A DNA stretch of 64,000 nucleotides from Dethiosulfovibrio peptidovorans DSM 11002 (GTDB lineage: Bacteria > Synergistota > Synergistia > Synergistales > Dethiosulfovibrionaceae). A program made the translations under genes and the position numbers. Positions within the stretch are counted from its first letter, which is position 1, and each line of letters begins with the position of its first letter. This document shows, piece after piece, positions 1-64,000 of the stretch. Location of the stretch: positions 124,001-188,000 of the forward strand of contig NZ_ABTR02000001.1 in the NCBI RefSeq assembly GCF_000172975.1. The letters run 5' to 3'. The notes beneath the pieces were generated by a model. That model was given only the letters and a program-made list of their open reading frames with translations, had not been told where the DNA came from and did no database searches.

Positions 1-563
1 CAGGTAGGACAGGCCGAATCCTCTAGCTCGAGAAGCTCCTTATCGGATATCTGATCGACCGCCTTTTTCCCCACCGCCTCGAATACCGTGCTCAGGTCGG
101 TGGCACAACCGGGTGAGGAACCTGCCAACATGGCACCTCCGCTGATCACTATGGAAGGTATATCCAGAGTGGCCGCCGCCATCGCCATGGCCGGAATGAT
201 TTTATCGCAGTTTGTCACAAGAACAAGACCGTCCAGACCGTGGGCCTGGGTCATAAGCTCTATAGAGTCCTTTATCAACTCTCTGCTTGGAAGGGAGAAC
301 TTCATCCCCTTGTGCCCCATGGCTATTCCGTCGCACACCCCTATTACGGGGAACTCCAGAGGTAGACCTCCTGCCGCATAGACGCCGGCTTTCACCGCTC
401 CGGCTATGCGGTTGAGGTGAATATGCCCCGGAATGATCGAGTTATAGGCGTTGACGATCCCTATCCAGGGACGGTCGATCTCCCAATCGGTGTAACCGTT
501 TGCCTTCATCAAGGATCGATGAGGAGCCCTCTCGAACCCCTTCTTTACGAAATCGCTGTTCAA
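1..563 (-). CDS. IlvD/Edd-family dehydratase, N-terminal part (gene runs off the window)
   Basis: About 187 N-terminal residues are visible. The reading frame begins at a TTG (561-563) behind the ribosome binding site AGGGGGAT and contains the family signatures [33 protein letters not shown] and NCDKIIPAM. In this family they surround the Fe-S cluster and metal site of dihydroxy-acid and sugar-acid dehydratases. The motifs resemble biosynthetic IlvD (dihydroxy-acid dehydratase of branched-chain amino acid synthesis). However, the gene follows the TRAP transporter genes by only 18 bases on the same strand, so I infer co-transcription and possibly a catabolic sugar-acid role. The usual PG after CDK is PA here. 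The C-terminal two thirds are outside the window, so the substrate cannot be settled. Confidence 0.88.
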
Positions 564-581
564 GTTAAATCCCCCTTTAGG

Positions 582-1859
582 TTAACCCCATATCAGACTG
601 GGCAGAAAAACCGTCAGCCACGGAACGTAGGTGGTCAACAAAAGCACAGCCATAAGCACCAGAACCATAGGAACTATAGGGCGGCTTATCTCCTCCACAG
701 ACAGCCCCGTTATGGCGCTGGCGACGTAGATATCTATAGCCACCGGAGGCGTGGCCATACCGATAGCCAGTCCAACCGCTATCATCACGCCGAAATGGAT
801 CAGATCTCCTCCCATCTGAATTACCGTGGGCAGAAAGATCGGGGTAAGTATTATCAATGCCGAAGCTGTCTCCATCACCATACCGGCCAGTAGCACGATC
901 ACCAGTATCATCAGATACACCATGGCCTCATTGCCTCCGGCCACGCCTAACAAGGCACTGGCAATAGCTTCCGGGACCTCGTAAAAGGCCAATCCCCATC
1001 CGAAAAGCTTGGACGTCGCTATGATGAACATAATCAAAGACGAGGTAACCCCCGCCCCCACCACCAGGCGATAGAACTTCTTCCAATCCATGGAACGATA
1101 GACGAAGAAAGCGACTCCCAGGGAATACACCACGGCTATGGCCGCCGCCTCCGAAGGGGTGAAGAAACCGGAAAAGATTCCCCCTAGTATTATCACAGGA
1201 GTCATCAGGCCCCATATCGAATCCTTGAAACGCCGCCTCTTCTCCTCCTTAGGCACGGGATCGGCGGCAGGGTAGTTTCTCTTCTTGGCCACATGGAGAG
1301 CCAGGAGAATAAGCCCGGTTCCCATAAGAGCTCCGGGAATAAACCCAGCCATAAAAAGCTTCGCCACCGACTCCCCGGCTATAACGGCATAGAGCACCAT
1401 CGGAACGCTGGGCGGTATAACCACTCCGATGGTCCCCGACGCAGCGATAAGAGCGGCGGAAAAATCCAGATCATAACCCTTTTCCTTCAGCTCCGGCAGA
1501 AGAGCCGAACCCACAGCGGCGGTAGTCGCCGCGCCGGAGCCGGAGATGGCCGCTATGAACATGGAGGCCACCGTGGAGACTATCGAGAGCCCTCCTCTGA
1601 TCCTGCCCAGAGATGCCTCGGCAAACGCCACGATCCTCTCGGAAATGCCCCCCTTGGCCAGGATATCACCGGCCAATATAAAGAATGGAACTGCCACCAG
1701 GGCAAAAGAGTTATTCCCCGTGAACATCATCTGAGGCACCATCTGAAGAGGCAGACCGTTGAGCAGCAGGACTATAGTGGCAGCCACCCCTATGGCCAGG
1801 CCTATCGGCATCCCCAGCGCCATCAGCAGGAAAAAAGCGCCTCCCAACACGAACCCCAT
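582..1859 (-). CDS. dctM: TRAP transporter large permease (DctM type)
   Basis: This 425-residue protein is hydrophobic throughout and shows about 12 membrane segments, the normal size for the large TRAP subunit that carries the sodium-driven transport path. Typical family stretches are present, such as the glycine-rich SGSGAAT segment near residue 105 and PPSVPMVLYA near residue 150. Its ATG overlaps the stop codon of the small permease gene by one base (TGATG), so the two are translationally coupled. The order binding protein, small permease, large permease, dehydratase suggests one operon for uptake and first metabolism of a hydroxy or sugar acid. The substrate is not readable from the sequence. 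Confidence 0.95.
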   Translation of the reverse strand: MGFVLGGAFFLLMALGMPIGLAIGVAATIVLLLNGLPLQMVPQMMFTGNNSFALVAVPFFILAGDILAKGGISERIVAFAEASLGRIRGGLSIVSTVASMFIAAISGSGAATTAAVGSALLPELKEKGYDLDFSAALIAASGTIGVVIPPSVPMVLYAVIAGESVAKLFMAGFIPGALMGTGLILLALHVAKKRNYPAADPVPKEEKRRRFKDSIWGLMTPVIILGGIFSGFFTPSEAAAIAVVYSLGVAFFVYRSMDWKKFYRLVVGAGVTSSLIMFIIATSKLFGWGLAFYEVPEAIASALLGVAGGNEAMVYLMILVIVLLAGMVMETASALIILTPIFLPTVIQMGGDLIHFGVMIAVGLAIGMATPPVAIDIYVASAITGLSVEEISRPIVPMVLVLMAVLLLTTYVPWLTVFLPSLIWG

Positions 1860-2332
1860 CAGGAATCCCCCTCAAAGAGACACTTGAAACCGACTACGAG
1901 ATGAATAATCACCACGACACAGAAAAAAGGGTACATGGCGTAAACCCACCTCATCGATATGCCCAAAGCCGGAGTCGTCTGAAAGGCCTCACTCTCCATC
2001 AGAGCCCCTCCGTACCAGCCAACTATCACGAAGAAAGCCACAGCCATGGACTGCACCAACACCGCCACGAAAAGCCGCAGAGGCCGGGGAAGCCTCTCTG
2101 TAAGAAAAGTTATCGATATATGACTTCCCCGGTAAAAGGCAACGGCGGCTCCTACCAGCGAGGCTCCAACAAGCATGAACCGTACCAGCTCCTCGGACCA
2201 TATGAGGGCGTCCCCGAATATCCGGCAGAATATCTGAGCGGTCGTCAGGGCCACCATAGCTATCATGAGGACGAACAGGAGGACCTCGCAGGCCCTGTTC
2301 ACCCTATCACTCAAGACAGTAACGAAAGCCAT
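1859..2332 (-). CDS. dctQ: TRAP transporter small permease (DctQ type)
   Basis: This 157-residue membrane protein has four predicted helices, the usual form of the TRAP small subunit that pairs with the large permease in the cytoplasmic membrane. The family motif IWSEELVRFM is seen around residues 39-48. The ATG lies only 5 bases after the stop of dctP, and no convincing Shine-Dalgarno sequence precedes it, so translation probably depends on coupling to dctP. The gene sits between binding protein and large permease genes as in most TRAP operons. Confidence 0.94.
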   Translation of the reverse strand: MAFVTVLSDRVNRACEVLLFVLMIAMVALTTAQIFCRIFGDALIWSEELVRFMLVGASLVGAAVAFYRGSHISITFLTERLPRPLRLFVAVLVQSMAVAFFVIVGWYGGALMESEAFQTTPALGISMRWVYAMYPFFCVVVIIHLVVGFKCLFEGDS

Positions 2333-2337
2333 TGTTT

Positions 2338-3309
2338 TTATTTCGTGTCGACGATGGTCTTGATCGTCTCGGCACCGAACTTATCGTTATATTTGTCGTA
2401 TATGGGTTTTACAGCCTCTCGGAAAGCCGCAAGATCCGGCTCCGTAACCTCCATGCCCTGATCCTTCAGAAACTGAAGCCACTCGGCGGCCTTCTGGTTG
2501 TCCAGGTCCCTGTTCGCCCTGGAGGCAGCCTTGGCGGCGTTCTCAATCAACTCATGCTGCGAGGCAGAGAGCTTCTTCCATGTAGCCATGCTCATCATTA
2601 TGACGTTCGGAGCGTAGGCGTGTCTGGTCAAAGAAAGATACTTCTGGCTCTCGTAGAGCTTGAAGGAAACTATCACGTTCAGAGGATTTTCCTGTCCGTC
2701 AATGGTTCCCTGTTGAAGAGCCGTAAGGGCCTCGGTCCATGCCATGGGCACGGCATTAGCTCCAAGGGTCTTGAAGCTCTCTACGTAAACCGGGTTCTGC
2801 ATAAGCCTTATCTTGAGCCCCTTCATGTCCTCCGGCTCCTTCACCGGCCTCACGCTGTTGGTGAGGTTGCGGAATCCCCTCTCTCCATAGGCAAGTCCCT
2901 TCCATCCGAACTTCTCCATATCGTCCAGCATTTTCTGTCCCACCGGGCCGTCCAACACCGCATAGGCGTGGTCGGTATCCCGGAAGAGAAAAGGCAGGTC
3001 GAACACGCCGAACTGAGGCATGAAGTTGATGATCGGACCTCCGGTTATGATCGCCGCATCCACCACTCCCATCCTCATGTTCTCCAGAAGGGTCCTCTCA
3101 TCACCTAATTTGGCGTTGGGGAAAATGGTAACCTTCAGATCCTCGCCGCCGGCCTCCACCACTTCCTTGAACTTCAGGGCACACACGTGAAAGGCGTCCT
3201 GTTCGTTGACCACGTGGGCCAGCTTGAGGGTTCTTTCCTTGGCGAACCCGGTGCTCACAGCGGAAACGACCAACATAGCGGCCAAAGCGCACATCACAGA
3301 TTTTCTCAT
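2338..3309 (-). CDS. dctP: TRAP transporter periplasmic substrate-binding protein (DctP type)
   Basis: I chose the ATG at 3309 because it follows GGGAGG at a good distance and begins a clear signal peptide (MRKSVMCALAAMLVV, cleavage after ...TGFA). The mature part of about 300 residues has the TRAP solute-receptor pattern, including MKGLKIRLMQNP with the conserved arginine that binds the substrate carboxylate, and the LQQGTIDGQENP motif. The protein captures an organic acid in the periplasm and delivers it to DctQM. It is the first gene of the operon and lies directly downstream of a strong promoter with two FadR-type operators. A longer frame upstream of 3309 lacks a signal sequence and crosses the operator region. 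Confidence 0.95.
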   Translation of the reverse strand: MRKSVMCALAAMLVVSAVSTGFAKERTLKLAHVVNEQDAFHVCALKFKEVVEAGGEDLKVTIFPNAKLGDERTLLENMRMGVVDAAIITGGPIINFMPQFGVFDLPFLFRDTDHAYAVLDGPVGQKMLDDMEKFGWKGLAYGERGFRNLTNSVRPVKEPEDMKGLKIRLMQNPVYVESFKTLGANAVPMAWTEALTALQQGTIDGQENPLNVIVSFKLYESQKYLSLTRHAYAPNVIMMSMATWKKLSASQHELIENAAKAASRANRDLDNQKAAEWLQFLKDQGMEVTEPDLAAFREAVKPIYDKYNDKFGAETIKTIVDTK

Positions 3310-3330
3310 CTTCTTCGTACCTCCCCTTCT

Positions 3331-3353
3331 TGGTTGGACCAATGGTACTACCA
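3331..3353. promoter_or_regulatory. Tandem FadR-type operators (two TGGTNNNACCA sites)
   Basis: Two palindromes of the form TGGT-N3-ACCA lie almost end to end: TGGTTGGACCA at 3331-3341 and TGGTACTACCA at 3343-3353. TGGTNNNACCA is the core recognised by FadR-subfamily GntR regulators, and a gene for such a regulator starts 77 bases away. The sites fall just downstream of the predicted transcription start of the TRAP operon and upstream of its ribosome binding site, a position suited to repression by blocking. Binding by the neighbouring regulator is an inference. Confidence 0.75.
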
Positions 3354-3364
3354 AAACCGAGGAC

Positions 3365-3393
3365 ATTATATTAGAATAGGGATCGCTTGACAA
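3365..3393 (-). promoter_or_regulatory. Promoter of the TRAP operon
   Basis: On the minus strand the sequence reads TTGTCA, 17 bases, TATAAT, a near-perfect sigma-70 type promoter (-35 at 3388-3393, -10 at 3365-3370). Transcription would begin near 3358, immediately before the two operator palindromes. Confidence 0.8.
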
Positions 3394-3429
3394 CACCGAA
3401 TAGGACCTACACGGAGGAGATGGACCAAG

Positions 3430-4122
3430 ATGGAAAGCAAGAGGAAGAACCTTATAGATAGAATAGCCGAGCTGATAGAAGGAGGGGAGTTCCCCTTAGG
3501 AAAACTCCCCTCCGAGAGGGATTTCGCCGAGACCCTAGGTGTGAGCAGAGGCCTCCTGAGAGAGGCTCTGGTCACCATGGAGGGCATGGGCATACTGGAT
3601 ATAAAGGGCAGAGAGGGAATATACGTCACAGGAAGGGACATCGCCTCAAGCCTGGACGGGGTGATATCGGGGGTCATGCTGTGGCCTCACGAGACCATGG
3701 ACCAGCTGATGGAGATGAGACGTCTGGTCGAGATTCCCGCATCAGGCCTGGCTGCGAGGCGAAGGGACGAATCGGACGTAGACAGGATGAGAAAATGCCT
3801 CAGAGAACTGGAGAAGCTGGAGAAATCCTCTACCGACTCGGACGGAGCCAGATGGGACTCTCTTCTACATATGTCGGTGGTGGACGGAGCGAAAAATAAG
3901 CTCCTATCCAGGGTCTTCGAGGGGGTCGCCCTCCTCATGGAGCGGTATATCGGGGATACCAGGAGGAGACTCTTCGCCAATCCCGGGCTTCCCGACGAGG
4001 TACTGCTTCAACACCAAGAGCTGGTAAATGCCGTTGAGATCGGCGACGACAGGAAGGCCATGGAGATCACAGAGGACCACCTCAGGATAGCCGACCGCCT
4101 ATTCCGGCAGGGACATCCCTAA
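3430..4122 (+). CDS. GntR-family transcriptional regulator, FadR subfamily
   Basis: The 230-residue protein has an N-terminal winged helix (LPSERDFAETLGVSRGLLREAL, in two parts around residues 25-47) followed by an all-helical FCD ligand-binding domain. Aspartate and histidine residues in WDSLLHMS, QHQELVNA and TEDHL fit the FCD metal site. Members respond to organic acids. It is transcribed divergently from the TRAP operon, whose leader carries two FadR-like operators, so I infer that it represses that operon until the transported acid or a product binds. GGAGGAG precedes the ATG by 10 bases. Its 3' end overlaps the convergent recX gene by 4 bases. Confidence 0.9.
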   Translation: MESKRKNLIDRIAELIEGGEFPLGKLPSERDFAETLGVSRGLLREALVTMEGMGILDIKGREGIYVTGRDIASSLDGVISGVMLWPHETMDQLMEMRRLVEIPASGLAARRRDESDVDRMRKCLRELEKLEKSSTDSDGARWDSLLHMSVVDGAKNKLLSRVFEGVALLMERYIGDTRRRLFANPGLPDEVLLQHQELVNAVEIGDDRKAMEITEDHLRIADRLFRQGHP

Positions 4123-4556
4123 TCGGGTCGCTCCCGTCTCTGGACGTCGTCTCCCAGAGCTCTGTAGACGACGTCCCCGGGGAACCCCCTGCGAAAGAGC
4201 CTTGCCTCTATTTTCCGGCTCTCGATTCCGACGGAACGCCACCCCTCGGCCAGACGGATAGCCCTTTCCTCCTCGTCTATATCGGCCTCCTCTATAGCCT
4301 CCACTATGAAATCGGAGGGTATTCCTCTGGAGCGAAGTTCATCTCTTATACGTCTTATCGACCAGTCGGGATGACCGTCCACGAACAGGATAGAGTAGGC
4401 CCTATCGTCTATCAGTCCCAGCTCCTCGTAGCGATTCAAGAGTGCCTCTGCTGTGGACCACTCGCACCCCTTTCGCCTCAGCCGGACGAAAAGTTCCTTC
4501 CTGGGATATACCCCTCTTCCCAGTAGATTCTGAAGGTATCTCTCGTGTCGATCCAA
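4119..4556 (-). CDS. recX: Regulatory protein RecX
   Basis: The protein (145 residues from the TTG at 4556) is built of RecX-type three-helix repeats, with LLNRYEELGLIDDRAYS and IRDELRSRGIPSDFI as recognisable segments. RecX binds RecA filaments and limits recombination. I chose this start because GGGAGGTGATC lies 7 bases upstream. An earlier TTG at 4589 would lack a binding site and overlap recG. The gene follows recG by 16 bases, linking two recombination functions in one operon rather than the more usual recA-recX pairing. Confidence 0.85.
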   Translation of the reverse strand: MDRHERYLQNLLGRGVYPRKELFVRLRRKGCEWSTAEALLNRYEELGLIDDRAYSILFVDGHPDWSIRRIRDELRSRGIPSDFIVEAIEEADIDEEERAIRLAEGWRSVGIESRKIEARLFRRGFPGDVVYRALGDDVQRRERPD

Positions 4557-4572
4557 CAGATCACCTCCCGGA

Positions 4573-6636
4573 TCAAGCGGTACCGGCAAGCTCCAGCTTC
4601 TCCCGGTACATCCTAAAGACCATCTCCTTCACTGCCGGAATCGAATCCAGGTTGGGGTCTCGCCCCACCATATCGATCGCGATCCGCCTAGCCAAAGTCA
4701 ACAGATCCTCGTCCCTTATCAGATCGGCCACCTTGAAATCGGTGAGCCCGTGCTGTCTGGTCCCGCATATCTCGCCTGGACCTCTAATCGCCATGTCAGC
4801 CTCGGCCACCTCGAATCCATCGGAGCTGGAGCAGATGGCCTCTAGCCGTCTGTTGCCGTCCTGGGTTCCCGGCTTTCCCAGCAGGAAACACCAGGACTGT
4901 TCATCGCTTCGTCCGACCCTTCCTCTTAGCTGATGAAGCTGGGAGAGACCGAAACGCTCGGCTCCCTCTATGACCATAACAGTCGCCTCTGGAACGTCGA
5001 CCCCGACCTCTATCACAGTGGTCGACGCCAGAAGAGGACTCTCTCCGGAGGCGAATTCCTCCATAACCGATCGTCGCTCCTCCATGGACATCCTGCCGTG
5101 AAGCATGGACACCCTTTCCGATCCGAAACGGCGAACCAGAAAGTCGAACCTCTCCTCCAGAGGACGGGCGTTCAGATGCTCGCTCTCCTCTATGAGGGGA
5201 CAGACCCAGAAGATCCTCCTTCCTCTGTCCATCTCCGAGTCCAGAAAGCCGTAGAGATCGTCCACCTTATGATCCCCTATCCACCTGGTCTTGACCGGGA
5301 TCCGTCCCTCCGGCATCGTCCTTATAACAGACACGGAAAGGTCTCCATACACCGACAGGGCCAGAGTGCGAGGGATAGGGGTGGCGGTCATGACCAAGAC
5401 GTGGGGCATCTCACCCTTTCCTCCGAGAGCTCCCCTTTGAAGCACTCCGAAGCGATGCTGTTCGTCTATCACGATCAGACCGAGCCTGCGAAAGACCACG
5501 TCCTCCTGAATAACGGCGTGAGTACCTATGACCAGATCGATCGAGCCTTCGGCTATCTCCTTCAGAAGAGCTTTCCGTTCCTTGGCCGAAAGTCCACCTG
5601 TTAGCAGACCGACCTTGACTCCGTGAGGCTCCAGGAAGGACCTCAGCCTTATGGCGTGCTGCTGGGCCAATATCGAGGTCGGGACCATAAGAGCCGCCTG
5701 GGTCCCTCCGTCGACGGCCTGCATCATGGCCAAGGTGGCCACGGCGGTCTTACCGGATCCGACGTCCCCCTGAAGAAGACGGTTCATGGTGACATCCGAG
5801 GACATATCCCTACCTATCTCGGCCAGTACCCTGCTCTGATCCTCGGTGAGCTCGAACGGGAGGGAATGCTCGATCTTCCGTCTGAGAGGGCCTCCCAGAG
5901 GAAGTCTAGGAGCTCCTCGAAGCTCCCCTACGGATCTTCTACGAATGGCAAGGCCGACCTGAAGCATAAAGAGCTCGTCGAAAGCCAGACGACGTCGGGC
6001 TCTTTTCCAGCTCTCCGGAGAGACGGGGCAGTGCATCTCCCTTATGGCCGGACCGAGGGGCTCCAGGTCCAGATCCCTCAGGAGCGACTCCGGCATATGG
6101 TCCTCCAGTTCGGGCAGAACCTGATCGAGTAATCTATGTATAATCTTTCTCAGCCATCGATCTGAGAGGCCGGCGGTGAGGGAGTATACGGCGACGATTC
6201 CTCCGATCTGAACAGGAACCTCGTCCTCCCCGAGGATCTCGAACTCGGGGGCCACAAACTGAGCCATTCCGCCCTCTTTGGCGACCTTGCCGTAGAGTGC
6301 CAACCTGGTCCCCGAGGTCAACAGACGATCCAGTCCCTTGCGGTTGAACCATAGAGCGGATGCCAGGCCGTGGCCGTCGCTCACGATAGCTCTGGTCAGA
6401 GAGATCCTCTTTTTAACGGACAGACGGCTGTCGGTGGACACCACCGTGACGATGGAGGCCGCCACGGTATCGGCCTGAAGATCCTTCAAAGACACTATCC
6501 GTCGTCTATCCTCGTAGCGACGGGGGAAAAAAAAGAGCAGGTCCCCCAAAGTGCGAACTCCCAGCCTTTCCAGCCGGGACGCCTTGACGGGACCTACTCC
6601 GTTGAGATACCGGATGGAACTGTCCAAAACGGTCAC
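4573..6636 (-). CDS. recG: ATP-dependent DNA helicase RecG
   Basis: At 687 residues this has the normal length and order of RecG: an N-terminal wedge/OB domain that grips branched DNA, then a two-lobed superfamily 2 motor. Visible motifs are Walker A QGDVGSGKTAVA, the DEQH box in VIDEQHRFG, MTATPIPRTLA, and QLRGRVGRSDEQSWC. The enzyme remodels stalled replication forks and Holliday junctions. The start is a GTG that overlaps the divIVA stop as GTGA, behind AGGAGGG. It lies in the yggS-sepF-divIVA-recG-recX run. Confidence 0.97.
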   Translation of the reverse strand: MTVLDSSIRYLNGVGPVKASRLERLGVRTLGDLLFFFPRRYEDRRRIVSLKDLQADTVAASIVTVVSTDSRLSVKKRISLTRAIVSDGHGLASALWFNRKGLDRLLTSGTRLALYGKVAKEGGMAQFVAPEFEILGEDEVPVQIGGIVAVYSLTAGLSDRWLRKIIHRLLDQVLPELEDHMPESLLRDLDLEPLGPAIREMHCPVSPESWKRARRRLAFDELFMLQVGLAIRRRSVGELRGAPRLPLGGPLRRKIEHSLPFELTEDQSRVLAEIGRDMSSDVTMNRLLQGDVGSGKTAVATLAMMQAVDGGTQAALMVPTSILAQQHAIRLRSFLEPHGVKVGLLTGGLSAKERKALLKEIAEGSIDLVIGTHAVIQEDVVFRRLGLIVIDEQHRFGVLQRGALGGKGEMPHVLVMTATPIPRTLALSVYGDLSVSVIRTMPEGRIPVKTRWIGDHKVDDLYGFLDSEMDRGRRIFWVCPLIEESEHLNARPLEERFDFLVRRFGSERVSMLHGRMSMEERRSVMEEFASGESPLLASTTVIEVGVDVPEATVMVIEGAERFGLSQLHQLRGRVGRSDEQSWCFLLGKPGTQDGNRRLEAICSSSDGFEVAEADMAIRGPGEICGTRQHGLTDFKVADLIRDEDLLTLARRIAIDMVGRDPNLDSIPAVKEMVFRMYREKLELAGTA

Positions 6637-7106
6637 GGAAAGGAGCCCTCCTCCTCTCTGTCCGATCCCTCGACAAGACTGCTGAAACGGGCCAGAAGAG
6701 ACCTGAAATCGGCCAGAAACATCTCCTTGGTCTTACGAGCCTCGTCGCACTGTCGCAGGAGGTCGTCTTTCTTGCCTCTGGCCTCGTTAATGATGCCCTC
6801 GGCTCGGCTTCTCGCCTCCGCCACTATGGCATCGGCCTCCTTCCTGGCCGATCCGAGCCGTTCCTCCGAGCTTCTCTGAGCCATTAGCAGGGCCTCCTGA
6901 AGGGAATCCCTTAGAGTATCGTATTCTCCCATCTTTTCCTGAATCCTTCTGATCTCCTGCTCCAACTCGGCCTGACGTTCCGCCGAATACTGAAGGGTAT
7001 CGGCGACCTGATCGAGAAAGTCCTCGACCTCGTCGGGATTATAGCCTCTTATGGTCCTGGAGAAGGAGACGTTCTCGACGTCCAGAACCGTTACGAGACT
7101 AGTCAC
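6633..7106 (-). CDS. divIVA: DivIVA-domain cell division protein
   Basis: The protein (157 residues) starts with the DivIVA signature VSFSRTIRGYNPDEVEDFLD, then a long coiled coil rich in Glu, Gln and Arg. DivIVA senses membrane curvature at poles and septa and recruits division or growth proteins. I use the GTG at 7106, which has AGGAGA 6-7 bases upstream and brings the signature to the N-terminus. The longer frame up to 7136 starts inside sepF without a binding site. It overlaps the sepF stop by 8 bases. The pairing with sepF and yggS is the layout known from Firmicutes. Confidence 0.9.
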   Translation of the reverse strand: MTSLVTVLDVENVSFSRTIRGYNPDEVEDFLDQVADTLQYSAERQAELEQEIRRIQEKMGEYDTLRDSLQEALLMAQRSSEERLGSARKEADAIVAEARSRAEGIINEARGKKDDLLRQCDEARKTKEMFLADFRSLLARFSSLVEGSDREEEGSFP

Positions 7107-7536
7107 AGTAATTCTCCTGCCTCTCCTCTCCGGCAACCCATTCCTCGCAGGCGGTCTTCACCGGTGTCGCGAGAAAACTGCTCCTGGATACTCTGAGCAG
7201 ACTACCCTTGGAAGCCGTGATAACCTCGTTTATGGCGGTCAACAGATCGTTCCCCAGATCCAGGTCGACGCCCTGAAGGTCTATCAGTATCAGCCGTCCC
7301 TGCCTTAGAGCGGAGAGAAGATCGTCCTTCAATTCCAGACAGTCCGACCCTCTGCACAGGATGACCTCCGCCTTTGGAGGAAGAGGCCTCATGACCCTCT
7401 CGAGCCGTTCCTCCCTAGAGGTTTCAACCATCGGGGGGACCTTGTCAAGGCCGTTTTCCTTATGGGATGTGATTACTATATCATCGTCGTCGTAATCGTC
7501 GGTCATACCCAAAAGCTCGAAAAGCCGATTCAACAT
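7099..7536 (-). CDS. sepF: Cell division protein SepF
   Basis: The 145-residue protein opens with an amphipathic membrane-binding helix (MLNRLFELLGMTDD), has an acidic linker (DDYDDDD), then a compact C-terminal domain with VILCRGSDC and LILIDLQGVD, as in SepF. SepF anchors FtsZ filaments to the membrane, replacing or helping FtsA. The ATG at 7536 follows AAAGGA and lies 5 bases after yggS. The upstream extension of the frame is inside yggS and can be ignored. Presence of SepF in a diderm is notable but fits Synergistota. Confidence 0.88.
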   Translation of the reverse strand: MLNRLFELLGMTDDYDDDDIVITSHKENGLDKVPPMVETSREERLERVMRPLPPKAEVILCRGSDCLELKDDLLSALRQGRLILIDLQGVDLDLGNDLLTAINEVITASKGSLLRVSRSSFLATPVKTACEEWVAGEERQENYCD

Positions 7537-7541
7537 ATCCT

Positions 7542-8258
7542 TTAATGCCTCCGTTCCCTCTCTCCGAAAATAGCCGAACCTACCCTCACGATGGTGCTTC
7601 CCTCTTCTATAGCCAGCTCGAAATCGCCGCTCATTCCCATGGAAAGTTCCGGCAGAGACCGTCCGAACTCCTTCGTCGCTTGATCTCTGAGCTCTCTCAG
7701 AACTCCGAAAGCCCTGCCTATACGGACTTGATCGTCGCAAAGAGGCCCCACGGTCATCAAGCCCACAGGGTTCAAATAACCGCAGGAAGAGAAAATCCCA
7801 TCCAGAAGGTCCAGGGTCTCCTCCGGAGATATACCATGCTTGGATGCCTCTCCGGAGGTGTTCACCTCTATCATTATATCGTAAGGGGCCTTATCGAACT
7901 CCAGCGCCAGACGGTCCAGGGTCTCGGCCAGACGCAGGCTATCCACACTGTGGATCACGTCGAAAAGAGCCATCGCTTTTCTCGCCTTGTTTCTCTGTAG
8001 ATGGCCTATCAGATGCCAGGGAATGGAGAGATCCTCCGGCCAATTCTCCATCTTCCCCTCCGCCTCCTGAACCCTGTTCTCGCCCAGGGCCCATAGCAAA
8101 CCGGTCCTGGCGACGGGGAGAATCCTCTCGACCGGATGGGTCTTGGTGACCCCTAATAGACGAACCTCCTCCGGACGTCTGCCGGAGCGAAAGGCCGCCT
8201 CGGCCATACGGTCCAGAACCTCTCTAACTTGAACTTCACAATCAACAGGATCTACCAC
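7542..8258 (-). CDS. yggS: YggS-family pyridoxal phosphate homeostasis protein
   Basis: This 238-residue protein matches the single-domain YggS/PROSC/YlmE barrel. The PLP-binding lysine is in GVTKTHP near residue 39, and other family blocks are GENRVQEA, WHLIGHLQRNK, VNTSGEASKHG and LSMGMSGDFELAIEEGST. Such proteins buffer free pyridoxal phosphate rather than catalyse a known reaction. The start is a GTG behind GGGGAGG and overlaps the preceding gene by 7 bases. Its position before sepF is conserved in Firmicutes. Confidence 0.95.
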   Translation of the reverse strand: MVDPVDCEVQVREVLDRMAEAAFRSGRRPEEVRLLGVTKTHPVERILPVARTGLLWALGENRVQEAEGKMENWPEDLSIPWHLIGHLQRNKARKAMALFDVIHSVDSLRLAETLDRLALEFDKAPYDIMIEVNTSGEASKHGISPEETLDLLDGIFSSCGYLNPVGLMTVGPLCDDQVRIGRAFGVLRELRDQATKEFGRSLPELSMGMSGDFELAIEEGSTIVRVGSAIFGERERRH

Positions 8259-9172
8259 AATTTTATCCTCCCCTCTTGAGCGATCATTCCGTTCAATAAT
8301 ACAAGACTCCCGGGGTTTAATCCAGCCTCCACCATAAAACGACCTCCATCCACAGGGAACCCCTCGACCTCCCGGAAGGAGACCTTGTTCCCGTAGAGAA
8401 CGAAAACTCCCCTTACCCCCTGACGTATCACCACCGCCGAATCGGGAACGGCCACCCCTCTACCCTCTCCTCCATTGACGAAAAGCCGGAGTTCCCTCCG
8501 GGCCACTACTTCCGCCGGGAAGAAGGGCAGATTGACGTAAAGCTTGACGGTATGGCCCATCCTCTGAGCAACCCGGACCTCCCCCCTGTAGGGCACTCCC
8601 AATGGATCCAGCCTGAACTCCACGGTCCCCCCGTCTATGTCGGAGCTGAGGGAATCGGTCAGAGGACAGTAGAACACGCACCGAAGAATCTGAGGTTGGG
8701 GTATCAGCTTGCCGATGACCCTGTCCCTCCTTATCTCCGAGAGATCCTGGAAAAAGAGGGTCCCCGGTGGCTCCGGCAAAGACGCCGACCCGGGCCAGAT
8801 GGAAGAATATCTCCATTTGCCCTCGAGACCGTCCAGACCTGGAACGAAATATCCCTTGCGAGAAGAGTATATGGGAAAGCTCTTCCCGCCTCTCAAGACG
8901 GTTCCCACCAGATCCCCCTTCCCCACGACGGCGGGAGATGAGCCGTACCTGTATTGGATCGACCCTCTGACCCTCGAGGTAACCAGTTCCTCCCGCCATA
9001 TCAAAACCGCTCTGACCGGGATATCGTCCCTGAAGAAAACAGTCCTGGCGTTCACTAGATCGGGAATAGACCCGGATGTATGCCACCACCAGGCCATATA
9101 AACCGAGACCACGGCGACCACGATAAAGGTCACGAACGATATGTAGGCGACGTGCAGTCCCTTGGATTTCAT
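8252..9172 (-). CDS. HlyD-like membrane-anchored protein of the yggS-sepF cluster
   Basis: The 306-residue product has one N-terminal membrane helix (about residues 9-29) and then extracytoplasmic beta-rich sequence with two lipoyl-like stretches and a C-terminal VVIRQGVRGVFVLYGN segment, which recalls HlyD/membrane-fusion proteins. No transporter partner is adjacent. A similar HlyD-like gene often precedes yggS-sepF in other bacteria, so a role in envelope or division is possible; this is an inference. I chose the ATG at 9172 because AGGAGG lies 6 bases upstream; an ATG 27 bases earlier lacks this. It is the first gene of the hlyD-yggS-sepF-divIVA-recG-recX run. Confidence 0.7.
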   Translation of the reverse strand: MKSKGLHVAYISFVTFIVVAVVSVYMAWWWHTSGSIPDLVNARTVFFRDDIPVRAVLIWREELVTSRVRGSIQYRYGSSPAVVGKGDLVGTVLRGGKSFPIYSSRKGYFVPGLDGLEGKWRYSSIWPGSASLPEPPGTLFFQDLSEIRRDRVIGKLIPQPQILRCVFYCPLTDSLSSDIDGGTVEFRLDPLGVPYRGEVRVAQRMGHTVKLYVNLPFFPAEVVARRELRLFVNGGEGRGVAVPDSAVVIRQGVRGVFVLYGNKVSFREVEGFPVDGGRFMVEAGLNPGSLVLLNGMIAQEGRIKLW

Positions 9173-9323
9173 CGAAGCCCTCCTCGATCGCTTATGCACC
9201 GTCTATTTTACAACAGCACCGTTTTTTTTTTCTATCGAGCCTCATACTTTATCACGATAAAAAACGAAGATCGCCCCGATAAAACATGCCATCCTCGAAG
9301 ACATCATGGCCAAAAACGACTAA

Positions 9324-9345
9324 ATTACATGTATACGCATGTGAT
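9324..9345. promoter_or_regulatory. Palindrome upstream of the glnN promoter
   Basis: The sequence has inverted half-sites ACATG and CATGT separated by 6 bases, with flanking AT pairs that extend the symmetry to ATnACATG-N6-CATGTnAT. It ends about 35 bases upstream of the glnN -35 box, a typical activator position. No matching regulator is encoded nearby, so the function is unknown. Confidence 0.4.
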
Positions 9346-9379
9346 TCCACGTCAAAATCGCAAAAAACAGAAAAACCTC

Positions 9380-9408
9380 TTGCATAAAAAAGAAACGGAT
9401 GGTATAAA
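9380..9408 (+). promoter_or_regulatory. Promoter of glnN
   Basis: TTGCAT at 9380-9385 and TATAAA at 9403-9408 are separated by exactly 17 bases, a good sigma-70 type promoter. The start would be near 9415, giving a leader of about 47 bases before the glnN ATG and its GAGGAGGGG binding site. Confidence 0.7.
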
Positions 9409-9461
9409 GGGGCATCTTTTTTGCAAGACTCAGGAACTAAAGACGAGGAGGGGAAAGAAAC

Positions 9462-11579
9462 ATGGAGATATCCAGACCAAAGGAAATTTTCGGGATGAAC
9501 GTATTCGACAGAAAGGCCATGAAGGAAGTTCTTCCGGACGAGATCTATCGCAAACTTGTGACTGCCATCGAGGGCGGACAGAAACTGGACATATCGGTGG
9601 CGGATTTCGTGGCCACCGCCATGAAGGAATGGGCGGTTTCCAAGGGAGCCACCCATTACACCCACTGGTTCCTTCCAAGAACCGAGACGACCGCCGAAAA
9701 GCACATGGCGTTTCTCACCACCGACGAATCGGGAGCCCCTATGGACTCGTTCAGCGGGATGGAGCTGGTCCGAAGCGAACCGGACGCCTCGTCCTTCCCC
9801 TCCGGAGGGATAAGGTCCACCTTCGAGGCCAGAGGATACAGCACATGGGACCCCTCCAGCCCGGCCTTCGTGGTGAGAAGCCCTAAAGGAGCGACTTTAT
9901 GCATACCATCTGTCTTTATATCCTACGACGGAACCCCTCTGGACATGAAGACCCCTCTGTTGAAATCGATCGACGTGGTCCGGAATAGATCGATGCGTCT
10001 GCTCAAGCTCTTCGGCAACAGGAGCGTCAGATCCGTGGACGTCACCGTGGGAGGCGAGCAGGAATACTTCCTGGTGGACGAAGAGAAAGCCAAGAAGAGA
10101 CCGGACATCATGAAATGCGGTCGAACCCTCATAGGGGCTCCCTCGCCCTTGGAGCAGACCGTAGAAGCCCACTACTTCGGCTCTATACACCCGAGGACCC
10201 TGGCCTACATGGAGGACGTCGAGAGGGACATGTACCGAATGGGACAGATCCTCAAGACCAGACACAACGAGGTCGCCCCCTGTCAGTTCGAGTTCGCCCC
10301 CGACATAGCCGAGGGAAATCTGGGATGCGACCAGAACCACATACTGATGGAGATAATGAAGAAGATGGCCATCAGACACGGCTTCAAGCTGATGCTCCAC
10401 GAAAAGCCTTTCGCAGGCGTCAACGGAAGCGGCAAACACCTAAACTTCTCACTGAGGGACAGCGAGGGACGCAATCTGCTCAAGCCGTCCAGCAATCAGA
10501 GACGGAACATTCAGTTTCTGACCTTTCTGAGCGCCTTCCTGCTGGGAGTGTCCAAACACGGAGGGCTTCTGAGGGCAGCCATAGCCTCGCCGGGCAACAT
10601 GCACCGTCTAGGTGGACACGAGGCCCCTCCGGCGATAATGAGCGTCTATCTGGGAGACCTGCTCACACAGATATTGGACAATATAGAAAAGGGCCTTCCG
10701 GACAAGATACCGTCCCGCTCGCTGATAGACCTGGGGCTCAACAGACTTCCGGCGGTAGTCGCGGACAATTCGGACAGAAACAGGACCTCTCCCATAGCCT
10801 TCACCGGCAACAAGTTCGAGTTCCGGGCGGTAGGCGCCCCTCAGGCCCTTGCGGGCCCTCTCACGGTTCTCCTGGCGGTGTGGAGCAAAGGGATCGAAGA
10901 GATGACGTCGATGATCGAACACAGGATATCGGAGGGCCGAATGGACGTCACCGACGCGGCATTGGAGGCGATACGTCACGGGGCGAAGGAGAGCAGGGCG
11001 GTCCGTTTCGAGGGCAACGCCTACGCTACCGAGTGGCAGAACGATGCGGTCAAAAGAGGGCTCACGGTGGCCAACACTACGCCGGAGGCCTTGGACCTGT
11101 ACCTCATCCCGGAAAACCGATCTCTCTTCGCAGATCTGGGAATAATGTCCGAGAGAGAGGTGGAGGCCTATCACGAGATACGGACGGAGCAGTACGTCAA
11201 CGCCATGGACGTCGAGATGGCGACTATGACCGCCATGATAAGGGAAGGGGTGCTTCCCGCCGTCACCAGACAGATATCGCTTGAATCGGAAGCCATGGGA
11301 TCCCTTCCTGAAGAAATCCGCAAGGACATGGATCCCTGGAAGAAATCTCTGAAAGAGCTGGTGACGCTCAAGAACGGCCTTATAACTGGAATAAAGAACC
11401 TGGACGACCTGAGGCAGAGGGCCAATAACATGGACCTCTCCCAGAGGGCACAGGCCGTAACGGAGGAGGCCCTCCCTCAGATGGCTGCCATCAGGGGGAT
11501 GAGCGACGCCGCAGAGCAACTGGTGGCCGGAGACATATGGCCATACCCCAGATACAGAGATCTGCTCACCATAGACTGA
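9462..11579 (+). CDS. glnN: Glutamine synthetase type III
   Basis: At 705 residues the protein has the length of GSIII enzymes, far above the 440-470 of type I. The GSIII-specific N-terminal region (FGMNVFDRKAM, THYTHWFLPRTE with the TAEKH that follows) and the shared catalytic segments (QEYFLVD, NHILMEIMKKMA, HEKPFAGVNGSGKH, NRTSPIAFTGNKFEFRA) are all present. It makes glutamine from glutamate, ammonia and ATP in the cytoplasm. It is monocistronic, with its own promoter and an upstream palindrome. No glnB or other nitrogen gene is adjacent. Confidence 0.97.
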   Translation: MEISRPKEIFGMNVFDRKAMKEVLPDEIYRKLVTAIEGGQKLDISVADFVATAMKEWAVSKGATHYTHWFLPRTETTAEKHMAFLTTDESGAPMDSFSGMELVRSEPDASSFPSGGIRSTFEARGYSTWDPSSPAFVVRSPKGATLCIPSVFISYDGTPLDMKTPLLKSIDVVRNRSMRLLKLFGNRSVRSVDVTVGGEQEYFLVDEEKAKKRPDIMKCGRTLIGAPSPLEQTVEAHYFGSIHPRTLAYMEDVERDMYRMGQILKTRHNEVAPCQFEFAPDIAEGNLGCDQNHILMEIMKKMAIRHGFKLMLHEKPFAGVNGSGKHLNFSLRDSEGRNLLKPSSNQRRNIQFLTFLSAFLLGVSKHGGLLRAAIASPGNMHRLGGHEAPPAIMSVYLGDLLTQILDNIEKGLPDKIPSRSLIDLGLNRLPAVVADNSDRNRTSPIAFTGNKFEFRAVGAPQALAGPLTVLLAVWSKGIEEMTSMIEHRISEGRMDVTDAALEAIRHGAKESRAVRFEGNAYATEWQNDAVKRGLTVANTTPEALDLYLIPENRSLFADLGIMSEREVEAYHEIRTEQYVNAMDVEMATMTAMIREGVLPAVTRQISLESEAMGSLPEEIRKDMDPWKKSLKELVTLKNGLITGIKNLDDLRQRANNMDLSQRAQAVTEEALPQMAAIRGMSDAAEQLVAGDIWPYPRYRDLLTID

Positions 11580-11594
11580 GAACCCTAAAATAAA

Positions 11595-11631
11595 AAGCGG
11601 TGTGCCCTCCAACAAAGAAGGCGCACCGCTT
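11595..11631 (-). terminator. Terminator after the response regulator gene
   Basis: A 12-base stem (AAGCGGTGTGCC with GGCGCACCGCTT, one G-U pair) with a 13-base loop lies between convergent glnN and the response regulator gene. On the minus strand it is followed by TTTTTATTTTA, so it ends the leftward secretion operon. It may also slow transcription from glnN. Confidence 0.75.
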
Positions 11632-11637
11632 GATATC

Positions 11638-12288
11638 TCAAAGAAGCTCCGTATCGGTAAGTCCGCACCTTATGGCGTACTTGGTAAGGTCAGCCACGTT
11701 GTGCAGGTCCAGCTTATTCATCACGCTCTGCCGGTGATTCTCGACCGTCTTGGCACTCAGATTGAGAGACGAGGCGATCTCCCTGGTGCTTCTGCCCTCC
11801 GCAACGAGCTGGAGGATCTCCCATTCCCTGGGAGTGAGCTCCATCCTCTGATCCTCCTCGGCTATCAGATAATCCAACGAGGAAAGGTCCATCCCGAGAC
11901 CTCTCTCTATGCTGGGACCGAGATAGGCCTCTCCTTCGACCACCGCCCTTATTGCACCGACCAGCTCGTCTGTGGCGCAATCCTTGAGCAGGAAGGCCCT
12001 GGCGCCGGCCCTGAACATTTCCACCACGAAATGCCTGTCCGAATGCATCGACAGGGCCACCACAGCCACGCCGAGCTTCCTCAGCCTTCTGGTGGCCTCG
12101 ATACCTCCCATGCCGGGCATCACTATATCCATTACGGCCACATGGGGACGGAGCTCCTCCGCTATATCCACGGCGGCACGACCATCGGATACCTCGGCAA
12201 CTATATCGATGTTTTTCTCCGCCTCCAGGAGCATCACCAATCCCTTACGGACGATCTGATGATCGTCCGCCACCATCACCCTTATCAA
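11638..12288 (-). CDS. NarL/LuxR-type response regulator
   Basis: The protein has a receiver domain (acidic pocket VADDH near the N-terminus, phospho-acceptor in VAVMDIVMPG, LKDC near residue 100) and a C-terminal LuxR helix-turn-helix (LTPREWEILQLVAEG, TVENHRQSVMNKL). I prefer the TTG at 12288, with AGGAGGGG 4 bases upstream, giving 216 residues that start as IRVMVADDH, typical of the family. A GTG at 12303 is an alternative. It directly follows the histidine kinase gene, so the pair is a two-component system. It is the last gene of the secretion locus. Target genes are not known. Confidence 0.93.
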   Translation of the reverse strand: MIRVMVADDHQIVRKGLVMLLEAEKNIDIVAEVSDGRAAVDIAEELRPHVAVMDIVMPGMGGIEATRRLRKLGVAVVALSMHSDRHFVVEMFRAGARAFLLKDCATDELVGAIRAVVEGEAYLGPSIERGLGMDLSSLDYLIAEEDQRMELTPREWEILQLVAEGRSTREIASSLNLSAKTVENHRQSVMNKLDLHNVADLTKYAIRCGLTDTELL

Positions 12289-12303
12289 GAGACCCCTCCT
12301 CAC

Positions 12304-15021
12304 TTACCTTACGGGCAGTTTTATGGTAGCCCTGGTTCCCTTTCCAGGAGAGGATCGACAGATAAGCTCTCCCCCCATCCCCGCCAATCTCTCCCTTATG
12401 CTGAGAAGACCGAAGGACAGATCCGCGGCGGATCGATCCAGATTTTCCGGATCGTAGCCCCGCCCCTCGTCGAGAACTGTGGCGACCACGAATTTCCCGT
12501 CCCTTTCAAGGCTTACGAAAGCTTCCGAGACTTCTGCGTGTTTGGCCACGTTTATCAAAAGCTCTCTGATAGACCTGTATAGAAGTCCTCTGGATCTCCT
12601 GTCCAGAAGGTCCGCCGAGCCATCGTCCTTCACGGAAACGGCTAGGCCTCTGTCCCTTCGAACTACGTCGCACATGCGCTCCAGCGCCGGGCCGAAACCT
12701 AACTCGTCGAGCAGGGGCGACCCCAGCTCGAAGGTCATGGCCCTGGTCTCAGATATGATCTGGTCTGCCAAAACAACGCACTGCTTCAGCCCCTCTCTCA
12801 CCGAACCGGAGGCGTCCCTCATGGCCAGTCCCAGTCGGATTTTGACCGATGCCAGATTCTGTCCCACCACGTCGTGAAGATAAGCGGCCATCCTTTGTCT
12901 CTCCTGCTGCTCCACCTCGTCGAGGCGACCTATCAGCTTTCTAAGTTGTCTGGCGTAGTTCTTCTCCCTGGCTCTGGCCTCCAACCTTTCGGAGATATCC
13001 TTCATTACGATCAACAACACCGGAAGATTATCCTCGGAGAAAACGGTCAGGCTCATCTCGACAGGAAGGCTTGAACCATCGGGACGACGCAGATCTCCGG
13101 TCAGGCCGACAGGTCCTCTGCTGCAGCTCAACAGGGTCTCCACCTGACGGAGCGAGGGGGACGAAAAGATCTCCCCTAGAGAACGGCCTACCGGAGGTCT
13201 AACGTCACCTCCTATCATCTCGGAGGCAACCGGATTGGATAGATCCACCCGGAAAAGCTCGTCGACTCCCTTTCGGCAGAGAAGAACGCCGTCTCCTATG
13301 GCGTTTAGGATTTTTCTGTAACGGTCTTCCCTTTCCTCCAGAAGCCTTCGAGCGATGTTTCTAACCTCGGTAAGTTCCATCCCGGCCACTATGGTTCCCT
13401 TTATTCCGCCGTTTTCGTCCTTATAGGGAACCACGTTTACCGAGAAAACCCTCCTGTTGCCTTTTTCGTCAGAAAAGGACAGTTCCTCGCCGTATATCCC
13501 GTAGCCCTGTCGAACGACTCTCCGTGCCATACGGCGCAGAGCTCCGTCGTTTGCCGATAGGATCTTTCCGGTACGATTGAATCTCTTGACCTCTCCGTTA
13601 AGACCGGTCATACATATCGGAACGGGAGCCCCTTCCAATATGGCATTCAGGGCGTCTTTTCTTCGGGCAAGCTCCCTTTGAAGAGAGTACAGAGAGGTGA
13701 TGTCTCTGCCTACCGCCTGTATCTCCAGACCAGTCGATCCGACTCCCGAAACGGGAACACAGCTCCATCTTATCCACCTCTCCGATCCATCCGGGGAATT
13801 GATCGATTGGGTCCACTCTCCCTGGCGACTCTCTCCTCGATCAAGTCCGTCCAAAAGAGATTGGAGTCCCAGTCTCTCGGTGCCTTTAAGTCTGTTTGCC
13901 AAAGAGGAACCTATCAGTTTTTCCCTAGATAATCCCCAGAATCGACAACAGGCCTGGTTAACGAAGGTGATGGTCCAATCGGAGCGGAAACGTATCAGAG
14001 GATCTGTCTGGGCCTCCAGTACCGCCGCATACCGCCTCTCCCCTTCGGTAAGGATGCCCCAGACCTTGCGATAGGAAGATACGAAAAGCAGGCTCAGTAT
14101 CACCAGAGTCACCCCGAGAAAGACTGTCAGAGGAAGCCTGCGTCTAAAGTGAAAGACCACGTTGAGATGGGCCGGGTCGGGAGACACGTGAACCAACACG
14201 AGCTTCTGTCCACCTATTCTGGCGCTGTGCCAGGCCAGTACCCTCAAACCCTCTCCAGAAAGCTGCTCCAGAGACTCACCGGACGATCTGTTGAGCACGT
14301 CCCTGGTCATAAGCCTCAGGTCCGCCTTCCTGCCATGTAGATCGCCGAACACGCTGTGTCCCACGGTCTCAGTGTCGCTGGACAGCACCACGTCGCCCAG
14401 AGGACTCAATATATAGGAGCTACCTCCCATCTTGAGATCGTAGACGACGTGTCCAAGAAGCCTGTCCAGGTCCAGCGTCACGACCATGGCTCCGTAAGCT
14501 ATACGTCCCTGTCTTAAGGGATACACTATGCCCATCATCCTGAGACCGGGAGATATGGAAAAAGGAGGAATCCAATTCCCCCTCCCTCTCTCCATATAAC
14601 GGCTCAGAAACAGCTTTCCCCAATGCAGAGACTGCTCGAAGATGGTGCGGTTTTCCGATCCGTACATCCACTGATCGTCGTCGTAGGTAACCACGGAGAT
14701 ATCCAGTATCTGTGGAAAAGAGATCAACTCCAGAGACTGTATCTCCCTGAGGGAGTCTCTGTCGAAGTCGGAGGAGATGAACGAGGAGGAAACGTATCTC
14801 GACACCGTCGAAAAATGCCGGACCATGTCGTTCAACCTGTCCGAGGTGGCCCGGGCGGCAAGGGTCAGCTGCTCCGATCTCCTGAGCAGCCCCTCTTCCC
14901 TGGATTTTGACACCTCGGATCTATCGAGAAAGAACATACCTCCGAGATATACGACCATACAGAATATCACGCCGACCATATAGGCTCCCCATTCGGACAG
15001 AGCCATCCTGGAGAACTTCAT
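12304..15021 (-). CDS. Multi-PAS sensor histidine kinase, NarX/DegS type
   Basis: The 905-residue protein has a membrane helix at about residues 12-32, a large extracytoplasmic sensor, a second helix at about 295-315, three PAS-like domains, then a HisKA_3 dimerisation helix with the phospho-accepting histidine in YLHDVVGQNL and a HATPase (LLINVAKHAE, DEGRGYDPE, FGLLSIRERLAGMGG). The ATG at 15021 overlaps the stop of the gspH-like gene as ATGA, so it is translated as part of the secretion operon. I infer that it senses an envelope or external signal and phosphorylates the adjacent regulator. Confidence 0.93.
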   Translation of the reverse strand: MKFSRMALSEWGAYMVGVIFCMVVYLGGMFFLDRSEVSKSREEGLLRRSEQLTLAARATSDRLNDMVRHFSTVSRYVSSSFISSDFDRDSLREIQSLELISFPQILDISVVTYDDDQWMYGSENRTIFEQSLHWGKLFLSRYMERGRGNWIPPFSISPGLRMMGIVYPLRQGRIAYGAMVVTLDLDRLLGHVVYDLKMGGSSYILSPLGDVVLSSDTETVGHSVFGDLHGRKADLRLMTRDVLNRSSGESLEQLSGEGLRVLAWHSARIGGQKLVLVHVSPDPAHLNVVFHFRRRLPLTVFLGVTLVILSLLFVSSYRKVWGILTEGERRYAAVLEAQTDPLIRFRSDWTITFVNQACCRFWGLSREKLIGSSLANRLKGTERLGLQSLLDGLDRGESRQGEWTQSINSPDGSERWIRWSCVPVSGVGSTGLEIQAVGRDITSLYSLQRELARRKDALNAILEGAPVPICMTGLNGEVKRFNRTGKILSANDGALRRMARRVVRQGYGIYGEELSFSDEKGNRRVFSVNVVPYKDENGGIKGTIVAGMELTEVRNIARRLLEEREDRYRKILNAIGDGVLLCRKGVDELFRVDLSNPVASEMIGGDVRPPVGRSLGEIFSSPSLRQVETLLSCSRGPVGLTGDLRRPDGSSLPVEMSLTVFSEDNLPVLLIVMKDISERLEARAREKNYARQLRKLIGRLDEVEQQERQRMAAYLHDVVGQNLASVKIRLGLAMRDASGSVREGLKQCVVLADQIISETRAMTFELGSPLLDELGFGPALERMCDVVRRDRGLAVSVKDDGSADLLDRRSRGLLYRSIRELLINVAKHAEVSEAFVSLERDGKFVVATVLDEGRGYDPENLDRSAADLSFGLLSIRERLAGMGGELICRSSPGKGTRATIKLPVR

Positions 15022-15419
15022 CGAGGGGCCTCGTAAGCCCTTCCTGTCACGGCTATCAGAAAAGATTCCTCTCCCTTTGCTCCCTTTAAGGTCAGTCTGC
15101 CCGGGGAACATGACCCGTCCCTGTAGAACAGGATCCTCTCGGGAACCACCCTCCAGCTTCCGTCGGGCAGTTCCGATCGAAGATCGATAGGTTCCAGAGA
15201 ACCGTCTAAGACTACCGGTGAACCGTCCTCGACGGTCAAGATCAGAGGCCCTCTATCCATGGCCTCCGATCGAGCATCAGAAAGGTAACGGTTGAGCGAT
15301 ATCAGTCCATCCGGCTCCCTGGGAGCTATCCTGGAGACCACCAGAGTCGCCATGATGCCGATCAGAACGACGACGAACATCACCTCTAAAAGGGTGAATC
15401 CCCGGCGACCGCTGGTCAT
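15018..15419 (-). CDS. gspH: GspH-like minor pseudopilin
   Basis: The 133-residue protein begins with a prepilin leader ending in G before FTLLEVMFVVVLIGIM, with glutamate at position 5 after the cleavage site. The rest is a short beta-rich globular domain. It lies 4 bases after gspG and is the last pseudopilin gene of the cluster, the usual place for GspH. The assignment to H rather than another minor pseudopilin rests mainly on position and size. Confidence 0.75.
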   Translation of the reverse strand: MTSGRRGFTLLEVMFVVVLIGIMATLVVSRIAPREPDGLISLNRYLSDARSEAMDRGPLILTVEDGSPVVLDGSLEPIDLRSELPDGSWRVVPERILFYRDGSCSPGRLTLKGAKGEESFLIAVTGRAYEAPR

Positions 15420-15423
15420 GACT

Positions 15424-15843
15424 TCATTCCCAGTTGGTTATGTCCTTGCCGTCCCCTTCGCCGCCTTCCTCCCCGTCGGGGCCGCAGGAAAACAAGTCGA
15501 ACTCGCCGTGATCCCCGGGCTTGCGATAGACGTATTCCTTACCCCAGGGGTCGACCGGAACCTTCTTGAGATAGCCGCCCTCCTTCCACCTCTTGGGCTC
15601 CGGGGACGTGGTGGGCTTCTCCACCAAAGACTCCAGTCCCTGTTCCGTGGTGGGATACATGCCGCTGTCCAGCTTGTACATGTCCAAGGCCTGTTCTATC
15701 TCGCGGATCTGAACAAGAGCGGCGGTCCGCTTGGCTTCCTCGCCTCGGCCGACGACTCTAGGAGCCACCAAGGCGGCCAACATTCCTATGATGACCACGA
15801 CGACGAGAACCTCGACCAACGTGAAACCACTTCGTCTTTTCAC
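15424..15843 (-). CDS. gspG: Type II secretion major pseudopilin GspG
   Basis: The 139-residue protein has a short basic leader and GFTLVEVLVVVVIIGML, cut by prepilin peptidase, followed by the classic GspG body with LDSGMYPTTEQGLESL, PVDPWGKEY and a C-terminal aspartate-rich loop ending DITNWE that binds calcium in known GspG proteins. It polymerises into the periplasmic pseudopilus that pushes substrates through the secretin. It follows gspF by 25 bases. Confidence 0.96.
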   Translation of the reverse strand: MKRRSGFTLVEVLVVVVIIGMLAALVAPRVVGRGEEAKRTAALVQIREIEQALDMYKLDSGMYPTTEQGLESLVEKPTTSPEPKRWKEGGYLKKVPVDPWGKEYVYRKPGDHGEFDLFSCGPDGEEGGEGDGKDITNWE

Positions 15844-15868
15844 AGCAATTCCTCCTTAAAAGATTCTG

Positions 15869-17020
15869 CTAACGAACGAAACTGGATATATCGAAGATAG
15901 GCAACAATATGGCTACCACGACGAAGCCCACGACGAGTCCCAAAAACAACACCATGACAGGCTCTATCAGGTTCGCCATACGATCCATGCTGGCTCTGGC
16001 CCTATCCCATCTGGTCTGGGCTATCTGTTCCAAAGCTCCGGCCAGATCGCCTCCTATCTCGCCTATTCTGACGAAATACACCAGGTCTTCGTCGAAAGTA
16101 CCGTCCTTCTCCAGGGCCTTCTCGAAACGGAGTCCTCCTTTGACCTGATCGGCTATGGCCATCCAGCGATCCTTTCTGGGATCCAGAACGGCGCTCATCC
16201 TCAGCGCCTGGACCAGAGGAATGCCCGAACGGAGCAGCGATCCCAGATTGGAACATACGAGGGATACTATTATGTTATTTCTTATCCCCCTGAAGAAGGG
16301 CATTTTTATCTTCAATCTGCCCGACTTCACAAGGATGAAGAGGACCAAAACGGCCAGGAGCATAGGAAACCCCATGGCCTGAAAAGCACGGGAAAGCCCC
16401 ATCAGTATCCTGGTTGGAATGGGAAGGGCCCTGCCCATGTCCGAAAAGAGAACCGCCACCTTGGGAACCACGTAGGTCATCAGAAAAGCCACGACCCCTA
16501 ACCCTACCACCATCATTATAGCCGGATAGGTCATGGCGGTCTGGAGTCTTCTTCTGAGGGAGGCCTGCATGGAAAAAAGCCCCACCGCCTGGGTCAGAAC
16601 CTCGTCAAGGGTGCCCCCTCTCTCGCCGGACTCTACCATGCTGCACAGGTTTTCGTCGAAACATCCGGCATCCCTCAGGGAGGAGGAAAGCCTCCGTCCC
16701 CCCTCCACCGCCTGTCTAAGCGATCCGTACAGCAACCCGAGCCTCTTGCCTCCCTGTTTCTCCAGCAATTTCAGGGCCTCGGACAGGGGAAGACCGGCCT
16801 TGAGATATGTAGAGAGGGACCGACAGAAGGTCTCGTGATCGTCCAGAGACAGCGACCGAACCGTAGATTTCCTCTTAGATCCGCTGTCCTCGGACATATC
16901 AACCACGACAAGTCCCTGAACCGCCAGGCTTTCCGCCGCCTGCTGGGTTCCCGGAGCCTCTATACGACCTTTTTTGAGACTGCCCTTTGAGTCGTAGGCG
17001 CTGTAGCGATAGGTAGGCAT
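15869..17020 (-). CDS. gspF: Type II secretion inner-membrane platform protein GspF
   Basis: The 383-residue protein has two repeated cytoplasmic helical domains of the T2SSF type (FCRSLSTYLKAGLPLSEAL; LVCSNLGSLLRSGIPLVQAL) and three membrane helices, the last at the C-terminus. It forms the platform that couples the ATPase to the pseudopilus. It starts 1 base after the stop of gspE. Confidence 0.97.
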   Translation of the reverse strand: MPTYRYSAYDSKGSLKKGRIEAPGTQQAAESLAVQGLVVVDMSEDSGSKRKSTVRSLSLDDHETFCRSLSTYLKAGLPLSEALKLLEKQGGKRLGLLYGSLRQAVEGGRRLSSSLRDAGCFDENLCSMVESGERGGTLDEVLTQAVGLFSMQASLRRRLQTAMTYPAIMMVVGLGVVAFLMTYVVPKVAVLFSDMGRALPIPTRILMGLSRAFQAMGFPMLLAVLVLFILVKSGRLKIKMPFFRGIRNNIIVSLVCSNLGSLLRSGIPLVQALRMSAVLDPRKDRWMAIADQVKGGLRFEKALEKDGTFDEDLVYFVRIGEIGGDLAGALEQIAQTRWDRARASMDRMANLIEPVMVLFLGLVVGFVVVAILLPIFDISSFVR

Positions 17021-17021
17021 G

Positions 17022-18524
17022 TCACACCTCTCCGGCCACTCGGATCAACTCTTCCGGCGAAGTGGCCCCTTTCTCCACAAGAGAGAGGCCGATCTCCCAG
17101 AGAGTACGAAATCCCTGAGGCTCGGCCAGGGCCCTCATCTCGGCGGCTGGGGCATTCCTCGCTATGGCCTCTCTCAGATCGTCGTCTATGATCAGCTGTT
17201 CGTATATGCCAACTCGACCTCTGTAGCCAGTGCCGGAACAGTCAGGGCAGCCGGTTGGTCCCCAGGCTTTTTTGACGCCGTTTTTGGCCAGTATGGAGGG
17301 AACAGGAACCTCCTGTCTACAGTGGGGGCAGAGACGGCGTACCAGCCTCTGAGCCACTACCCCTACCAGTGATCCGGCCACCAGATAGGGCTCTACCCCC
17401 ATGTCGGCCAGACGGGCGACGGCGCTTATGGAATCGTTGGTATGAAGGGTCGACAGGACCAGATGTCCGGTAAGGGACGCCTGAACACCTATGTGGGCCG
17501 TGTCGAAATCCCTCATCTCACCTATCATGACTATATCCGGGTCCTGCCTGAGAATGGATCTCAGAGCGGAGGCAAAGGTCATGCCGGCCTTTTCGTTCAC
17601 CTGTATCTGGGCCACCCCCGGAAGGTCGTACTCCACCGGATCCTCGACTGTTATGACGTTAACCGACGGCTTGGCCAGTTCCTGAAGGATGGCGTAGAGG
17701 CTAGTGGACTTACCGGAACCGGTGGGACCGGTGAACAATATCATCCCATAGGGGCTGGATATTATTCTCTCCATGAGTCCCAGTTCCCTCTCATCCATGC
17801 CCAGATCCCTCAGAGTAAGGGCTCCGCCTCCCTTATCCAGGAGCCTAAGGGCCATCCTCTCACCGTGCTGGGTGGGAACCGAGTTCACTCGGACATCCAC
17901 CGCTCTTCCTCCCACCGTTATACCTATGCGGCCATCCTGGGGTGCCATGTGCTCCGCAATGTCCATCCTGGCCATTACCTTTATCCTGCTGACCAGGGGA
18001 GCCTGGTGGCTTCTGGGCAATTTCAGCCTATCCCGAAGGACACCGTCCACCCTAAAGCGAATTATAACCGAATCCTCGTAGGACTCGACGTGGATGTCGG
18101 TGGCCCTCTGTTTCATTGCATCGGCGAAGAGACCGTTCACCAAGCGAATGACAGGGACGTCAACCGAGTCGCTGAGGACGTCCTCCCTGGCGAGGGCATC
18201 CACGTCGTCTATGCCCTCCATGTCCCGGACCGCGTCGTCGGCGGCCCCGCTGCGCAGATCGTACAGCTGGTTTATACGCTCCGATATAGCCGCTGGATCG
18301 TGGATCTCTACGTCCACGACCGCCCCGAGAGCGTATCCCAAAGCCTGAGCCCTGTCGTAACGGTCCAGAGATGGCACAGCCACCACCAGCAGATCCTCCT
18401 CCTTTCTTATGGGGAGGATTCCGTCGGAACGAAGACCGTCCAGACTGACAGAGCCAGGGAGCATCTCCGCTATGATCGAAACTTCAGGGAGGTTCCTCGA
18501 CTTGGAATGGGTTGAATCGATCAT
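17022..18524 (-). CDS. gspE: Type II secretion ATPase GspE
   Basis: The 500-residue cytoplasmic ATPase carries Walker A GPTGSGKSTSLY, Walker B in PDIVMIGEMRD, the His box TGHLVLSTLHTND and a C-terminal zinc domain with CPHC and CPDC. The N-terminal GspE_N part that contacts GspL is present in short form. It powers pseudopilus assembly. The start overlaps the gspD stop as ATGA. Confidence 0.97.
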   Translation of the reverse strand: MIDSTHSKSRNLPEVSIIAEMLPGSVSLDGLRSDGILPIRKEEDLLVVAVPSLDRYDRAQALGYALGAVVDVEIHDPAAISERINQLYDLRSGAADDAVRDMEGIDDVDALAREDVLSDSVDVPVIRLVNGLFADAMKQRATDIHVESYEDSVIIRFRVDGVLRDRLKLPRSHQAPLVSRIKVMARMDIAEHMAPQDGRIGITVGGRAVDVRVNSVPTQHGERMALRLLDKGGGALTLRDLGMDERELGLMERIISSPYGMILFTGPTGSGKSTSLYAILQELAKPSVNVITVEDPVEYDLPGVAQIQVNEKAGMTFASALRSILRQDPDIVMIGEMRDFDTAHIGVQASLTGHLVLSTLHTNDSISAVARLADMGVEPYLVAGSLVGVVAQRLVRRLCPHCRQEVPVPSILAKNGVKKAWGPTGCPDCSGTGYRGRVGIYEQLIIDDDLREAIARNAPAAEMRALAEPQGFRTLWEIGLSLVEKGATSPEELIRVAGEV

Positions 18525-20500
18525 TTCTGCTTCTTCACCGCTTCCCGGTACATCTCCTGGAAACGCCGGTTGAGCCGGATCTCCGCCTCGCTCAGGCCGA
18601 GGTCAGTATCGGAGGCGGCAACCGCCTTGCTGGCCTCCGTGGCCGCTTCGGGAGTCTCAAGTATGTAGGGGGTTAGAAAAACCATAAGCTCTATCTTTTC
18701 CCTCTGGTTGGTCGAGCTCTTGAACAGCTCTCCCACCAGGGGAATGTAGGAGAGTATGGGAACCCTCTGTTTGAGGCTCTTCTCCGTCTCCTTGAGAAGG
18801 CCCCCCAAAATTATAGTCTCGCCGTTTCTGACCTGGACGGAGGTCTTTACCTCCCTCTTAGCAGTGACAGGGGTCGTGCTGGTCATGGCGCTGAGCACCT
18901 CCTCGGTGCTCTGCTCTATGTCCAGAGCCACCAGGTTTCCGCTCCTTATGTGAGGGGTTATCTTTAGCTTCAACCCCGTGTCCTTGTAGTCATAGCTGTT
19001 CTGAACCGAGCTCGGGTTGGATATGTCCGAGGTCGAGGCCTTCATCTGAGGTATGGTCTGTCCAACCATGAGGGAGCTCTCCTTGTTGTCGGTACACATA
19101 AGCCTGGGCATGGAGAGTATGTTCATGGCGTCGTACTTCTTCAAGAGCTGGACATAGGCATAAATCAGAGAATTCCCTTCGTAAACTGTCGTTTTTTCTC
19201 TATAGGGTTCGCCTGTCTCCGGAGTAATCCACTCGTATGTTTCCTTTTTGCTCAGATCCTGGAACCAGTCCACGAAGGTGGAGGGTACTCCTGTGGAGCC
19301 CCCAAGAGCGGCGTTGGCGGCGAATACGGTGCTTCCCGACACCTGGCCTCCCCAGGTGGCCCAGTCTATCCCGGCGTTCTTGAGGTTGGTGAGGTTGACC
19401 TCCGCTATAAGCCCACGGACCATGACCTGTTTCGGCTGTATGTCCAGCTGTTTTATTATGTCTATAAGGCCGGCGTACTGCTGTTCCTGAACGGCGAAGA
19501 TAAGGCTATTAGTGGGTATGTCCGGAACCACAGTGGTTGGCATGGCCCCTTCCTTGCCGGGCTGAAGCCTTGCCGCCACCCCCAGTATCTGGCTGAGCTG
19601 TTTGGCCACCTCCTGAGCGTCGGCATTTTTGAGCCTGTAGACGTGGAACTCCCCCGACACGGGGGGGACGTCCAGCCTCTTAACTATCTTTTTAGCCGAC
19701 TCCAGTGCGGAGCTGTCTCCAACCAGAAGGAGGGTTCGGCTGGACGAATCGGACAGGGCGGTGAGCCCTCTGAAAGGGCCAGTCGGGTCCTTGGCGAGGT
19801 TGGCCAGATGCTGGGCCAGCAGATCCGGGTTGGCCTCCTTCACCGGCACGGCAGAGATCCTCCTTATACCGTCCGGGACGTCCAGAGCCCTCAGAAGGTT
19901 GACCACCCTCTGCACGTCCGCAGCGGGGCCGGTCAGAAGCAACCCGTTGCCCTCGTCCAGAGGAATGACCATCACGGTCTTTCCCGCAGCAGGCTGAACC
20001 GCCTTCTGGGCGAACCCGGGGGACACGAAGTCCAGCGGCACCACCTGGTTCACCACCTGTTCGCCGTAACCGGGACCGATTCTGCTCCTGACAGCCCTGT
20101 TCTCCAGGGTGGTTCCTCCCTTAAGCACCTTGTAGTAGTCTCCCATGTCCTCCAGGGAAAGCCCGTTCATCTCCAGTGTCGTAAGCATGATCTTATAGGC
20201 CTCGGCAAGTGAGACAGACCGGGGAGACATGACCGTTATTGTGCCCTTGACGTTGGGAGCTATTATTATGTTTTTCTGTAAAAGTTCGGACATAAAGCGT
20301 ATGAACTTCACCACATCCAAATCGGTGAAGTTAAACTGGACCGATCCGGACTCTCTCATGGCCTTTGCAGCCTCGATCAGGTTCTGTTCGTTCTGTTCGT
20401 CTTTATCCTGGGCAAGGAGAGGTTCCGGAAAGACCGCAGGGTAAAGGACACAACCTAAGCATATGGCAAGGATAAAAGCGACGTACGTTTTTCGAATCAC
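18521..20500 (-). CDS. gspD: Type II secretion secretin GspD
   Basis: The 659-residue protein has a signal peptide, an N0 domain (VQFNFTDLDVVKFIRFMSE), N1-N3 repeats and a C-terminal secretin domain with the signature VPILSYIPLVGELF. It forms the outer-membrane channel, which is direct evidence that the organism is a diderm. The start is a GTG behind GAGGAGGAG. No pilotin gene is adjacent. Confidence 0.97.
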   Translation of the reverse strand: MIRKTYVAFILAICLGCVLYPAVFPEPLLAQDKDEQNEQNLIEAAKAMRESGSVQFNFTDLDVVKFIRFMSELLQKNIIIAPNVKGTITVMSPRSVSLAEAYKIMLTTLEMNGLSLEDMGDYYKVLKGGTTLENRAVRSRIGPGYGEQVVNQVVPLDFVSPGFAQKAVQPAAGKTVMVIPLDEGNGLLLTGPAADVQRVVNLLRALDVPDGIRRISAVPVKEANPDLLAQHLANLAKDPTGPFRGLTALSDSSSRTLLLVGDSSALESAKKIVKRLDVPPVSGEFHVYRLKNADAQEVAKQLSQILGVAARLQPGKEGAMPTTVVPDIPTNSLIFAVQEQQYAGLIDIIKQLDIQPKQVMVRGLIAEVNLTNLKNAGIDWATWGGQVSGSTVFAANAALGGSTGVPSTFVDWFQDLSKKETYEWITPETGEPYREKTTVYEGNSLIYAYVQLLKKYDAMNILSMPRLMCTDNKESSLMVGQTIPQMKASTSDISNPSSVQNSYDYKDTGLKLKITPHIRSGNLVALDIEQSTEEVLSAMTSTTPVTAKREVKTSVQVRNGETIILGGLLKETEKSLKQRVPILSYIPLVGELFKSSTNQREKIELMVFLTPYILETPEAATEASKAVAASDTDLGLSEAEIRLNRRFQEMYREAVKKQK

Positions 20501-20513
20501 CGTGTCTCCTCCT

Positions 20514-20849
20514 CTAGGGGATATAAAAGCTCATGGTCCGTCCGTCGAGCTCGACGTCGAGTTTCCGGTAGTTGATCCGCCACAGTCCATCCATCAGAGG
20601 ATAGGAGTATCCGCTGGTGTCCCACTCCATCCCGTCCTCCTCGCCGTTGTCCGACAGCTTCCCGGACAACAGGTCCGCCTCCAACGCCTGGATCCTGTCA
20701 AGGAACCTCGATTCCCCTCTAACCGAGTCGAGGGCTTTCGTTGCTGTTATGGAAAGCTTGAGGGATCCTGCCGCCACCAGTCCCAAGACCGCCACGGCGA
20801 CTATAACCTCCAACAAAGTAAATCCTTTTTTCTTTCTATCTGACGACAT
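20514..20849 (-). CDS. gspI: GspI-like minor pseudopilin
   Basis: The 111-residue protein has a lysine-rich leader and GFTLLEVIVAVAVLGLVAAG, the prepilin cleavage site and N-terminal helix. Its size and the LEVIVA motif fit GspI, the tip pseudopilin that pairs with GspJ and GspK. It overlaps gspC by 14 bases. The position between gspC and gspD is not the usual one, so I-versus-H assignment is moderately secure. Confidence 0.7.
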   Translation of the reverse strand: MSSDRKKKGFTLLEVIVAVAVLGLVAAGSLKLSITATKALDSVRGESRFLDRIQALEADLLSGKLSDNGEEDGMEWDTSGYSYPLMDGLWRINYRKLDVELDGRTMSFYIP

Positions 20850-21780
20850 AGTTTAACATAATTTCCTCGTCGCCCCGTCCCACGGCTACCTCGAAACGGG
20901 ATCCGCCCATCAGAGAGTTTATGGCGTTCGCCACGTCGCCCATGTTCCTTATGACCACCCCGTTGACGCTCTTCACCACGTCGCCCTTCTGAACTCCGAG
21001 TTCTTTCAGAACGCTACCGTCCATTATATTGGCGACCTCTATTCCCGTAGGCTTGCCGTCCACGAATTTAGGTATCAGCCTTACCCTCTTGAGCTCGTTG
21101 AATGGATTCATGAGAAGCGAGTCGACCAGTTCTCTAGCCACGACTCCCTCGCTGCCGTCGGTCGCGGCCTGTACCTTGGCTCCCGAGTTGGAAAACACCG
21201 GCTCGTTCGCAGGAGGAACCTCTACCCGACTCTCCGAGCGAGCGCTCTTACCCTCGTCCTTATAGGATATATAGACCTCGTAGTTGACGTTGTCCTTGAC
21301 CAAGACGACGCTGTAGGGGTAGACCTCCTTCAGCAAAAAACCTCCGTAGGCCTGTCCTTTCAGCACCAAGGATACGTTTTTCTCCCGATCCAGCCAGGCC
21401 GCCACGTCAGGAAGAGATCCTATGACCTTTATGCCGTCGACGCTGAATACCCTTTCTTCCTCAGGGGCTAGATCTCGAGAGGTCGTAACGACGGCGACCT
21501 CCGGTCTGGCCGGAACCCCGAAAGGAGAGACGTCCACCAGAGAACGAAGCTCTCTGGCCATTTCGACCCCTCCGTCCTCTTCGGGACCTATGGTCCCTCC
21601 GTCCAAAATCGCCATGGAGGCCCTGGCCTGGACCAACAGGGGGGCCATGCGCCTCTCGACCTCCATTCCGATGAGAGAGCTCAGGGCTATGCCGGTAAGC
21701 AACATTCCGATAATCGGAAGGACCCGGCCGAAAAAGGACAGAGACGAGGTCATCAATCCGGTTTTTCCGAAAAACGACAC
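20836..21780 (-). CDS. gspC: GspC-like type II secretion protein with PDZ domain
   Basis: This 314-residue protein has one N-terminal membrane helix, a periplasmic homology region (residues about 90-175, with VIGSLPDVAAWLD and YGGFLLKEVYPYSVVLVKD) and a C-terminal PDZ domain (IEVANIMDGSVLKELGVQ, KGDVVKSVNGVVI). GspC links the inner-membrane platform to the secretin. The GTG start follows GGGAGG and lies 1 base after the gspN-like stop. Confidence 0.88.
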   Translation of the reverse strand: MSFFGKTGLMTSSLSFFGRVLPIIGMLLTGIALSSLIGMEVERRMAPLLVQARASMAILDGGTIGPEEDGGVEMARELRSLVDVSPFGVPARPEVAVVTTSRDLAPEEERVFSVDGIKVIGSLPDVAAWLDREKNVSLVLKGQAYGGFLLKEVYPYSVVLVKDNVNYEVYISYKDEGKSARSESRVEVPPANEPVFSNSGAKVQAATDGSEGVVARELVDSLLMNPFNELKRVRLIPKFVDGKPTGIEVANIMDGSVLKELGVQKGDVVKSVNGVVIRNMGDVANAINSLMGGSRFEVAVGRGDEEIMLNYVVR

Positions 21781-21781
21781 G

Positions 21782-22384
21782 TCATTTTCCTCCCTTTCTC
21801 TTTAGAATCCAATCTCCCTCTCCATTTCTCGAGAGAGGCATAAACCTGGATGCCATGGATAGAGCTCCGTCAAGATCGGCGGGGGTCTTCAATGTCACAT
21901 CCGCCTCTACGATCCTGCCTTTATTCGGAGATATGGATAGAGATCCCGACGCTTTTATGTCACCAGCCATCTCTATTTCAGCGATCGTAATCCTCCCCTG
22001 GCCGTAGGAGACCTCAAGAGATCCCCCTATCCTTCTGCCCCGATCGCCCGGCAGGGAGACGGCCCCTCCGATCAGCTCTATTGAGGCGGTCGGTTTACCC
22101 AAGATAATCGATCTCAGCGGCATCGGGCGAACCTTCACCGTCTCGAAGGTAGCTCCACCGCCGAAACCCTCCATCTCCACCCTATCGACGACGAAGACCG
22201 GCACGACGCCTTCATCGTCGAATCGAGAGGCCTGTAGGAATATCCCCGATCGGGAAAGCTCTCTGGAGGCCTCTAGAAACGCCAACTCTCCAAGATCTTC
22301 CCATGGAAGAAAGAGCCTCAGGCCTATGATCAGGCCGAAGGATAAAATGAGCAAAGCGGCGAGTACTGATCTTATTCTCCTCAT
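21782..22384 (-). CDS. gspN: GspN-like type II secretion protein
   Basis: The 200-residue protein has one N-terminal membrane helix and a periplasmic beta-rich domain with repeated G/S-rich strands (IELIGGAVSLPGD, GGSLEVSYGQGRITIAEIEM, KASGSLSISP), the layout of GspN. Its place between gspM and gspC supports this. GspN is an accessory component absent from many systems, and its exact job is not settled. Confidence 0.75.
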   Translation of the reverse strand: MRRIRSVLAALLILSFGLIIGLRLFLPWEDLGELAFLEASRELSRSGIFLQASRFDDEGVVPVFVVDRVEMEGFGGGATFETVKVRPMPLRSIILGKPTASIELIGGAVSLPGDRGRRIGGSLEVSYGQGRITIAEIEMAGDIKASGSLSISPNKGRIVEADVTLKTPADLDGALSMASRFMPLSRNGEGDWILKRKGGK

Positions 22385-22860
22385 CTCGCCACCGTCACCA
22401 CCAGGTTCATGGACAGGAGCCTGACTCCGTCCTCAGGGACCGCTCGAAGCTCCGCCGAGTCAACTACTAGACCTCTTTTTCCCAGTTCCAGGATGAAATT
22501 CAAGGCGTTTTCGGAGTAAAGTCTTCCGAGCTGAACGCTGAGTCCTCTGCTCAAAGACGATATCTGCACCAGGTTTTCCTTCAGTCCCATGTTGTCCACC
22601 AGGGAGGAGACCACCACTATGGGGTCGTCGGAAAGAGGGGCTCTCTCCTCTCTCCCGGGAAGGGATCTGTATTTCTTTATCACCAACATCAGATCCTCGA
22701 ATCGACGTTGCTGAAGCCGGGAACGAGATTCCAGATCGGACATGCCGCTCCAGACGGACCATGCCACCACCCATACAACGAGGGCTATGGCCAAAAGGGA
22801 GAGGGGTTTCAACACCTCTCTGGGAACTCCGGGAATATCCGGCAGTTCGGGAAATTTCAT
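22381..22860 (-). CDS. gspM: GspM-like type II secretion protein
   Basis: The 159-residue protein has a short cytoplasmic N-terminus, one membrane helix (residues about 19-38) and a small ferredoxin-like periplasmic domain, matching GspM. I chose the ATG at 22860, which overlaps the gspL stop as ATGA and has a GAGGTG upstream; a GTG four codons earlier is weaker. GspM pairs with GspL in the inner membrane. Confidence 0.8.
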   Translation of the reverse strand: MKFPELPDIPGVPREVLKPLSLLAIALVVWVVAWSVWSGMSDLESRSRLQQRRFEDLMLVIKKYRSLPGREERAPLSDDPIVVVSSLVDNMGLKENLVQISSLSRGLSVQLGRLYSENALNFILELGKRGLVVDSAELRAVPEDGVRLLSMNLVVTVAR

Positions 22861-24020
22861 AGGGAGGACCACCTCACTTCCAAGGAATAACGCAGTCCTC
22901 CGCCGGGGACCTGCTGAATATCTCCGAGCTTGACCGTACCATCGTTGTTGATCTTGAGATTTTTCTGAAAGGCCTGAACCGACGATACTTCCTCCGCGGT
23001 TCCGATAAGCTCCATACCGTCGGAGGTGTAGCGAAGGGTATCCACCGAGATGCGGCCCCCTCCCATCTCCGGATCTGTCCAGGACCTAACTATGAGACGC
23101 AGACCGTCCTCAAGGCTCCGGGTATCGGGACTATCCGTTAGTTCTGCCAGTTTTCCCCTGGCCTGGCTCAATGGATCCCTCACCTTCCCGGGACCAAAGG
23201 CATCGGTGTAGACTGCCTCCGCTCTGGCCCTGATAGTATCCACCTTTTTCCTCTCGACCAGTCCCCCTAGAAAGCCGGCCCCAAGAAAGACGCACCCAGC
23301 CAGGAGGAACCAGCAGGAAAACCCTCCTACGGCCTTAGCCAGGGTCTCTAGAACTATGGCGCTATCCAAGACCTTCCGGGAAAGAGAATAGCTACCGAGG
23401 GATGGAAAGGCGGTCAGGGTTTCTCTTGCCTTTACGGCGAGCCTCTCTCCGTCCTCGGAGACGTCTACTACGACCGAATCGGACGGGTCGAAGTCGAATT
23501 TTCCGCCGTAGTCGAGAAGCCACCTAAGCTCCTGATCGACGGAGCGTCGAGATCTGGACTGCCATCTGTACAGCACTGGAACGCCGTCGACGAAAAGGGC
23601 GGAGGAAATCCCCTCTTCGTCCAAGCATAAGACGGCTCCGTTTCCCCCTAACTCCGCCGCCATAGCGAAAGGGAGAGGCCATATGGTGGAACGACCGAGT
23701 CCGGAAATGCCATCCTCTACGGCTGCCCTTTCCTCCGACGGCAGTATAAGGGCCGAACCGCTGAACCTTCGATCTTCCCTACGGTGGACTACGGGAAATA
23801 TCTCGACCTCTCTGTTTCCGGATATGGAGGAATACTGTATCTTGAGGGCCTCTCTAATGGCGGACACTGAGCCAAAAGGGAAATCGAAGGTCCTGACAGA
23901 CAGGGTCCTGTAGGGAACGAGGACCAGACGGCCTCCCTTTCTGAACCTATTGCCGGACGACCCTCCGATGTTGGAGATTCTATCCCTTCCATATACGTAG
24001 ACCTCTCCGATCTCCTTCAT
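22857..24020 (-). CDS. gspL: GspL-like type II secretion protein
   Basis: The 387-residue protein has a divergent actin-like cytoplasmic domain, one membrane helix at about residues 240-262, and a periplasmic ferredoxin-like domain (TLRYTSDGMELIGTAEEVSSVQ). This is the GspL arrangement: GspL recruits the GspE ATPase. The preferred ATG overlaps the gspK stop as TGATG and follows GGGAGG by 7 bases. Confidence 0.82.
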   Translation of the reverse strand: MKEIGEVYVYGRDRISNIGGSSGNRFRKGGRLVLVPYRTLSVRTFDFPFGSVSAIREALKIQYSSISGNREVEIFPVVHRREDRRFSGSALILPSEERAAVEDGISGLGRSTIWPLPFAMAAELGGNGAVLCLDEEGISSALFVDGVPVLYRWQSRSRRSVDQELRWLLDYGGKFDFDPSDSVVVDVSEDGERLAVKARETLTAFPSLGSYSLSRKVLDSAIVLETLAKAVGGFSCWFLLAGCVFLGAGFLGGLVERKKVDTIRARAEAVYTDAFGPGKVRDPLSQARGKLAELTDSPDTRSLEDGLRLIVRSWTDPEMGGGRISVDTLRYTSDGMELIGTAEEVSSVQAFQKNLKINNDGTVKLGDIQQVPGGGLRYSLEVRWSSL

Positions 24021-24946
24021 CAAAGTTCCTCCCAGTATAGGACAGATTTTTTAGTGACCACGATATTGTAGGATCGTTCCCGATCGGCCTCCAGAGACGA
24101 TACGTAGACCGATACGGAAAAATAATCGCTCGTGGTTCCCAAGGCGTTGGACAGCTTGGGCCCCAGAGAGTTGGAGAAGGCTGGCATCTTGGCCAGCTCC
24201 GAAAGCTTCTTGAAAGGAGTCTTGTCCCTTCTGGCAACGATCTCTCTTGCCGTAACCTCGTCTATGCCCTCGAGAAGGGCGAGTACTTTTTCCGAAGCTG
24301 TGTTGACGTTTATCTTACTTCCGCACCACCGAGTAAGGAGGTCCTTCAAACCCGGTCTCTCGTCGTTTCCTACCAACCTGTCGAGCTTTATCTCCGGGAA
24401 AAGCGTGAAGGCCCCCGGATCTCCAGGTATCCTGTTCGGAAAAAAGGAGCGTTCATATCCTCCCACCCGGGGGGTCCTGTCCGAGTCCATGAAATCCAGA
24501 GTCGGAGCCGCAAGCCCGGGGAGCTCGACCTCCTCCCAGACCTTATTCCAGGGAATCTCCATCTCCCCCCTAAGGGTAGTTCCGTCCGGAAGGAATATGT
24601 TTGCCAGAGGAAGCTTATCGTTCAGGGGCAATATGGTCACAGATACGAGATAGCTATCCCCTATGGGAATGAGGTGTTCTCCGAACCAACGCTCGTGTAC
24701 GCTATCGTAGCCGTTTCTATCCGAGGCCAATCCTCTTATGACGTTTTTTACCGCCAGTAGAACTATGTTGCGACACTCGATCTCGAACCTTCTTCGATCG
24801 ACCCGTCGAACCTGATCTCTGACAAACCAGCCATATCCAACCGCAGCGGACATGAGGAACATCGACACCATAAGGACCGACAGAAGTATAAAACCCCTTC
24901 TTTTCGACCTTCCTCTAAAGGGCGGGGAACCAGTCGACGATCTCAT
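24020..24946 (-). CDS. gspK: GspK-like minor pseudopilin
   Basis: At 308 residues this is the large minor pseudopilin. It has a basic leader ending RRG before FILLSVLMVSMFLMSA, a large inserted globular domain and a helix-hairpin-helix-like stretch (KINVNTASEKVLALLEG, DEVTAREIVARRDKTPF) characteristic of GspK. The fifth mature residue is not Glu, as expected for GspK. It overlaps the gspJ gene by 32 bases. Confidence 0.9.
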   Translation of the reverse strand: MRSSTGSPPFRGRSKRRGFILLSVLMVSMFLMSAAVGYGWFVRDQVRRVDRRRFEIECRNIVLLAVKNVIRGLASDRNGYDSVHERWFGEHLIPIGDSYLVSVTILPLNDKLPLANIFLPDGTTLRGEMEIPWNKVWEEVELPGLAAPTLDFMDSDRTPRVGGYERSFFPNRIPGDPGAFTLFPEIKLDRLVGNDERPGLKDLLTRWCGSKINVNTASEKVLALLEGIDEVTAREIVARRDKTPFKKLSELAKMPAFSNSLGPKLSNALGTTSDYFSVSVYVSSLEADRERSYNIVVTKKSVLYWEEL

Positions 24947-25520
24947 GGGAACGGCCTCCTCGATCCAGTTTTATTCGGATTGCGATCGGAATTCCACCGG
25001 CATACTTGCCGGACCAGTTGTCCTTGCCCATGTAGACCTCCACACGGAAGGAATCGACCGAGGGTAGGACAAGCGCGGCCCGATCCATCGGCATGGACGA
25101 TTTCAGATCCAGGTCTTTTACCGCCCTTCCGGGAAAGGTCCATCGGTACAGCCCAGGCAGGACAGACCCGGTCTCCAGGGTGTTCTCCCTCACCAGCCCA
25201 TATACGACCACACCGGGGACCATAGTATTCCGTATCAGGCTGGCCGATTCGACTGCAAGTACATCGTCGGCCTTGCCTCCGAACAGGTCCCTCTTCCTCA
25301 GTGCCATATAGGTCTGTTTAGGGAGCACCAGCACCGATCGGATATCGCGACATATGAGCCTAAATACGTCCTGAACGGCCGATTCCTCTCCTACGTCGGA
25401 TTGAGCGGCTCTCATGTTGCCCACTATGTGGACCATCGGAGCCACGGCGCAGGTGGCGATAACCCCTACCAACGCCAGGACAACCAGAATTTCTATGAAA
25501 GTAAAACCCTTACGGTTCAT
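24915..25520 (-). CDS. gspJ: GspJ-like minor pseudopilin
   Basis: The 201-residue protein starts MNRKG-FTFIEILVVLALVGVIAT, a prepilin cleavage site with Glu5, followed by a beta-rich domain of about 170 residues, the size of GspJ. It is the first secretion gene of the run and starts 1 base downstream of the stop of the ligase gene, so no separate promoter is evident. Confidence 0.82.
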   Translation of the reverse strand: MNRKGFTFIEILVVLALVGVIATCAVAPMVHIVGNMRAAQSDVGEESAVQDVFRLICRDIRSVLVLPKQTYMALRKRDLFGGKADDVLAVESASLIRNTMVPGVVVYGLVRENTLETGSVLPGLYRWTFPGRAVKDLDLKSSMPMDRAALVLPSVDSFRVEVYMGKDNWSGKYAGGIPIAIRIKLDRGGRSHEIVDWFPAL

Positions 25521-25521
25521 T

Positions 25522-27279
25522 TCATTCTTTTCTTATCGAGTAGGTACCGGGCTTCAGATAGGTAACCAGGTACCTCAGGAGATCCTGTTTCTTGAGCTTG
25601 CCCGCCCAGTCCAGAAGCCGCCTTAGATCTTCGGCGGTAGGCTGCTGTCTGAAGGCGGCCAGAAGTCTGTTCAACCCCTCGGCCAATGCCTCCGGGTCCT
25701 TAGCCGCCTCTCCATAGGCTATGTAGTGATAGGCGAGCTGACGTTCAGCGACATCTCTGACCATAAGGGCACCATAAGCCTTTTCCATTAACCTTCTTTG
25801 AATGGGAGCGGACTTACTGGATACCGCTTTTCTCAGAGTTACGTCTCCGACCAATCCCTGTCCGAGGTAAACCAAGCCCCAAAGGGACACGGAGGCCATA
25901 ATAACTCCCAGTGCCCTGTAACCTCTCGGGTTGCCCAGAAAACGAATCTTTCCGACGGCTATCTCCGCCAGAACCTCTCTGTTCGCCAGAGCGAAGGCCA
26001 GAGGCATCCATAGGGAATTCTCTATCCTGTGGAAGGGTCTCGTCCAAAGTGCGTCGAACCATATGAGAAACAGAAAGGCGGCGCTCCACAAAACCGAATC
26101 GGGGAAGGGGGAGCCCCTATGTCTGTGAAGATATAGAAAAAAGGAAACGATCCACCATAATGCCAGCCCTATGAGTATTACAAAGCCCAACAAGCCGGAT
26201 TCACAGTACCACTGGAGATATTCGTTATGAGCCCAGTTGGTATATTGCCATTTCATGTCTGGATAGAGAGAAAAAGCCTCTCTCTGAGCCTCGAGGTAAT
26301 TCCACTTGAACTGCCCCAGCCCCATTCCCTTGACAGGCTCCTCCATCGCCATGGCCCAAGAGGTTTTCCATATTCCGTCTCGGCCTCCGACGGTGTCGGC
26401 GTTTTTAACCAGATCGACGCTCTTGGCTATGAGAGATCCGGAACGTCCCTGGTTCAGAAACACCGATGCAGCCAGCACCGCCACTATCAATATAGCCGAC
26501 AGGCTCAGACGACGGAGCCTGGCTCTATCCCTTCCCAGTGCTATCATCAGGGCCAGCAGGAATATTCCTACCATCAGAGAGAGGATGGCCGATCGACTGG
26601 TGCTATTCCAGAGTCCCCACAGCAATATGGGCAGAAAGATCAGGTTGGTAGCGGCGAAAAACCGCCCCCAACCTTCGGTCTCTCTGAGACCATGACGAAG
26701 ATATAGAAAGATGGACCCCAGAGCGGTAATGGCCAGCCAAAGACCCAACATGTTCTGCTGCCCGGTGTTGCCGATGTAGTTTCCCGGGGTCGGAAGTATC
26801 AGCTTAAGCGGAGCGAATAGGTTCACGTTGTTGGCGACCTGCAGCTCCGCGAAGAAAACGTTGATCGTACCGTTTAAGGACGCCAACCAGAGGATCGGCC
26901 TGAGCCAGCTTTCCCTGAACAGATTTAGACAGAGGACGTAGAACCCCCAGAGGGATGCGAAGAAAAACCACTCTCTGTAAAAAGTCGGAATCGATTTTAT
27001 AGGAGCCCATATGGGCTGAACCGTAACGTATATCAAAAGAGCGAACCATATCCAGCCGAAGAGGTCCACCCTGAAGCCGGTTCTCTCCGATCCTCTCCAT
27101 GCCACCACGACCCCGGTCAGTATGGCCATGATCGCCACCGGAACCAAGGCTATGGTCCATTTCATTATATGAAGGGTCTGAAAAAAGAAGACTCCCGAGT
27201 ATATAAGGTTGGGCAAAGCAAGAGAAATGGCGGCGGAGACGAGAAAAACTACGTCTAGTGTTCTGGATCGTTCCATCAT
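25522..27279 (-). CDS. O-antigen ligase / PglL-like O-oligosaccharyltransferase family membrane protein
   Basis: The 585-residue protein has about 10-12 membrane helices and a Wzy_C-type periplasmic loop with GMGLGQFKWNY and WAHNEYLQWYCESGL, where the histidine is the family's catalytic candidate. NTGQQNMLGLWLA near residue 170 resembles PglL, which glycosylates pilins. A soluble C-terminal tail of about 120 residues, TPR-like in look, follows. The gene overlaps the parB-like stop and sits 1 base before gspJ, so I infer that it may glycosylate pseudopilins or secreted proteins, though O-antigen ligase is equally possible by sequence. Confidence 0.72.
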   Translation of the reverse strand: MMERSRTLDVVFLVSAAISLALPNLIYSGVFFFQTLHIMKWTIALVPVAIMAILTGVVVAWRGSERTGFRVDLFGWIWFALLIYVTVQPIWAPIKSIPTFYREWFFFASLWGFYVLCLNLFRESWLRPILWLASLNGTINVFFAELQVANNVNLFAPLKLILPTPGNYIGNTGQQNMLGLWLAITALGSIFLYLRHGLRETEGWGRFFAATNLIFLPILLWGLWNSTSRSAILSLMVGIFLLALMIALGRDRARLRRLSLSAILIVAVLAASVFLNQGRSGSLIAKSVDLVKNADTVGGRDGIWKTSWAMAMEEPVKGMGLGQFKWNYLEAQREAFSLYPDMKWQYTNWAHNEYLQWYCESGLLGFVILIGLALWWIVSFFLYLHRHRGSPFPDSVLWSAAFLFLIWFDALWTRPFHRIENSLWMPLAFALANREVLAEIAVGKIRFLGNPRGYRALGVIMASVSLWGLVYLGQGLVGDVTLRKAVSSKSAPIQRRLMEKAYGALMVRDVAERQLAYHYIAYGEAAKDPEALAEGLNRLLAAFRQQPTAEDLRRLLDWAGKLKKQDLLRYLVTYLKPGTYSIRKE

Positions 27280-28220
27280 ATCTCTTCGTCCTCCATGAGA
27301 AGCTGTTTTTTAAGGTCGACGATTATCTCGACCACCAGCTCGCTCTGAGCCAGTTCCCGAACCTTCCATACGACGGGAATCCCTTTTTTCCTCTGTTTCT
27401 CCACAAGATCCGCCAGTTGATGTAATAATTCTCCCGTCGGGCCTTCAGGACCGTTGAAGGATAGGGCCTTTTTTTTCGAGTTTCGACGGCGTATCGAGTC
27501 CTCGTCCAATCTACCTTCATCGGTCTCGTCAACAGTTTCGAGAAAGCCTTCCCCGACATCTCCGATTTCGACCTCCACGTGGGGCTCGTCACTCAAAGAC
27601 GTTTTGGGTTCAAGGGGTTTGCCTTCCTTGAGGTCGTTTACCAGTTCCTCGACCTCCTTAGAGGTCAGCTCCCGATCGATGACTTTTTTGGCCGCGGCTA
27701 TCTGAAGCGCCGGAGGAAGGCGGAGAAGAGCCCTTGCGGAACGCTCTCCCAGCAACCCCTCCATGACCATTTTCTGCACCGGCTCCTCCAGTTTCAAAAG
27801 CCTGAGCTTGTTTGCCACCGACGCCTGCGATCTGCCAAGCCTCCTGGCCAGTTCGGACTGCCCCCACCCGGTCCTGTCCAGTATGTCTTTAAGGCTCCCG
27901 GCCTCTTCGATGGAGGAGAGGTCCTTTCTGTGAATGTTCTCGACGAGCGCCATTATCTGCTGGTCCGCCGAATCGACCTCTAGGACTATGGCGGAGACCG
28001 CCTCGAGTCCCGCTACGAGGCAGGCTCGAAGTCGCCGCTCTCCCGCTATCAGCTCGAAAAAGTCACCGCTGGGCCTCACCACCAGTGGCTGTATCAGGCC
28101 GACCTCTCCTATGGATTCGGCTAACTCCAGTATATCGTCCTCGTCGAAGTGTTTTCTCGGCTGATAGGGGTTAGCACGGATACGGGATAGCTCTATCTCC
28201 GCCAGTCTGCTGTCCTTCAA
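27276..28220 (-). CDS. ParB/Spo0J/Noc-like protein
   Basis: The 314-residue protein has the ParB N-terminal CTP-binding fold (NPYQPRKHFDE, IQPLVVRPSG, AGERRLRA, LVENIHRKDLSSIEEA) and the central helix-turn-helix (GWGQSELARRLGRSQASVANKLRLL). The C-terminal region is variable. ParB-type proteins load onto parS as CTP clamps. No parA lies next to it; the neighbours are dnaB and a ligase gene, so it could be chromosomal ParB or a Noc-like factor. The start is a TTG behind GGAGGCGA. Confidence 0.88.
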   Translation of the reverse strand: MKDSRLAEIELSRIRANPYQPRKHFDEDDILELAESIGEVGLIQPLVVRPSGDFFELIAGERRLRACLVAGLEAVSAIVLEVDSADQQIMALVENIHRKDLSSIEEAGSLKDILDRTGWGQSELARRLGRSQASVANKLRLLKLEEPVQKMVMEGLLGERSARALLRLPPALQIAAAKKVIDRELTSKEVEELVNDLKEGKPLEPKTSLSDEPHVEVEIGDVGEGFLETVDETDEGRLDEDSIRRRNSKKKALSFNGPEGPTGELLHQLADLVEKQRKKGIPVVWKVRELAQSELVVEIIVDLKKQLLMEDEEI

Positions 28221-28232
28221 GACAATCGCCTC

Positions 28233-29588
28233 CTAGAATCCGTCGATGGAACTCTTGCTCTCGAAACGGGTATGTTGTTTCATAAACATCAAATGGATCA
28301 CTCCGGTAGGTCCGTTACGATGCTTTGCTATATCCAGTATGGCGCTATCGTCCTGCTGATCCTGGGGGACATCCTTGGCATAATAGGCTTCCCTGTAGAG
28401 AAGGGCCACTAGGTCGGCGTCCTGCTCTATGGCTCCGCTGTCCCTAAGATCCGACAGCTGGGGACGTTTGTCGTTTCGGCTCTCTACTGCCCTGGAAAGC
28501 TGCGAGAGGGACAGCACCGGAACCTCCAGCTCCCTGGCGATGGCCTTAAGTCCCCTGGAAATCTCAGCGACCTCCTGCTGTTTGCTGTCTATCTTCCTGG
28601 ACATGCTCATCAATTGAAGATAGTCCACCACTATAAGCCCCAATGACGCATACTGGGCCTTGAAACGGCGGCATCTGGCCCTCATCTCCGTGGTGGTCAG
28701 CATGGAGCTGTCGTCTATGTACATCGGCGCCTTGGTCAGGCGACCGGCGGCGGTGGTCAGTTTCTCCCAGTCCTCTCTGGCGAAGTTGCCCGTACGAAGG
28801 TCCTGTATGTTGACCCGAGCCTCCGATCCCAACAGCCTTTGAACCAGCTGGTCCGCCCCCATCTCTAGACTGAACACGAGGACCGGCAGATTCGACTTGA
28901 CCGCCACGTTCCTGGCCAGATTTAAAGCCAGAGCTGTCTTCCCCATGGAGGGCCTTGCCGCCAGAATATTGAGACTCCCGGGCTGAAGCCCTCCGGTAAG
29001 CCGGTCAAGGTCGTCGAATCCGGTCATTACTCCCGTTACCGTCTGTTCGGAACGGTAGAACTGCTCCTCTATCTGATGGAAGGTCGGACCTATAACGTCG
29101 GCGACCTTCTTGAAGTTGGACTCGTTCCTATGACGGGAGACCTCGAAGATGGCTCTCTCCGCCTCCTCCAGAAGCTCGTCGATCTCCCGGTCCTCCGAAT
29201 ATCCCATTCTGGCTATGGACGTGCCGGTAGAGATAAGGCGGCGAAGCACCGCCTTATCTCTGACTATTTTGGCATGGTATTCGGCGTTGGCAGCGGTGGG
29301 AACGCTGTCCATGACCGCCACGATAAAGGCCTGACCTCCCAGACTTTCGGACAATCCTCTGCGAGAGAGCTCTTCGAGAAAGGTCAGAGAGTCCACCGGA
29401 CGGTCCTGATGGACCATGTCGGTCAAAACGTCGAAAGCGACCTGATAATTCTTGTCCCTGAAGTCCTCCGGCGAGAGTATCTCCGATATCTGGATGAGGA
29501 CATCTTTATCCATAAGACAGGATCCGATGACCGCCCTCTCTGCCTCCAGGTTCTGAGGCGGAACTCTATCGTATATAGACGGACTCAC
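28233..29588 (-). CDS. dnaB: Replicative DNA helicase DnaB
   Basis: The 451-residue protein has the DnaB N-terminal collar domain (PPQNLEAERAVIGSCLMD) and a RecA-like motor with Walker A ARPSMGKTALALN, LVFSLEMGADQLVQRL, VVDYLQLM and the C-terminal LSQLSRAVESR segment. It unwinds DNA at the replication fork. The predicted start is a GTG 4 bases after the rplI stop. It sits in the yybS-rplI-dnaB order known from Firmicutes. Confidence 0.97.
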   Translation of the reverse strand: MSPSIYDRVPPQNLEAERAVIGSCLMDKDVLIQISEILSPEDFRDKNYQVAFDVLTDMVHQDRPVDSLTFLEELSRRGLSESLGGQAFIVAVMDSVPTAANAEYHAKIVRDKAVLRRLISTGTSIARMGYSEDREIDELLEEAERAIFEVSRHRNESNFKKVADVIGPTFHQIEEQFYRSEQTVTGVMTGFDDLDRLTGGLQPGSLNILAARPSMGKTALALNLARNVAVKSNLPVLVFSLEMGADQLVQRLLGSEARVNIQDLRTGNFAREDWEKLTTAAGRLTKAPMYIDDSSMLTTTEMRARCRRFKAQYASLGLIVVDYLQLMSMSRKIDSKQQEVAEISRGLKAIARELEVPVLSLSQLSRAVESRNDKRPQLSDLRDSGAIEQDADLVALLYREAYYAKDVPQDQQDDSAILDIAKHRNGPTGVIHLMFMKQHTRFESKSSIDGF

Positions 29589-29592
29589 AGAG

Positions 29593-30039
29593 TCACTGGG
29601 CCTCCACCTTTAGAGTCATGGAAGCCTCGACTCCCTGATAAAGTTTTACGGTAAAAGGATAACTTCCCAGAGACTTTACCGCATCGGCCATTTTGATGTT
29701 TTTCTTGTCCACCAAGATCCCGAACTGCTTCGATATTCCGTCGGCTATCTGGGCGGTGGTCACGCTGCCGAATAGACGACCTCCTTCTCCGGTCGTCACG
29801 GCCAGTGTTACCTGTCGATCCTGAAGGTGTTTTCTCTGTTCCTCCGCCTCGGATCTAGCCTGCTGATCCTTTCTCTTGGACGATTCTCTCTTTTCCTCGA
29901 GCTTTTTAAGGTTCGCTCCGTCGGCCTCGACGGCCAGCTTTCGTGGAAAAAGGAAATTCCTTCCGTAACCGTCGGAGACCTCGACTATCTCGTTTTTTCT
30001 ACCAAGCTTTTTCACGTCTTCCAGCAATATAACCTTCAA
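29593..30039 (-). CDS. rplI: 50S ribosomal protein L9
   Basis: The 148-residue protein has the L9 signature [13 protein letters not shown], a long charged connecting helix ([16 protein letters not shown]) and a C-terminal RNA-binding domain. L9 binds 23S rRNA at the base of the L1 stalk. The start is a TTG with a perfect AGGAGGTGA upstream. Confidence 0.97.
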
Positions 30040-30045
30040 TTAAGG

Positions 30046-30987
30046 TCACCTCCTGTATCTTTTTCTCAGATCTATCCAAATATCCAACAGACCGGCGATA
30101 ACCGCTACCTGGGATAGCAAGGGAATCAGTACTGCCAGTGCCAACAAGGCGTATCTCCATCCCTTTCCCACTCCTCGAAAGTCCATGTAGTCCCATCCGA
30201 CTGCCATTCCCTGGATCATGAACAACATGCTCACCAACAATCTCAGGTTCAACCCGACCCTCGACAGAAGAGGGTCCTTCATCGACGATTCGAACACCAA
30301 CAACAACACGGAGAGGGCGAAGGCCCAGAATAGACTTTTGGGAAAACGCCAGCTTCCAAAAGGTGGAACCGGAGGCAAGGAGCCTCCTCCTATCCTGAGA
30401 AGTATCCTGCGGGACACGACGTAGCTGAGAAGGCAGTCCAGCGCGCTGGCCATGGTTATCATAGCGGGAAACATCAGAGGAATGGCCTTCAAAGTCATCT
30501 CCATCTGTGTCTTTACCCCCTCTATGGACTCGACGTCCCCTCCTCCATAGAGCGAGAACACCTTCGTCATAGTAGCCCTGAGCTGCTCCACATCGGGGTC
30601 GAAGGGGTTGACCCCGGTTATCCAGGTAAGGACGGACATGAGGATCAGTTTGCTCACCAGAGAAAGGACGATGCCGTAGAGCATTATATCGACCGCCTTG
30701 TCGAAGCGAGCAGCCAGAATTCCGAGTCCTACTCCCAGTATCCCGAATCCCAGAAAGAAGGAGATTGAGGATATCGGTCCTCCCAGTAAACCGACGATGG
30801 CGGTGGCCACGCAAAGGGCCAGAGCCGCCCTCTGGGGACGGTGTCTTAATCCCAACACGACGAGAGGGGCGGGACATAGCAAGGACAGGACGATCCCAGC
30901 TACCGGTATGAACCGAGCAGCCAGGAACAGGACCACCGCCAACCCCGTCAAGAGGGAGGATTCCACCAGGCTTTTGGTTCCGTTCAT
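30046..30987 (-). CDS. YybS-like (DUF2232) membrane protein
   Basis: The 313-residue protein is an integral membrane protein with about eight helices, resembling the YybS/DUF2232 family of unknown function. Its place directly before rplI and dnaB and after rpsR is the layout known for yybS. It is the first gene of the long leftward run, with a promoter at 31033-31061. Confidence 0.75.
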   Translation of the reverse strand: MNGTKSLVESSLLTGLAVVLFLAARFIPVAGIVLSLLCPAPLVVLGLRHRPQRAALALCVATAIVGLLGGPISSISFFLGFGILGVGLGILAARFDKAVDIMLYGIVLSLVSKLILMSVLTWITGVNPFDPDVEQLRATMTKVFSLYGGGDVESIEGVKTQMEMTLKAIPLMFPAMITMASALDCLLSYVVSRRILLRIGGGSLPPVPPFGSWRFPKSLFWAFALSVLLLVFESSMKDPLLSRVGLNLRLLVSMLFMIQGMAVGWDYMDFRGVGKGWRYALLALAVLIPLLSQVAVIAGLLDIWIDLRKRYRR

Positions 30988-31032
30988 GAGCTTCTTCCTT
31001 TCCTATTCCCTTGGATAGTCCAAAACGGGACC

Positions 31033-31061
31033 ATTATATACGACCGACGGTACCTACACAA
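31033..31061 (-). promoter_or_regulatory. Promoter of the yybS-rplI-dnaB-secretion run
   Basis: On the minus strand TTGTGT (31056-31061) and TATAAT (31033-31038) are separated by 17 bases. The -35 box overlaps the T-tract of the rpsR terminator, so the two operons share these bases. Confidence 0.6.
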
Positions 31062-31063
31062 AA

Positions 31064-31094
31064 AAAGGGGAAGAAGCTACGCTTCTCCCCCTTT
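31064..31094 (-). terminator. Terminator after rpsR
   Basis: A 14-base stem (one mismatch) with a three-base loop, AAAGGGGAAGAAGC with GCTTCTCCCCCTTT, is followed on the minus strand by a run of T. It lies about 30 bases after the rpsR stop. Confidence 0.85.
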
Positions 31095-31122
31095 CGAAAT
31101 CTCAAGGCACTCCCGTCCCGGA

Positions 31123-31362
31123 TTACTCGGCGCTGTAGGGAAGAAGAGCCATATAACGGGCTCTTTTGAGAGCCACTGTCAACTGGCGCTGATGGTTGGC
31201 GCAGTTGCCGGTAACGCGACGAGGAACTATCTTGCCCCTCTCGCTGATGTACTTACGAAGTCTGTCTACGTCTTTGTAGTCGACCGAGTCGATCTTGTCT
31301 ACACAGTAGAAACAGACCTTAGGACGGCGCTTACCACGTCTTTTGTTTCCTCCAAAAGCCAT
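31123..31362 (-). CDS. rpsR: 30S ribosomal protein S18
   Basis: The protein (79 residues from the ATG at 31362) has the S18 core with [33 protein letters not shown] and [13 protein letters not shown]. The two cysteine pairs (CFYC and the later C) suggest a zinc-binding form. An ATG two codons earlier is fused to the AGGAGG sequence and is less likely. It is the third gene of rpsF-ssb-rpsR. Confidence 0.96.
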
Positions 31363-31383
31363 GTCCATCCTCCTTTCTCTGGT

Positions 31384-31893
31384 TTAAAAGGGTATATCTG
31401 CCTCGTCTTCGTCGGCTGTGGAGCCCATCTCCGATATATCCATGGGGAAATCGCCTCCGCCGAAATCGTCACGGAAACTGCGAGGCTGACCTTGGTCACT
31501 GTCATTCCGATGTCCTCCGTCGTAATCGCCCTGAGAGGATGGACGGTCATCCCTCCTCCCACCGGACGGCAGGAAGGTGATATCGTTTGCCACGACCTCG
31601 GTGACCCATCGTCTCTGTCCCGATTTATCGTCGTAGTTGCGGACCTGTATGCGCCCCTCGACCAGGACGGGACGTCCCTTGGAGAGATAGCGCTCGCAGT
31701 TTTCAGCCTGAGCGCCCCATACCACGACGGGAATGAAATCCACCGATTCCTGTAGTTCGCCGTTTTTGCCTTTCCAGCTGCGGTTTACCGCCACGGAGAA
31801 AGTGGCCACGGCCTGCTTACTGGCGGTGTAACGAATCTGAGGATCCTTGGCCAGGTTCCCCATGAGTATAACCTTGTTGAATCCACGAGCCAT
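31384..31893 (-). CDS. ssb: Single-stranded DNA-binding protein
   Basis: The 169-residue protein has the OB fold (FNKVILMGNLAKDPQIRYT, FIPVVVWGAQAE, RPVLVEGRIQVRNYDD), a flexible Asp/Gly/Gln-rich linker and the acidic tip DEADIPF that recruits repair and replication partners. It lies between rpsF and rpsR as in many bacteria. Confidence 0.97.
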   Translation of the reverse strand: MARGFNKVILMGNLAKDPQIRYTASKQAVATFSVAVNRSWKGKNGELQESVDFIPVVVWGAQAENCERYLSKGRPVLVEGRIQVRNYDDKSGQRRWVTEVVANDITFLPSGGRRDDRPSSQGDYDGGHRNDSDQGQPRSFRDDFGGGDFPMDISEMGSTADEDEADIPF

Positions 31894-31911
31894 GCCGAAA
31901 ACCTCCCTCGA

Positions 31912-32196
31912 CTACTCCTGGTCCAGTCGGATCACCAGGTTACGAACGATAGCGGTACGCAGGCCTAAAAGCCTGGTCATCTCCTTCTGCTTGGAAGGAT
32001 CCAGCTTGAAGTAGACCAGGGCGTAATATCCCTCGGTACGCTTATCGATAGGATAGGCGAGACGCCTTTTTCCCCAGATATCGACCTTATCGACGTCGCC
32101 GCCAAGTTTGGCGATGACCTCCTTGATTCCATCAAGCTCTGCGCTGTGGTCCTCAAGGTCGGCCTCGAGAAGCACCATCATCTCATATGGACGCAT
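31912..32196 (-). CDS. rpsF: 30S ribosomal protein S6
   Basis: The 94-residue protein has the S6 ferredoxin-like fold with MRPYEMMVLLE, DKVDIWGKRRLAYPIDK and EGYYALVYF. It pairs with S18 on the 30S platform. It is first in the operon, behind its own promoter and a structured leader. Confidence 0.97.
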   Translation of the reverse strand: MRPYEMMVLLEADLEDHSAELDGIKEVIAKLGGDVDKVDIWGKRRLAYPIDKRTEGYYALVYFKLDPSKQKEMTRLLGLRTAIVRNLVIRLDQE

Positions 32197-32255
32197 GAGC
32201 TACACCTCCTCCCTTTGGACGTTAGGCCCCCCCAGGGGGGCAGGGATTGCAAAGA
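32197..32255 (-). promoter_or_regulatory. Structured leader of rpsF
   Basis: The transcribed leader contains an inverted repeat of CCCCCC and GGGGGG (32226-32241) and an outer match between CCTCTTTG and CAAAGGGAGG, the latter including the Shine-Dalgarno sequence. Folding would hide the binding site. In other bacteria the S6:S18 complex binds a hairpin here to repress translation. I do not see a clear copy of the known CCG bulge motif, so this is a candidate only. Confidence 0.4.
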
Positions 32256-32258
32256 GGA

Positions 32259-32287
32259 ATTATACCCTAACGGCCGCTTTCAGGCAA
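32259..32287 (-). promoter_or_regulatory. Promoter of rpsF-ssb-rpsR
   Basis: On the minus strand TTGCCT (32282-32287) and TATAAT (32259-32264) are separated by 17 bases. The -35 box is inside the last codons of the divIC-like gene. Confidence 0.75.
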
Positions 32288-32572
32288 GATATCGTCGGAC
32301 TCAACCGAGAGACGGTATATCCTCTCGCCGGGAAAAACGAGATTGAACTGATCCCTTGCCAGCCTTGCCTTGCCTTTATCGGTGCCGTAGAACTCCAGTT
32401 TTTGTCTGGACCTCTCCAGATCGTCGCTCAGTTTTCGAAGCTCCTCCTCCTTGAGAGAGACCGCCTGGGAGAGTTCTGCTACCCTGCGTCTCTCCCTTAT
32501 CATGGCCGTGGAAAACACAGCGAAAAACAAAGCGACCATGGCCCAGAAAAGAATCCATCTGAGCCGAGGCAC
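32267..32572 (-). CDS. DivIC/FtsB-like septum formation protein
   Basis: The 101-residue protein has a short cytoplasmic N-terminus, one membrane helix (residues about 6-23), a coiled coil (about 28-60) and a C-terminal LARDQFNLVFPGERIYRL block that resembles the conserved end of DivIC/FtsB. These bitopic proteins join the FtsL-FtsQ complex at the division site. It follows argS by 6 bases. Confidence 0.75.
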   Translation of the reverse strand: MPRLRWILFWAMVALFFAVFSTAMIRERRRVAELSQAVSLKEEELRKLSDDLERSRQKLEFYGTDKGKARLARDQFNLVFPGERIYRLSVESDDILPESGR

Positions 32573-32578
32573 TTTCGA

Positions 32579-34255
32579 CTACATCCTCTCGGGGGCCGAT
32601 ATGCCCAATATCCTCAGGGCGTTTGTCAAAACTACATGGGTGGCCTTGACCAGCAGAATCCTGGAGGGACGACTCGGATTCTCGTCCAACACCCTGTGAG
32701 CGTTGTAGAAGGAGTGGAAGTCTCCGGCCAGGTCGTGAACGTAGTTTACGATCCTGTGAGGTGCCATCTCGACCGCGGCCTTCTCCACCTCCTCGGGGAA
32801 CATGGAAAGCCGGGTGATTAGTTTCTTCTCCTCCGAACTGGAGATCAGGGATTCGTCCAGTTCGTCCACGGAGGGCATGGCGATTCCCTTGTCTCTGAGG
32901 TTTCTGGTTATGCTGGCGATCCTGGCGTTGGCGTACTGGACGTAGAACACCGGATTGTCGGAGGACTCTCTCTTGGCTAGCTCCAGGTCAAAATCCAGAT
33001 GGCTGTCGGAGCGACGCATAACGAAGTAGAACCTTGTAGCGTCGACTCCGACCTCGTCTATTACGTCGGAAAGGGTTACGAACTGCCCCGACCTAGTCGA
33101 CATGGACACCTGCTCACCGTCCCGAAGGAGGTTGACGAACTGAATCAATGTGACGGCGAAATTATCGTCCGGCGACTTGCCCAGAGCCTCCACCGCAGCT
33201 CTCATACGGGGGACGTAGCCATGGTGATCCGCTCCCCATACGTCTATGGCCAGATCGAAACCCCGATCGAACTTGTTTTTATGGTAGGCCACGTCGGAGG
33301 CGAAGTATGTTGGGACTCCGTTGGAGCGGAAAAGAACCCTGTCCTTATCGTCTCCGAAATCGGTGGAGCGAAACCAGATGGCCCCATCTTCTTCGTAGGA
33401 GTAACCCCTCTTTCTGAGGGCCTCCACCGTATCCAGCACCTGATCGTTCTCGTAAAGGCTCTTCTCGGAAAACCAACAGTCGAAGGTCACTCCGAAACGC
33501 TTCAGGTCCGCCTTGATACCGTCCAGAATGACCTTGCTGGAAAAATCTCTGAAAAATGGAAGACTCTCCTCTAGGTCGACGGAAAGGTATTCGTCTCCGT
33601 GATCGTCTATGACCTGACGGGCCAGATCGTATATGTAGTCCCCTTTGTAGCCGTCCTCCGGAAAGGGAGCCTTATCGGCCTGTCCCAACAGCTCAAAATA
33701 CCTGGATTGAGTGGATTTTCCCAGATTGGACATCTGTAGACCGGCGTCGTTGACGTAGTACTCCTTCTCGACCTTCCAGCCGGAGAAGTCGAGTATATTT
33801 CCGACTATATCTCCGACGGCAGCTCCCCTGCCGTGTCCGACGTGGAGCGGGCCTGTCGGGTTGGCGCTGACGAACTCGACCTGCACCTTTCTTCCCTTGC
33901 CCAGATCACACCGCCCGTAATCGTCTCCCGACGATAGAACCGAGGATATGACGTTGCCGATCCACCGATCTGCCAGAAAAAAGTTGATAAAACCTGGCCC
34001 GGCCACCTCGACGGAACGGATATGCTCGTCGTCCTTCAGCCTGTCCACCACCATGGCAGCCAGATCCCTAGGTTTTTCCCCCAGAAGCTTGCAGGCCTGC
34101 ATGGCCACGTTGGTGGCCCAATCTCCTTGATCCTCCCTTTTCGGACGTTCCAGGTGAACCTCCGGCAGAAGGTCGGAGGACACCTCCTTCTGCCGAGCCA
34201 TATCGGAGAGAGCCTCTCCGATAAGGTCCCTCAAGATGGTGGTAACATCTGCCAT
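32579..34255 (-). CDS. argS: Arginyl-tRNA synthetase
   Basis: The protein (558 residues) is a class I synthetase with the HIGH-type motif in ANPTGPLHVGHGRGAAVGD, a DALR anticodon-binding C-terminus (PHRIVNYVHDLAGDFHSFYN) and the degenerate KMSK site SMSTRSG typical of ArgRS. I chose the ATG at 34255 with AAGGAG 10 bases upstream; an ATG three codons earlier is only one base from it. Confidence 0.97.
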   Translation of the reverse strand: MADVTTILRDLIGEALSDMARQKEVSSDLLPEVHLERPKREDQGDWATNVAMQACKLLGEKPRDLAAMVVDRLKDDEHIRSVEVAGPGFINFFLADRWIGNVISSVLSSGDDYGRCDLGKGRKVQVEFVSANPTGPLHVGHGRGAAVGDIVGNILDFSGWKVEKEYYVNDAGLQMSNLGKSTQSRYFELLGQADKAPFPEDGYKGDYIYDLARQVIDDHGDEYLSVDLEESLPFFRDFSSKVILDGIKADLKRFGVTFDCWFSEKSLYENDQVLDTVEALRKRGYSYEEDGAIWFRSTDFGDDKDRVLFRSNGVPTYFASDVAYHKNKFDRGFDLAIDVWGADHHGYVPRMRAAVEALGKSPDDNFAVTLIQFVNLLRDGEQVSMSTRSGQFVTLSDVIDEVGVDATRFYFVMRRSDSHLDFDLELAKRESSDNPVFYVQYANARIASITRNLRDKGIAMPSVDELDESLISSSEEKKLITRLSMFPEEVEKAAVEMAPHRIVNYVHDLAGDFHSFYNAHRVLDENPSRPSRILLVKATHVVLTNALRILGISAPERM

Positions 34256-34296
34256 AAATCTCATACTCCTTTTTTATACCGTTTTCGGCCCGGCCC

Positions 34297-36087
34297 TCAT
34301 CTGTAGGATATGGGCGCAGACAGATCTTTCCAACGCAACCAAGCCCCTAACATACGACCGAGAGCGACGCTGAATCCGTCGTCGTAGTCGGAAGACCAGG
34401 TTATTAGCTTTTCCTCTCCCTCCAGAGTTCGACGTTTTCTGTTGAACCGCATGGACTCGGAGAAACGAAGCTCTCCTTCTTTCCTCTCGTTCATGGGAGG
34501 AACGGAGAGAAGTCTCGAGCCCTCGGGCAACGAGATCAAGTATTTCTGCTCCACCACGAAGGGGAATTTCAGTTTCTTGGGAGGAGCGGTGGACGCTAGA
34601 TCCTCCAGAGCCCCCGGGAGAAGACAGGGAAGACGCAACAGCATACCCGGACCTCCGGGGATGCCGCTTACCCGTCGTACCGGAAGGTCTATCCTGTAAC
34701 CGTAATCCATGGGGCGAACCTTGGGCCTGCCGGCGCCCCAGTCGGAGATCCCAGGTATCACCATCTCAAGCGATTCCCACGTGACGTCGTCTCCGTCGGG
34801 GAAGAGCCACAGCCAACCGTTTCTAACCCAAAGACGCAGCTCGCCGGATAGAACCCCGTCGGAGCCAAGGGACACCGACCACTCCATGGTCAATCGATGG
34901 TCCGCTGTCTTACCCTTTTCCACGGAATAAACCGACAACCCAGCCTCCGGAGATCCGCCGTAGAGGGTCTTCCCGGTCAAGACCGCCGGGATCTCTCCTG
35001 GCTCGACCGTCTGCCCCGGCAGATAGAACCAAGGATTGGATCCCGGAGGGGCCAGCCGCAAGGCGGGAGAGACGAAGTTATCAAGGGTGGCCGGTTCGTT
35101 CGAACCTATGGGGAGATAGGTAAGCCATACCAGCTCGGACCGCCAACCGAAATCCTCGAGCCAACGTCCGAGAAGCAGCGTCCTTTCCCATTGAGTCCAA
35201 GGCCCTTCGAAGGGGATTTTCTCCCTTATGAAACCGGCACTGTGGGGTATGGTCATCCCCTCGACGGAACGAAGAAGCCTCTTCCCGGCCTTCACCTTGT
35301 CGCCGATCCTCTTCAACCCCTCCAGCTGAGATGGGAGAGGAGGAAGATCCAGGGCCTCGAGGGCACCCATATACTGGAGAAAAGGCACCTTTCCGGACCT
35401 AAGACCGAAGGCAAGATAGGGCTCACCCATCTCCACCAGGGAGACCCTCTTATGATCAGACAGATTGTAGACGGTCCAAAGATACTTGGTCGCTCCGGCT
35501 CGGTCCGTCTTTTTAGGGGGATCTAGCCGATTGCTCTGGACGTATAGCTCCGACCCCTGAGGCACAGACACCGAAAAACGCCCCTCCCACATGGGAAGAT
35601 CCGAGGTCAACTTGACTATCCCGTCGACGGAGAACCTGCGTGCGTAAGTCTGCCTGAATCTCAAGACGAGGACGGCTTCGTCTGCGTCGCCCAGGTCCAT
35701 CCGACAGACCGGATAGCCCTTTTCGTCCTCCAATCTGTAGGGAACGGACCTTATCCTCTCTCCCGACACGGGATCGAACAGATCGGCCCTCTGTATCTTG
35801 AACTCTCCCGCGGCAGGAACCGACAGGATCGTCTCTGGCCAGTCCCTTCTCAGTTTATCCGTAACCATGACGACCCAGAGACTATCCCTGAACATGGCTC
35901 CGTCCGGAAGCAGGCCGTAATCCTCGTGACGCTGCCAGATCACAGCGGGGACATCTCCGTAGGTCTCAAGAGGAGGAGCCTCCTGGACCAGCCGGGGGAT
36001 ATCCACCTCCGCCGAGGCCTCCAGGGACAGCACCAATAAAAGCCCTACTACCATAAGGCACAGGGACGGAAAAGTCTTTTTTCTCAC
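34297..36087 (-). CDS. Exported protein of unknown function, DUF3857-like
   Basis: The 596-residue protein has a signal peptide (RKKTFPSLCLMVVGLLLVLS, cut after ...EASA) and a large extracytoplasmic domain. The N-terminal half, with WVVMVTDKLRRDW, VPYRLEDEKG and VLVLRFRQTYAR, recalls DUF3857 proteins, which are usually joined to a transglutaminase-like domain. I see no intact Cys-His-Asp triad, so catalytic activity is doubtful. It lies between secA and argS. The start is a GTG six bases after AGGAGG, with an ATG two codons earlier that is fused to the binding site. Function is not known. Confidence 0.65.
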   Translation of the reverse strand: MRKKTFPSLCLMVVGLLLVLSLEASAEVDIPRLVQEAPPLETYGDVPAVIWQRHEDYGLLPDGAMFRDSLWVVMVTDKLRRDWPETILSVPAAGEFKIQRADLFDPVSGERIRSVPYRLEDEKGYPVCRMDLGDADEAVLVLRFRQTYARRFSVDGIVKLTSDLPMWEGRFSVSVPQGSELYVQSNRLDPPKKTDRAGATKYLWTVYNLSDHKRVSLVEMGEPYLAFGLRSGKVPFLQYMGALEALDLPPLPSQLEGLKRIGDKVKAGKRLLRSVEGMTIPHSAGFIREKIPFEGPWTQWERTLLLGRWLEDFGWRSELVWLTYLPIGSNEPATLDNFVSPALRLAPPGSNPWFYLPGQTVEPGEIPAVLTGKTLYGGSPEAGLSVYSVEKGKTADHRLTMEWSVSLGSDGVLSGELRLWVRNGWLWLFPDGDDVTWESLEMVIPGISDWGAGRPKVRPMDYGYRIDLPVRRVSGIPGGPGMLLRLPCLLPGALEDLASTAPPKKLKFPFVVEQKYLISLPEGSRLLSVPPMNERKEGELRFSESMRFNRKRRTLEGEEKLITWSSDYDDGFSVALGRMLGAWLRWKDLSAPISYR

Positions 36088-36112
36088 GGACATCCTCCTA
36101 ACTGCGTGGTTT

Positions 36113-38869
36113 TCAAGCGTTCCTGCCACAGCAGTTTTTATATTTCTTGCCGCTGCCGCAGGGGCATGGTTCGTTTCGCCCTATCTTTCTGCCCTGGCGA
36201 CGGAAGGGTTCGTGACGGCCATCCCCCGCGTCAGCCCCCGGAACGGGAGCTCCACCCGGGCTCGGAAGCAAAAAGTCTCTGCTCTCCTTGACCTGATTAC
36301 GTCTAGGTACCCTCTCCTCCGATACGACCGCAACTCGGAACAGTAGCTGGGCTATGGACTCTCTGACCTGAGACATGGATTCTTGGAACAGAGAGTAGGA
36401 CTCGAATTGATACTCCAGCAGGGGATCCTTCTGACCGACCGCCCGAAGCCCTATGCCCTGTCTCAAAGCGTCCATGGCCAGAAGATGTTCCTTCCAGCTG
36501 CCGTCCAGCACGTGGAGAGAGATGAAGCGGAACAGGTCTTTGCATACGTCCTCGCCCAACTTCTCCACTCTATCATAGTAACGGGACTTCATATCGTCCA
36601 GAATGGCTTCCTTGGCCTCCGGAAGACCCTGTAGACTGTCCACTCCGTCAAGAGGAGCTTCCACCCCGGGCCAGAATATGGCCTTAAGACGACTTTTCGC
36701 GCTCTCAGGATCCACCTCGCCGTTCTCCGGAAAGGCCCGGTCCAGCACGTCTTCCACGACTCCACCGACTATCTCCCAACCGTGAAGGACGACGTCCTCG
36801 TCGGAGAGAATCCTCTGTCTCTCGTCGTAGACCGCTTCCCTCTGGCGGTTCATCACGTTGTCGTACATGAGGAGCTGACGACGAATATCGTAGTGAAGCT
36901 GCTCCACCTTTTTCTGTGCCGACTCTATGGCCCTGGTCAAAAGACCGTGTTCTATGGCCTCCCCTTCCTCCAGCCCCAGCTTGCCCATTATTCCCTGAAT
37001 TCTCTCCGACCCGAACAGCCTGAGAAGATCGTCCTCCAGGGAGAGAAAGAATCGGGAGCTTCCGGGGTCGCCCTGTCGACCGGCACGGCCTCTCAGCTGG
37101 TTATCTATGCGTCTGGCTTCGTGGCGCTCCGTACCGAGTATACATAGACCGCCCAAATCCAAGACCTTTGCCTTTTCCTCGCTACAGGCTTTTTTATAGC
37201 TCTCCAGAAGCTCCCCGTAACGTTCCGGAGACGAGTTGGGGTCGGCACCCTCCTTGCGAAGCTCCTCCTGGGCGAGATATTCCGGGTTACCTCCCAGCAA
37301 TATGTCGGTTCCTCTGCCGGCCATGTTGGTAGCCACTGTGACGGCTCCCAGCCTTCCCGCCTGAGCCACTATGAGAGACTCCCTCTCATGGTATTTAGCG
37401 TTCAGAACCTGATGAGGTACCTTTCTGGCTTTGAGCATCTTCGCCAGTCTCTCGGACTGCTCCACCGACGTGGTCCCGACTAGAATCGGCCGCCCCTCCG
37501 AGGAGATAACCTGTATCTCATCGGCCACGGCGGCGAACTTCTCGGTCTTGGTACGGTAGACCTGATCGGCCATATCTTCCCTGACCACAGGACGGTTCGT
37601 CGGTATAACCACGACCCCGAGACCGTATATCTCCTTGAACTCCTCCGCCTCTGTGGCGGCGGTACCGGTCATACCAGCGAGTTTTCTGTACATACGGAAG
37701 TAATTCTGAAGGGTTATGGTGGCCAGGGTCTGGCTTTCCTTGCCTATTTTGACCCCTTCCTTGGCCTCTATAGCCTGGTGCAGGCCGTCGGAATAGCGGC
37801 GACCGAACATCAGACGACCGGTGAACTCGTCGACTATGACGATCTCGCCATCCTTGACCACGTAGTGGGTGTCCCTCTGGAAAAGGGTTCTGGCCTTGAT
37901 GGCCTGTAGGATCTTATGGGCCATGTCGGCATGGGCCATGTCGGTGAAAAGATCGGGGGTCCCCAGCATCTCCTCGCATTTGGCTATCCCTCGGGAGGTC
38001 AGGGCAACTGAACGCTCTTTTTCGTCATACTCGAAGTCCCCGTCCGGTTCCGGTCTCTCCTGACCGTCAAGCATGGAGGGTTTGACCTCGTTGGGGTCCT
38101 TCGCCACGCCGGATAGCCTGGAGGCTATCTGGTCCGCCCTGCTGTAGGGCTCCTCGCTGTCCTCCGATGGACCGGATATTATGAGAGGCGTCCTGGCCTC
38201 GTCGATGAGGATCGAGTCCACCTCGTCGACTATGCAGAAGTTATGGCCTCTTTGGACCATCTGAGCCTGGGAGAGCACCATGTTGTCTCGAAGGTAGTCG
38301 AAACCGAACTCGCTGTTGGTACCGTAGGTTATGTCCGCCTCGTAGGCCTTCCTACGCTCCTCGGGATCCATGAAGGAATAGATGACCCCTACGGACAGTC
38401 CCAAGGCGTTGTATAGGGGCTCCATCCAGGAAGCGTCTCTCTTCGCCAGATAGTCGTTCACCGTTACGACGTGTACGCCCCGACCGGTCAGGGCGTTGAG
38501 GATCACCGCGAGAGGAGCCACCAGGGTCTTTCCCTCTCCGGTCTTCATCTCGGCGATGTTACCCTCGTGAAGGGCTACGCCCCCCATGAGCTGCACGTCG
38601 AAGTGGCGAAGTCCCAGATTTCTGACGGAGGCCTCCCTGACCATGGCGAACACCCGAGGTAGATGGCGATTCAGAGCATCTCGAAGATCCTGACCGTCCA
38701 GGGAAGACAGATCGGACTTGATCTCCTCTACCGCTCCGAGGATCTCCTCGTCGGACAGTTTCTGAACGGAGGATTCCAGACCGCCTATCTCCTCCGCTAT
38801 CTTACCGTAGCGCTTCAGGGCCCTCTCGTTGGGATCCAAGCCGAGGGCCTTCTTTAACTTGCCTAACAA
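36113..38869 (-). CDS. secA: Preprotein translocase ATPase SecA
   Basis: The 918-residue protein has the full SecA layout: motor domains with MKTGEGKTLVAPL and VDEVDSILIDEARTPL, NMAGRGTDI, QLRGRAGRQGD, the scaffold and a C-terminal SEC-C zinc motif CPCGSGKKYKNCC. It drives protein export through SecYEG. I place the start at the TTG at 38869, giving LGKLKKALG as in most SecA proteins, with GAGGTGG 8 bases upstream; a GTG three codons earlier is not supported. Confidence 0.97.
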   Translation of the reverse strand: MLGKLKKALGLDPNERALKRYGKIAEEIGGLESSVQKLSDEEILGAVEEIKSDLSSLDGQDLRDALNRHLPRVFAMVREASVRNLGLRHFDVQLMGGVALHEGNIAEMKTGEGKTLVAPLAVILNALTGRGVHVVTVNDYLAKRDASWMEPLYNALGLSVGVIYSFMDPEERRKAYEADITYGTNSEFGFDYLRDNMVLSQAQMVQRGHNFCIVDEVDSILIDEARTPLIISGPSEDSEEPYSRADQIASRLSGVAKDPNEVKPSMLDGQERPEPDGDFEYDEKERSVALTSRGIAKCEEMLGTPDLFTDMAHADMAHKILQAIKARTLFQRDTHYVVKDGEIVIVDEFTGRLMFGRRYSDGLHQAIEAKEGVKIGKESQTLATITLQNYFRMYRKLAGMTGTAATEAEEFKEIYGLGVVVIPTNRPVVREDMADQVYRTKTEKFAAVADEIQVISSEGRPILVGTTSVEQSERLAKMLKARKVPHQVLNAKYHERESLIVAQAGRLGAVTVATNMAGRGTDILLGGNPEYLAQEELRKEGADPNSSPERYGELLESYKKACSEEKAKVLDLGGLCILGTERHEARRIDNQLRGRAGRQGDPGSSRFFLSLEDDLLRLFGSERIQGIMGKLGLEEGEAIEHGLLTRAIESAQKKVEQLHYDIRRQLLMYDNVMNRQREAVYDERQRILSDEDVVLHGWEIVGGVVEDVLDRAFPENGEVDPESAKSRLKAIFWPGVEAPLDGVDSLQGLPEAKEAILDDMKSRYYDRVEKLGEDVCKDLFRFISLHVLDGSWKEHLLAMDALRQGIGLRAVGQKDPLLEYQFESYSLFQESMSQVRESIAQLLFRVAVVSEERVPRRNQVKESRDFLLPSPGGAPVPGADAGDGRHEPFRRQGRKIGRNEPCPCGSGKKYKNCCGRNA

Positions 38870-38893
38870 TACATCCACCTCAATCCAATAGTA

Positions 38894-39466
38894 TCAGTCT
38901 GTATCGACTATAAGTTCCCATCCGTTGGCGAGATACACGGCACCGGACCAGACGGTCAGAGCGAGGGCCAACCACATGGCCGGAAAAGCCAAGGGAACAT
39001 TGAATATCATCATGCTTATCGCTACTATCTGCACCACCGTCTTGGCCTTTCCAGCCCAGGAGGCGGCGATCACGACTCCCTCCACCGCAGCAACCATCCT
39101 CAGACCGCTTACGACGAAATCCCTGGAAACGATCACCACGACCATCCAGGCAGGAAGACGCCCGAGCTCCACCAGTGAGATCAGGGCCGCCACGACCAGG
39201 ACCTTGTCGGACAGAGGGTCTATAAACTTTCCGAAGTTGGTGACGATACCCTTTTTCCTCGCTATATAGCCATCGGCGGTATCTGTGAGAGCGGCTATTA
39301 TGAAGACTACCCCGGCGAAAATATCCCCGTAGGTTATGTTAAGTCCGAGGTTCACCAGATAGGGTATGTCGAGATCTATCCTCACTGTGAGAAGGAATAC
39401 CACCAACGGGGCCAGAAAGATCCTGGACAGGCTCAAAAGGTTAGGGACGTTCAAAGACGAGGGCAT
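38894..39466 (-). CDS. pgsA: CDP-alcohol phosphatidyltransferase, PgsA-like
   Basis: The 190-residue membrane protein carries the family signature D-G-x2-A-R-x8-G-x3-D-x3-D, seen as DTADGYIARKKGIVTNFGKF plus DPLSDK. It most likely makes phosphatidylglycerol phosphate from CDP-diacylglycerol and glycerol 3-phosphate. It has AGGAGG 7 bases before the ATG and is the first gene of the pgsA-secA-unknown-argS-divIC run. Confidence 0.92.
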   Translation of the reverse strand: MPSSLNVPNLLSLSRIFLAPLVVFLLTVRIDLDIPYLVNLGLNITYGDIFAGVVFIIAALTDTADGYIARKKGIVTNFGKFIDPLSDKVLVVAALISLVELGRLPAWMVVVIVSRDFVVSGLRMVAAVEGVVIAASWAGKAKTVVQIVAISMMIFNVPLAFPAMWLALALTVWSGAVYLANGWELIVDTD

Positions 39467-39511
39467 ACTACTGCCTCCTTAATAAGTGGTGAGCCCCAAA
39501 AGGGCCCGTAT

Positions 39512-39539
39512 ATTATGACACAAAAGACGAGACTGTACA
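39512..39539 (-). promoter_or_regulatory. Possible promoter of the pgsA-secA run
   Basis: CATAAT (39512-39517) and TGTACA (39534-39539) on the minus strand are 16 bases apart, about 45 bases before pgsA. Both boxes deviate from consensus, so support is modest. Confidence 0.4.
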
Positions 39540-39573
39540 TACGCAAAGGGTACAAACGGACCCAGCCGAGAGA

Positions 39574-39613
39574 ATAAAGCAGGAAGCCGGGGGGCCCCGG
39601 CTTCCTGCTTTAT
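39574..39613 (-). terminator. Terminator after livF
   Basis: A perfect 19-base inverted repeat (arms 39574-39592 and 39595-39613, GC-rich centre) lies 22 bases after the livF stop. On the minus strand the stem ends in TTTATTCT. It separates the liv and pgsA-secA operons. Confidence 0.85.
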
Positions 39614-39635
39614 CTTATAAACTCAAAGACGACGC

Positions 39636-40349
39636 TTAACCTCCCAGATAGGCCTCTTTGACCCTGGGGTCGGCCAGAAGCTCCTGTCCCGGTCCCTCGA
39701 GGGAGACGGCACCGACCTCTAGAACGTAGGCGTAATGGGCTATCTTAAGAGCTGCGAAGGCGTTCTGCTCCACCAAAAGCACGGTCTTCCCCTGGGCGTT
39801 TATCTCTTCGATTATATCGAAGACCTCCCTGACCAAGAGGGGAGCCAGCCCCAGAGAGGGCTCGTCCAGCATTATGACGTTGGGGCGACTCATCAAAGCC
39901 CTTCCTACCGCCAGCATCTGCTGTTCCCCTCCGGAGAGGGTCCCTCCCTTCTGCCAGGATCTCTCCTTCAGCCTTGGGAAAAGCTCGTAAACCCAGTCTA
40001 TATCCTTTTCCACTCCGTCTTTATCGGTCCTTATATATGCTCCCAGGCGAAGGTTCTCCTCCACCGTTAGGTGAGGCAGAATACGCCTTCCCTCGGGACA
40101 CATCACCACTCCGGACCTGACGATCTCCTCCGGGGTCTTTTTGAGCAAGTTAGCGTTGCCGGCCCCATTGTAGACAACCTCACCGGACGTATGTTTCAGA
40201 AGTCCCGATATGGCCCTTATGGTGCTGCTTTTCCCTGCTCCGTTTGCCCCTATGAGGGTAACTATCTTACCCTCCGGAACATGTATGGAGACGTCCTTGA
40301 CAGCGTGGATTCCTCCGTAATAGACGTTGAGATTCTTTATCTTAAGCAT
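39636..40349 (-). CDS. livF: Branched-chain amino acid ABC transporter ATPase LivF
   Basis: The 237-residue ATPase has Walker A IGANGAGKSS, the signature LSGGEQQML and Walker B VIMLDEPSLGLAP, with the short C-terminus typical of LivF. It pairs with LivG to power import. The ATG at 40349 overlaps the livG stop by 8 bases and has AGGAG 10 bases upstream. Confidence 0.95.
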   Translation of the reverse strand: MLKIKNLNVYYGGIHAVKDVSIHVPEGKIVTLIGANGAGKSSTIRAISGLLKHTSGEVVYNGAGNANLLKKTPEEIVRSGVVMCPEGRRILPHLTVEENLRLGAYIRTDKDGVEKDIDWVYELFPRLKERSWQKGGTLSGGEQQMLAVGRALMSRPNVIMLDEPSLGLAPLLVREVFDIIEEINAQGKTVLLVEQNAFAALKIAHYAYVLEVGAVSLEGPGQELLADPRVKEAYLGG

Positions 40350-41130
40350 TGGCGAGGTACTCCTCTCCAAGATAGGCCTCTATGACCCTCGGGTTACCCT
40401 GGATCTCCGCCGGGTTGCCCTCGGCTATGAGCTTGCCGTAGTCCAAAACCCAGATATGCTCGCAGACTCCCATTACCACCTTCATGTCGTGCTCTATCAG
40501 AAGTATGGTAAGGTCGAATTCATCTCTAAGTCTCCTTACGAAGTTCATCAGCACCTGGGACTCCTCGGGATTCATACCCGCGGCTGGCTCGTCGAGGAGC
40601 AGAAAACTGGGTTCCGTCGCAAGAGCTCTGGCGATCTCCAGCCGTCTCTGTTGACCGTAGGGTAAGGAGTCGGACCTCTCGTCGGCCACCTTATGTAGGT
40701 CGACCCTCTCGAGAAGCTCCATCGACTTATCCCTTATCTGACCCTCCTCCCTGTTGAAGGAGGGTAAATTAAGAGGAGCCTGCCACCAACGGCTCTTCTG
40801 TCTCAGATGGGCCCCTATCATCACGTTCTGAAGGACCGTCTCGTTCTTGAAAAGCCTTATGTTCTGGAAGGTCCTGGCTATTCCCAGACGACAGACCTCG
40901 TGGGGACGGGTTCCGGTGATGTCCTCTCCCTCGAACAGGACACTGCCCTCGGTAGGCCTATAGTAACCGGTAATCATATTGAAGGAGGTGGTCTTACCGG
41001 CTCCGTTCGGACCTATCAGTCCAACTATCCGGTTCTTCTGGATCGCCATGCTGAAATCGCTGACCGCCGTTACCCCTCCGAACCTCATGGTCAGGTTTCT
41101 GGCATCGAGAACTATCTCGCGATCACTCAT
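40342..41130 (-). CDS. livG: Branched-chain amino acid ABC transporter ATPase LivG
   Basis: The 262-residue ATPase has Walker A IGPNGAGKTT, the signature LPYGQQRRLE and Walker B FLLLDEPAAGMNP with the LivG-specific C-terminal extension ending IQGNPRVIEAYLGEE. It overlaps livM by 8 bases. Confidence 0.95.
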   Translation of the reverse strand: MSDREIVLDARNLTMRFGGVTAVSDFSMAIQKNRIVGLIGPNGAGKTTSFNMITGYYRPTEGSVLFEGEDITGTRPHEVCRLGIARTFQNIRLFKNETVLQNVMIGAHLRQKSRWWQAPLNLPSFNREEGQIRDKSMELLERVDLHKVADERSDSLPYGQQRRLEIARALATEPSFLLLDEPAAGMNPEESQVLMNFVRRLRDEFDLTILLIEHDMKVVMGVCEHIWVLDYGKLIAEGNPAEIQGNPRVIEAYLGEEYLANA

Positions 41131-42175
41131 GGTCTTTACCTCCTTTTCCGAGGCCGAAAAGCCCCTCCCAGCTGAGTTCCTTGTTACCCATAACCCCTTC
41201 CGGCCTGTAGAGAATTATCATTATAAGGGACAGGGCGAATATGACCATCCTCATCCCGGGAACGCCGGGTATCTCAAAACTACCGAGGGTTATGGGGTTC
41301 TCAACGAACCGGAGCCACTCGAGCAAAACCGTCACGACAACCGCCCCTATTACGCTGCCGGAGAGAGAGCCCAGTCCACCTGCGACCACGACCATCAAGA
41401 CGTTATAGGTCATTATGACCATGAACATCTTGGGATCTATGGTGGTCAATAAACTGGCCATTAGAGCTCCACCGATTCCGGCGAAAAAGGATCCCACCGT
41501 GAAGGATATGACTCTGTACTTAAAGGTGTTTATACCCATGGCCTTGGCTGCCAACTCGTCGTCCCTTATGGCCTTGAGGGCGTTTCCGAAATTGCTGTTG
41601 ACCAAACGATACATGACGTAAAGGGTGAAGAACATCCAGCCGTAGTTCCACCAAAGGTTCGCGTAGGCCGGTATCCCCTTCAGCCCAAGAGCTCCGTTGG
41701 TGATGGTCGGAATGTTGTTGGCCACCACCCGGATTATCTCGGCGAATCCAAGGGTCGCTATGCCCAGGTAGTCTCCTCCCAGGCGAAGGACCGGAATGCC
41801 AATTATCAGTCCCGCGATGGCTGCCGCGACTCCTCCGGCTAAAACCGCCACCACGAATGGAGCGTGGGCCCCGTACAGAATCGGGTTCAAAGGCTCCAGT
41901 ATGAAGATCATGTCCTTCTGCATCTCCGGGAGGATCAACAAGGACGACACGTAAGCGCCGATACACATGAAACCCGCAGTTCCCAGCGAGAACATCCCTG
42001 TGAAACCGTAGATCAGGTTGAGGCTCAGCCCAAGTATGGAATAAATGGCTATGAGGTTGAGTATCTGTATCTTATATCCATCCAGGTTCTCCGGTGCCCA
42101 CCACAGGAGGCCGACCACCACCACGAGAAGCAACGCGTTGAGGAATAGGTTTTTCGTCTTTTTGCTCTCCATCAT
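41123..42175 (-). CDS. livM: Branched-chain amino acid ABC transporter permease LivM
   Basis: The 350-residue membrane protein shows about 10 helices and family segments GLSLNLIYGFTGMFSLG, LRLGGDYLGIATLGFAEI and GGLGSLSGSVIGA. It forms the membrane channel together with LivH. Its start overlaps the livH stop as ATGA. Confidence 0.95.
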   Translation of the reverse strand: MMESKKTKNLFLNALLLVVVVGLLWWAPENLDGYKIQILNLIAIYSILGLSLNLIYGFTGMFSLGTAGFMCIGAYVSSLLILPEMQKDMIFILEPLNPILYGAHAPFVVAVLAGGVAAAIAGLIIGIPVLRLGGDYLGIATLGFAEIIRVVANNIPTITNGALGLKGIPAYANLWWNYGWMFFTLYVMYRLVNSNFGNALKAIRDDELAAKAMGINTFKYRVISFTVGSFFAGIGGALMASLLTTIDPKMFMVIMTYNVLMVVVAGGLGSLSGSVIGAVVVTVLLEWLRFVENPITLGSFEIPGVPGMRMVIFALSLIMIILYRPEGVMGNKELSWEGLFGLGKGGKDHE

Positions 42176-43065
42176 ACTTTCTCCTCGATCTTCTCACCCA
42201 TCAGCCCAGTGGGCTTGGCCAGCAGGATAACGATCAAAAGAATAAAGGCGAAGGCATCCTTGAATCCCGACAGCTCAGGGAAAAAGGCCACTGTCATTAT
42301 CTCCACGAAACCGAGTATCAATCCTCCTATGACCGCCCCATGGATAGAGCCGATCCCTCCAACGACGGCGGCGATGAAGGCCTTGATCCCCGGCATGAAG
42401 CCCATTAGAGGCTGTATCTGAGGGTATCTAAGGGCCCACATTATTCCAGAGGCGGCGGCAAGAGCGGAACCGAGCCCGAAGGTCAGGGCTATTATCCGGT
42501 TGACCGACACACCCATCAGTCTGGTCGTCTCGATATCCTTCGAGATAGCTCTCATCGCTAATCCCGGCTTTGTCTTATAGACGATGAAAAGAAGCCCCAG
42601 CACCAGGACGAAACAAACCACAGGAACTATCACGGCGAGAGGCAATATCCGCACTCCCTTAATAACCATGATCTTGACGAAAAAATCCGGCCGGACCACC
42701 GGTTTTGGTATTCCCGAGAACACCACTATAGCCAGGTTCTGTATCAGGAACGACATCCCTATGGAGCTTATCAGAGCGGAGATTCTAGGAGCGTCCCTGA
42801 GGGGTTTATAGGCGACCTTGTCGACCATAATGCCACAGAGGGCACACAGGACGATGGATATAACCGCACCGACAACCCAAGGCAGATTAAAAAGCGAACC
42901 TGTGTAAAATATGAAGTAGGCCCCCAGCATGAATATCTCGCCGTGGGCGAAGTTGATCAATCTCAATATGCCGTAGACCATGGTATATCCTATGGCGATA
43001 AGGGCATAAAGGCTCCCTAGGGTAAGGGCGTTAAAGAAATGTTGAACGAACATCTGACCTGTCAT
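42172..43065 (-). CDS. livH: Branched-chain amino acid ABC transporter permease LivH
   Basis: The 297-residue membrane protein has about eight helices with LGSLYALIAIGYTMVYGI and INFAHGEIFMLGAY near the N-terminus and GGIGSIHGAVIGG near the C-terminus, all LivH signatures. It is separated from livK by a stretch with two competing hairpins. Confidence 0.95.
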   Translation of the reverse strand: MTGQMFVQHFFNALTLGSLYALIAIGYTMVYGILRLINFAHGEIFMLGAYFIFYTGSLFNLPWVVGAVISIVLCALCGIMVDKVAYKPLRDAPRISALISSIGMSFLIQNLAIVVFSGIPKPVVRPDFFVKIMVIKGVRILPLAVIVPVVCFVLVLGLLFIVYKTKPGLAMRAISKDIETTRLMGVSVNRIIALTFGLGSALAAASGIMWALRYPQIQPLMGFMPGIKAFIAAVVGGIGSIHGAVIGGLILGFVEIMTVAFFPELSGFKDAFAFILLIVILLAKPTGLMGEKIEEKV

Positions 43066-43072
43066 CTAGGCA

Positions 43073-43108
43073 CCCCCCGAAAAAAGGGGGGGAGACTGGG
43101 CTCCCCCC
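43073..43108 (-). terminator. Attenuator-like hairpins between livK and livH
   Basis: On the minus strand GGGGGGAG and CTCCCCCC form a stem with a six-base loop, followed by C and six T, an intrinsic terminator right after livK. The same C-tract can instead pair with a later G-tract (43073-43078) across the T run, which would break the first stem. Partial termination would give more binding protein than permease. Confidence 0.7.
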
Positions 43109-43129
43109 TGGAACTTTATCTAACGGAGA

Positions 43130-44272
43130 CTACATCTCCGGCTGGACGGAAGCTGTGTATACCTGGACTCCATTCACGATAACCTTGATGCCGACCGGTT
43201 TCTCCGCATCGTGGGTCTCGTTGATCGTGGTGGATCCGGTAACTCCGGGCCAGTCCTTGGCAGTGGCGAAAGCTTCGGTGATCTTCTCGGGATCGGCGCT
43301 GTTCGCCCTCTTGATGGCGTCTATGACGAACATATAGCAGTCATATCCAAGAGCCGAGTTGGCGTTGGGCTCGGACATGTCGGTTCCGGCGTACTTATCC
43401 CTCCAGAGCTTGGTGAAGGTCTCGGCCTCTTTGGTCATGTCTGGCATCTCCGGGGCATAGGGGAAGGTGGTGTAGGAGAAGCCCTCGGCGGCATCTCCGC
43501 CGATCTTTACCAGATCGGGATTGTCCATGGCATCTCCGCCCATGATGTAGAAATCGGCTCCAAGCTCCCTGGCCTGCTTCATGATGATTGCGCCCTCGGC
43601 GAAATAGGAGGGAATGTAGAGGAAGTCGGCCCCTTTGGAGATGGCGTCGGTCAGCTGAGCAGTGAAGTCCTGGTCACCGGACTGATACTTGTAGATTCCG
43701 GCTATGTTTCCACCCATCTTGACGAAAGCCTTCTTGAAGAAGTTCCCCAGTCCAACCGAATAGTCCTGGGCTACATCCAGAAGTAAAGCGGCGTTTCTGG
43801 CCTCGAGATCGTTATAGGCATAGGTGGCCGCAGCGGCTCCCTGGTAGGGGTCGATGAAGCACATGCGGAAATAGTATTTCTTGCCCTGAGTCACCAGGGG
43901 ATTGGTGGCGGAGTCGGTGATGCAGGGAATACCGGACTTCTCCGCGACCTCTCCTCCCGCCATGGACAGGGAAGAACCGTAGCTCCCTATTATGGCGACG
44001 ACCTTCTCCTTGTCGATAAGTCGCTTGACCGCATTGGCCGCCTCGACCTTATCGGACTTGTTGTCCACTATGAACAACTTGACAGGACGTCCGAGAACCT
44101 CGGGAGCCTGCTCGTGGGCCAGCTTGATACCCTCTACGGTCAACTGACCGCCGAAGGCATTCTGCCCCGTCATGGGTTCATAGACGCCTATGCGGATTTC
44201 GTCCGCGGCGAAGGCGGACCCTACGAGGATGAAGACCAACAATACCGCTGAAAAAACCTTGAGTGCTTTCAA
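43130..44272 (-). CDS. livK: Branched-chain amino acid (or related) periplasmic binding protein
   Basis: The 380-residue protein has a signal peptide (MKALKVFSAVLLVFILVG, cut after ...AFA) and a type I periplasmic binding fold with IRIGVYEPMTGQNAFGG and VVAIIGSYGSSLSMAGG. LivK-type proteins bind Leu, Ile, Val or other amino acids; the specificity here is not readable. The start is a TTG behind GGGAGG. Confidence 0.93.
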   Translation of the reverse strand: MKALKVFSAVLLVFILVGSAFAADEIRIGVYEPMTGQNAFGGQLTVEGIKLAHEQAPEVLGRPVKLFIVDNKSDKVEAANAVKRLIDKEKVVAIIGSYGSSLSMAGGEVAEKSGIPCITDSATNPLVTQGKKYYFRMCFIDPYQGAAAATYAYNDLEARNAALLLDVAQDYSVGLGNFFKKAFVKMGGNIAGIYKYQSGDQDFTAQLTDAISKGADFLYIPSYFAEGAIIMKQARELGADFYIMGGDAMDNPDLVKIGGDAAEGFSYTTFPYAPEMPDMTKEAETFTKLWRDKYAGTDMSEPNANSALGYDCYMFVIDAIKRANSADPEKITEAFATAKDWPGVTGSTTINETHDAEKPVGIKVIVNGVQVYTASVQPEM

Positions 44273-44319
44273 CTTAGAAGTCCCTCCCTACTGAGATATT
44301 GTGTGAACAGTACGAATCT

Positions 44320-44348
44320 ATTATATACTAGGAACCCTACAAAAACAA
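44320..44348 (-). promoter_or_regulatory. Promoter of the livKHMGF operon
   Basis: On the minus strand TTGTTT (44343-44348) and TATAAT (44320-44325) are 17 bases apart. The -35 box lies in the T-tract of the nrdR terminator. Confidence 0.65.
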
Positions 44349-44351
44349 AAC

Positions 44352-44376
44352 CCCCGGTCGAATTTAAAGACCGGGG
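44352..44376 (-). terminator. Terminator after nrdR
   Basis: CCCCGGTC and GACCGGGG form an 8-base stem with a 9-base loop, followed on the minus strand by GTTTTGTTTTT. It lies 23 bases after the nrdR stop. Confidence 0.85.
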
Positions 44377-44399
44377 ATCTGAAGTTTTTATAGACACCT

Positions 44400-44867
44400 C
44401 TATATATTTCGTTTCCTCTCCAGGATATCGGAGATCTCCTTCTGGAAGCTGGCCAGGTCGGAGAACTCCCTGTATACCGAGGCGAAACGGACGTAAGCGA
44501 CCTTGTCAAGCTCCGCCAGCTCCTCCATGACGAGTTCTCCGATCCTAGAGCTGGGAATCTCGCCGGCTCCGGCGGCCAAAAGCCTGTCCTCCACCTTGCA
44601 GACGACCTCCTCCATTTTTTCAAGAGAGATCGGGCGCTTCTCACAGGCCTTCCTCACTCCACGGAAGATCTTCTCCCTGTCGAAGGCCTCCCTACGACCG
44701 TCCTTCTTGGAGATCCATATAACCTTTTTTTCCTCCACTCTCTCGTAAGTGGTGAACCTGGAGGAACACTGAGGGCATTCCCTTCTGCGCCTCACGATAC
44801 GCCCTTCGTCGGCGGTCCTGGTCTCTATAACCCTGGTCTCCGAAGCCTTGCATTTAGGACATCTCAC
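44400..44867 (-). CDS. nrdR: Transcriptional repressor NrdR
   Basis: The protein (155 residues) has an N-terminal zinc ribbon (RCPKCKASETRVIETR and RRRRECPQCSSRFTTYE) and an ATP-cone domain that senses dATP/ATP. NrdR represses ribonucleotide reductase genes. I place the start at the GTG at 44867, which has AGGAGG 7 bases upstream and gives the usual MRCPxC start; the ATG two codons earlier is too close to the binding site. It lies downstream of rpsU. Confidence 0.95.
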   Translation of the reverse strand: MRCPKCKASETRVIETRTADEGRIVRRRRECPQCSSRFTTYERVEEKKVIWISKKDGRREAFDREKIFRGVRKACEKRPISLEKMEEVVCKVEDRLLAAGAGEIPSSRIGELVMEELAELDKVAYVRFASVYREFSDLASFQKEISDILERKRNI

Positions 44868-44885
44868 GGTCATTCCTCCTAGAAA

Positions 44886-44915
44886 AGAGGACCCGGAAAG
44901 ATCTCCGGGTCCTCT
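44886..44915 (-). terminator. Terminator after rpsU
   Basis: AGAGGACCCGG and CCGGGTCCTCT form a perfect 11-base stem with an 8-base loop between rpsU and nrdR, followed on the minus strand by TTTTCT. nrdR may rely on read-through or a promoter I did not identify. Confidence 0.8.
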
Positions 44916-44923
44916 GGCGATTC

Positions 44924-45103
44924 TTACTTTCTACGGCGTTTCTTGGCCAATTCCTGGCGCTTACGCTTCTTGGCCTCGCTGGGCTTTTCGTAATGCTCCC
45001 TCTGACGGGCCTCTCTAAGGACTCCCGTCTTGGAGACATCTCTCTTGAACCGCCTGAGGGCGTCCTCAAGGGACTCGTTGTCACGTCGTACAATCGTCGT
45101 CAT
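44924..45103 (-). CDS. rpsU: 30S ribosomal protein S21
   Basis: The 59-residue basic protein has S21 features: [20 protein letters not shown], an [14 protein letters not shown] segment and a KKRRRK tail. The ATG at 45103 follows GGAGGG; the longer open frame upstream is not coding. It lies 31 bases after the HIT gene. Confidence 0.96.
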
Positions 45104-45134
45104 ATCCGTTCCCTCCTTTCTTCTCCACCAACGC

Positions 45135-45473
45135 CTATCCCGGAGGCCATCCCATTGGACGACCAGACAGCAGGTGGACGTGAAGGTGGGGGACTGTCTG
45201 ACCGGCATCCTCGCCACAATTGACGACTAGCCGGTATCCTGAATCCGGAGAGATTCGGTTAACGACTTCCCGGACCGCAGCCATGATGGAAATCCAGAGG
45301 GTCGGGTCCTCCACTTGATCGATAGAAGGGATGTGCTCCTTCGGAACGATCAGGACATGACGGGGGGCTTGGGGGGATATATCCCGGAAAGCGAGACAAC
45401 GATCGTTTTCGTAGACGACCTCCGCCTTCGATTTTCCTGCCACTATCGCACAAAAGGGACAATCACGACCCAA
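45135..45473 (-). CDS. HIT-family nucleotide-binding protein
   Basis: The protein (112 residues from the TTG at 45473) has a CPFC pair near the start, [10 protein letters not shown], and the histidine triad in [11 protein letters not shown], matching the Hint/HinT branch that hydrolyses nucleoside phosphoramidates. I chose the TTG because GAGGTGA lies 8 bases upstream; a GTG at 45482 and a TTG at 45518 are possible. It follows the J-domain gene by about 70 bases. Confidence 0.9.
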
Positions 45474-45544
45474 AGACCTCACCTCTCGCCTCTCTGACTC
45501 GTCTCGTCGATCGAACAAACAGATCGAAAGAACTAAAGATCATT

Positions 45545-46570
45545 TTATACTACTGTGCTCCGACATACAATAGCACGAGACCAAGCTTTTACCGCAGGAG
45601 AAGGGGAATTTTGCGAAATCTCCTCTATTCGGGGCAGAAAAACCCTGGGACATCCTCTCCGATATAACTGCCTGAGGAGAGGAACCAACAGATCTTCCTG
45701 GTCCCTACCCAAAAGCGAAGACACCCTAGACTCCGGAAGAAAGGGCAGATCCTGCGGCCAGAAAGAGACAAGCAAGCCCGCCACCTGAGAGGAAACCGGG
45801 TCCTGAAGTCCGGCGTATACCGCTGGCCCCCCGGGAAGGGCTCTCAACCATCGAAGATATCTCCGTGCCGTACCCAGAGTCATATCCCCGAAATGGGGAG
45901 CCACCGCCATTGCCAGTCTCAGGGAACTCATAGGATCGGAGATGGAGACGACAGCTTCGACACCGACCTCGTCCATACCGTAGAGGGAGATGCTCTCCTC
46001 CACAGCCGACAAAACCTCCTGAGAGCACAGAGAGCCCTTCAACCCCTGCAGGGCCAGTCCCCGAACCTCGGGCAAGGCACTCTTGAGCCGTCTGAGCAGC
46101 CTCTGCCTTTCCGAAATCCCCCCCGACCTATCGACCCTGGAGAGCAACGAATCTATATGGATCTCCGTCCCGGAGAGTATATCATCCACCTTTTTAGCCC
46201 TCTTCAGTCTCTCTTCTCTGAAACGGCGTTCCTTTTCCTCCTTTTTTTCCCGTCTCTTCCTGGAGATATCGCCGACGGTCCTGGAAACCCAGGAAGAGGC
46301 CCTTACCAGGGGATCCATAAACTTCCTGAAATCCACTGTTCTACCTCTATCCGGCGGCTCCTCTTTGAAGGTCTCTCCGGAACGAAACATGTCCCTGAGG
46401 ACCATATACGCCTCGGAGATTCTCTCGAAATCGCCCTCCTCGACGCCTTTTCCTACGTCCGGATGGGTACTACGAGCGAGCCTCCTGAAAGCCGATTTGA
46501 CATCCGACCAGGGAGCCCCGACAGGAAGACCCAGTACAGAGTAGCAATCGCTGGCTGAAAGCCTCGTCAT
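45545..46570 (-). CDS. J-domain protein paired with an Hsp70-like protein
   Basis: The 341-residue protein has an N-terminal J domain (residues about 7-65, with the HPD motif in STHPDVGKG), a highly charged linker (KRREKKEEKERRFREERLKRAK) and a C-terminal helical region of HEAT-like appearance. The Gly/Phe and zinc parts of DnaJ are absent. It overlaps the Hsp70-like gene as ATGA, so the two are made together. I infer a dedicated co-chaperone; its client is unknown. Confidence 0.8.
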   Translation of the reverse strand: MTRLSASDCYSVLGLPVGAPWSDVKSAFRRLARSTHPDVGKGVEEGDFERISEAYMVLRDMFRSGETFKEEPPDRGRTVDFRKFMDPLVRASSWVSRTVGDISRKRREKKEEKERRFREERLKRAKKVDDILSGTEIHIDSLLSRVDRSGGISERQRLLRRLKSALPEVRGLALQGLKGSLCSQEVLSAVEESISLYGMDEVGVEAVVSISDPMSSLRLAMAVAPHFGDMTLGTARRYLRWLRALPGGPAVYAGLQDPVSSQVAGLLVSFWPQDLPFLPESRVSSLLGRDQEDLLVPLLRQLYRRGCPRVFLPRIEEISQNSPSPAVKAWSRAIVCRSTVV

Positions 46571-48138
46571 CCCATGATCACATCCTCCAAGGCCGAGGTC
46601 ATCCTGGCCAGCTCACCTATGCCGTCCTCGTATAAAAGGGGCTCCAGATCGCGCATCAGTGAGACCTTTCCAAAGGCCTCGTTTATCTTATCCTGCTGTT
46701 CCGGCGACAATCCGGGAGAAAGCCGAGCGATGCGAATCTCCAGAGAGCTCAGCGATAGCTTATCCTCGCCCTTGCGTGAGGTTACCCCCAATTCCATCGG
46801 AGCGATATGAATGGAATCGCCGAACTCTCTGGAGAGGACCACGTTCAAGAGCCCCCCCGAATCTACACGGAAGTTCAGGTCCACCTTCTCGCCTTCCTTC
46901 ATGCCCTTAAGATCCAGTCTGGCTATTTCCCTGCATCTTCTTCTGGAAAGATGGTCTCCCTGATACATACGGAGTTGAAAATCCCCGTCGGAAACGCTAC
47001 GAAAGGCTCGATCGGACCTGGCTGGAAGGGGATGTCCCTTGCCGAGAAGGGGGACAGGGGTTCCGTCGAAGGCGATCACGCCAAGGCTCTCGGAGAGGAC
47101 GTCCAGCAGAAGACGGTTCTCCCCGTTGACCCCATACATTGCAGCACCCAGCGCCACGGCTTCGTCGGGACAACGACCCATCCTCACCGGTATGGTTATC
47201 TCCTCCGACAACATACGTCTGAGGACCGGGATGCGACTGCTTCCTCCCACCATAACGACGCTCTGAGGTTCGTGCCGACGGCAGAGCAAGGCTGCCAGGT
47301 CGATCGCCTTTCTTATCAAGGGCATGAACAAGCGCTCCAGATCCACCCTGGAAAGTGACAGTTCCCTTATGTCTCCAGCCAGAGGAAGAGGCGGATTCCA
47401 GGTCAATTTTTCCCTGAAGGACAGCTCGCATTTAAGCCTTTCGGCCTCCACCATAAGAAGACCGTGCATGGGGTTATCATCCTCGAAGGAGACTCCCAGC
47501 CTCTCTGCCAGATACCTCACTAGAGCCTTATCCAATTCGACCCCTCCGATGGAGGAGTCGCCCAGGCTTTCCAAGACCTGCCAGGTGTCTCCGTCTCTCT
47601 CCACCACGGACAAATCTACGGTTCCCCCGCCGAAGTCGAAGACCAGAATCCTCCCGGAACTCTCGCAATACAGGGCGGCGGCGGTCGGCTCGTTCAGTAT
47701 GCGAACCTCCTCGAATCCCGCCTCCCTGGCGGCACGGGCGGCGGCGGAACGCTCGAGAAAGCTGAACTGAGCCGGCACGGTCAGCACGCAGTCGGTCACA
47801 ACATGACCCAAAAAGGCCTCGCAGTCCTCCCTTATCTCGGATATGAGGGGAACCAGCATTTCCTGAGCGGATCGATTCCTTCCTCCTACGGAGGGATACC
47901 AGTCGGAGCCGAGATGCCTCTTGACATCCCACCAACAACGACGATCCGGTCGGGAGACCATGCGTCGGGCCTCCTCCCCTACAAGCCATTTTCCACGGTC
48001 GAAACACACCACCGAGGGGGTCTTGACCTCTCCCCATCGGTTAGGGATCAACACGGCACCTTCCAGGTCTTTGTGTACAGCCGCAAGGGCATAGCGAGTT
48101 CCCAGGTCTATACCCAATACGATTCGTCCGGATCTCAC
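46567..48138 (-). CDS. Non-canonical Hsp70-family chaperone
   Basis: The 523-residue protein keeps the actin-like ATPase of Hsp70 (IVLGIDLGTRYALAAV, ILNEPTAAALY, LVFDFGGGTVDLSVV, MVGGSSRIPVLR) but its substrate-binding part is shorter and divergent, ending in an acidic helix. It is clearly distinct from the canonical DnaK at 51586-53403. HscC-like relatives are possible. It starts with a GTG overlapping the mtaB stop and is followed directly by the J-domain gene, suggesting a specialised Hsp70/J pair. Confidence 0.85.
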   Translation of the reverse strand: MRSGRIVLGIDLGTRYALAAVHKDLEGAVLIPNRWGEVKTPSVVCFDRGKWLVGEEARRMVSRPDRRCWWDVKRHLGSDWYPSVGGRNRSAQEMLVPLISEIREDCEAFLGHVVTDCVLTVPAQFSFLERSAAARAAREAGFEEVRILNEPTAAALYCESSGRILVFDFGGGTVDLSVVERDGDTWQVLESLGDSSIGGVELDKALVRYLAERLGVSFEDDNPMHGLLMVEAERLKCELSFREKLTWNPPLPLAGDIRELSLSRVDLERLFMPLIRKAIDLAALLCRRHEPQSVVMVGGSSRIPVLRRMLSEEITIPVRMGRCPDEAVALGAAMYGVNGENRLLLDVLSESLGVIAFDGTPVPLLGKGHPLPARSDRAFRSVSDGDFQLRMYQGDHLSRRRCREIARLDLKGMKEGEKVDLNFRVDSGGLLNVVLSREFGDSIHIAPMELGVTSRKGEDKLSLSSLEIRIARLSPGLSPEQQDKINEAFGKVSLMRDLEPLLYEDGIGELARMTSALEDVIMG

Positions 48139-49433
48139 GGGGAGATCACCTCTCCTCGGAGCTCTCCATCGACCATATCAGCGATACGGCAACGAACTAT
48201 CCCGTCTACTTTTCCGCATCCCAGGGCGGACAGCCTTATGAAATGAGGCGTGTAACCCGAGACCCTCCCCTCGGAGACCTCTTCGATCAACAGAAGTTCT
48301 TCCTTGCCTACCCAGCGGGATACGTAACGGTCCAGCAGTTCCCTTCCCTTTTCTATCACGGTCTTGCATCTTTCCTCTGCGATCGATTTAGGAGGTCTGT
48401 CCGGCAAAGAGGCCGCCTTCGTTCCCTTCCTGGGAGAATAGGGGAAGCTGTGGATACGGCCTATGCCGCCCAATTCCAGAACCGATAAGGTGTTTGCGAA
48501 GGCTAGATCGTCCTCTCCGGGGAACCCCACCAGGATATCCGTCGATATGTGGACGTCCTCTCCCATGGCAGACTTTATTCTGTCGAGCAGACTCAGGTAT
48601 TCGTCCGCTGTGTGCCCTCTTCCCATGGCGTTCAGTACCCTATCGTCCCCGCTTTGAAGGGGCAGATGGAGGTGAGGACAGAATGACTCGATCTCGGCCA
48701 TGGCATCCAACAAGTCGTCTCCCACGGAAAAGGGCTCGAGAGATCCAAAACGGATACGTTTAACCCCGTCTATCGCTCCGACCGCTCTCAGCAGATCCGC
48801 CAACCCCGGACCTCCTTCTCTGCCGTAAAGGCCGAGATGCACCCCGGTCAGGACGATCTCCGGACATCCGGATTCGACCACCGAGCGGACCTCCCTTTCC
48901 AGATCGTCCAGAGGACGACTTACAGGTTTCCCCCTCAAAAAGGGGATTATGCAGTAACTACAAAAGTGATCACAGCCATCCTGAACCTTCAGAAACGCCC
49001 TGGTGGTCAAGCTGGGCCTGTCAAGAAAGAGAGACTCCCAACGAGACGAGGTTGCGACCGTCTCCATGACTCCATGGGGAACTCCGCCTCTCAAGGTCTC
49101 CATCACCAAAGGAACGACCTCGTCCTTTCTCCTGTTCCCTACCAGCAGATCCACCCCAAGGGCCTTTGCCTCATCGTACGAGATTCCCTGGGCCCAGCAG
49201 CCGGTGGCCACGACCAGCCCTTCCGGAGAAGCCCGTCTGAACCTCCGGACGATCTGTCTCGATTTTCTGTCCGCCTCGGCCGTTACGGAGCAGGACACCA
49301 GCACAGCGGCATCCCAGTCGTTTCCTTCCGTGATCCTGCATCCCGCTCTCGTGAAGGCCGAGGCTATGGCATCGGCCTCGTAGAGGTTTGTCCGACAGCC
49401 CAGTGCCTTTATTCGAACGGAGAACTCCGTCAC
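48135..49433 (-). CDS. mtaB: tRNA methylthiotransferase MtaB
   Basis: The 432-residue radical-SAM protein has the three-cysteine N-terminal domain (LGCRTN, VSCSVT, TGCWAQ), the radical SAM cluster motif CDHFCSYC and a C-terminal TRAM-like domain. This MiaB-like arrangement with the short N-terminus matches MtaB, which adds methylthio to t6A37 of tRNA. GTG start overlapping the prmA stop as GTGA. Confidence 0.92.
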   Translation of the reverse strand: MTEFSVRIKALGCRTNLYEADAIASAFTRAGCRITEGNDWDAAVLVSCSVTAEADRKSRQIVRRFRRASPEGLVVATGCWAQGISYDEAKALGVDLLVGNRRKDEVVPLVMETLRGGVPHGVMETVATSSRWESLFLDRPSLTTRAFLKVQDGCDHFCSYCIIPFLRGKPVSRPLDDLEREVRSVVESGCPEIVLTGVHLGLYGREGGPGLADLLRAVGAIDGVKRIRFGSLEPFSVGDDLLDAMAEIESFCPHLHLPLQSGDDRVLNAMGRGHTADEYLSLLDRIKSAMGEDVHISTDILVGFPGEDDLAFANTLSVLELGGIGRIHSFPYSPRKGTKAASLPDRPPKSIAEERCKTVIEKGRELLDRYVSRWVGKEELLLIEEVSEGRVSGYTPHFIRLSALGCGKVDGIVRCRIADMVDGELRGEVISP

Positions 49434-50296
49434 CCCTTCTTCACCGCCAAACCCAGCCAGTCGTCGCTGGAAACCTCCTCGACGACAGTCAGCCCCGAAC
49501 GGGATAAAGCGGATACGAAAATATCCCTCTCGCTGACCGTAAGCCCTGAGAATATGGCGATCCCGGCGTCGCCTATCGCCTCCGGAACCTGAGGAATCAT
49601 CTTGAGCAGAGGTTCAAGAAGGATGTTTGCGACGAGCAGGTCCACCACCTTATCGAAACCGTTTAGCAGATCGCCTTCCTCAACGTGAACCGGGACATCG
49701 CCGAGATCGTTAAGGTCGAGGTTCGACCGGACTTCGTCCATAACGGCAGGATCGAGGTCTCTGGCGTAAACCACCCCAGCTCCCAGCTTGGCCGCGGCGA
49801 TGGAAAGTATGCCAGAACCGCAGCCGATATCGGCCACAGCGGCCTCGTGGGAGAGGTATTTCTCCATCAGTGACAGTACGTTCTGGGTGCTCTCGTGATA
49901 ACCGGTTCCGAATGCGCTTCCGGGATTTATGTACAGAGGTATTCTTCCCTCCGGCTCCTTGCCTCTATGCCAGGGAGCCAGTACGACGAACCTCTCCCCT
50001 ATGTTGAGAGGGGGGAACGCCTCCAACGAGAGGGCGTTCCACTGACGGTTCTCCAGTCTTCCCATATCGTAGACGGAGACCTCGGGCCACTCGGACATCA
50101 AGGGAGTCAACTGTTCCATCCAGTGTCCCAGATCGTAGTTGCTCCTGTAATAGGCTCGAAGCTCGACGGCAGAAGGTTTATCGTCCTCTTCCGATCCGAT
50201 ACAGCCGGAGGCCTCGGCAAGAGATTGAAGAACCTCTCCCTGCCCAGCAGGTCCTTTCAGGGTTATATACCACCAGTAGCTATCGGTCTCAGTCAT
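49430..50296 (-). CDS. prmA: Ribosomal protein L11 methyltransferase PrmA
   Basis: The protein (288 residues from the ATG at 50296) has an N-terminal substrate-recognition domain and a SAM-dependent methyltransferase fold with VADIGCGSGILSIAAAKLG, YARDLDP and LLVANILLEPL. PrmA trimethylates L11. GGAGGG lies 6 bases before the chosen ATG. It is first in prmA-mtaB-hsp70-J-domain. Confidence 0.93.
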   Translation of the reverse strand: MTETDSYWWYITLKGPAGQGEVLQSLAEASGCIGSEEDDKPSAVELRAYYRSNYDLGHWMEQLTPLMSEWPEVSVYDMGRLENRQWNALSLEAFPPLNIGERFVVLAPWHRGKEPEGRIPLYINPGSAFGTGYHESTQNVLSLMEKYLSHEAAVADIGCGSGILSIAAAKLGAGVVYARDLDPAVMDEVRSNLDLNDLGDVPVHVEEGDLLNGFDKVVDLLVANILLEPLLKMIPQVPEAIGDAGIAIFSGLTVSERDIFVSALSRSGLTVVEEVSSDDWLGLAVKKG

Positions 50297-50376
50297 AAAA
50301 ATCCCTCCGCAGTGCCTCAGGAACAGCCAGGCTCCGTCAGCCACAAGATCAGTGCCCTTCGGCACCGTCGCCATCT

Positions 50377-50382
50377 ATTATA
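50377..50382 (-). promoter_or_regulatory. -10 box of the prmA operon
   Basis: TATAAT on the minus strand lies about 80 bases before the prmA start, just after the dnaJ terminator. A good -35 box at 16-18 bases is not evident, so this is tentative. Confidence 0.4.
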
Positions 50383-50399
50383 ACAAGAGCGCCAAAAAA

Positions 50400-50424
50400 A
50401 ACGAGGAGGGATATCCTCCTCGTT
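50400..50424 (-). terminator. Terminator after dnaJ
   Basis: AACGAGGAGG and CCTCCTCGTT form a perfect 10-base stem with a 5-base loop, followed on the minus strand by a run of eight T. It closes the hrcA-grpE-dnaK-dnaJ operon. Confidence 0.9.
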
Positions 50425-50432
50425 AGAACAGA

Positions 50433-51566
50433 CTAACTGAATAGCCCTTTCAATTTTTCGAAAACGCCTCCGCCGTCGGTCTCGACGTCGACCTTCATCT
50501 CCGATGCAAGAGCCTCTATCAGACCTCTCTGGCGATCGGTGAGTTTCTTTGGGACCTCCACCGTCGTATGGAGGAAGAGGTCGCCTCTTCTGGACGTGTT
50601 TCGAAGGCTGGGCATACCGCACCCCTTTACCCTCAAGACCTCTCCTGGCTCCGTTCCGGAGGAGACCGTCACTTTTTTCTCGCCGTCGATCAAGGTCGAG
50701 ACGGTGACGTCTCCTCCCAAAGCCGCAAGGGGGAAAGGCAGAGGAAGCCTGCGATGAAGATCCATTCCGTCACGCTCGAAATCCTCGTGAGGAAGGACGT
50801 CTATCACCAGGTAAAGATCCCCGGGAGGTCCACCGTTCTGACCAGCCTCCCCTGAGCCGGGGACCCTGAGCCTCGTGCCTCTGTCCACCCCCGCCTGTAT
50901 GTTGACTTTTAGATCTCTCTTTTTACGAACACGCCCCTGACCGCCGCACTCGTGGCATTTTTTCTCGAATACCTTGCCGGAACCGCCGCAGTCGGGACAG
51001 GTCCCCACGGTAACGGCCTGACCGAACAGGGTCTGGGTTTTCCTTCGGACCTGTCCAGATCCATGACAGGTCTCGCAGGTACGGACCTCCGATCCGGGCT
51101 CGGCTCCCTTTCCGTCGCAGTGGCTACAGGTCTCCCACCTGGGGACCGATACCTCCTTGGCGATTCCCAAGGCCGCCTCTTCCAGGGTGATCACAAGCTC
51201 CATCTCCAGGTCCGCACCCCTTCTGGGACCGTCCCTACGGGCTCCTCCTCTTCCGAACCCTCCGCCGAACATGTTATCGAAAAGGTCGCCGAAGATATCC
51301 CCCATTCCGCCCATGTCTCCGAAGGGATTGCCTCCCTCGCCTACATGACCGAATTGGTCGTACTGGGCCCTCTTCTTGGAATCACTGAGGATCTCGTAAG
51401 CCTCGCTGATCTCCTTGAACTTGGCCTCCGCCTCCGAGTTTCCCGGGTTGGCGTCGGGATGGTACTGCCTGACCAGACGGCGGTAGGCCTTCTTTATCTC
51501 ATCCGCCGAGGCCTCCCGGGAGACGCCGAGGATCTCGTAGTAATCGCGTCCCGTTCCGGCCGCCAT
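50433..51566 (-). CDS. dnaJ: Chaperone protein DnaJ
   Basis: The 377-residue protein has the J domain with HPD (YHPDANPGN), a Gly/Phe-rich linker ([14 protein letters not shown]), four zinc-binding CxxCxGxG repeats ([32 protein letters not shown]) and the C-terminal client-binding domains. It is the type I Hsp40 partner of DnaK and closes the heat-shock operon. Confidence 0.97.
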
Positions 51567-51585
51567 CTACTTCCTCTCCTCCGGA

Positions 51586-53403
51586 CTATTCGGTGAACTC
51601 GGCGTCCACCGTCTCGTCCGAAGCTCCGGACGGTCCACCCTCGGCCTGCTGCCCCTCGCCGGGCTGTTCACCCGCCTGCTGGTAGAGCCTGGTGGAGAAC
51701 TTCTGGACCTCTTCGTTGAGAGCTGAACAGGCCGACTCTATAGCAGAGGGATCTTCTCCCTCCAGGGACTTCTTGACATCGTCTATCTTGGACTGGATTG
51801 ATCCCGTCTCTTCGGCGGTAATCTTATCGCCTAGATCGGATATGAGTTTTTCGGTCCTGTAGACCAAGGCATCCGCCTCGTTCTTCGCCTCTATGTAAGC
51901 CTTTTTCTTGGCGTCGGCGCTTTCGTTGGCCTCCGCCTCCTTTTTCATCCTGTCGATCTCGTCCTTGCTGAGATTGGAGGACTGTATGGTTATATGCTGT
52001 TCCTTGCCCGTCCCCTTGTCGGTGGCCTTGACGTTGAGTATACCGTTGACGTCTATGTTGAAGGACACCTCCACCTGAGGGACACCTCTGGGAGCGGGGG
52101 GAATTCCGTCCAGCACGAAGGTTCCCAGTACCACGTTGTCCGCCGCCATCGATCTTTCCCCCTGAAGGACCTTTATCTCCACCTGGGTCTGTCCGTCCGC
52201 GGCGGTGGTAAATATCTGGCTCTTGGTCACGGGAATGGCGGTATTCCTCTCTATTATCCTGGTACAGACGCCGCCTAAAGTCTCGATGCCGAGGGAAAGA
52301 GGGGTAACGTCGACGAGAACTATGTTCTTGTCCGAATCGCCGCTCATGATCGATCCCTGAATGGCGGCACCGGCGGCAACGCACTCGTCGGGGTTTATAC
52401 CCTTGGTGGGATCCTTGTCGAGAAGCTCTTTTATCTTCCTCTGAACCATGGGCATCCTAGTGGAGCCTCCGACAAGTAGAACCTTGTCGATGGACGAGGC
52501 GTCGAGGTCGCTGTCTTCCAAAGCCCTCTTGACCGGTCCTACAACCCTGGCCAGAAGATCGGAGGTTATCTCCTCGAACTTGGCCCTGGAGAGGGATAGC
52601 TCCATGTGCTTGGGCCCAGTCTCGTTGGCAGTTATGAAGGGCAAGGATATGGAGGTCTCCGGCATGGAGGAAAGCTCTATCTTCGCCTTCTCAGCGGCCT
52701 CACGAAGCCTCTGGAGGGCCATCTTGTCGGAGGAAAGATCGATTCCCTCGGACTTTTTGAACTCGGCTACCATCCAGTCGACGACGGCCATATCCCAGTC
52801 GTCTCCTCCGAGCTGGTTGTCACCGTGGGTGGCCAACACCTCGAACACACCGTCTCCAACGTCGAGGACGGATACGTCGAAGGTTCCTCCTCCGAGGTCG
52901 AACACCAAAAGCTTGGCCTCTCCCTGCTTATTCATGCCGTAGGCCAGGCTCGCGGCGGTAGGCTCGTTGATGATACGAAGCACCTCGAGACCTGCTATGG
53001 CTCCGGCGTCCTTGGTGGCCTGTCTCTGAGCGTCGGTGAAGTAGGCAGGCACGGTTATGACCGCCTGCTTGACCTCCTCTCCAAGATACTCCTCGGCGTC
53101 CCTTTTCATCTTCTGAAGGATCATCGCGGAGATCTCCTGAGGGGTATACTTCTTCCCTCCGGCGGAGACGACATAATCGGTTCCCATATGCCTCTTGATG
53201 GACATCACCGTGTTGTCCGAATTGACGATGGCCTGTCTCTTAGCGAGCTGGCCGACCAATCTCTCTCCCTCTTTGGTAAAAGCCACCACGGAAGGGGTTG
53301 TTCTGGCTCCCTCCGAGTTGGGGATAATAGTTACGTTGTCGCCTTCCTTAACCGCGATACAGCTGTTGGTCGTTCCCAGGTCTATTCCCACTACTTTTGC
53401 CAT
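51586..53403 (-). CDS. dnaK: Chaperone protein DnaK
   Basis: The 605-residue Hsp70 has the ATPase motifs [26 protein letters not shown] and [13 protein letters not shown], the interdomain [14 protein letters not shown]-type linker and a full substrate-binding domain with a helical lid ending in an acidic tail. It follows grpE by 51 bases and precedes dnaJ. Confidence 0.98.
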
Positions 53404-53454
53404 AATAAGTCACCTCTATCGATACTTGGAATTCCCCGCTTTCAGGGGGCTTGT

Positions 53455-54027
53455 CTATCCTTTATAAGATCCTACTCTAACCTTGGCGGGACGAATTACC
53501 TTCCCCGCCAGGACGTAACCGGTCTGAAACTCGTCGATAACGATCCCATCCTGTTCCTCGTCCTCTACCTCCACCATTCCGATAGCCTCGTGATACTGTG
53601 GAGAGAAGGACTTCCCTACGGACTCTACGGTCTCGACGCCCAACGCCTCGAGAGCACTTAAGAACTGCTTTCGAACCATCCGAATACCCTCTACCACCGT
53701 GTCTAGATCGGATCCGTCCTTAACCTGAAGGACCCTGTCCAGATTGTCCAAAACGGGAAACATCTCGAGAGCGCTTCTCTCGCAGGCCAGTTCCTTGGTC
53801 CTGCTCATCTCTCGTTCCATCCTGGTGCGATAGTTGATGAGATCCGCCTGAGCCCTGGCGGCGAGCTCCTTGAATCGATCCCTCTCCTCCTCCAGTTCCT
53901 CTATCCTGGATTCCAGATCGGTTATATCGGTCGAAGGATCCTCGCCGACCACCTCACAGGCAGCCTCGTCCTGAACCTCTCGGCCCTCCTCGTCATGAAG
54001 ATCTTTGATCTCTTCCATGGCGGTCAT
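53455..54027 (-). CDS. grpE: Nucleotide exchange factor GrpE
   Basis: The 190-residue protein has an acidic N-terminus, a long coiled coil (about residues 35-85) and the C-terminal beta domain with HEAIGMVEVED, FQTGYVLAGKVIRPAKV. It releases ADP from DnaK. The start overlaps the hrcA stop as ATGA; an ATG three codons later has better binding-site spacing. Confidence 0.96.
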   Translation of the reverse strand: MTAMEEIKDLHDEEGREVQDEAACEVVGEDPSTDITDLESRIEELEEERDRFKELAARAQADLINYRTRMEREMSRTKELACERSALEMFPVLDNLDRVLQVKDGSDLDTVVEGIRMVRKQFLSALEALGVETVESVGKSFSPQYHEAIGMVEVEDEEQDGIVIDEFQTGYVLAGKVIRPAKVRVGSYKG

Positions 54028-55061
54028 TCCTCCTCCATATCGTCTATATCGAAATCATCGTCGCCAAGTCCATCCAGGACGGCCTCTAAAACGGCGATGG
54101 AATGCTCGTAGTTCATCCTCATAGGCCCGATGAGCCCCACCACAGACCTACTGGATCCGCTGTTGGCAGAGGCCATCACCACCGAACAATCCCTCATGGG
54201 CTCGAGAGCGTTTTCGCTTCCTATGGTGACACGAACGCCCTCGTCGGTAGAACATGCCTTGATCATTCCGACCAGTTCGCTCTCCTCCTCCACCAGAGCC
54301 AGAAGAGCCTGAAGTCTTCCGAGATCGGCAAAATCGGGAACGTTGAAAATCTGGCTCATTCCTCCGGTGCTCATGTGATATGACTCCTGAGCCAACATAG
54401 AGTCTAGCCGTTCCAAAGCCAACCGGCACGCCCCCCAGTACTCCTCCAGCTGTGCCGTTATATATCCGTAAAGAGCGTCTCTTACCTTGCTCCAGGATTT
54501 TCCCGACGCCACTCTGTTTACCGTAAGTGAAAGCTCGTCCAACTCCTTCTGATCCAGGTCGCCTCCAAGGGCTATCCTCCTGTGACGGATAACTCCACCC
54601 TCCAGGACCACCAGAAACAGGACCGATCCGTCCTCCAGACGGACGAAATCCACCTTCTGAAGTTTCTGCTCGTCCACGACGGTAATCGCCGCCACCCCGA
54701 TATAGCTGGTGACCTGCCCCAGAAGACGGGACACCTTGGACAAGGCCGCCTCGACGCTGTTCCTCTGCCTCTTGACCGTCCTCACCCAGGATTCCAACCC
54801 TGGAGGGGCCATTCTCCTTCTGTGCATTATCGAGTTCACGTAGACTCTATAGGAAGAGGGTGTCGGTATTCTACCCGCCGATGTATGGGGTTGAAAGAGA
54901 TATCCCATATCCTCAAGGTCCGCCATCTCGTTTCTCACGGTAGCGGCACTACATCCCTTGATGTACTTTTTGGATATAGTCCTGGATCCGACGGGCTCTC
55001 CAGTCGAGATATACTCGTAAACGACGGACAGGACTATCTCCAGCTGACGTTCCGTGAGCAT
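54024..55061 (-). CDS. hrcA: Heat-inducible repressor HrcA
   Basis: The 345-residue protein has the N-terminal winged helix (LTERQLEIVLSVVYEYISTG, EPVGSRTISKKY, ATVRNEMADLEDMGYL) and the GAF-like dimerisation domain. It represses its own operon through the CIRCE element 20 bases upstream of its start codon; DnaK/GroEL availability sets its activity in known systems. Confidence 0.97.
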   Translation of the reverse strand: MLTERQLEIVLSVVYEYISTGEPVGSRTISKKYIKGCSAATVRNEMADLEDMGYLFQPHTSAGRIPTPSSYRVYVNSIMHRRRMAPPGLESWVRTVKRQRNSVEAALSKVSRLLGQVTSYIGVAAITVVDEQKLQKVDFVRLEDGSVLFLVVLEGGVIRHRRIALGGDLDQKELDELSLTVNRVASGKSWSKVRDALYGYITAQLEEYWGACRLALERLDSMLAQESYHMSTGGMSQIFNVPDFADLGRLQALLALVEEESELVGMIKACSTDEGVRVTIGSENALEPMRDCSVVMASANSGSSRSVVGLIGPMRMNYEHSIAVLEAVLDGLGDDDFDIDDMEEE

Positions 55062-55080
55062 GGCATCCCCTCCAAGAATA

Positions 55081-55107
55081 CTAGCACTCTACACATGTGA
55101 GTGCTAA
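55081..55107. promoter_or_regulatory. CIRCE element
   Basis: CTAGCACTC, 9 bases, GAGTGCTAA matches the CIRCE consensus TTAGCACTC-N9-GAGTGCTAA with a single change. It lies between the promoter and the start of hrcA and is the binding site of HrcA. Confidence 0.97.
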
Positions 55108-55126
55108 CCGATGATTCACAAGCAGT

Positions 55127-55155
55127 AGAGTACCAATCCAACGTCTGATTGTCAA
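55127..55155 (-). promoter_or_regulatory. Promoter of hrcA-grpE-dnaK-dnaJ
   Basis: On the minus strand TTGACA (55150-55155) is followed after 17 bases by TACTCT (55127-55132). The -35 is perfect, the -10 weak. Transcription would start near 55120, just before the CIRCE element. Confidence 0.65.
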
Positions 55156-55197
55156 TACTGGTCAGACGAAAACCACGTATTTTTACCCTAGGACGAT

Positions 55198-55203
55198 TAT
55201 AAT
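55198..55203 (+). promoter_or_regulatory. -10 box of the phosphatase-antiporter pair
   Basis: A perfect TATAAT lies 38 bases before the phosphatase ATG, but no good -35 box is seen at the normal distance, so the promoter may depend on an activator or be weak. Confidence 0.45.
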
Positions 55204-55241
55204 CTACGGGGATTAAAGACAATATCACTGGAGGGATATAT

Positions 55242-55880
55242 ATGGACCACGAAAAAACCACTTTGATACTGGTCAGACACGGTGAATGCGACGGCAACAA
55301 AGAGGGCATGTTCAGAGGTAACAAGGACTTTCCCCTGAACTCCCGGGGGATGAGACAGGCAGAGGAGGTCGGCAGGGCCCTCGCGAACCTGACGATAGAT
55401 CGCATCTACTCCAGCCCTCTTCTAAGGGCCAAACAGACAGCTCAAGCCATAGCGGGAAAGATCGGCCTCTCCGTCGTGGAATGCCCCGAGATAAACAACA
55501 TCTCCCTGGGCCGATGGGAGGGCAGGAGAAAAGACGAGATAGCCGAGGAAGAGCCGGAGCTGTGGAGTCTTTGGCTGAACGCTCCGGAAAAACTGAACTT
55601 TTCCGGGATGGAGCCCCTCACGGACGTGATGAAAAGGTCCAGGGAAAAGCTGGACAGCCTGATAGAGCTTCACATAGGAAAAACCATAGCCCTGGTAAGC
55701 CACAGGACCGTTCTGAAACCCCTTGTCTCCTCCTGCATCGGCATAGGCGATCCCTGGTTCTGGAAGCTTCACTTCGACACGGCCTCCATCTCCGTTATGG
55801 TACACGGCGGTAGGGGCTATTCTCTGACGGCGTTGAACAGAACCGACCATCTGAGCGACTACGAATCGGAGTGGAACTGA
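55242..55880 (+). CDS. Histidine phosphatase family protein (phosphoglycerate mutase-like)
   Basis: The 212-residue protein has the catalytic RHGE motif in LVRHGECDGNKEG, the second conserved region IYSSPLLRAKQTAQAIA, and a late histidine in ALVSHRTVLK, typical of cofactor-dependent mutase-like phosphatases. Its substrate could be a sugar phosphate or a small metabolite; CobC-like use is possible but no cobalamin gene is nearby. GGAGGG lies 7 bases before the ATG. The antiporter gene begins one base after its stop. Confidence 0.9.
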   Translation: MDHEKTTLILVRHGECDGNKEGMFRGNKDFPLNSRGMRQAEEVGRALANLTIDRIYSSPLLRAKQTAQAIAGKIGLSVVECPEINNISLGRWEGRRKDEIAEEEPELWSLWLNAPEKLNFSGMEPLTDVMKRSREKLDSLIELHIGKTIALVSHRTVLKPLVSSCIGIGDPWFWKLHFDTASISVMVHGGRGYSLTALNRTDHLSDYESEWN

Positions 55881-55881
55881 T

Positions 55882-57489
55882 GTGAGCGGTATCGCCGGCG
55901 ACCTCAGTCTGGTAATACTGGCAGGGTTGCTAGGAGGCTCGTTAGCGAGGTTCTTCCGTCAGCCCCTCATATTGGGATACATAGTGGCGGGGATCCTTAT
56001 AGGTCCCTACACCGGGGGAGCCACCGTATCGGAAGTGAACAACATCGAGAGACTGGCCGACATAGGGGCGACCTTGCTTTTGTTCTCCCTGGGGCTGGAG
56101 TTCTCCCTCAAAGACCTTCGCCCCATAGGCCGTATAGCCTTCGGAGGAACCCTGATACAAGTTGCCTTAACCATGGGGTACGTCACCTTCATCGCCGACG
56201 CCCAAGGATGGGGTGGACAGGCCCTGTGGTTCGCCGCCGCCATGGTATCCTCCAGCACCGCCGTAATACTCAAAACCTTGACCTCCAGAGGATACGACAG
56301 AACCCTTTCGGGAAGGATCATGCTGGGGATGTCCATAGTGCAGGACCTCTGCGTGATTCCCATAATGATATTCCTCATCCACGGAAGTCAGGGAGGAGGA
56401 TGGGCTCCTCTGGCGAAGTCCGCAGGATACGCAACGGCCTTTCTGGCCTCCATGGCGATCATGGGAACCAAGGCCATTCCCTGGGCCCTTCGAAAAGTAT
56501 CCCAATGGGAGTCGAGAGAACTCTTTCTGCTTTTCGTCATGGCCATGGGGCTTGGAATCGGCAGTCTCTCCGCGACTATAGGACTGTCGTCTGCCTTCGG
56601 AGCATTCGTGGCAGGAGTCGTGTTGAGCGAATCGGACTACGGACACAAAGCCATGTCGGAGCTGATCCCCCTGAGAGACATTTTCGGACTCCTCTTCTTC
56701 GTCTCGGTAGGGATGCTTATGGATCCATCTTTCCTGATAAATCACCTTGGAACGGTCCTCCTGCTTACCCTAGCCGTAACGATGGGGAAAGGCGCCATAC
56801 TGAGCGGAATATCCTGGATAATGGGTTATCGCAGGGTTATACCTCTGGCCTTATTTCTGGGAATGCTACCTATATCGGAGATGGCCTTCGTTCTCATACA
56901 GACAGGCAACTCCATGGGCGTCCTGGGAGAGGAGGTTTACTCGATAACCCTGAACGTGGTCATACTCTCCATGCTGGGGGGATCGATCATATCGGGTTTC
57001 ACCGACACCATATACAAGACGGTAAAACGGAGACTTCCCGAGGGCAGGATAACCGCGGTCAACCTGCCGGAGGAGCAGTCGGGTCACATAGTCGTCACAG
57101 GCGGAGGAACCATATCTACCTACGTGGTGGACATATTGAGAGAAAAGACAGATACCCCGATCGTCACTATAGAGCCACAATACCGCACGTTCGAGTCGAT
57201 GAAGAAAAAGGGGCTCTCTCTAATATACGGGGACCCCTCGATGATATCGATCCTCGAGGTTGCCAAACTGGATAAAGCATCTCTTCTCATAGTAGCCTCC
57301 GAGGATCCCAGAACGGCCAGGACCGTGGTGGAGACGGCAAGAAGACTGTCTCCGAACCTTCCGATAGTGGCAAGAGGAGAGGACGATCTGGAGGTAGAAA
57401 AGCTGACCTCCTTGGGAGCCACCAAGGCCGTTCTCTCCAGGCGAGAGGCAGCCATGGCAATGGTAAGAATGGGGCAGGAGGTAACATAA
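55882..57489 (+). CDS. Kef-type cation:proton antiporter with RCK domain
   Basis: The 535-residue protein has 12-13 membrane helices of the CPA2 family (LGYIVAGILIGPYTGG, LLLFSLGLEFSLKDL, SSSTAVILKTL) and a C-terminal TrkA-N/RCK nucleotide-binding domain (SGHIVVTGGGTISTYVVDIL). It likely exchanges K+ or Na+ for protons under nucleotide control. The GTG start is coupled to the preceding phosphatase. A strong terminator follows. Confidence 0.93.
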   Translation: MSGIAGDLSLVILAGLLGGSLARFFRQPLILGYIVAGILIGPYTGGATVSEVNNIERLADIGATLLLFSLGLEFSLKDLRPIGRIAFGGTLIQVALTMGYVTFIADAQGWGGQALWFAAAMVSSSTAVILKTLTSRGYDRTLSGRIMLGMSIVQDLCVIPIMIFLIHGSQGGGWAPLAKSAGYATAFLASMAIMGTKAIPWALRKVSQWESRELFLLFVMAMGLGIGSLSATIGLSSAFGAFVAGVVLSESDYGHKAMSELIPLRDIFGLLFFVSVGMLMDPSFLINHLGTVLLLTLAVTMGKGAILSGISWIMGYRRVIPLALFLGMLPISEMAFVLIQTGNSMGVLGEEVYSITLNVVILSMLGGSIISGFTDTIYKTVKRRLPEGRITAVNLPEEQSGHIVVTGGGTISTYVVDILREKTDTPIVTIEPQYRTFESMKKKGLSLIYGDPSMISILEVAKLDKASLLIVASEDPRTARTVVETARRLSPNLPIVARGEDDLEVEKLTSLGATKAVLSRREAAMAMVRMGQEVT

Positions 57490-57506
57490 GTCGAAAAGAC
57501 GGAAAA

Positions 57507-57526
57507 GCCCCCGCCTCGGCGGGGGC
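57507..57526. terminator. Bidirectional terminator between antiporter and regulator genes
   Basis: GCCCCCGC and GCGGGGGC form a strong stem flanked by AAAA on the left and TTTTTT on the right, so it can end transcription from both convergent genes. Confidence 0.95.
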
Positions 57527-57535
57527 TTTTTTATT

Positions 57536-58210
57536 CTAGCCTTCGTGTGGAAGCAGAACGTGAAGGGCTCTGGTGTAGCCCTCTTTCAGAGTCCAGTGTA
57601 TGTCACGAATGAAATCGGCGACCTCTCTCTTTTTACCTCCTTCGATCAGACCGACTATCGTAGAATGCTCCCTCCAGTACCCCAATTCCTCCGCCTTGAC
57701 CTCGGGAGAATCGAAATCTCTGGCAGGAAAGTTAAACAACCTGTCGTAAACGTCGTCCAGCTGTTTCCTCAACGGAACGTTTTTAGATAGATCGTGGAAA
57801 ACCGAGTGAAACATCCTGTTGAGTTCGTAGGCATAGGTGAAATCGTCTGATTCAAAGTAGTTCATTGCTTGATTAATGACATCCTTCATTCTGTTTATGT
57901 GAACCGGAGCTATGTAGTCGAAGACCGACATCATCAAAACAGACTCCAAACCAGCTCCTATCTGATATATGTCCCTTATAGTATCCATAGTAACGGGATT
58001 CACCATTATGCCCCTTCTGGGGTATATGGTAACTATTCCGTCAGACTCCAAAAGAATCAATGCATCCCTCAAAGGAGTCTTACTGATGTTCAAGGTTTCA
58101 GCCATACTACCCATATCTATATACCTACCAGGCTCCAAATTCCCCTGAGCCAATTCACTTCTCAGATAGTTATATACCTTCTCTCTGAGTGGAGTCCTGT
58201 CTTTTTCCAC
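57536..58210 (-). CDS. GntR-family transcriptional regulator with FCD domain
   Basis: The protein (224 residues from the GTG at 58210, GGAGG 7 bases upstream) has a winged helix (LREKVYNYLRSELAQGNLEPG, MAETLNISKTPLRDALILLE in part) and an FCD helical domain with metal-type histidines in NRMFHSVFH and REHSTIVGLIEGG. It lies divergent from the symporter operon with a palindrome-rich gap between them. I infer that it controls that operon in response to the imported compound. It ends at the shared terminator. Confidence 0.9.
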   Translation of the reverse strand: MEKDRTPLREKVYNYLRSELAQGNLEPGRYIDMGSMAETLNISKTPLRDALILLESDGIVTIYPRRGIMVNPVTMDTIRDIYQIGAGLESVLMMSVFDYIAPVHINRMKDVINQAMNYFESDDFTYAYELNRMFHSVFHDLSKNVPLRKQLDDVYDRLFNFPARDFDSPEVKAEELGYWREHSTIVGLIEGGKKREVADFIRDIHWTLKEGYTRALHVLLPHEG

Positions 58211-58356
58211 CTTGCCACCTCCGTATATCGACTCTCGACTAACCACCGTATTGTATCAGATAGGAGCTCAAATTTTTCTGCGGAGATTCAAAACACATAC
58301 TATCCCTATATCTAAATAAAGAGATAAAAAAACAAACTAGCAAGACAACGAATACG

Positions 58357-58386
58357 TTGAAATATCAGTCTATCATATGATATTTT
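58357..58386 (+). promoter_or_regulatory. Promoter of the symporter-lyase operon
   Basis: TTGAAA (58357-58362) and TATTTT (58381-58386) are 18 bases apart. The start would be near 58393, with a leader of about 105 bases. The palindrome TATCATATGATA overlaps the spacer and the -10 box. Confidence 0.5.
58371..58382. promoter_or_regulatory. Candidate operator TATCATATGATA
   Basis: This is a perfect 12-base palindrome sitting between the -35 and -10 boxes of the symporter promoter, an ideal repressor position. Related half-sites TATCAG and CTGATA flank it and one copy lies near the regulator's own start. Binding by the divergent GntR/FCD regulator is inferred. Confidence 0.55.
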
Positions 58387-58498
58387 ATATCTAGACCTGA
58401 TACTTCAGGCATAGGAGGGGATTTAAAATCTAAAAAAATGCGCTCAGGCCATCAGAGACGACCCGGTCGTCGTGTTGGATAGGTTCGGAGGGAAAGAG

Positions 58499-59893
58499 AT
58501 GCTGGGAACGATTGATAACGTCATCATTCTGTTTTTCGTAATGTTAATCCTAGGAATAGGATACTACTTTTCCAAAACGGCCAAGAATATGGAAAGCTAT
58601 TATCTGGCCAACAGAAGCCTTCCTTGGTCCCTGGTGGTAGGGACTTTAGCGGCATCGTGGTACGGAGGAATCGGAGTTGTGGGAACGGTGGGATATGCGG
58701 CGGTCTACGGTATCTCCACCTGGACGATCTGGTCCATAGGAGCACACCTGGTCAGGATGCCTCTAGCCCTTTGGGTCGGTCCTCGGATACAGATAAGGAC
58801 CGACATCACAGTGCCGGACCTGCTTGAGAGTCTTTACGGACGTAAGGTCGCCCTCATAGGGGCAATTATGATGTTCTTCGTCTGCGCCCAGATCGGAGAG
58901 ATCACCGCAGTAGGTTACATCGGCCAGGCGGCCTGGGGGGTCAGCAACGTTACAGCTGGAACAGTCATGGTGATCATCGTGGTGGTACTAACGGTCCTCG
59001 GCGGCCTTATGGGGGTGGCTGTCACCGACATGATTATGTTCTTCTGCATGGTATTCGGGGTAACTATGGTCTTTCCCGGCCTGTTCACCGAGATAGGAGG
59101 ATGGGAGGGACTCAGACAGGCCTTGGGGGAAAACGTCAAATTAGTGGATCCTACAGGTGGAATGGGATTCTGGAAAGCGGTCATGCTGGTCATATTCTGC
59201 TTCAGCCCCTACGCGGACCCCACTTTCTATCAGCGTTTTTCCGCTTCCAATTCGCCTAAAGTCGGTAGAAGGGCTCTGCTTACCTGTTTTTGCATATGGA
59301 TAGCCTTCGATATAGTCATCTGCACCACAGGAGTCATAGTCAAGGCTCTCCATCCAACAGCCCAACCGGAGGTAGCCTACGTTCAGGTGGTCTTGGAAAA
59401 TCTCCCTATCGGCATAAGAGCTCTTTTCATAGTGGGACTTGTGGGAGCAATTATATCCACTTTGGACAGCTACTATCTGGTCGGAGGAACCACATTGGCG
59501 AACGATATTTACGCCAGGTACAAGGGTATAGGAACCCTGCCCCAAAAGACCATCGTCAACTACACCAGAGCTGCCGTCGTCATGTTGGGGATTATCGGCC
59601 TGTCCCTGGCCTTCAAGTTTACCCTGGTCTACGATGCTTTTCTTTTCGTGGGAAGCATATGGATGTCTGCCGCATTCGTCCCCATAGTCGGAGGACTCGT
59701 AAGCAAAGGACGAAAAACCGAGCTTGGTGGGCTGATGAGCATGCTGGTCGGAGGGGCTATCTTCGGGATATTGAAAATCTTTCCGGATATAACCGTCATA
59801 GAGCCTCTGGTTCTTTCATTGCCTGCATCGTTCGTAGCCTGGTATATAGGAAACCACTTCGGAGTGGACAGAAGCGATCTTTCGGTCCGATAG
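58499..59893 (+). CDS. Sodium:solute symporter family transporter
   Basis: The 464-residue membrane protein has about 13 helices and matches the SSS family (ESYYLANRSLPWSLVVGTLA, TVPDLLESLYGRKVALIGA, GALFIVGLVGAIISTLDSYYLVGGT-like segment near residues 300-325). Such carriers take up amino acids, organic acids or sugars with sodium. I chose the ATG at 58499, which has GGAGG 7 bases upstream. It is the first gene of the operon with the 82-residue membrane protein, the unknown protein and the lyase-like protein, and probably imports their substrate. Confidence 0.92.
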   Translation: MLGTIDNVIILFFVMLILGIGYYFSKTAKNMESYYLANRSLPWSLVVGTLAASWYGGIGVVGTVGYAAVYGISTWTIWSIGAHLVRMPLALWVGPRIQIRTDITVPDLLESLYGRKVALIGAIMMFFVCAQIGEITAVGYIGQAAWGVSNVTAGTVMVIIVVVLTVLGGLMGVAVTDMIMFFCMVFGVTMVFPGLFTEIGGWEGLRQALGENVKLVDPTGGMGFWKAVMLVIFCFSPYADPTFYQRFSASNSPKVGRRALLTCFCIWIAFDIVICTTGVIVKALHPTAQPEVAYVQVVLENLPIGIRALFIVGLVGAIISTLDSYYLVGGTTLANDIYARYKGIGTLPQKTIVNYTRAAVVMLGIIGLSLAFKFTLVYDAFLFVGSIWMSAAFVPIVGGLVSKGRKTELGGLMSMLVGGAIFGILKIFPDITVIEPLVLSLPASFVAWYIGNHFGVDRSDLSVR

Positions 59894-59908
59894 AGGGGAG
59901 GTTTTGAT

Positions 59909-60157
59909 ATGAGCGATTACGTTAAAAAGGAAAACAAGGATCTGGAGATTAGCTGGATCGGGATAGACGGTTTTCTCATAGTCCTGTATCTGTCCATAGT
60001 GGGAATAATCTTCTACGCCCTCAAGACGTCCAACGACTTTATAGTCGGCAAATTCATACCCTACGCCGTAATGGCGGCGGTTACGGTGATATTTTTGACC
60101 TATCTGGTCAACGTGTTCTCTTTCGTGAAAAATCACCACGAGGAGTCGAACCGTTAG
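59909..60157 (+). CDS. Small two-helix membrane protein paired with the symporter
   Basis: The 82-residue protein has a charged start (MSDYVKKENKDLE), two membrane helices (about residues 18-40 and 48-71) and a short polar tail. A clear GGAGG precedes the ATG by 7 bases, and the gene lies 15 bases after the symporter stop. I do not recognise a family. Small membrane partners of SSS carriers are known in other systems (for example DUF4212 and YhdT types), so a symporter subunit is a reasonable inference. Confidence 0.75.
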   Translation: MSDYVKKENKDLEISWIGIDGFLIVLYLSIVGIIFYALKTSNDFIVGKFIPYAVMAAVTVIFLTYLVNVFSFVKNHHEESNR

Positions 60158-60159
60158 CC

Positions 60160-60711
60160 ATGGATTCGGTGGCGATACGCTCCTTTCCCATAGCCCTTTC
60201 TAGGGAGGACGCCATGGCACAGGCCTCCAAAAAAGGAGGCCCCTTTGGAAAGCTGCTCCTGATGGGGAAGGAGGTTCGAGAGTTGAGGCTTCACTTTGTG
60301 GAGTACAGCATACTGATATTCCAGGCACTCCACTCCCCTAACTTCGTCTCCAGGACCTTTTTCGGAGACAGAGACAAAAAGGCCCAGTTTTGCAGGGTCA
60401 TAGCCAACGGAACCACCGGAGGGGCAGCCTGGGCGGAGGATATCCCTCAGGGGCTTGAGGATCGGACGGTGCCGGAGGATCGGGTACAGGGTAGCCAGTT
60501 TTCCCTGGACCAGCTCACCGGAAGGGGACAGAAGCTGGTCCTTCGGGTTCTCAGGAGGAGGATTGGAGGTCTTCCTGAGGTTACCCTTAAAGAGGCTATA
60601 TCGGTCTACCGTCCCTTTTACGTCGCCCTCTACGGCGAGGCTGTGGAGGGCACCAAGATTCGCTATCTTCCCATAGCCGCCGACGGCTGGGGAACCCATC
60701 GGACTTTTTAA
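60160..60711 (+). CDS. Unknown 183-residue protein between symporter and lyase-like genes
   Basis: I do not recognise this protein. It is soluble-looking, without a signal peptide or membrane helix, basic, with aromatic motifs LRLHFVEYSILIF and SVYRPFYVALYGEA and a glycine/tryptophan-rich ending (AADGWGTHRTF). The start at 60160 lies 2 bases after the previous stop but lacks a good binding site; an ATG at 60214 with GGGAGG 5 bases upstream is a strong alternative (165 residues). It is 22 bases before the lyase-like gene, so it may be a partner subunit or a second enzyme of the same pathway. Confidence 0.7.
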   Translation: MDSVAIRSFPIALSREDAMAQASKKGGPFGKLLLMGKEVRELRLHFVEYSILIFQALHSPNFVSRTFFGDRDKKAQFCRVIANGTTGGAAWAEDIPQGLEDRTVPEDRVQGSQFSLDQLTGRGQKLVLRVLRRRIGGLPEVTLKEAISVYRPFYVALYGEAVEGTKIRYLPIAADGWGTHRTF

Positions 60712-60733
60712 AGGAGCAAAGGGAGGGACTATT

Positions 60734-62302
60734 TTGATCACGGAAGAGATAAAAAAAATAAGCTGGCGTCAGGCTCCCTCCATATCAAAGGTTATGCTAG
60801 GAGGTCCGATCTCCATCGAGGAAGTAGTGGCGGTAGCCCGTCACGGTGCCAAGGTGGAGTTCGGAGAGGAATATATAGACAGGGTGAATCGTTGCAGAGC
60901 CCACGTGGATCATTTCTCCAGGGAGGAGAAAGCCATCTACGGCATAACCACAGGGCTTGGAGAGAACTGGAACAGGTTTATTTCCCAGGAGGACAGGGAG
61001 ATAGTCCAGAGAAACCACGTCCTTTCCCATTCCTGCTCGGTCGGAGAGCCTCTGGAGGATGAGTGCGTAAGGGCCATGATGTTCGTCATGCTCCAGCACT
61101 TCGGGTCGGGACACACGGGGATGAGAATGGCCCCTCTGGAGCTTTTGGCCGGAATGCTCAACGCCGGAGTCGTTCCGGTGGTGCCAGGACACGGATCGGT
61201 GGGCTATATATGCTACGAGGCCCATATCGGCTCGGTCCTCATAGGAGAGGGGCAGGCGGTATACGGTAGACAGAGGATGAATGGATCGGAGGCCCTGAAC
61301 GCTGCTGGACTGGATCCGGTGGTGCTCTCCAGCAAGGAGGGGCTGACCATCGTATCGGGGACCACCTCCGTTACCGCCATAGGGGCCCTCGGACTATACG
61401 ATTCCCTTATGATAGCCCAGACCGCCGACGTGGCGGGAGCCATGTCGCTGGAGGTTTTAAAGGGAACTCTGATGGCGATGGACCCAAGGATACAGGAGGT
61501 TCGGCCCCATAGACACCAGGGAGACACCGCCTCCAACGTCAGGCGGCTCCTTGAGGACAGCGAAATCGAGAGGACATACCGAGGACACCGGGTCCAAGAC
61601 GCACTGTCCCTTCGGTGTATCCCTCAGCTACACGGTGCGGCGAAAAAGATACTCACCGACGTGCTTGAGACAGTGTCGGTAGAGCTTAACTCGTCGGTGG
61701 ATAATCCCCTAATATTCGACACCGAAGACGGAGGCGAGGCCCTTATGGGCTGCAACGCCGACGGATCTTACGTTGGAATGGGCTGCGACTGCGCAATCAT
61801 AGCCCTTACAGGTCTTGCCAAGATGTCCGAGAGGCGACTGGACAGGACGGTGAACCACCACGTCAGCGAGCTTCCCGCCTTTTTGAACGCAAACCCCGGC
61901 TTCAACAACGGCCTGATGATCCCTCAGTACGCCGCGGCAGGGCTTTTAGGGGAGATGAAGACCTTAAGCCACCCTTCCACGGTGGACAACGGCTTCACCT
62001 GCGCCAACCAGGAGGACTATACCAGCATGGGAGCCAACGCGGCGGTCAAGCTCTACAGAGGGGCCTCTTTGGCGAAGTACATACTCTCGGTTGAGATCCT
62101 GAACGCCTGTCAGGCCCAGGATTTTTACGACATAGCCCCCTCCCCTGCCACTAAGGCGGTCCACGACAGGGTCAGGCAGGAGGTCCCAAAGGTGGAACAG
62201 GATACCTTTATGTCCCCCCTCATGGAGGCCATAGCGAGGATGGTGAAAAACGGCGAGATCCTCTCCGCCGCCGAGTCGGTGACAGGGCCGCTGGAGTTTT
62301 AA
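60734..62302 (+). CDS. Histidine/phenylalanine ammonia-lyase homologue lacking the MIO triad
   Basis: The 522-residue protein aligns along its whole length with HutH (YGITTGLG at 69-76, LSH at 97-99, VQDALSLRCIPQ at 287-298, SVDNPLIF at 321-328, ANQED at 424-428). However, the Ala-Ser-Gly triad that cyclises to the MIO cofactor is Tyr158-Ile159-Cys160, with three residues missing after it. Equivalents of HutH Asn195, Tyr280 and Phe329 are Ser208, Leu291 and Ala342. Tyr69, His99, Gln288, Arg294 and Glu427 remain. It therefore cannot be an ordinary histidine ammonia-lyase; its reaction is unknown. The start is a TTG with GGGAGG 7 bases upstream. It ends the symporter operon before a 23-base hairpin. 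Confidence 0.9.
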   Translation: MITEEIKKISWRQAPSISKVMLGGPISIEEVVAVARHGAKVEFGEEYIDRVNRCRAHVDHFSREEKAIYGITTGLGENWNRFISQEDREIVQRNHVLSHSCSVGEPLEDECVRAMMFVMLQHFGSGHTGMRMAPLELLAGMLNAGVVPVVPGHGSVGYICYEAHIGSVLIGEGQAVYGRQRMNGSEALNAAGLDPVVLSSKEGLTIVSGTTSVTAIGALGLYDSLMIAQTADVAGAMSLEVLKGTLMAMDPRIQEVRPHRHQGDTASNVRRLLEDSEIERTYRGHRVQDALSLRCIPQLHGAAKKILTDVLETVSVELNSSVDNPLIFDTEDGGEALMGCNADGSYVGMGCDCAIIALTGLAKMSERRLDRTVNHHVSELPAFLNANPGFNNGLMIPQYAAAGLLGEMKTLSHPSTVDNGFTCANQEDYTSMGANAAVKLYRGASLAKYILSVEILNACQAQDFYDIAPSPATKAVHDRVRQEVPKVEQDTFMSPLMEAIARMVKNGEILSAAESVTGPLEF

Positions 62303-62350
62303 TTATCAGAACCAGGAAGAAGATAACGTAACGAAAAATTCAATTATCCC

Positions 62351-62397
62351 TATAAAGAGCAACGCCGATCTCTCAGAGATCGGCGTTGCTCTTTATA
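62351..62397. terminator. Perfect 23-base inverted repeat, bidirectional terminator
   Basis: The arms 62351-62373 and 62375-62397 are exact reverse complements around a single C. The stem centre is GC-rich (AACGCCGATCTCT side) and both ends are AT-rich (TATAAAGAG/CTCTTTATA), so it can stop transcription from both the lyase-like gene and the convergent cstA. Confidence 0.85.
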
Positions 62398-62415
62398 GTC
62401 AGTGATCAGTTATCT

Positions 62416-64000
62416 CTATTCTGATCTAAGCGCCTTAAAGGCCTCTACCACCAGCAACAAAGCCAGGAGGAAGAGTATCGACGCCACCCCGGCAAGGAGA
62501 TAGTTGGGCTGTGCCAATCCAAGCCATCCCTTGATGAGGATGACTAGGGCCATCATGGTGGTGACAAGCATGAACCAGAAGGGCGCCATAAGGAAATTGG
62601 CGTTCTTCTTCAGTCCTCTTACCACCCAGACGCCTACGGAGAGCAGAGCCAGAGCTGCGACCATCTGGTTAGCGGCTCCGAAGATGGGCCATATAGCCTT
62701 CCAGGCCGGAATGGGGTTGCCTGCCGCATCATGGGTCTTGACCATCACAAGGGTCAGGGCCGCTACCACAGCTATTATAGTGGCGACGTACTTGTTGATC
62801 TTCATCCCGGAAAGCTCCTGGATCTGATAACGGGCCAGTCGGGTTGCCGTGTCCAGAGAGGTAAGCAGGAAACTGTTAATGGCGATAGCACCGAGACGGG
62901 TTCCAAGAACCGGATCGATCCCCACCAAAGAGGCGAACTTACCGAAACCCTCGGCGAAGGTGACCACCGGTCCACCCTTCACTATGGAACCGGCTACCAT
63001 GAGGGTGCCGATGGCGATACAGGCTACGAGGCCCTCCATAAGCATGGAGCCGTATCCCACGACGATGGCGTCGGTCTCCTTACGAAGCTGTTTGGAGGTG
63101 GTTCCGCTTCCGACCAGAGCGTGGAAACCGGATATGGCCCCGCAGGCCACTATGACGAACATCATGGGCCACATGGGCTGTCCCTTTATACCAAAGTAAT
63201 CGACGCCGGACTTCATCATCGGGATCGCACCGCTGTCGAACTTGCTGCCCAAAAGCATACCGATAGCGCCTATTATAACCGCGAAATAAAGGAAGTAGGA
63301 AGCAAGATAGTCTCTGGGCTGAAGCAGAAGCCAAACCGGCAGAACCGAGGCGGCCAGGATATAGACGGCGAGAATGTAGTTCCAGGTCGTATTGGGGAGC
63401 TTGAACATCTCCACTATGGTCTGACTGTCAGAGCCCTTCACACAGGCCACCGCGACGATAGCCAGCATGACCACAGTGACCATCCAAAGAGGAGCGTGGA
63501 ATTTATAGATAAGCATACCTGAGATAACAGCCATGCAGATATAGAGACATCCCACGAAGGCGACTATGGGGTCGGCTGCAAAGGTGTTGGCAGAGAGAAC
63601 CAAGAAGACCGCCACGATCAGGATGAGGGCCAGTATGGTGAAGCAAAGGAAGAGGATCTTCCCCCTATGGCCTATCCAGCGTTCGACGACCTCTCCGACA
63701 GACTTACCGTCGTGGCGCATGGAGGAGACCAACGATCCCATATCGTGAGGTCCACCGAGGAAGGTGGATCCTACGATACACCACAGAAGGGTCGGAAGCC
63801 ATCCGAACATGGAAGCCGCGACTATTGGGCCGGTTACGGGACCGGCACCTGCGATGGAGGCGAAGTGGTGTCCAAGAAGGACCGCCGGATGGGCCGGACA
63901 ATAGTCGATACCGTCGAACATGCACTCCGCAGGAGTCTTGTTATCGTCGTTAAGGTCGTAGACCTTGGCCATAAAAGACCCGTAAACTCTGTAACCGATT
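62416..64000 (-). CDS. cstA: CstA-family carbon starvation / peptide or pyruvate transporter (5' end outside window)
   Basis: At least 528 residues are visible, with about 14 membrane helices and CstA signatures DYCPAHPAVLLGHHFASIAGAGPVTGP, read as two adjacent blocks, and GGPHDMGSLVSSMRHDGKS likewise. The frame is open to the window edge and reads GYRVYGSFMAKVYDLNDD before the first in-frame ATG at 63972, which matches the CstA N-terminus. That ATG is therefore internal and the gene is truncated. CstA relatives import peptides or pyruvate. It is convergent with the symporter-lyase operon and shares its terminator. Confidence 0.93.
   Translation of the reverse strand, partial: IGYRVYGSFMAKVYDLNDDNKTPAECMFDGIDYCPAHPAVLLGHHFASIAGAGPVTGPIVAASMFGWLPTLLWCIVGSTFLGGPHDMGSLVSSMRHDGKSVGEVVERWIGHRGKILFLCFTILALILIVAVFLVLSANTFAADPIVAFVGCLYICMAVISGMLIYKFHAPLWMVTVVMLAIVAVACVKGSDSQTIVEMFKLPNTTWNYILAVYILAASVLPVWLLLQPRDYLASYFLYFAVIIGAIGMLLGSKFDSGAIPMMKSGVDYFGIKGQPMWPMMFVIVACGAISGFHALVGSGTTSKQLRKETDAIVVGYGSMLMEGLVACIAIGTLMVAGSIVKGGPVVTFAEGFGKFASLVGIDPVLGTRLGAIAINSFLLTSLDTATRLARYQIQELSGMKINKYVATIIAVVAALTLVMVKTHDAAGNPIPAWKAIWPIFGAANQMVAALALLSVGVWVVRGLKKNANFLMAPFWFMLVTTMMALVILIKGWLGLAQPNYLLAGVASILFLLALLLVVEAFKALRSE

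Follow-up and report, generated by a model that had tools for sequence, protein, structure and literature searches.

The window analysed here, a stretch of 64,000 nucleotides from Dethiosulfovibrio peptidovorans DSM 11002, encodes a protein of the aromatic amino acid lyase family that lacks the residues from which MIO is built, and this raises the question of what such a protein can do. PF00221 was the sole Pfam family in this protein, the window lyase (517 bits, 5.2e-155, residues 27-482). The gene and the altered site are as follows.

60734..62302, + strand: MIO-free PF00221 lyase ORF of 522 aa, with a TTG start and AGGGAGGGA upstream
61205..61213, + strand: codons of Tyr158-Ile159-Cys160, TATATATGC; MIO enzymes have Ala-Ser-Gly-Asp-Leu-Ala here, and the window lyase has three residues fewer

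The window lyase reads GSVG-YIC-YEAH where MIO enzymes read GSVG-ASGDLAP-LAH. In an alignment with P. putida HutH, positions 141-152 (GASGDLAPLAHM) were matched by GY---ICYEAHI, an in-frame deletion of three residues, and the Ala/Ser-Ser-Gly triad for MIO is absent. An earlier note on this DNA had described the replacement of the triad by YIC in an intact frame, which the alignment confirmed, and had considered a sequencing slip unlikely. A slip or a defect of a single genome is now excluded, since three genomes of the same genus (L004-L006) carry the identical motif and all 71 de-duplicated members of the clade described below carry the same deletion. The lyases of these congeners are 96-97% identical to the window lyase (a Dethiosulfovibrio MAG, the closest relative with a name, has 96%), and the dN/dS of 0.05-0.07 against the three demonstrates strong purifying selection, which argues that the window lyase is a working protein.

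In the AF2 model of the window lyase (pLDDT 81.5, pTM 0.87), two segments, residues 71-76 and 419-426, had low confidence. The PF00221 aromatic amino acid lyase fold was supported both by sequence (Pfam) and by the predicted fold (Foldseek). HutH (P. putida, 1GKM/1B8F; T. acidophilum, 7TQR) was closest by both measures: Foldseek returned P. putida HAL as best match (TM 0.86), followed by ergothionase (TM 0.82), and the closest solved structure by sequence was T. acidophilum HutH 7TQR (3.9e-91), with ergothionase 6S7J at 7e-45. The MIO aminomutases and other ammonia-lyases (SgTAM, AdmH, PAL/TAL) share the fold, all use MIO and are more distant than HutH. A hutH label had been called wrong beforehand, and this holds, as the triad is gone and the window lyase scores below both NCBIfam histidine ammonia-lyase cut-offs (TIGR01225, 494.8 < 539.15; NF006871, 496.3 < 524). 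A hut-linked member of the same clade from Sporomusa silvacetica (L140) scores above the NF006871 cut-off (537.6 > 524) and would therefore be misnamed histidine ammonia-lyase.

The catalytic and binding roles of the HutH residues are established, and eight of them were paired with residues of the window lyase (HutH/window): Tyr53/Y69, His83/H99, Asn195/S208, Gln277/Q288, Tyr280/L291, Arg283/R294, Phe329/A342 and Glu414/E427. All eight assignments of the earlier note, with Tyr69, His99, Gln288, Arg294 and Glu427 retained and Ser208, Leu291 and Ala342 altered, were correct in the alignment. The codons of the residues that bear on function are listed here.

60938..60940, + strand: Tyr69 (HutH Tyr53), retained in MIO enzymes, ergothionase and the window clade
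61028..61030, + strand: His99 (HutH His83, imidazole contact), retained in nearly all clade members
61217..61219, + strand: Glu162 (HutH Leu149), Glu in 70/71 clade members and Leu in 33/33 MIO enzymes
61613..61615, + strand: Arg294 (HutH Arg283, carboxylate contact), retained throughout
61760..61762, + strand: Asp343 (HutH His330), Asp in 71/71 clade members, His in 33/33 MIO enzymes and Glu in 14/15 of the ergothionase clade
62012..62014, + strand: Glu427 (HutH Glu414), retained throughout

Thus, the residues of HutH that bind imidazole and carboxylate (His83, Arg283, Glu414) and its base (Tyr53) are all present in the window lyase, whereas the MIO-facing Asn195 and Tyr280 have become Ser208 and Leu291. 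Besides the missing Ala-Ser-Gly, the window lyase differs from HutH by the lack of Asp145 and by Leu for Tyr280, Ala for Phe329, Asp for His330 and Glu for Leu149. Ser208 is not diagnostic, because some clade members have kept Asn at this position. Tyr69, Gln288, Arg294 and Glu427 are found at no less than 93% in the MIO, ergothionase and window clades alike, in agreement with the proposal that the fold and part of the acid-base machinery are kept. This conservation also bears on whether the protein serves another reaction or has become a binding protein, both of which the earlier note had allowed. The loss of the defining cofactor would suit a non-catalytic binding or regulatory protein, yet we regard this as highly improbable in view of the four residues kept in all three groups, the position of the gene in transporter operons, the strong purifying selection and the fact that the MIO-free relative is a known enzyme. 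Another reaction is favoured instead, one in which, as with ergothionase, a group that leaves more readily is eliminated.

Three residues are specific for the clade, namely Tyr158 (67/71), Glu162 (70/71) and Asp343 (71/71), and both MIO-free clades have an acid in place of His330 of the MIO enzymes. These three may have roles around a trimethylammonium group; that the acid at the Asp343 position contacts this group is a guess. Attention had previously been directed to the pocket around Cys160, but this position is occupied by S, G, A, T, D or L elsewhere in the clade, which excludes Cys160 as catalytic residue. The letters YIC are likewise no signature; that of the clade is GSV[GQ]Y---[LI]xxE[AG]H.

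Relatives were obtained by searching the phylum and by scanning 84,980 species genomes with two peptide patterns. The scan yielded 321 confirmed loci, not all necessarily of the window type, of which the best 80 were used. Every window-type relative examined has lost the same three residues. The 71 de-duplicated members, from Synergistota and Bacillota with few elsewhere, formed one supported clade (SH-aLRT 96% with 119 rows; 99/97 in a 47-row tree) in trees from which the deletion and loop columns were omitted. The question whether YIC-type proteins form a clade of their own with a shared neighbourhood was thus answered by an own clade and by recurring gene neighbourhoods.

To our knowledge, ergothionase (Treponema denticola, PDB 6S7J/6S7Q) is the only MIO-free PF00221 enzyme known; PMC13405746, citing Maurer 2019, reports that it lacks MIO. 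As ergothionase is already MIO-free, a point missed by the earlier note, the loss of MIO in the HAL fold has a precedent. Ergothionase cuts a C-N bond by acid-base elimination of trimethylamine from a histidine betaine. The window lyase could accordingly be an ergothionase that converts ergothioneine to thiourocanate and trimethylamine, given the same fold, the lost MIO, the 6S7J and Foldseek matches and a transporter subfamily that both have nearby (see below). In free trees, however, the ergothionase clade (T. denticola 6S7J) was separate with support 100, and the window clade grouped with the MIO HutHs, at an identity of ~42% compared with ~31% to ergothionase. The loops also differ, as ergothionase has lost one residue (GSVGEADIT, with Glu at position 142) and the window lyase three. 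Lys383 of 6S7J (position by our own count), which we take to be catalytic in ergothionase, is Lys in 12/15 rows of the ergothionase clade and Tyr in 70/71 window-clade members (Tyr399 in the window lyase). In five loci (L101, L104, L131, L162, L171) a true ergothionase gene adjoins the window-type lyase, so that a second ergothionase would be redundant. We therefore consider this reading rather unlikely, and plain membership in ergothionase is unsupported by the trees and by the Lys383 position. A forced union of the two MIO-free clades was not rejected (AU p 0.168), which speaks for kinship with ergothionase; MIO was likely lost twice separately, in the window clade and in ergothionase, and the AU test weakens this as a firm statement. 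Ergothionase-type genes were common in Synergistota (L034-L044, L047), with several copies in some genomes; PMC13405746 does not include this phylum in its brief list of organisms with ergothionase.

The substrate is approached through the gene neighbourhood. In the window, the order is symporter, small membrane protein, orphan and lyase, with a divergent regulator.

57536..58246, - strand: GntR/FCD regulator (Pfam), divergent, also at other Synergistota loci
58472..59893, + strand: sodium:solute symporter (SSS; Pfam PF00474, 1.1e-24), beside 10/21 window-subclade loci
59909..60157, + strand: 82-aa membrane protein after the symporter, without a Pfam match, which adjoins the symporter in other genera too
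60160..60711, + strand: 183-aa orphan protein, which recurs beside the lyase type or the symporter in Synergistota and Bacillota; 19 homologues were aligned

The symporter is the presumed importer of the lyase substrate, the 82-aa protein is possibly its small subunit, and the regulator likely controls the lyase operon. For the orphan, no Pfam family scored above its cut-off, and its AF2 model, although confident (pLDDT 87.8), matched no PDB fold significantly.

Within five genes of 88 lyase loci, BCCT transporters were found at 37 (33 directly adjoining the lyase), SSS symporters at 23, the orphan at 19 and an iron-sulfur protein at 18. These neighbours differ from those of control HutH loci, where BCCT occurred at 1/18 and the other three at 0/18, one Sporomusa locus with both lyases in one cluster being set aside. 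BCCT or SSS was present at 60/88 clade loci versus 1/18 control loci (Fisher p 7e-7) and BCCT alone at 37/88 versus 1/18 (Fisher p 0.003), tests that overstate independence because the loci were chosen by similarity and many are related. Within the window subclade, SSS (10/21 loci) and BCCT (5/21) never occurred together, as if the two were interchangeable. The BCCT neighbours, like the urocanase neighbours, were confirmed by Pfam, and the closest solved relatives of the clade BCCT are BetP, the trimethylamine transporter and DddT. BCCTs adjacent to ergothionase (L171, L200) belong to the same subfamily (median identity 53% and 44%; core 62%), outside of which lie the general BCCT of the D. 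peptidovorans genome (29%), which does not adjoin the window lyase, and a HutH-adjacent BCCT (33%). The iron-sulfur protein, of ~320 aa with an N-terminal Cys-rich part and a C-terminal 4Fe-4S pair, was seen beside the lyase in L075, L077-L084, L093, L095, L098-L100 and L102; as an obligatory partner it is excluded, since the D. peptidovorans genome lacks it and gave only ferredoxin-domain matches.

Genes of histidine utilisation point to the product. hutU and/or hutI, often with FtcD, lay within five genes of the lyase at seven loci from two subclades. The neighbouring HutU, HutI and FtcD scored above their own NCBIfam cut-offs and HutU scored far below the thiourocanate hydratase cut-offs, which disfavours thiourocanate as product and, by model score, also speaks against an ergothionase. 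Two Sporomusa genomes (S. silvacetica and Sporomusa sp. KB1) have a single HutU, which lies in the lyase operon; their HutH is located elsewhere, without HutU. HutU was present in 40 of the 43 lyase-bearing genomes searched and missing from three. A 44-kb contig of Natroniella acetigena (L197, L198) carries two MttB genes, a B12-binding protein, HutU, FchA, FtcD, HutI, XdhABC, ergothionase, BCCT and a window-type lyase, and HutH was not found in this genome; the contig has the appearance of an acetogen's island for histidine betaines. XdhABC, a xanthine-dehydrogenase-type molybdenum hydroxylase, adjoins the lyase and/or ergothionase in L078, L090, L091, L097, L123, L131, L156 and L171, and possibly catalyses an additional step in the metabolism of histidine betaines or thiourocanate.

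The nearby hutU and hutI in related loci, together with the retained imidazole and carboxylate residues, would also be compatible with an unmethylated substrate turned over without MIO, by slow histidine deamination, imidazole-lactate dehydration or a urocanate hydratase/isomerase step. This would leave unexplained both the betaine-type transporters and the persistence of the lyase in genomes with a normal HutH, and we think it quite improbable. Taken together, the BCCT subfamily, the hut genes and the Natroniella contig suggest that the cell imports a histidine derivative with a quaternary amine, eliminates trimethylamine from it and delivers urocanate to the hut pathway. Hercynine (N,N,N-trimethyl-L-histidine) is the compound that fits the transporter and hut context. 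From sequence and gene context, we hold it moderately probable that the window lyase is an MIO-independent HAL-fold lyase acting on a histidine betaine, most likely hercynine, to give urocanate and trimethylamine; leaving group, exact substrate and product are inferred in the same way.

None of the 21 window-subclade loci has hut genes within five genes, so this subclade and the hut-linked ones may have different substrates, and for the former the link to urocanate would run through its relationship to the latter, a similar pocket and partner genes in common. This speaks for a trimethylamine lyase that acts on a different aromatic betaine (from Trp, Tyr or Phe) or on some other derivative of histidine that carries a good leaving group, as does the diversity of other subclades, in which a WEDP/QEDP pocket type, a kept Phe329, TRAP transporters and, in some, tandem copies were observed; the clade hence need not share one substrate. 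Such a reading appears unlikely for the window lyase, since the imidazole-binding pair of HutH is retained as His99 and Glu427 and the first-shell motifs of its subclade (QDALSLRC, CNAD, QEDY) are nearly those of a hut-linked subclade.

In the proposed hercynine reaction, BCCT or SSS would import the quaternary-amine histidine derivative, Arg294 would bind its carboxylate and His99 and Glu427 its imidazole. Tyr69 would then abstract the beta proton, trimethylamine would depart without MIO, and urocanate would enter the ordinary hut pathway to glutamate. In MIO enzymes the electrophile is required, since ammonia leaves poorly. The trimethylammonium group is already activated, which would make MIO dispensable, as reported for ergothionase (PMC13405746). 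The MIO-building loop and the facing Asn195, Tyr280 and Phe329 would thereby be free to change, and the residues that hold imidazole and carboxylate and serve beta-proton removal (His99, Glu427, Arg294, Tyr69, Gln288) would stay.

The one other PF00221 gene of the D. peptidovorans genome (2.58 Mb) lies near hutU and hutI and encodes a normal HutH in which ASG is present. The genome thus carries HutU, but a supply of urocanate is no proof of function given this HutH. MttB was not found in this genome, and trimethylamine would therefore be excreted.

The family of the window lyase is large and unstudied, and probably removes trimethylamine, not ammonia, from methylated histidine. At about even chances, it would constitute a second MIO-free HAL-fold family besides ergothionase, widespread in anaerobes and gut bacteria and filed as or near histidine ammonia-lyase, that takes hercynine to urocanate and trimethylamine by an undescribed route. 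A search of open-access papers returned no report of a hercynine lyase or an MIO-free histidine lyase. In people who ingest ergothioneine, hercynine is one of the main metabolites in urine (PMC7653990). If the proposal is true, many genes scored as histidine ammonia-lyase perform another reaction, current predictions of how many anaerobes metabolise histidine are wrong, and a source of trimethylamine, from which TMAO is formed, has so far gone unlisted in gut bacteria. MIO would also have been lost twice within one fold, with loops that differ and leaving groups of the same kind, making the purpose of MIO directly testable by comparing MIO and MIO-free cousins on amine and trimethylammonium substrates.

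Two further observations concern PF00221 diversity. An MIO-bearing group has Asp in place of HutH His83 (L048-L051, L058-L060, L069, L183, L194), and its members are therefore probably no histidine ammonia-lyases either. At L086:7164-13450, four tandem MIO-free lyase paralogues (GSVQY, GSVQA, GSIQN, GSIQS) are followed by a TRAP transporter, an arrangement that likely reflects substrate diversification.
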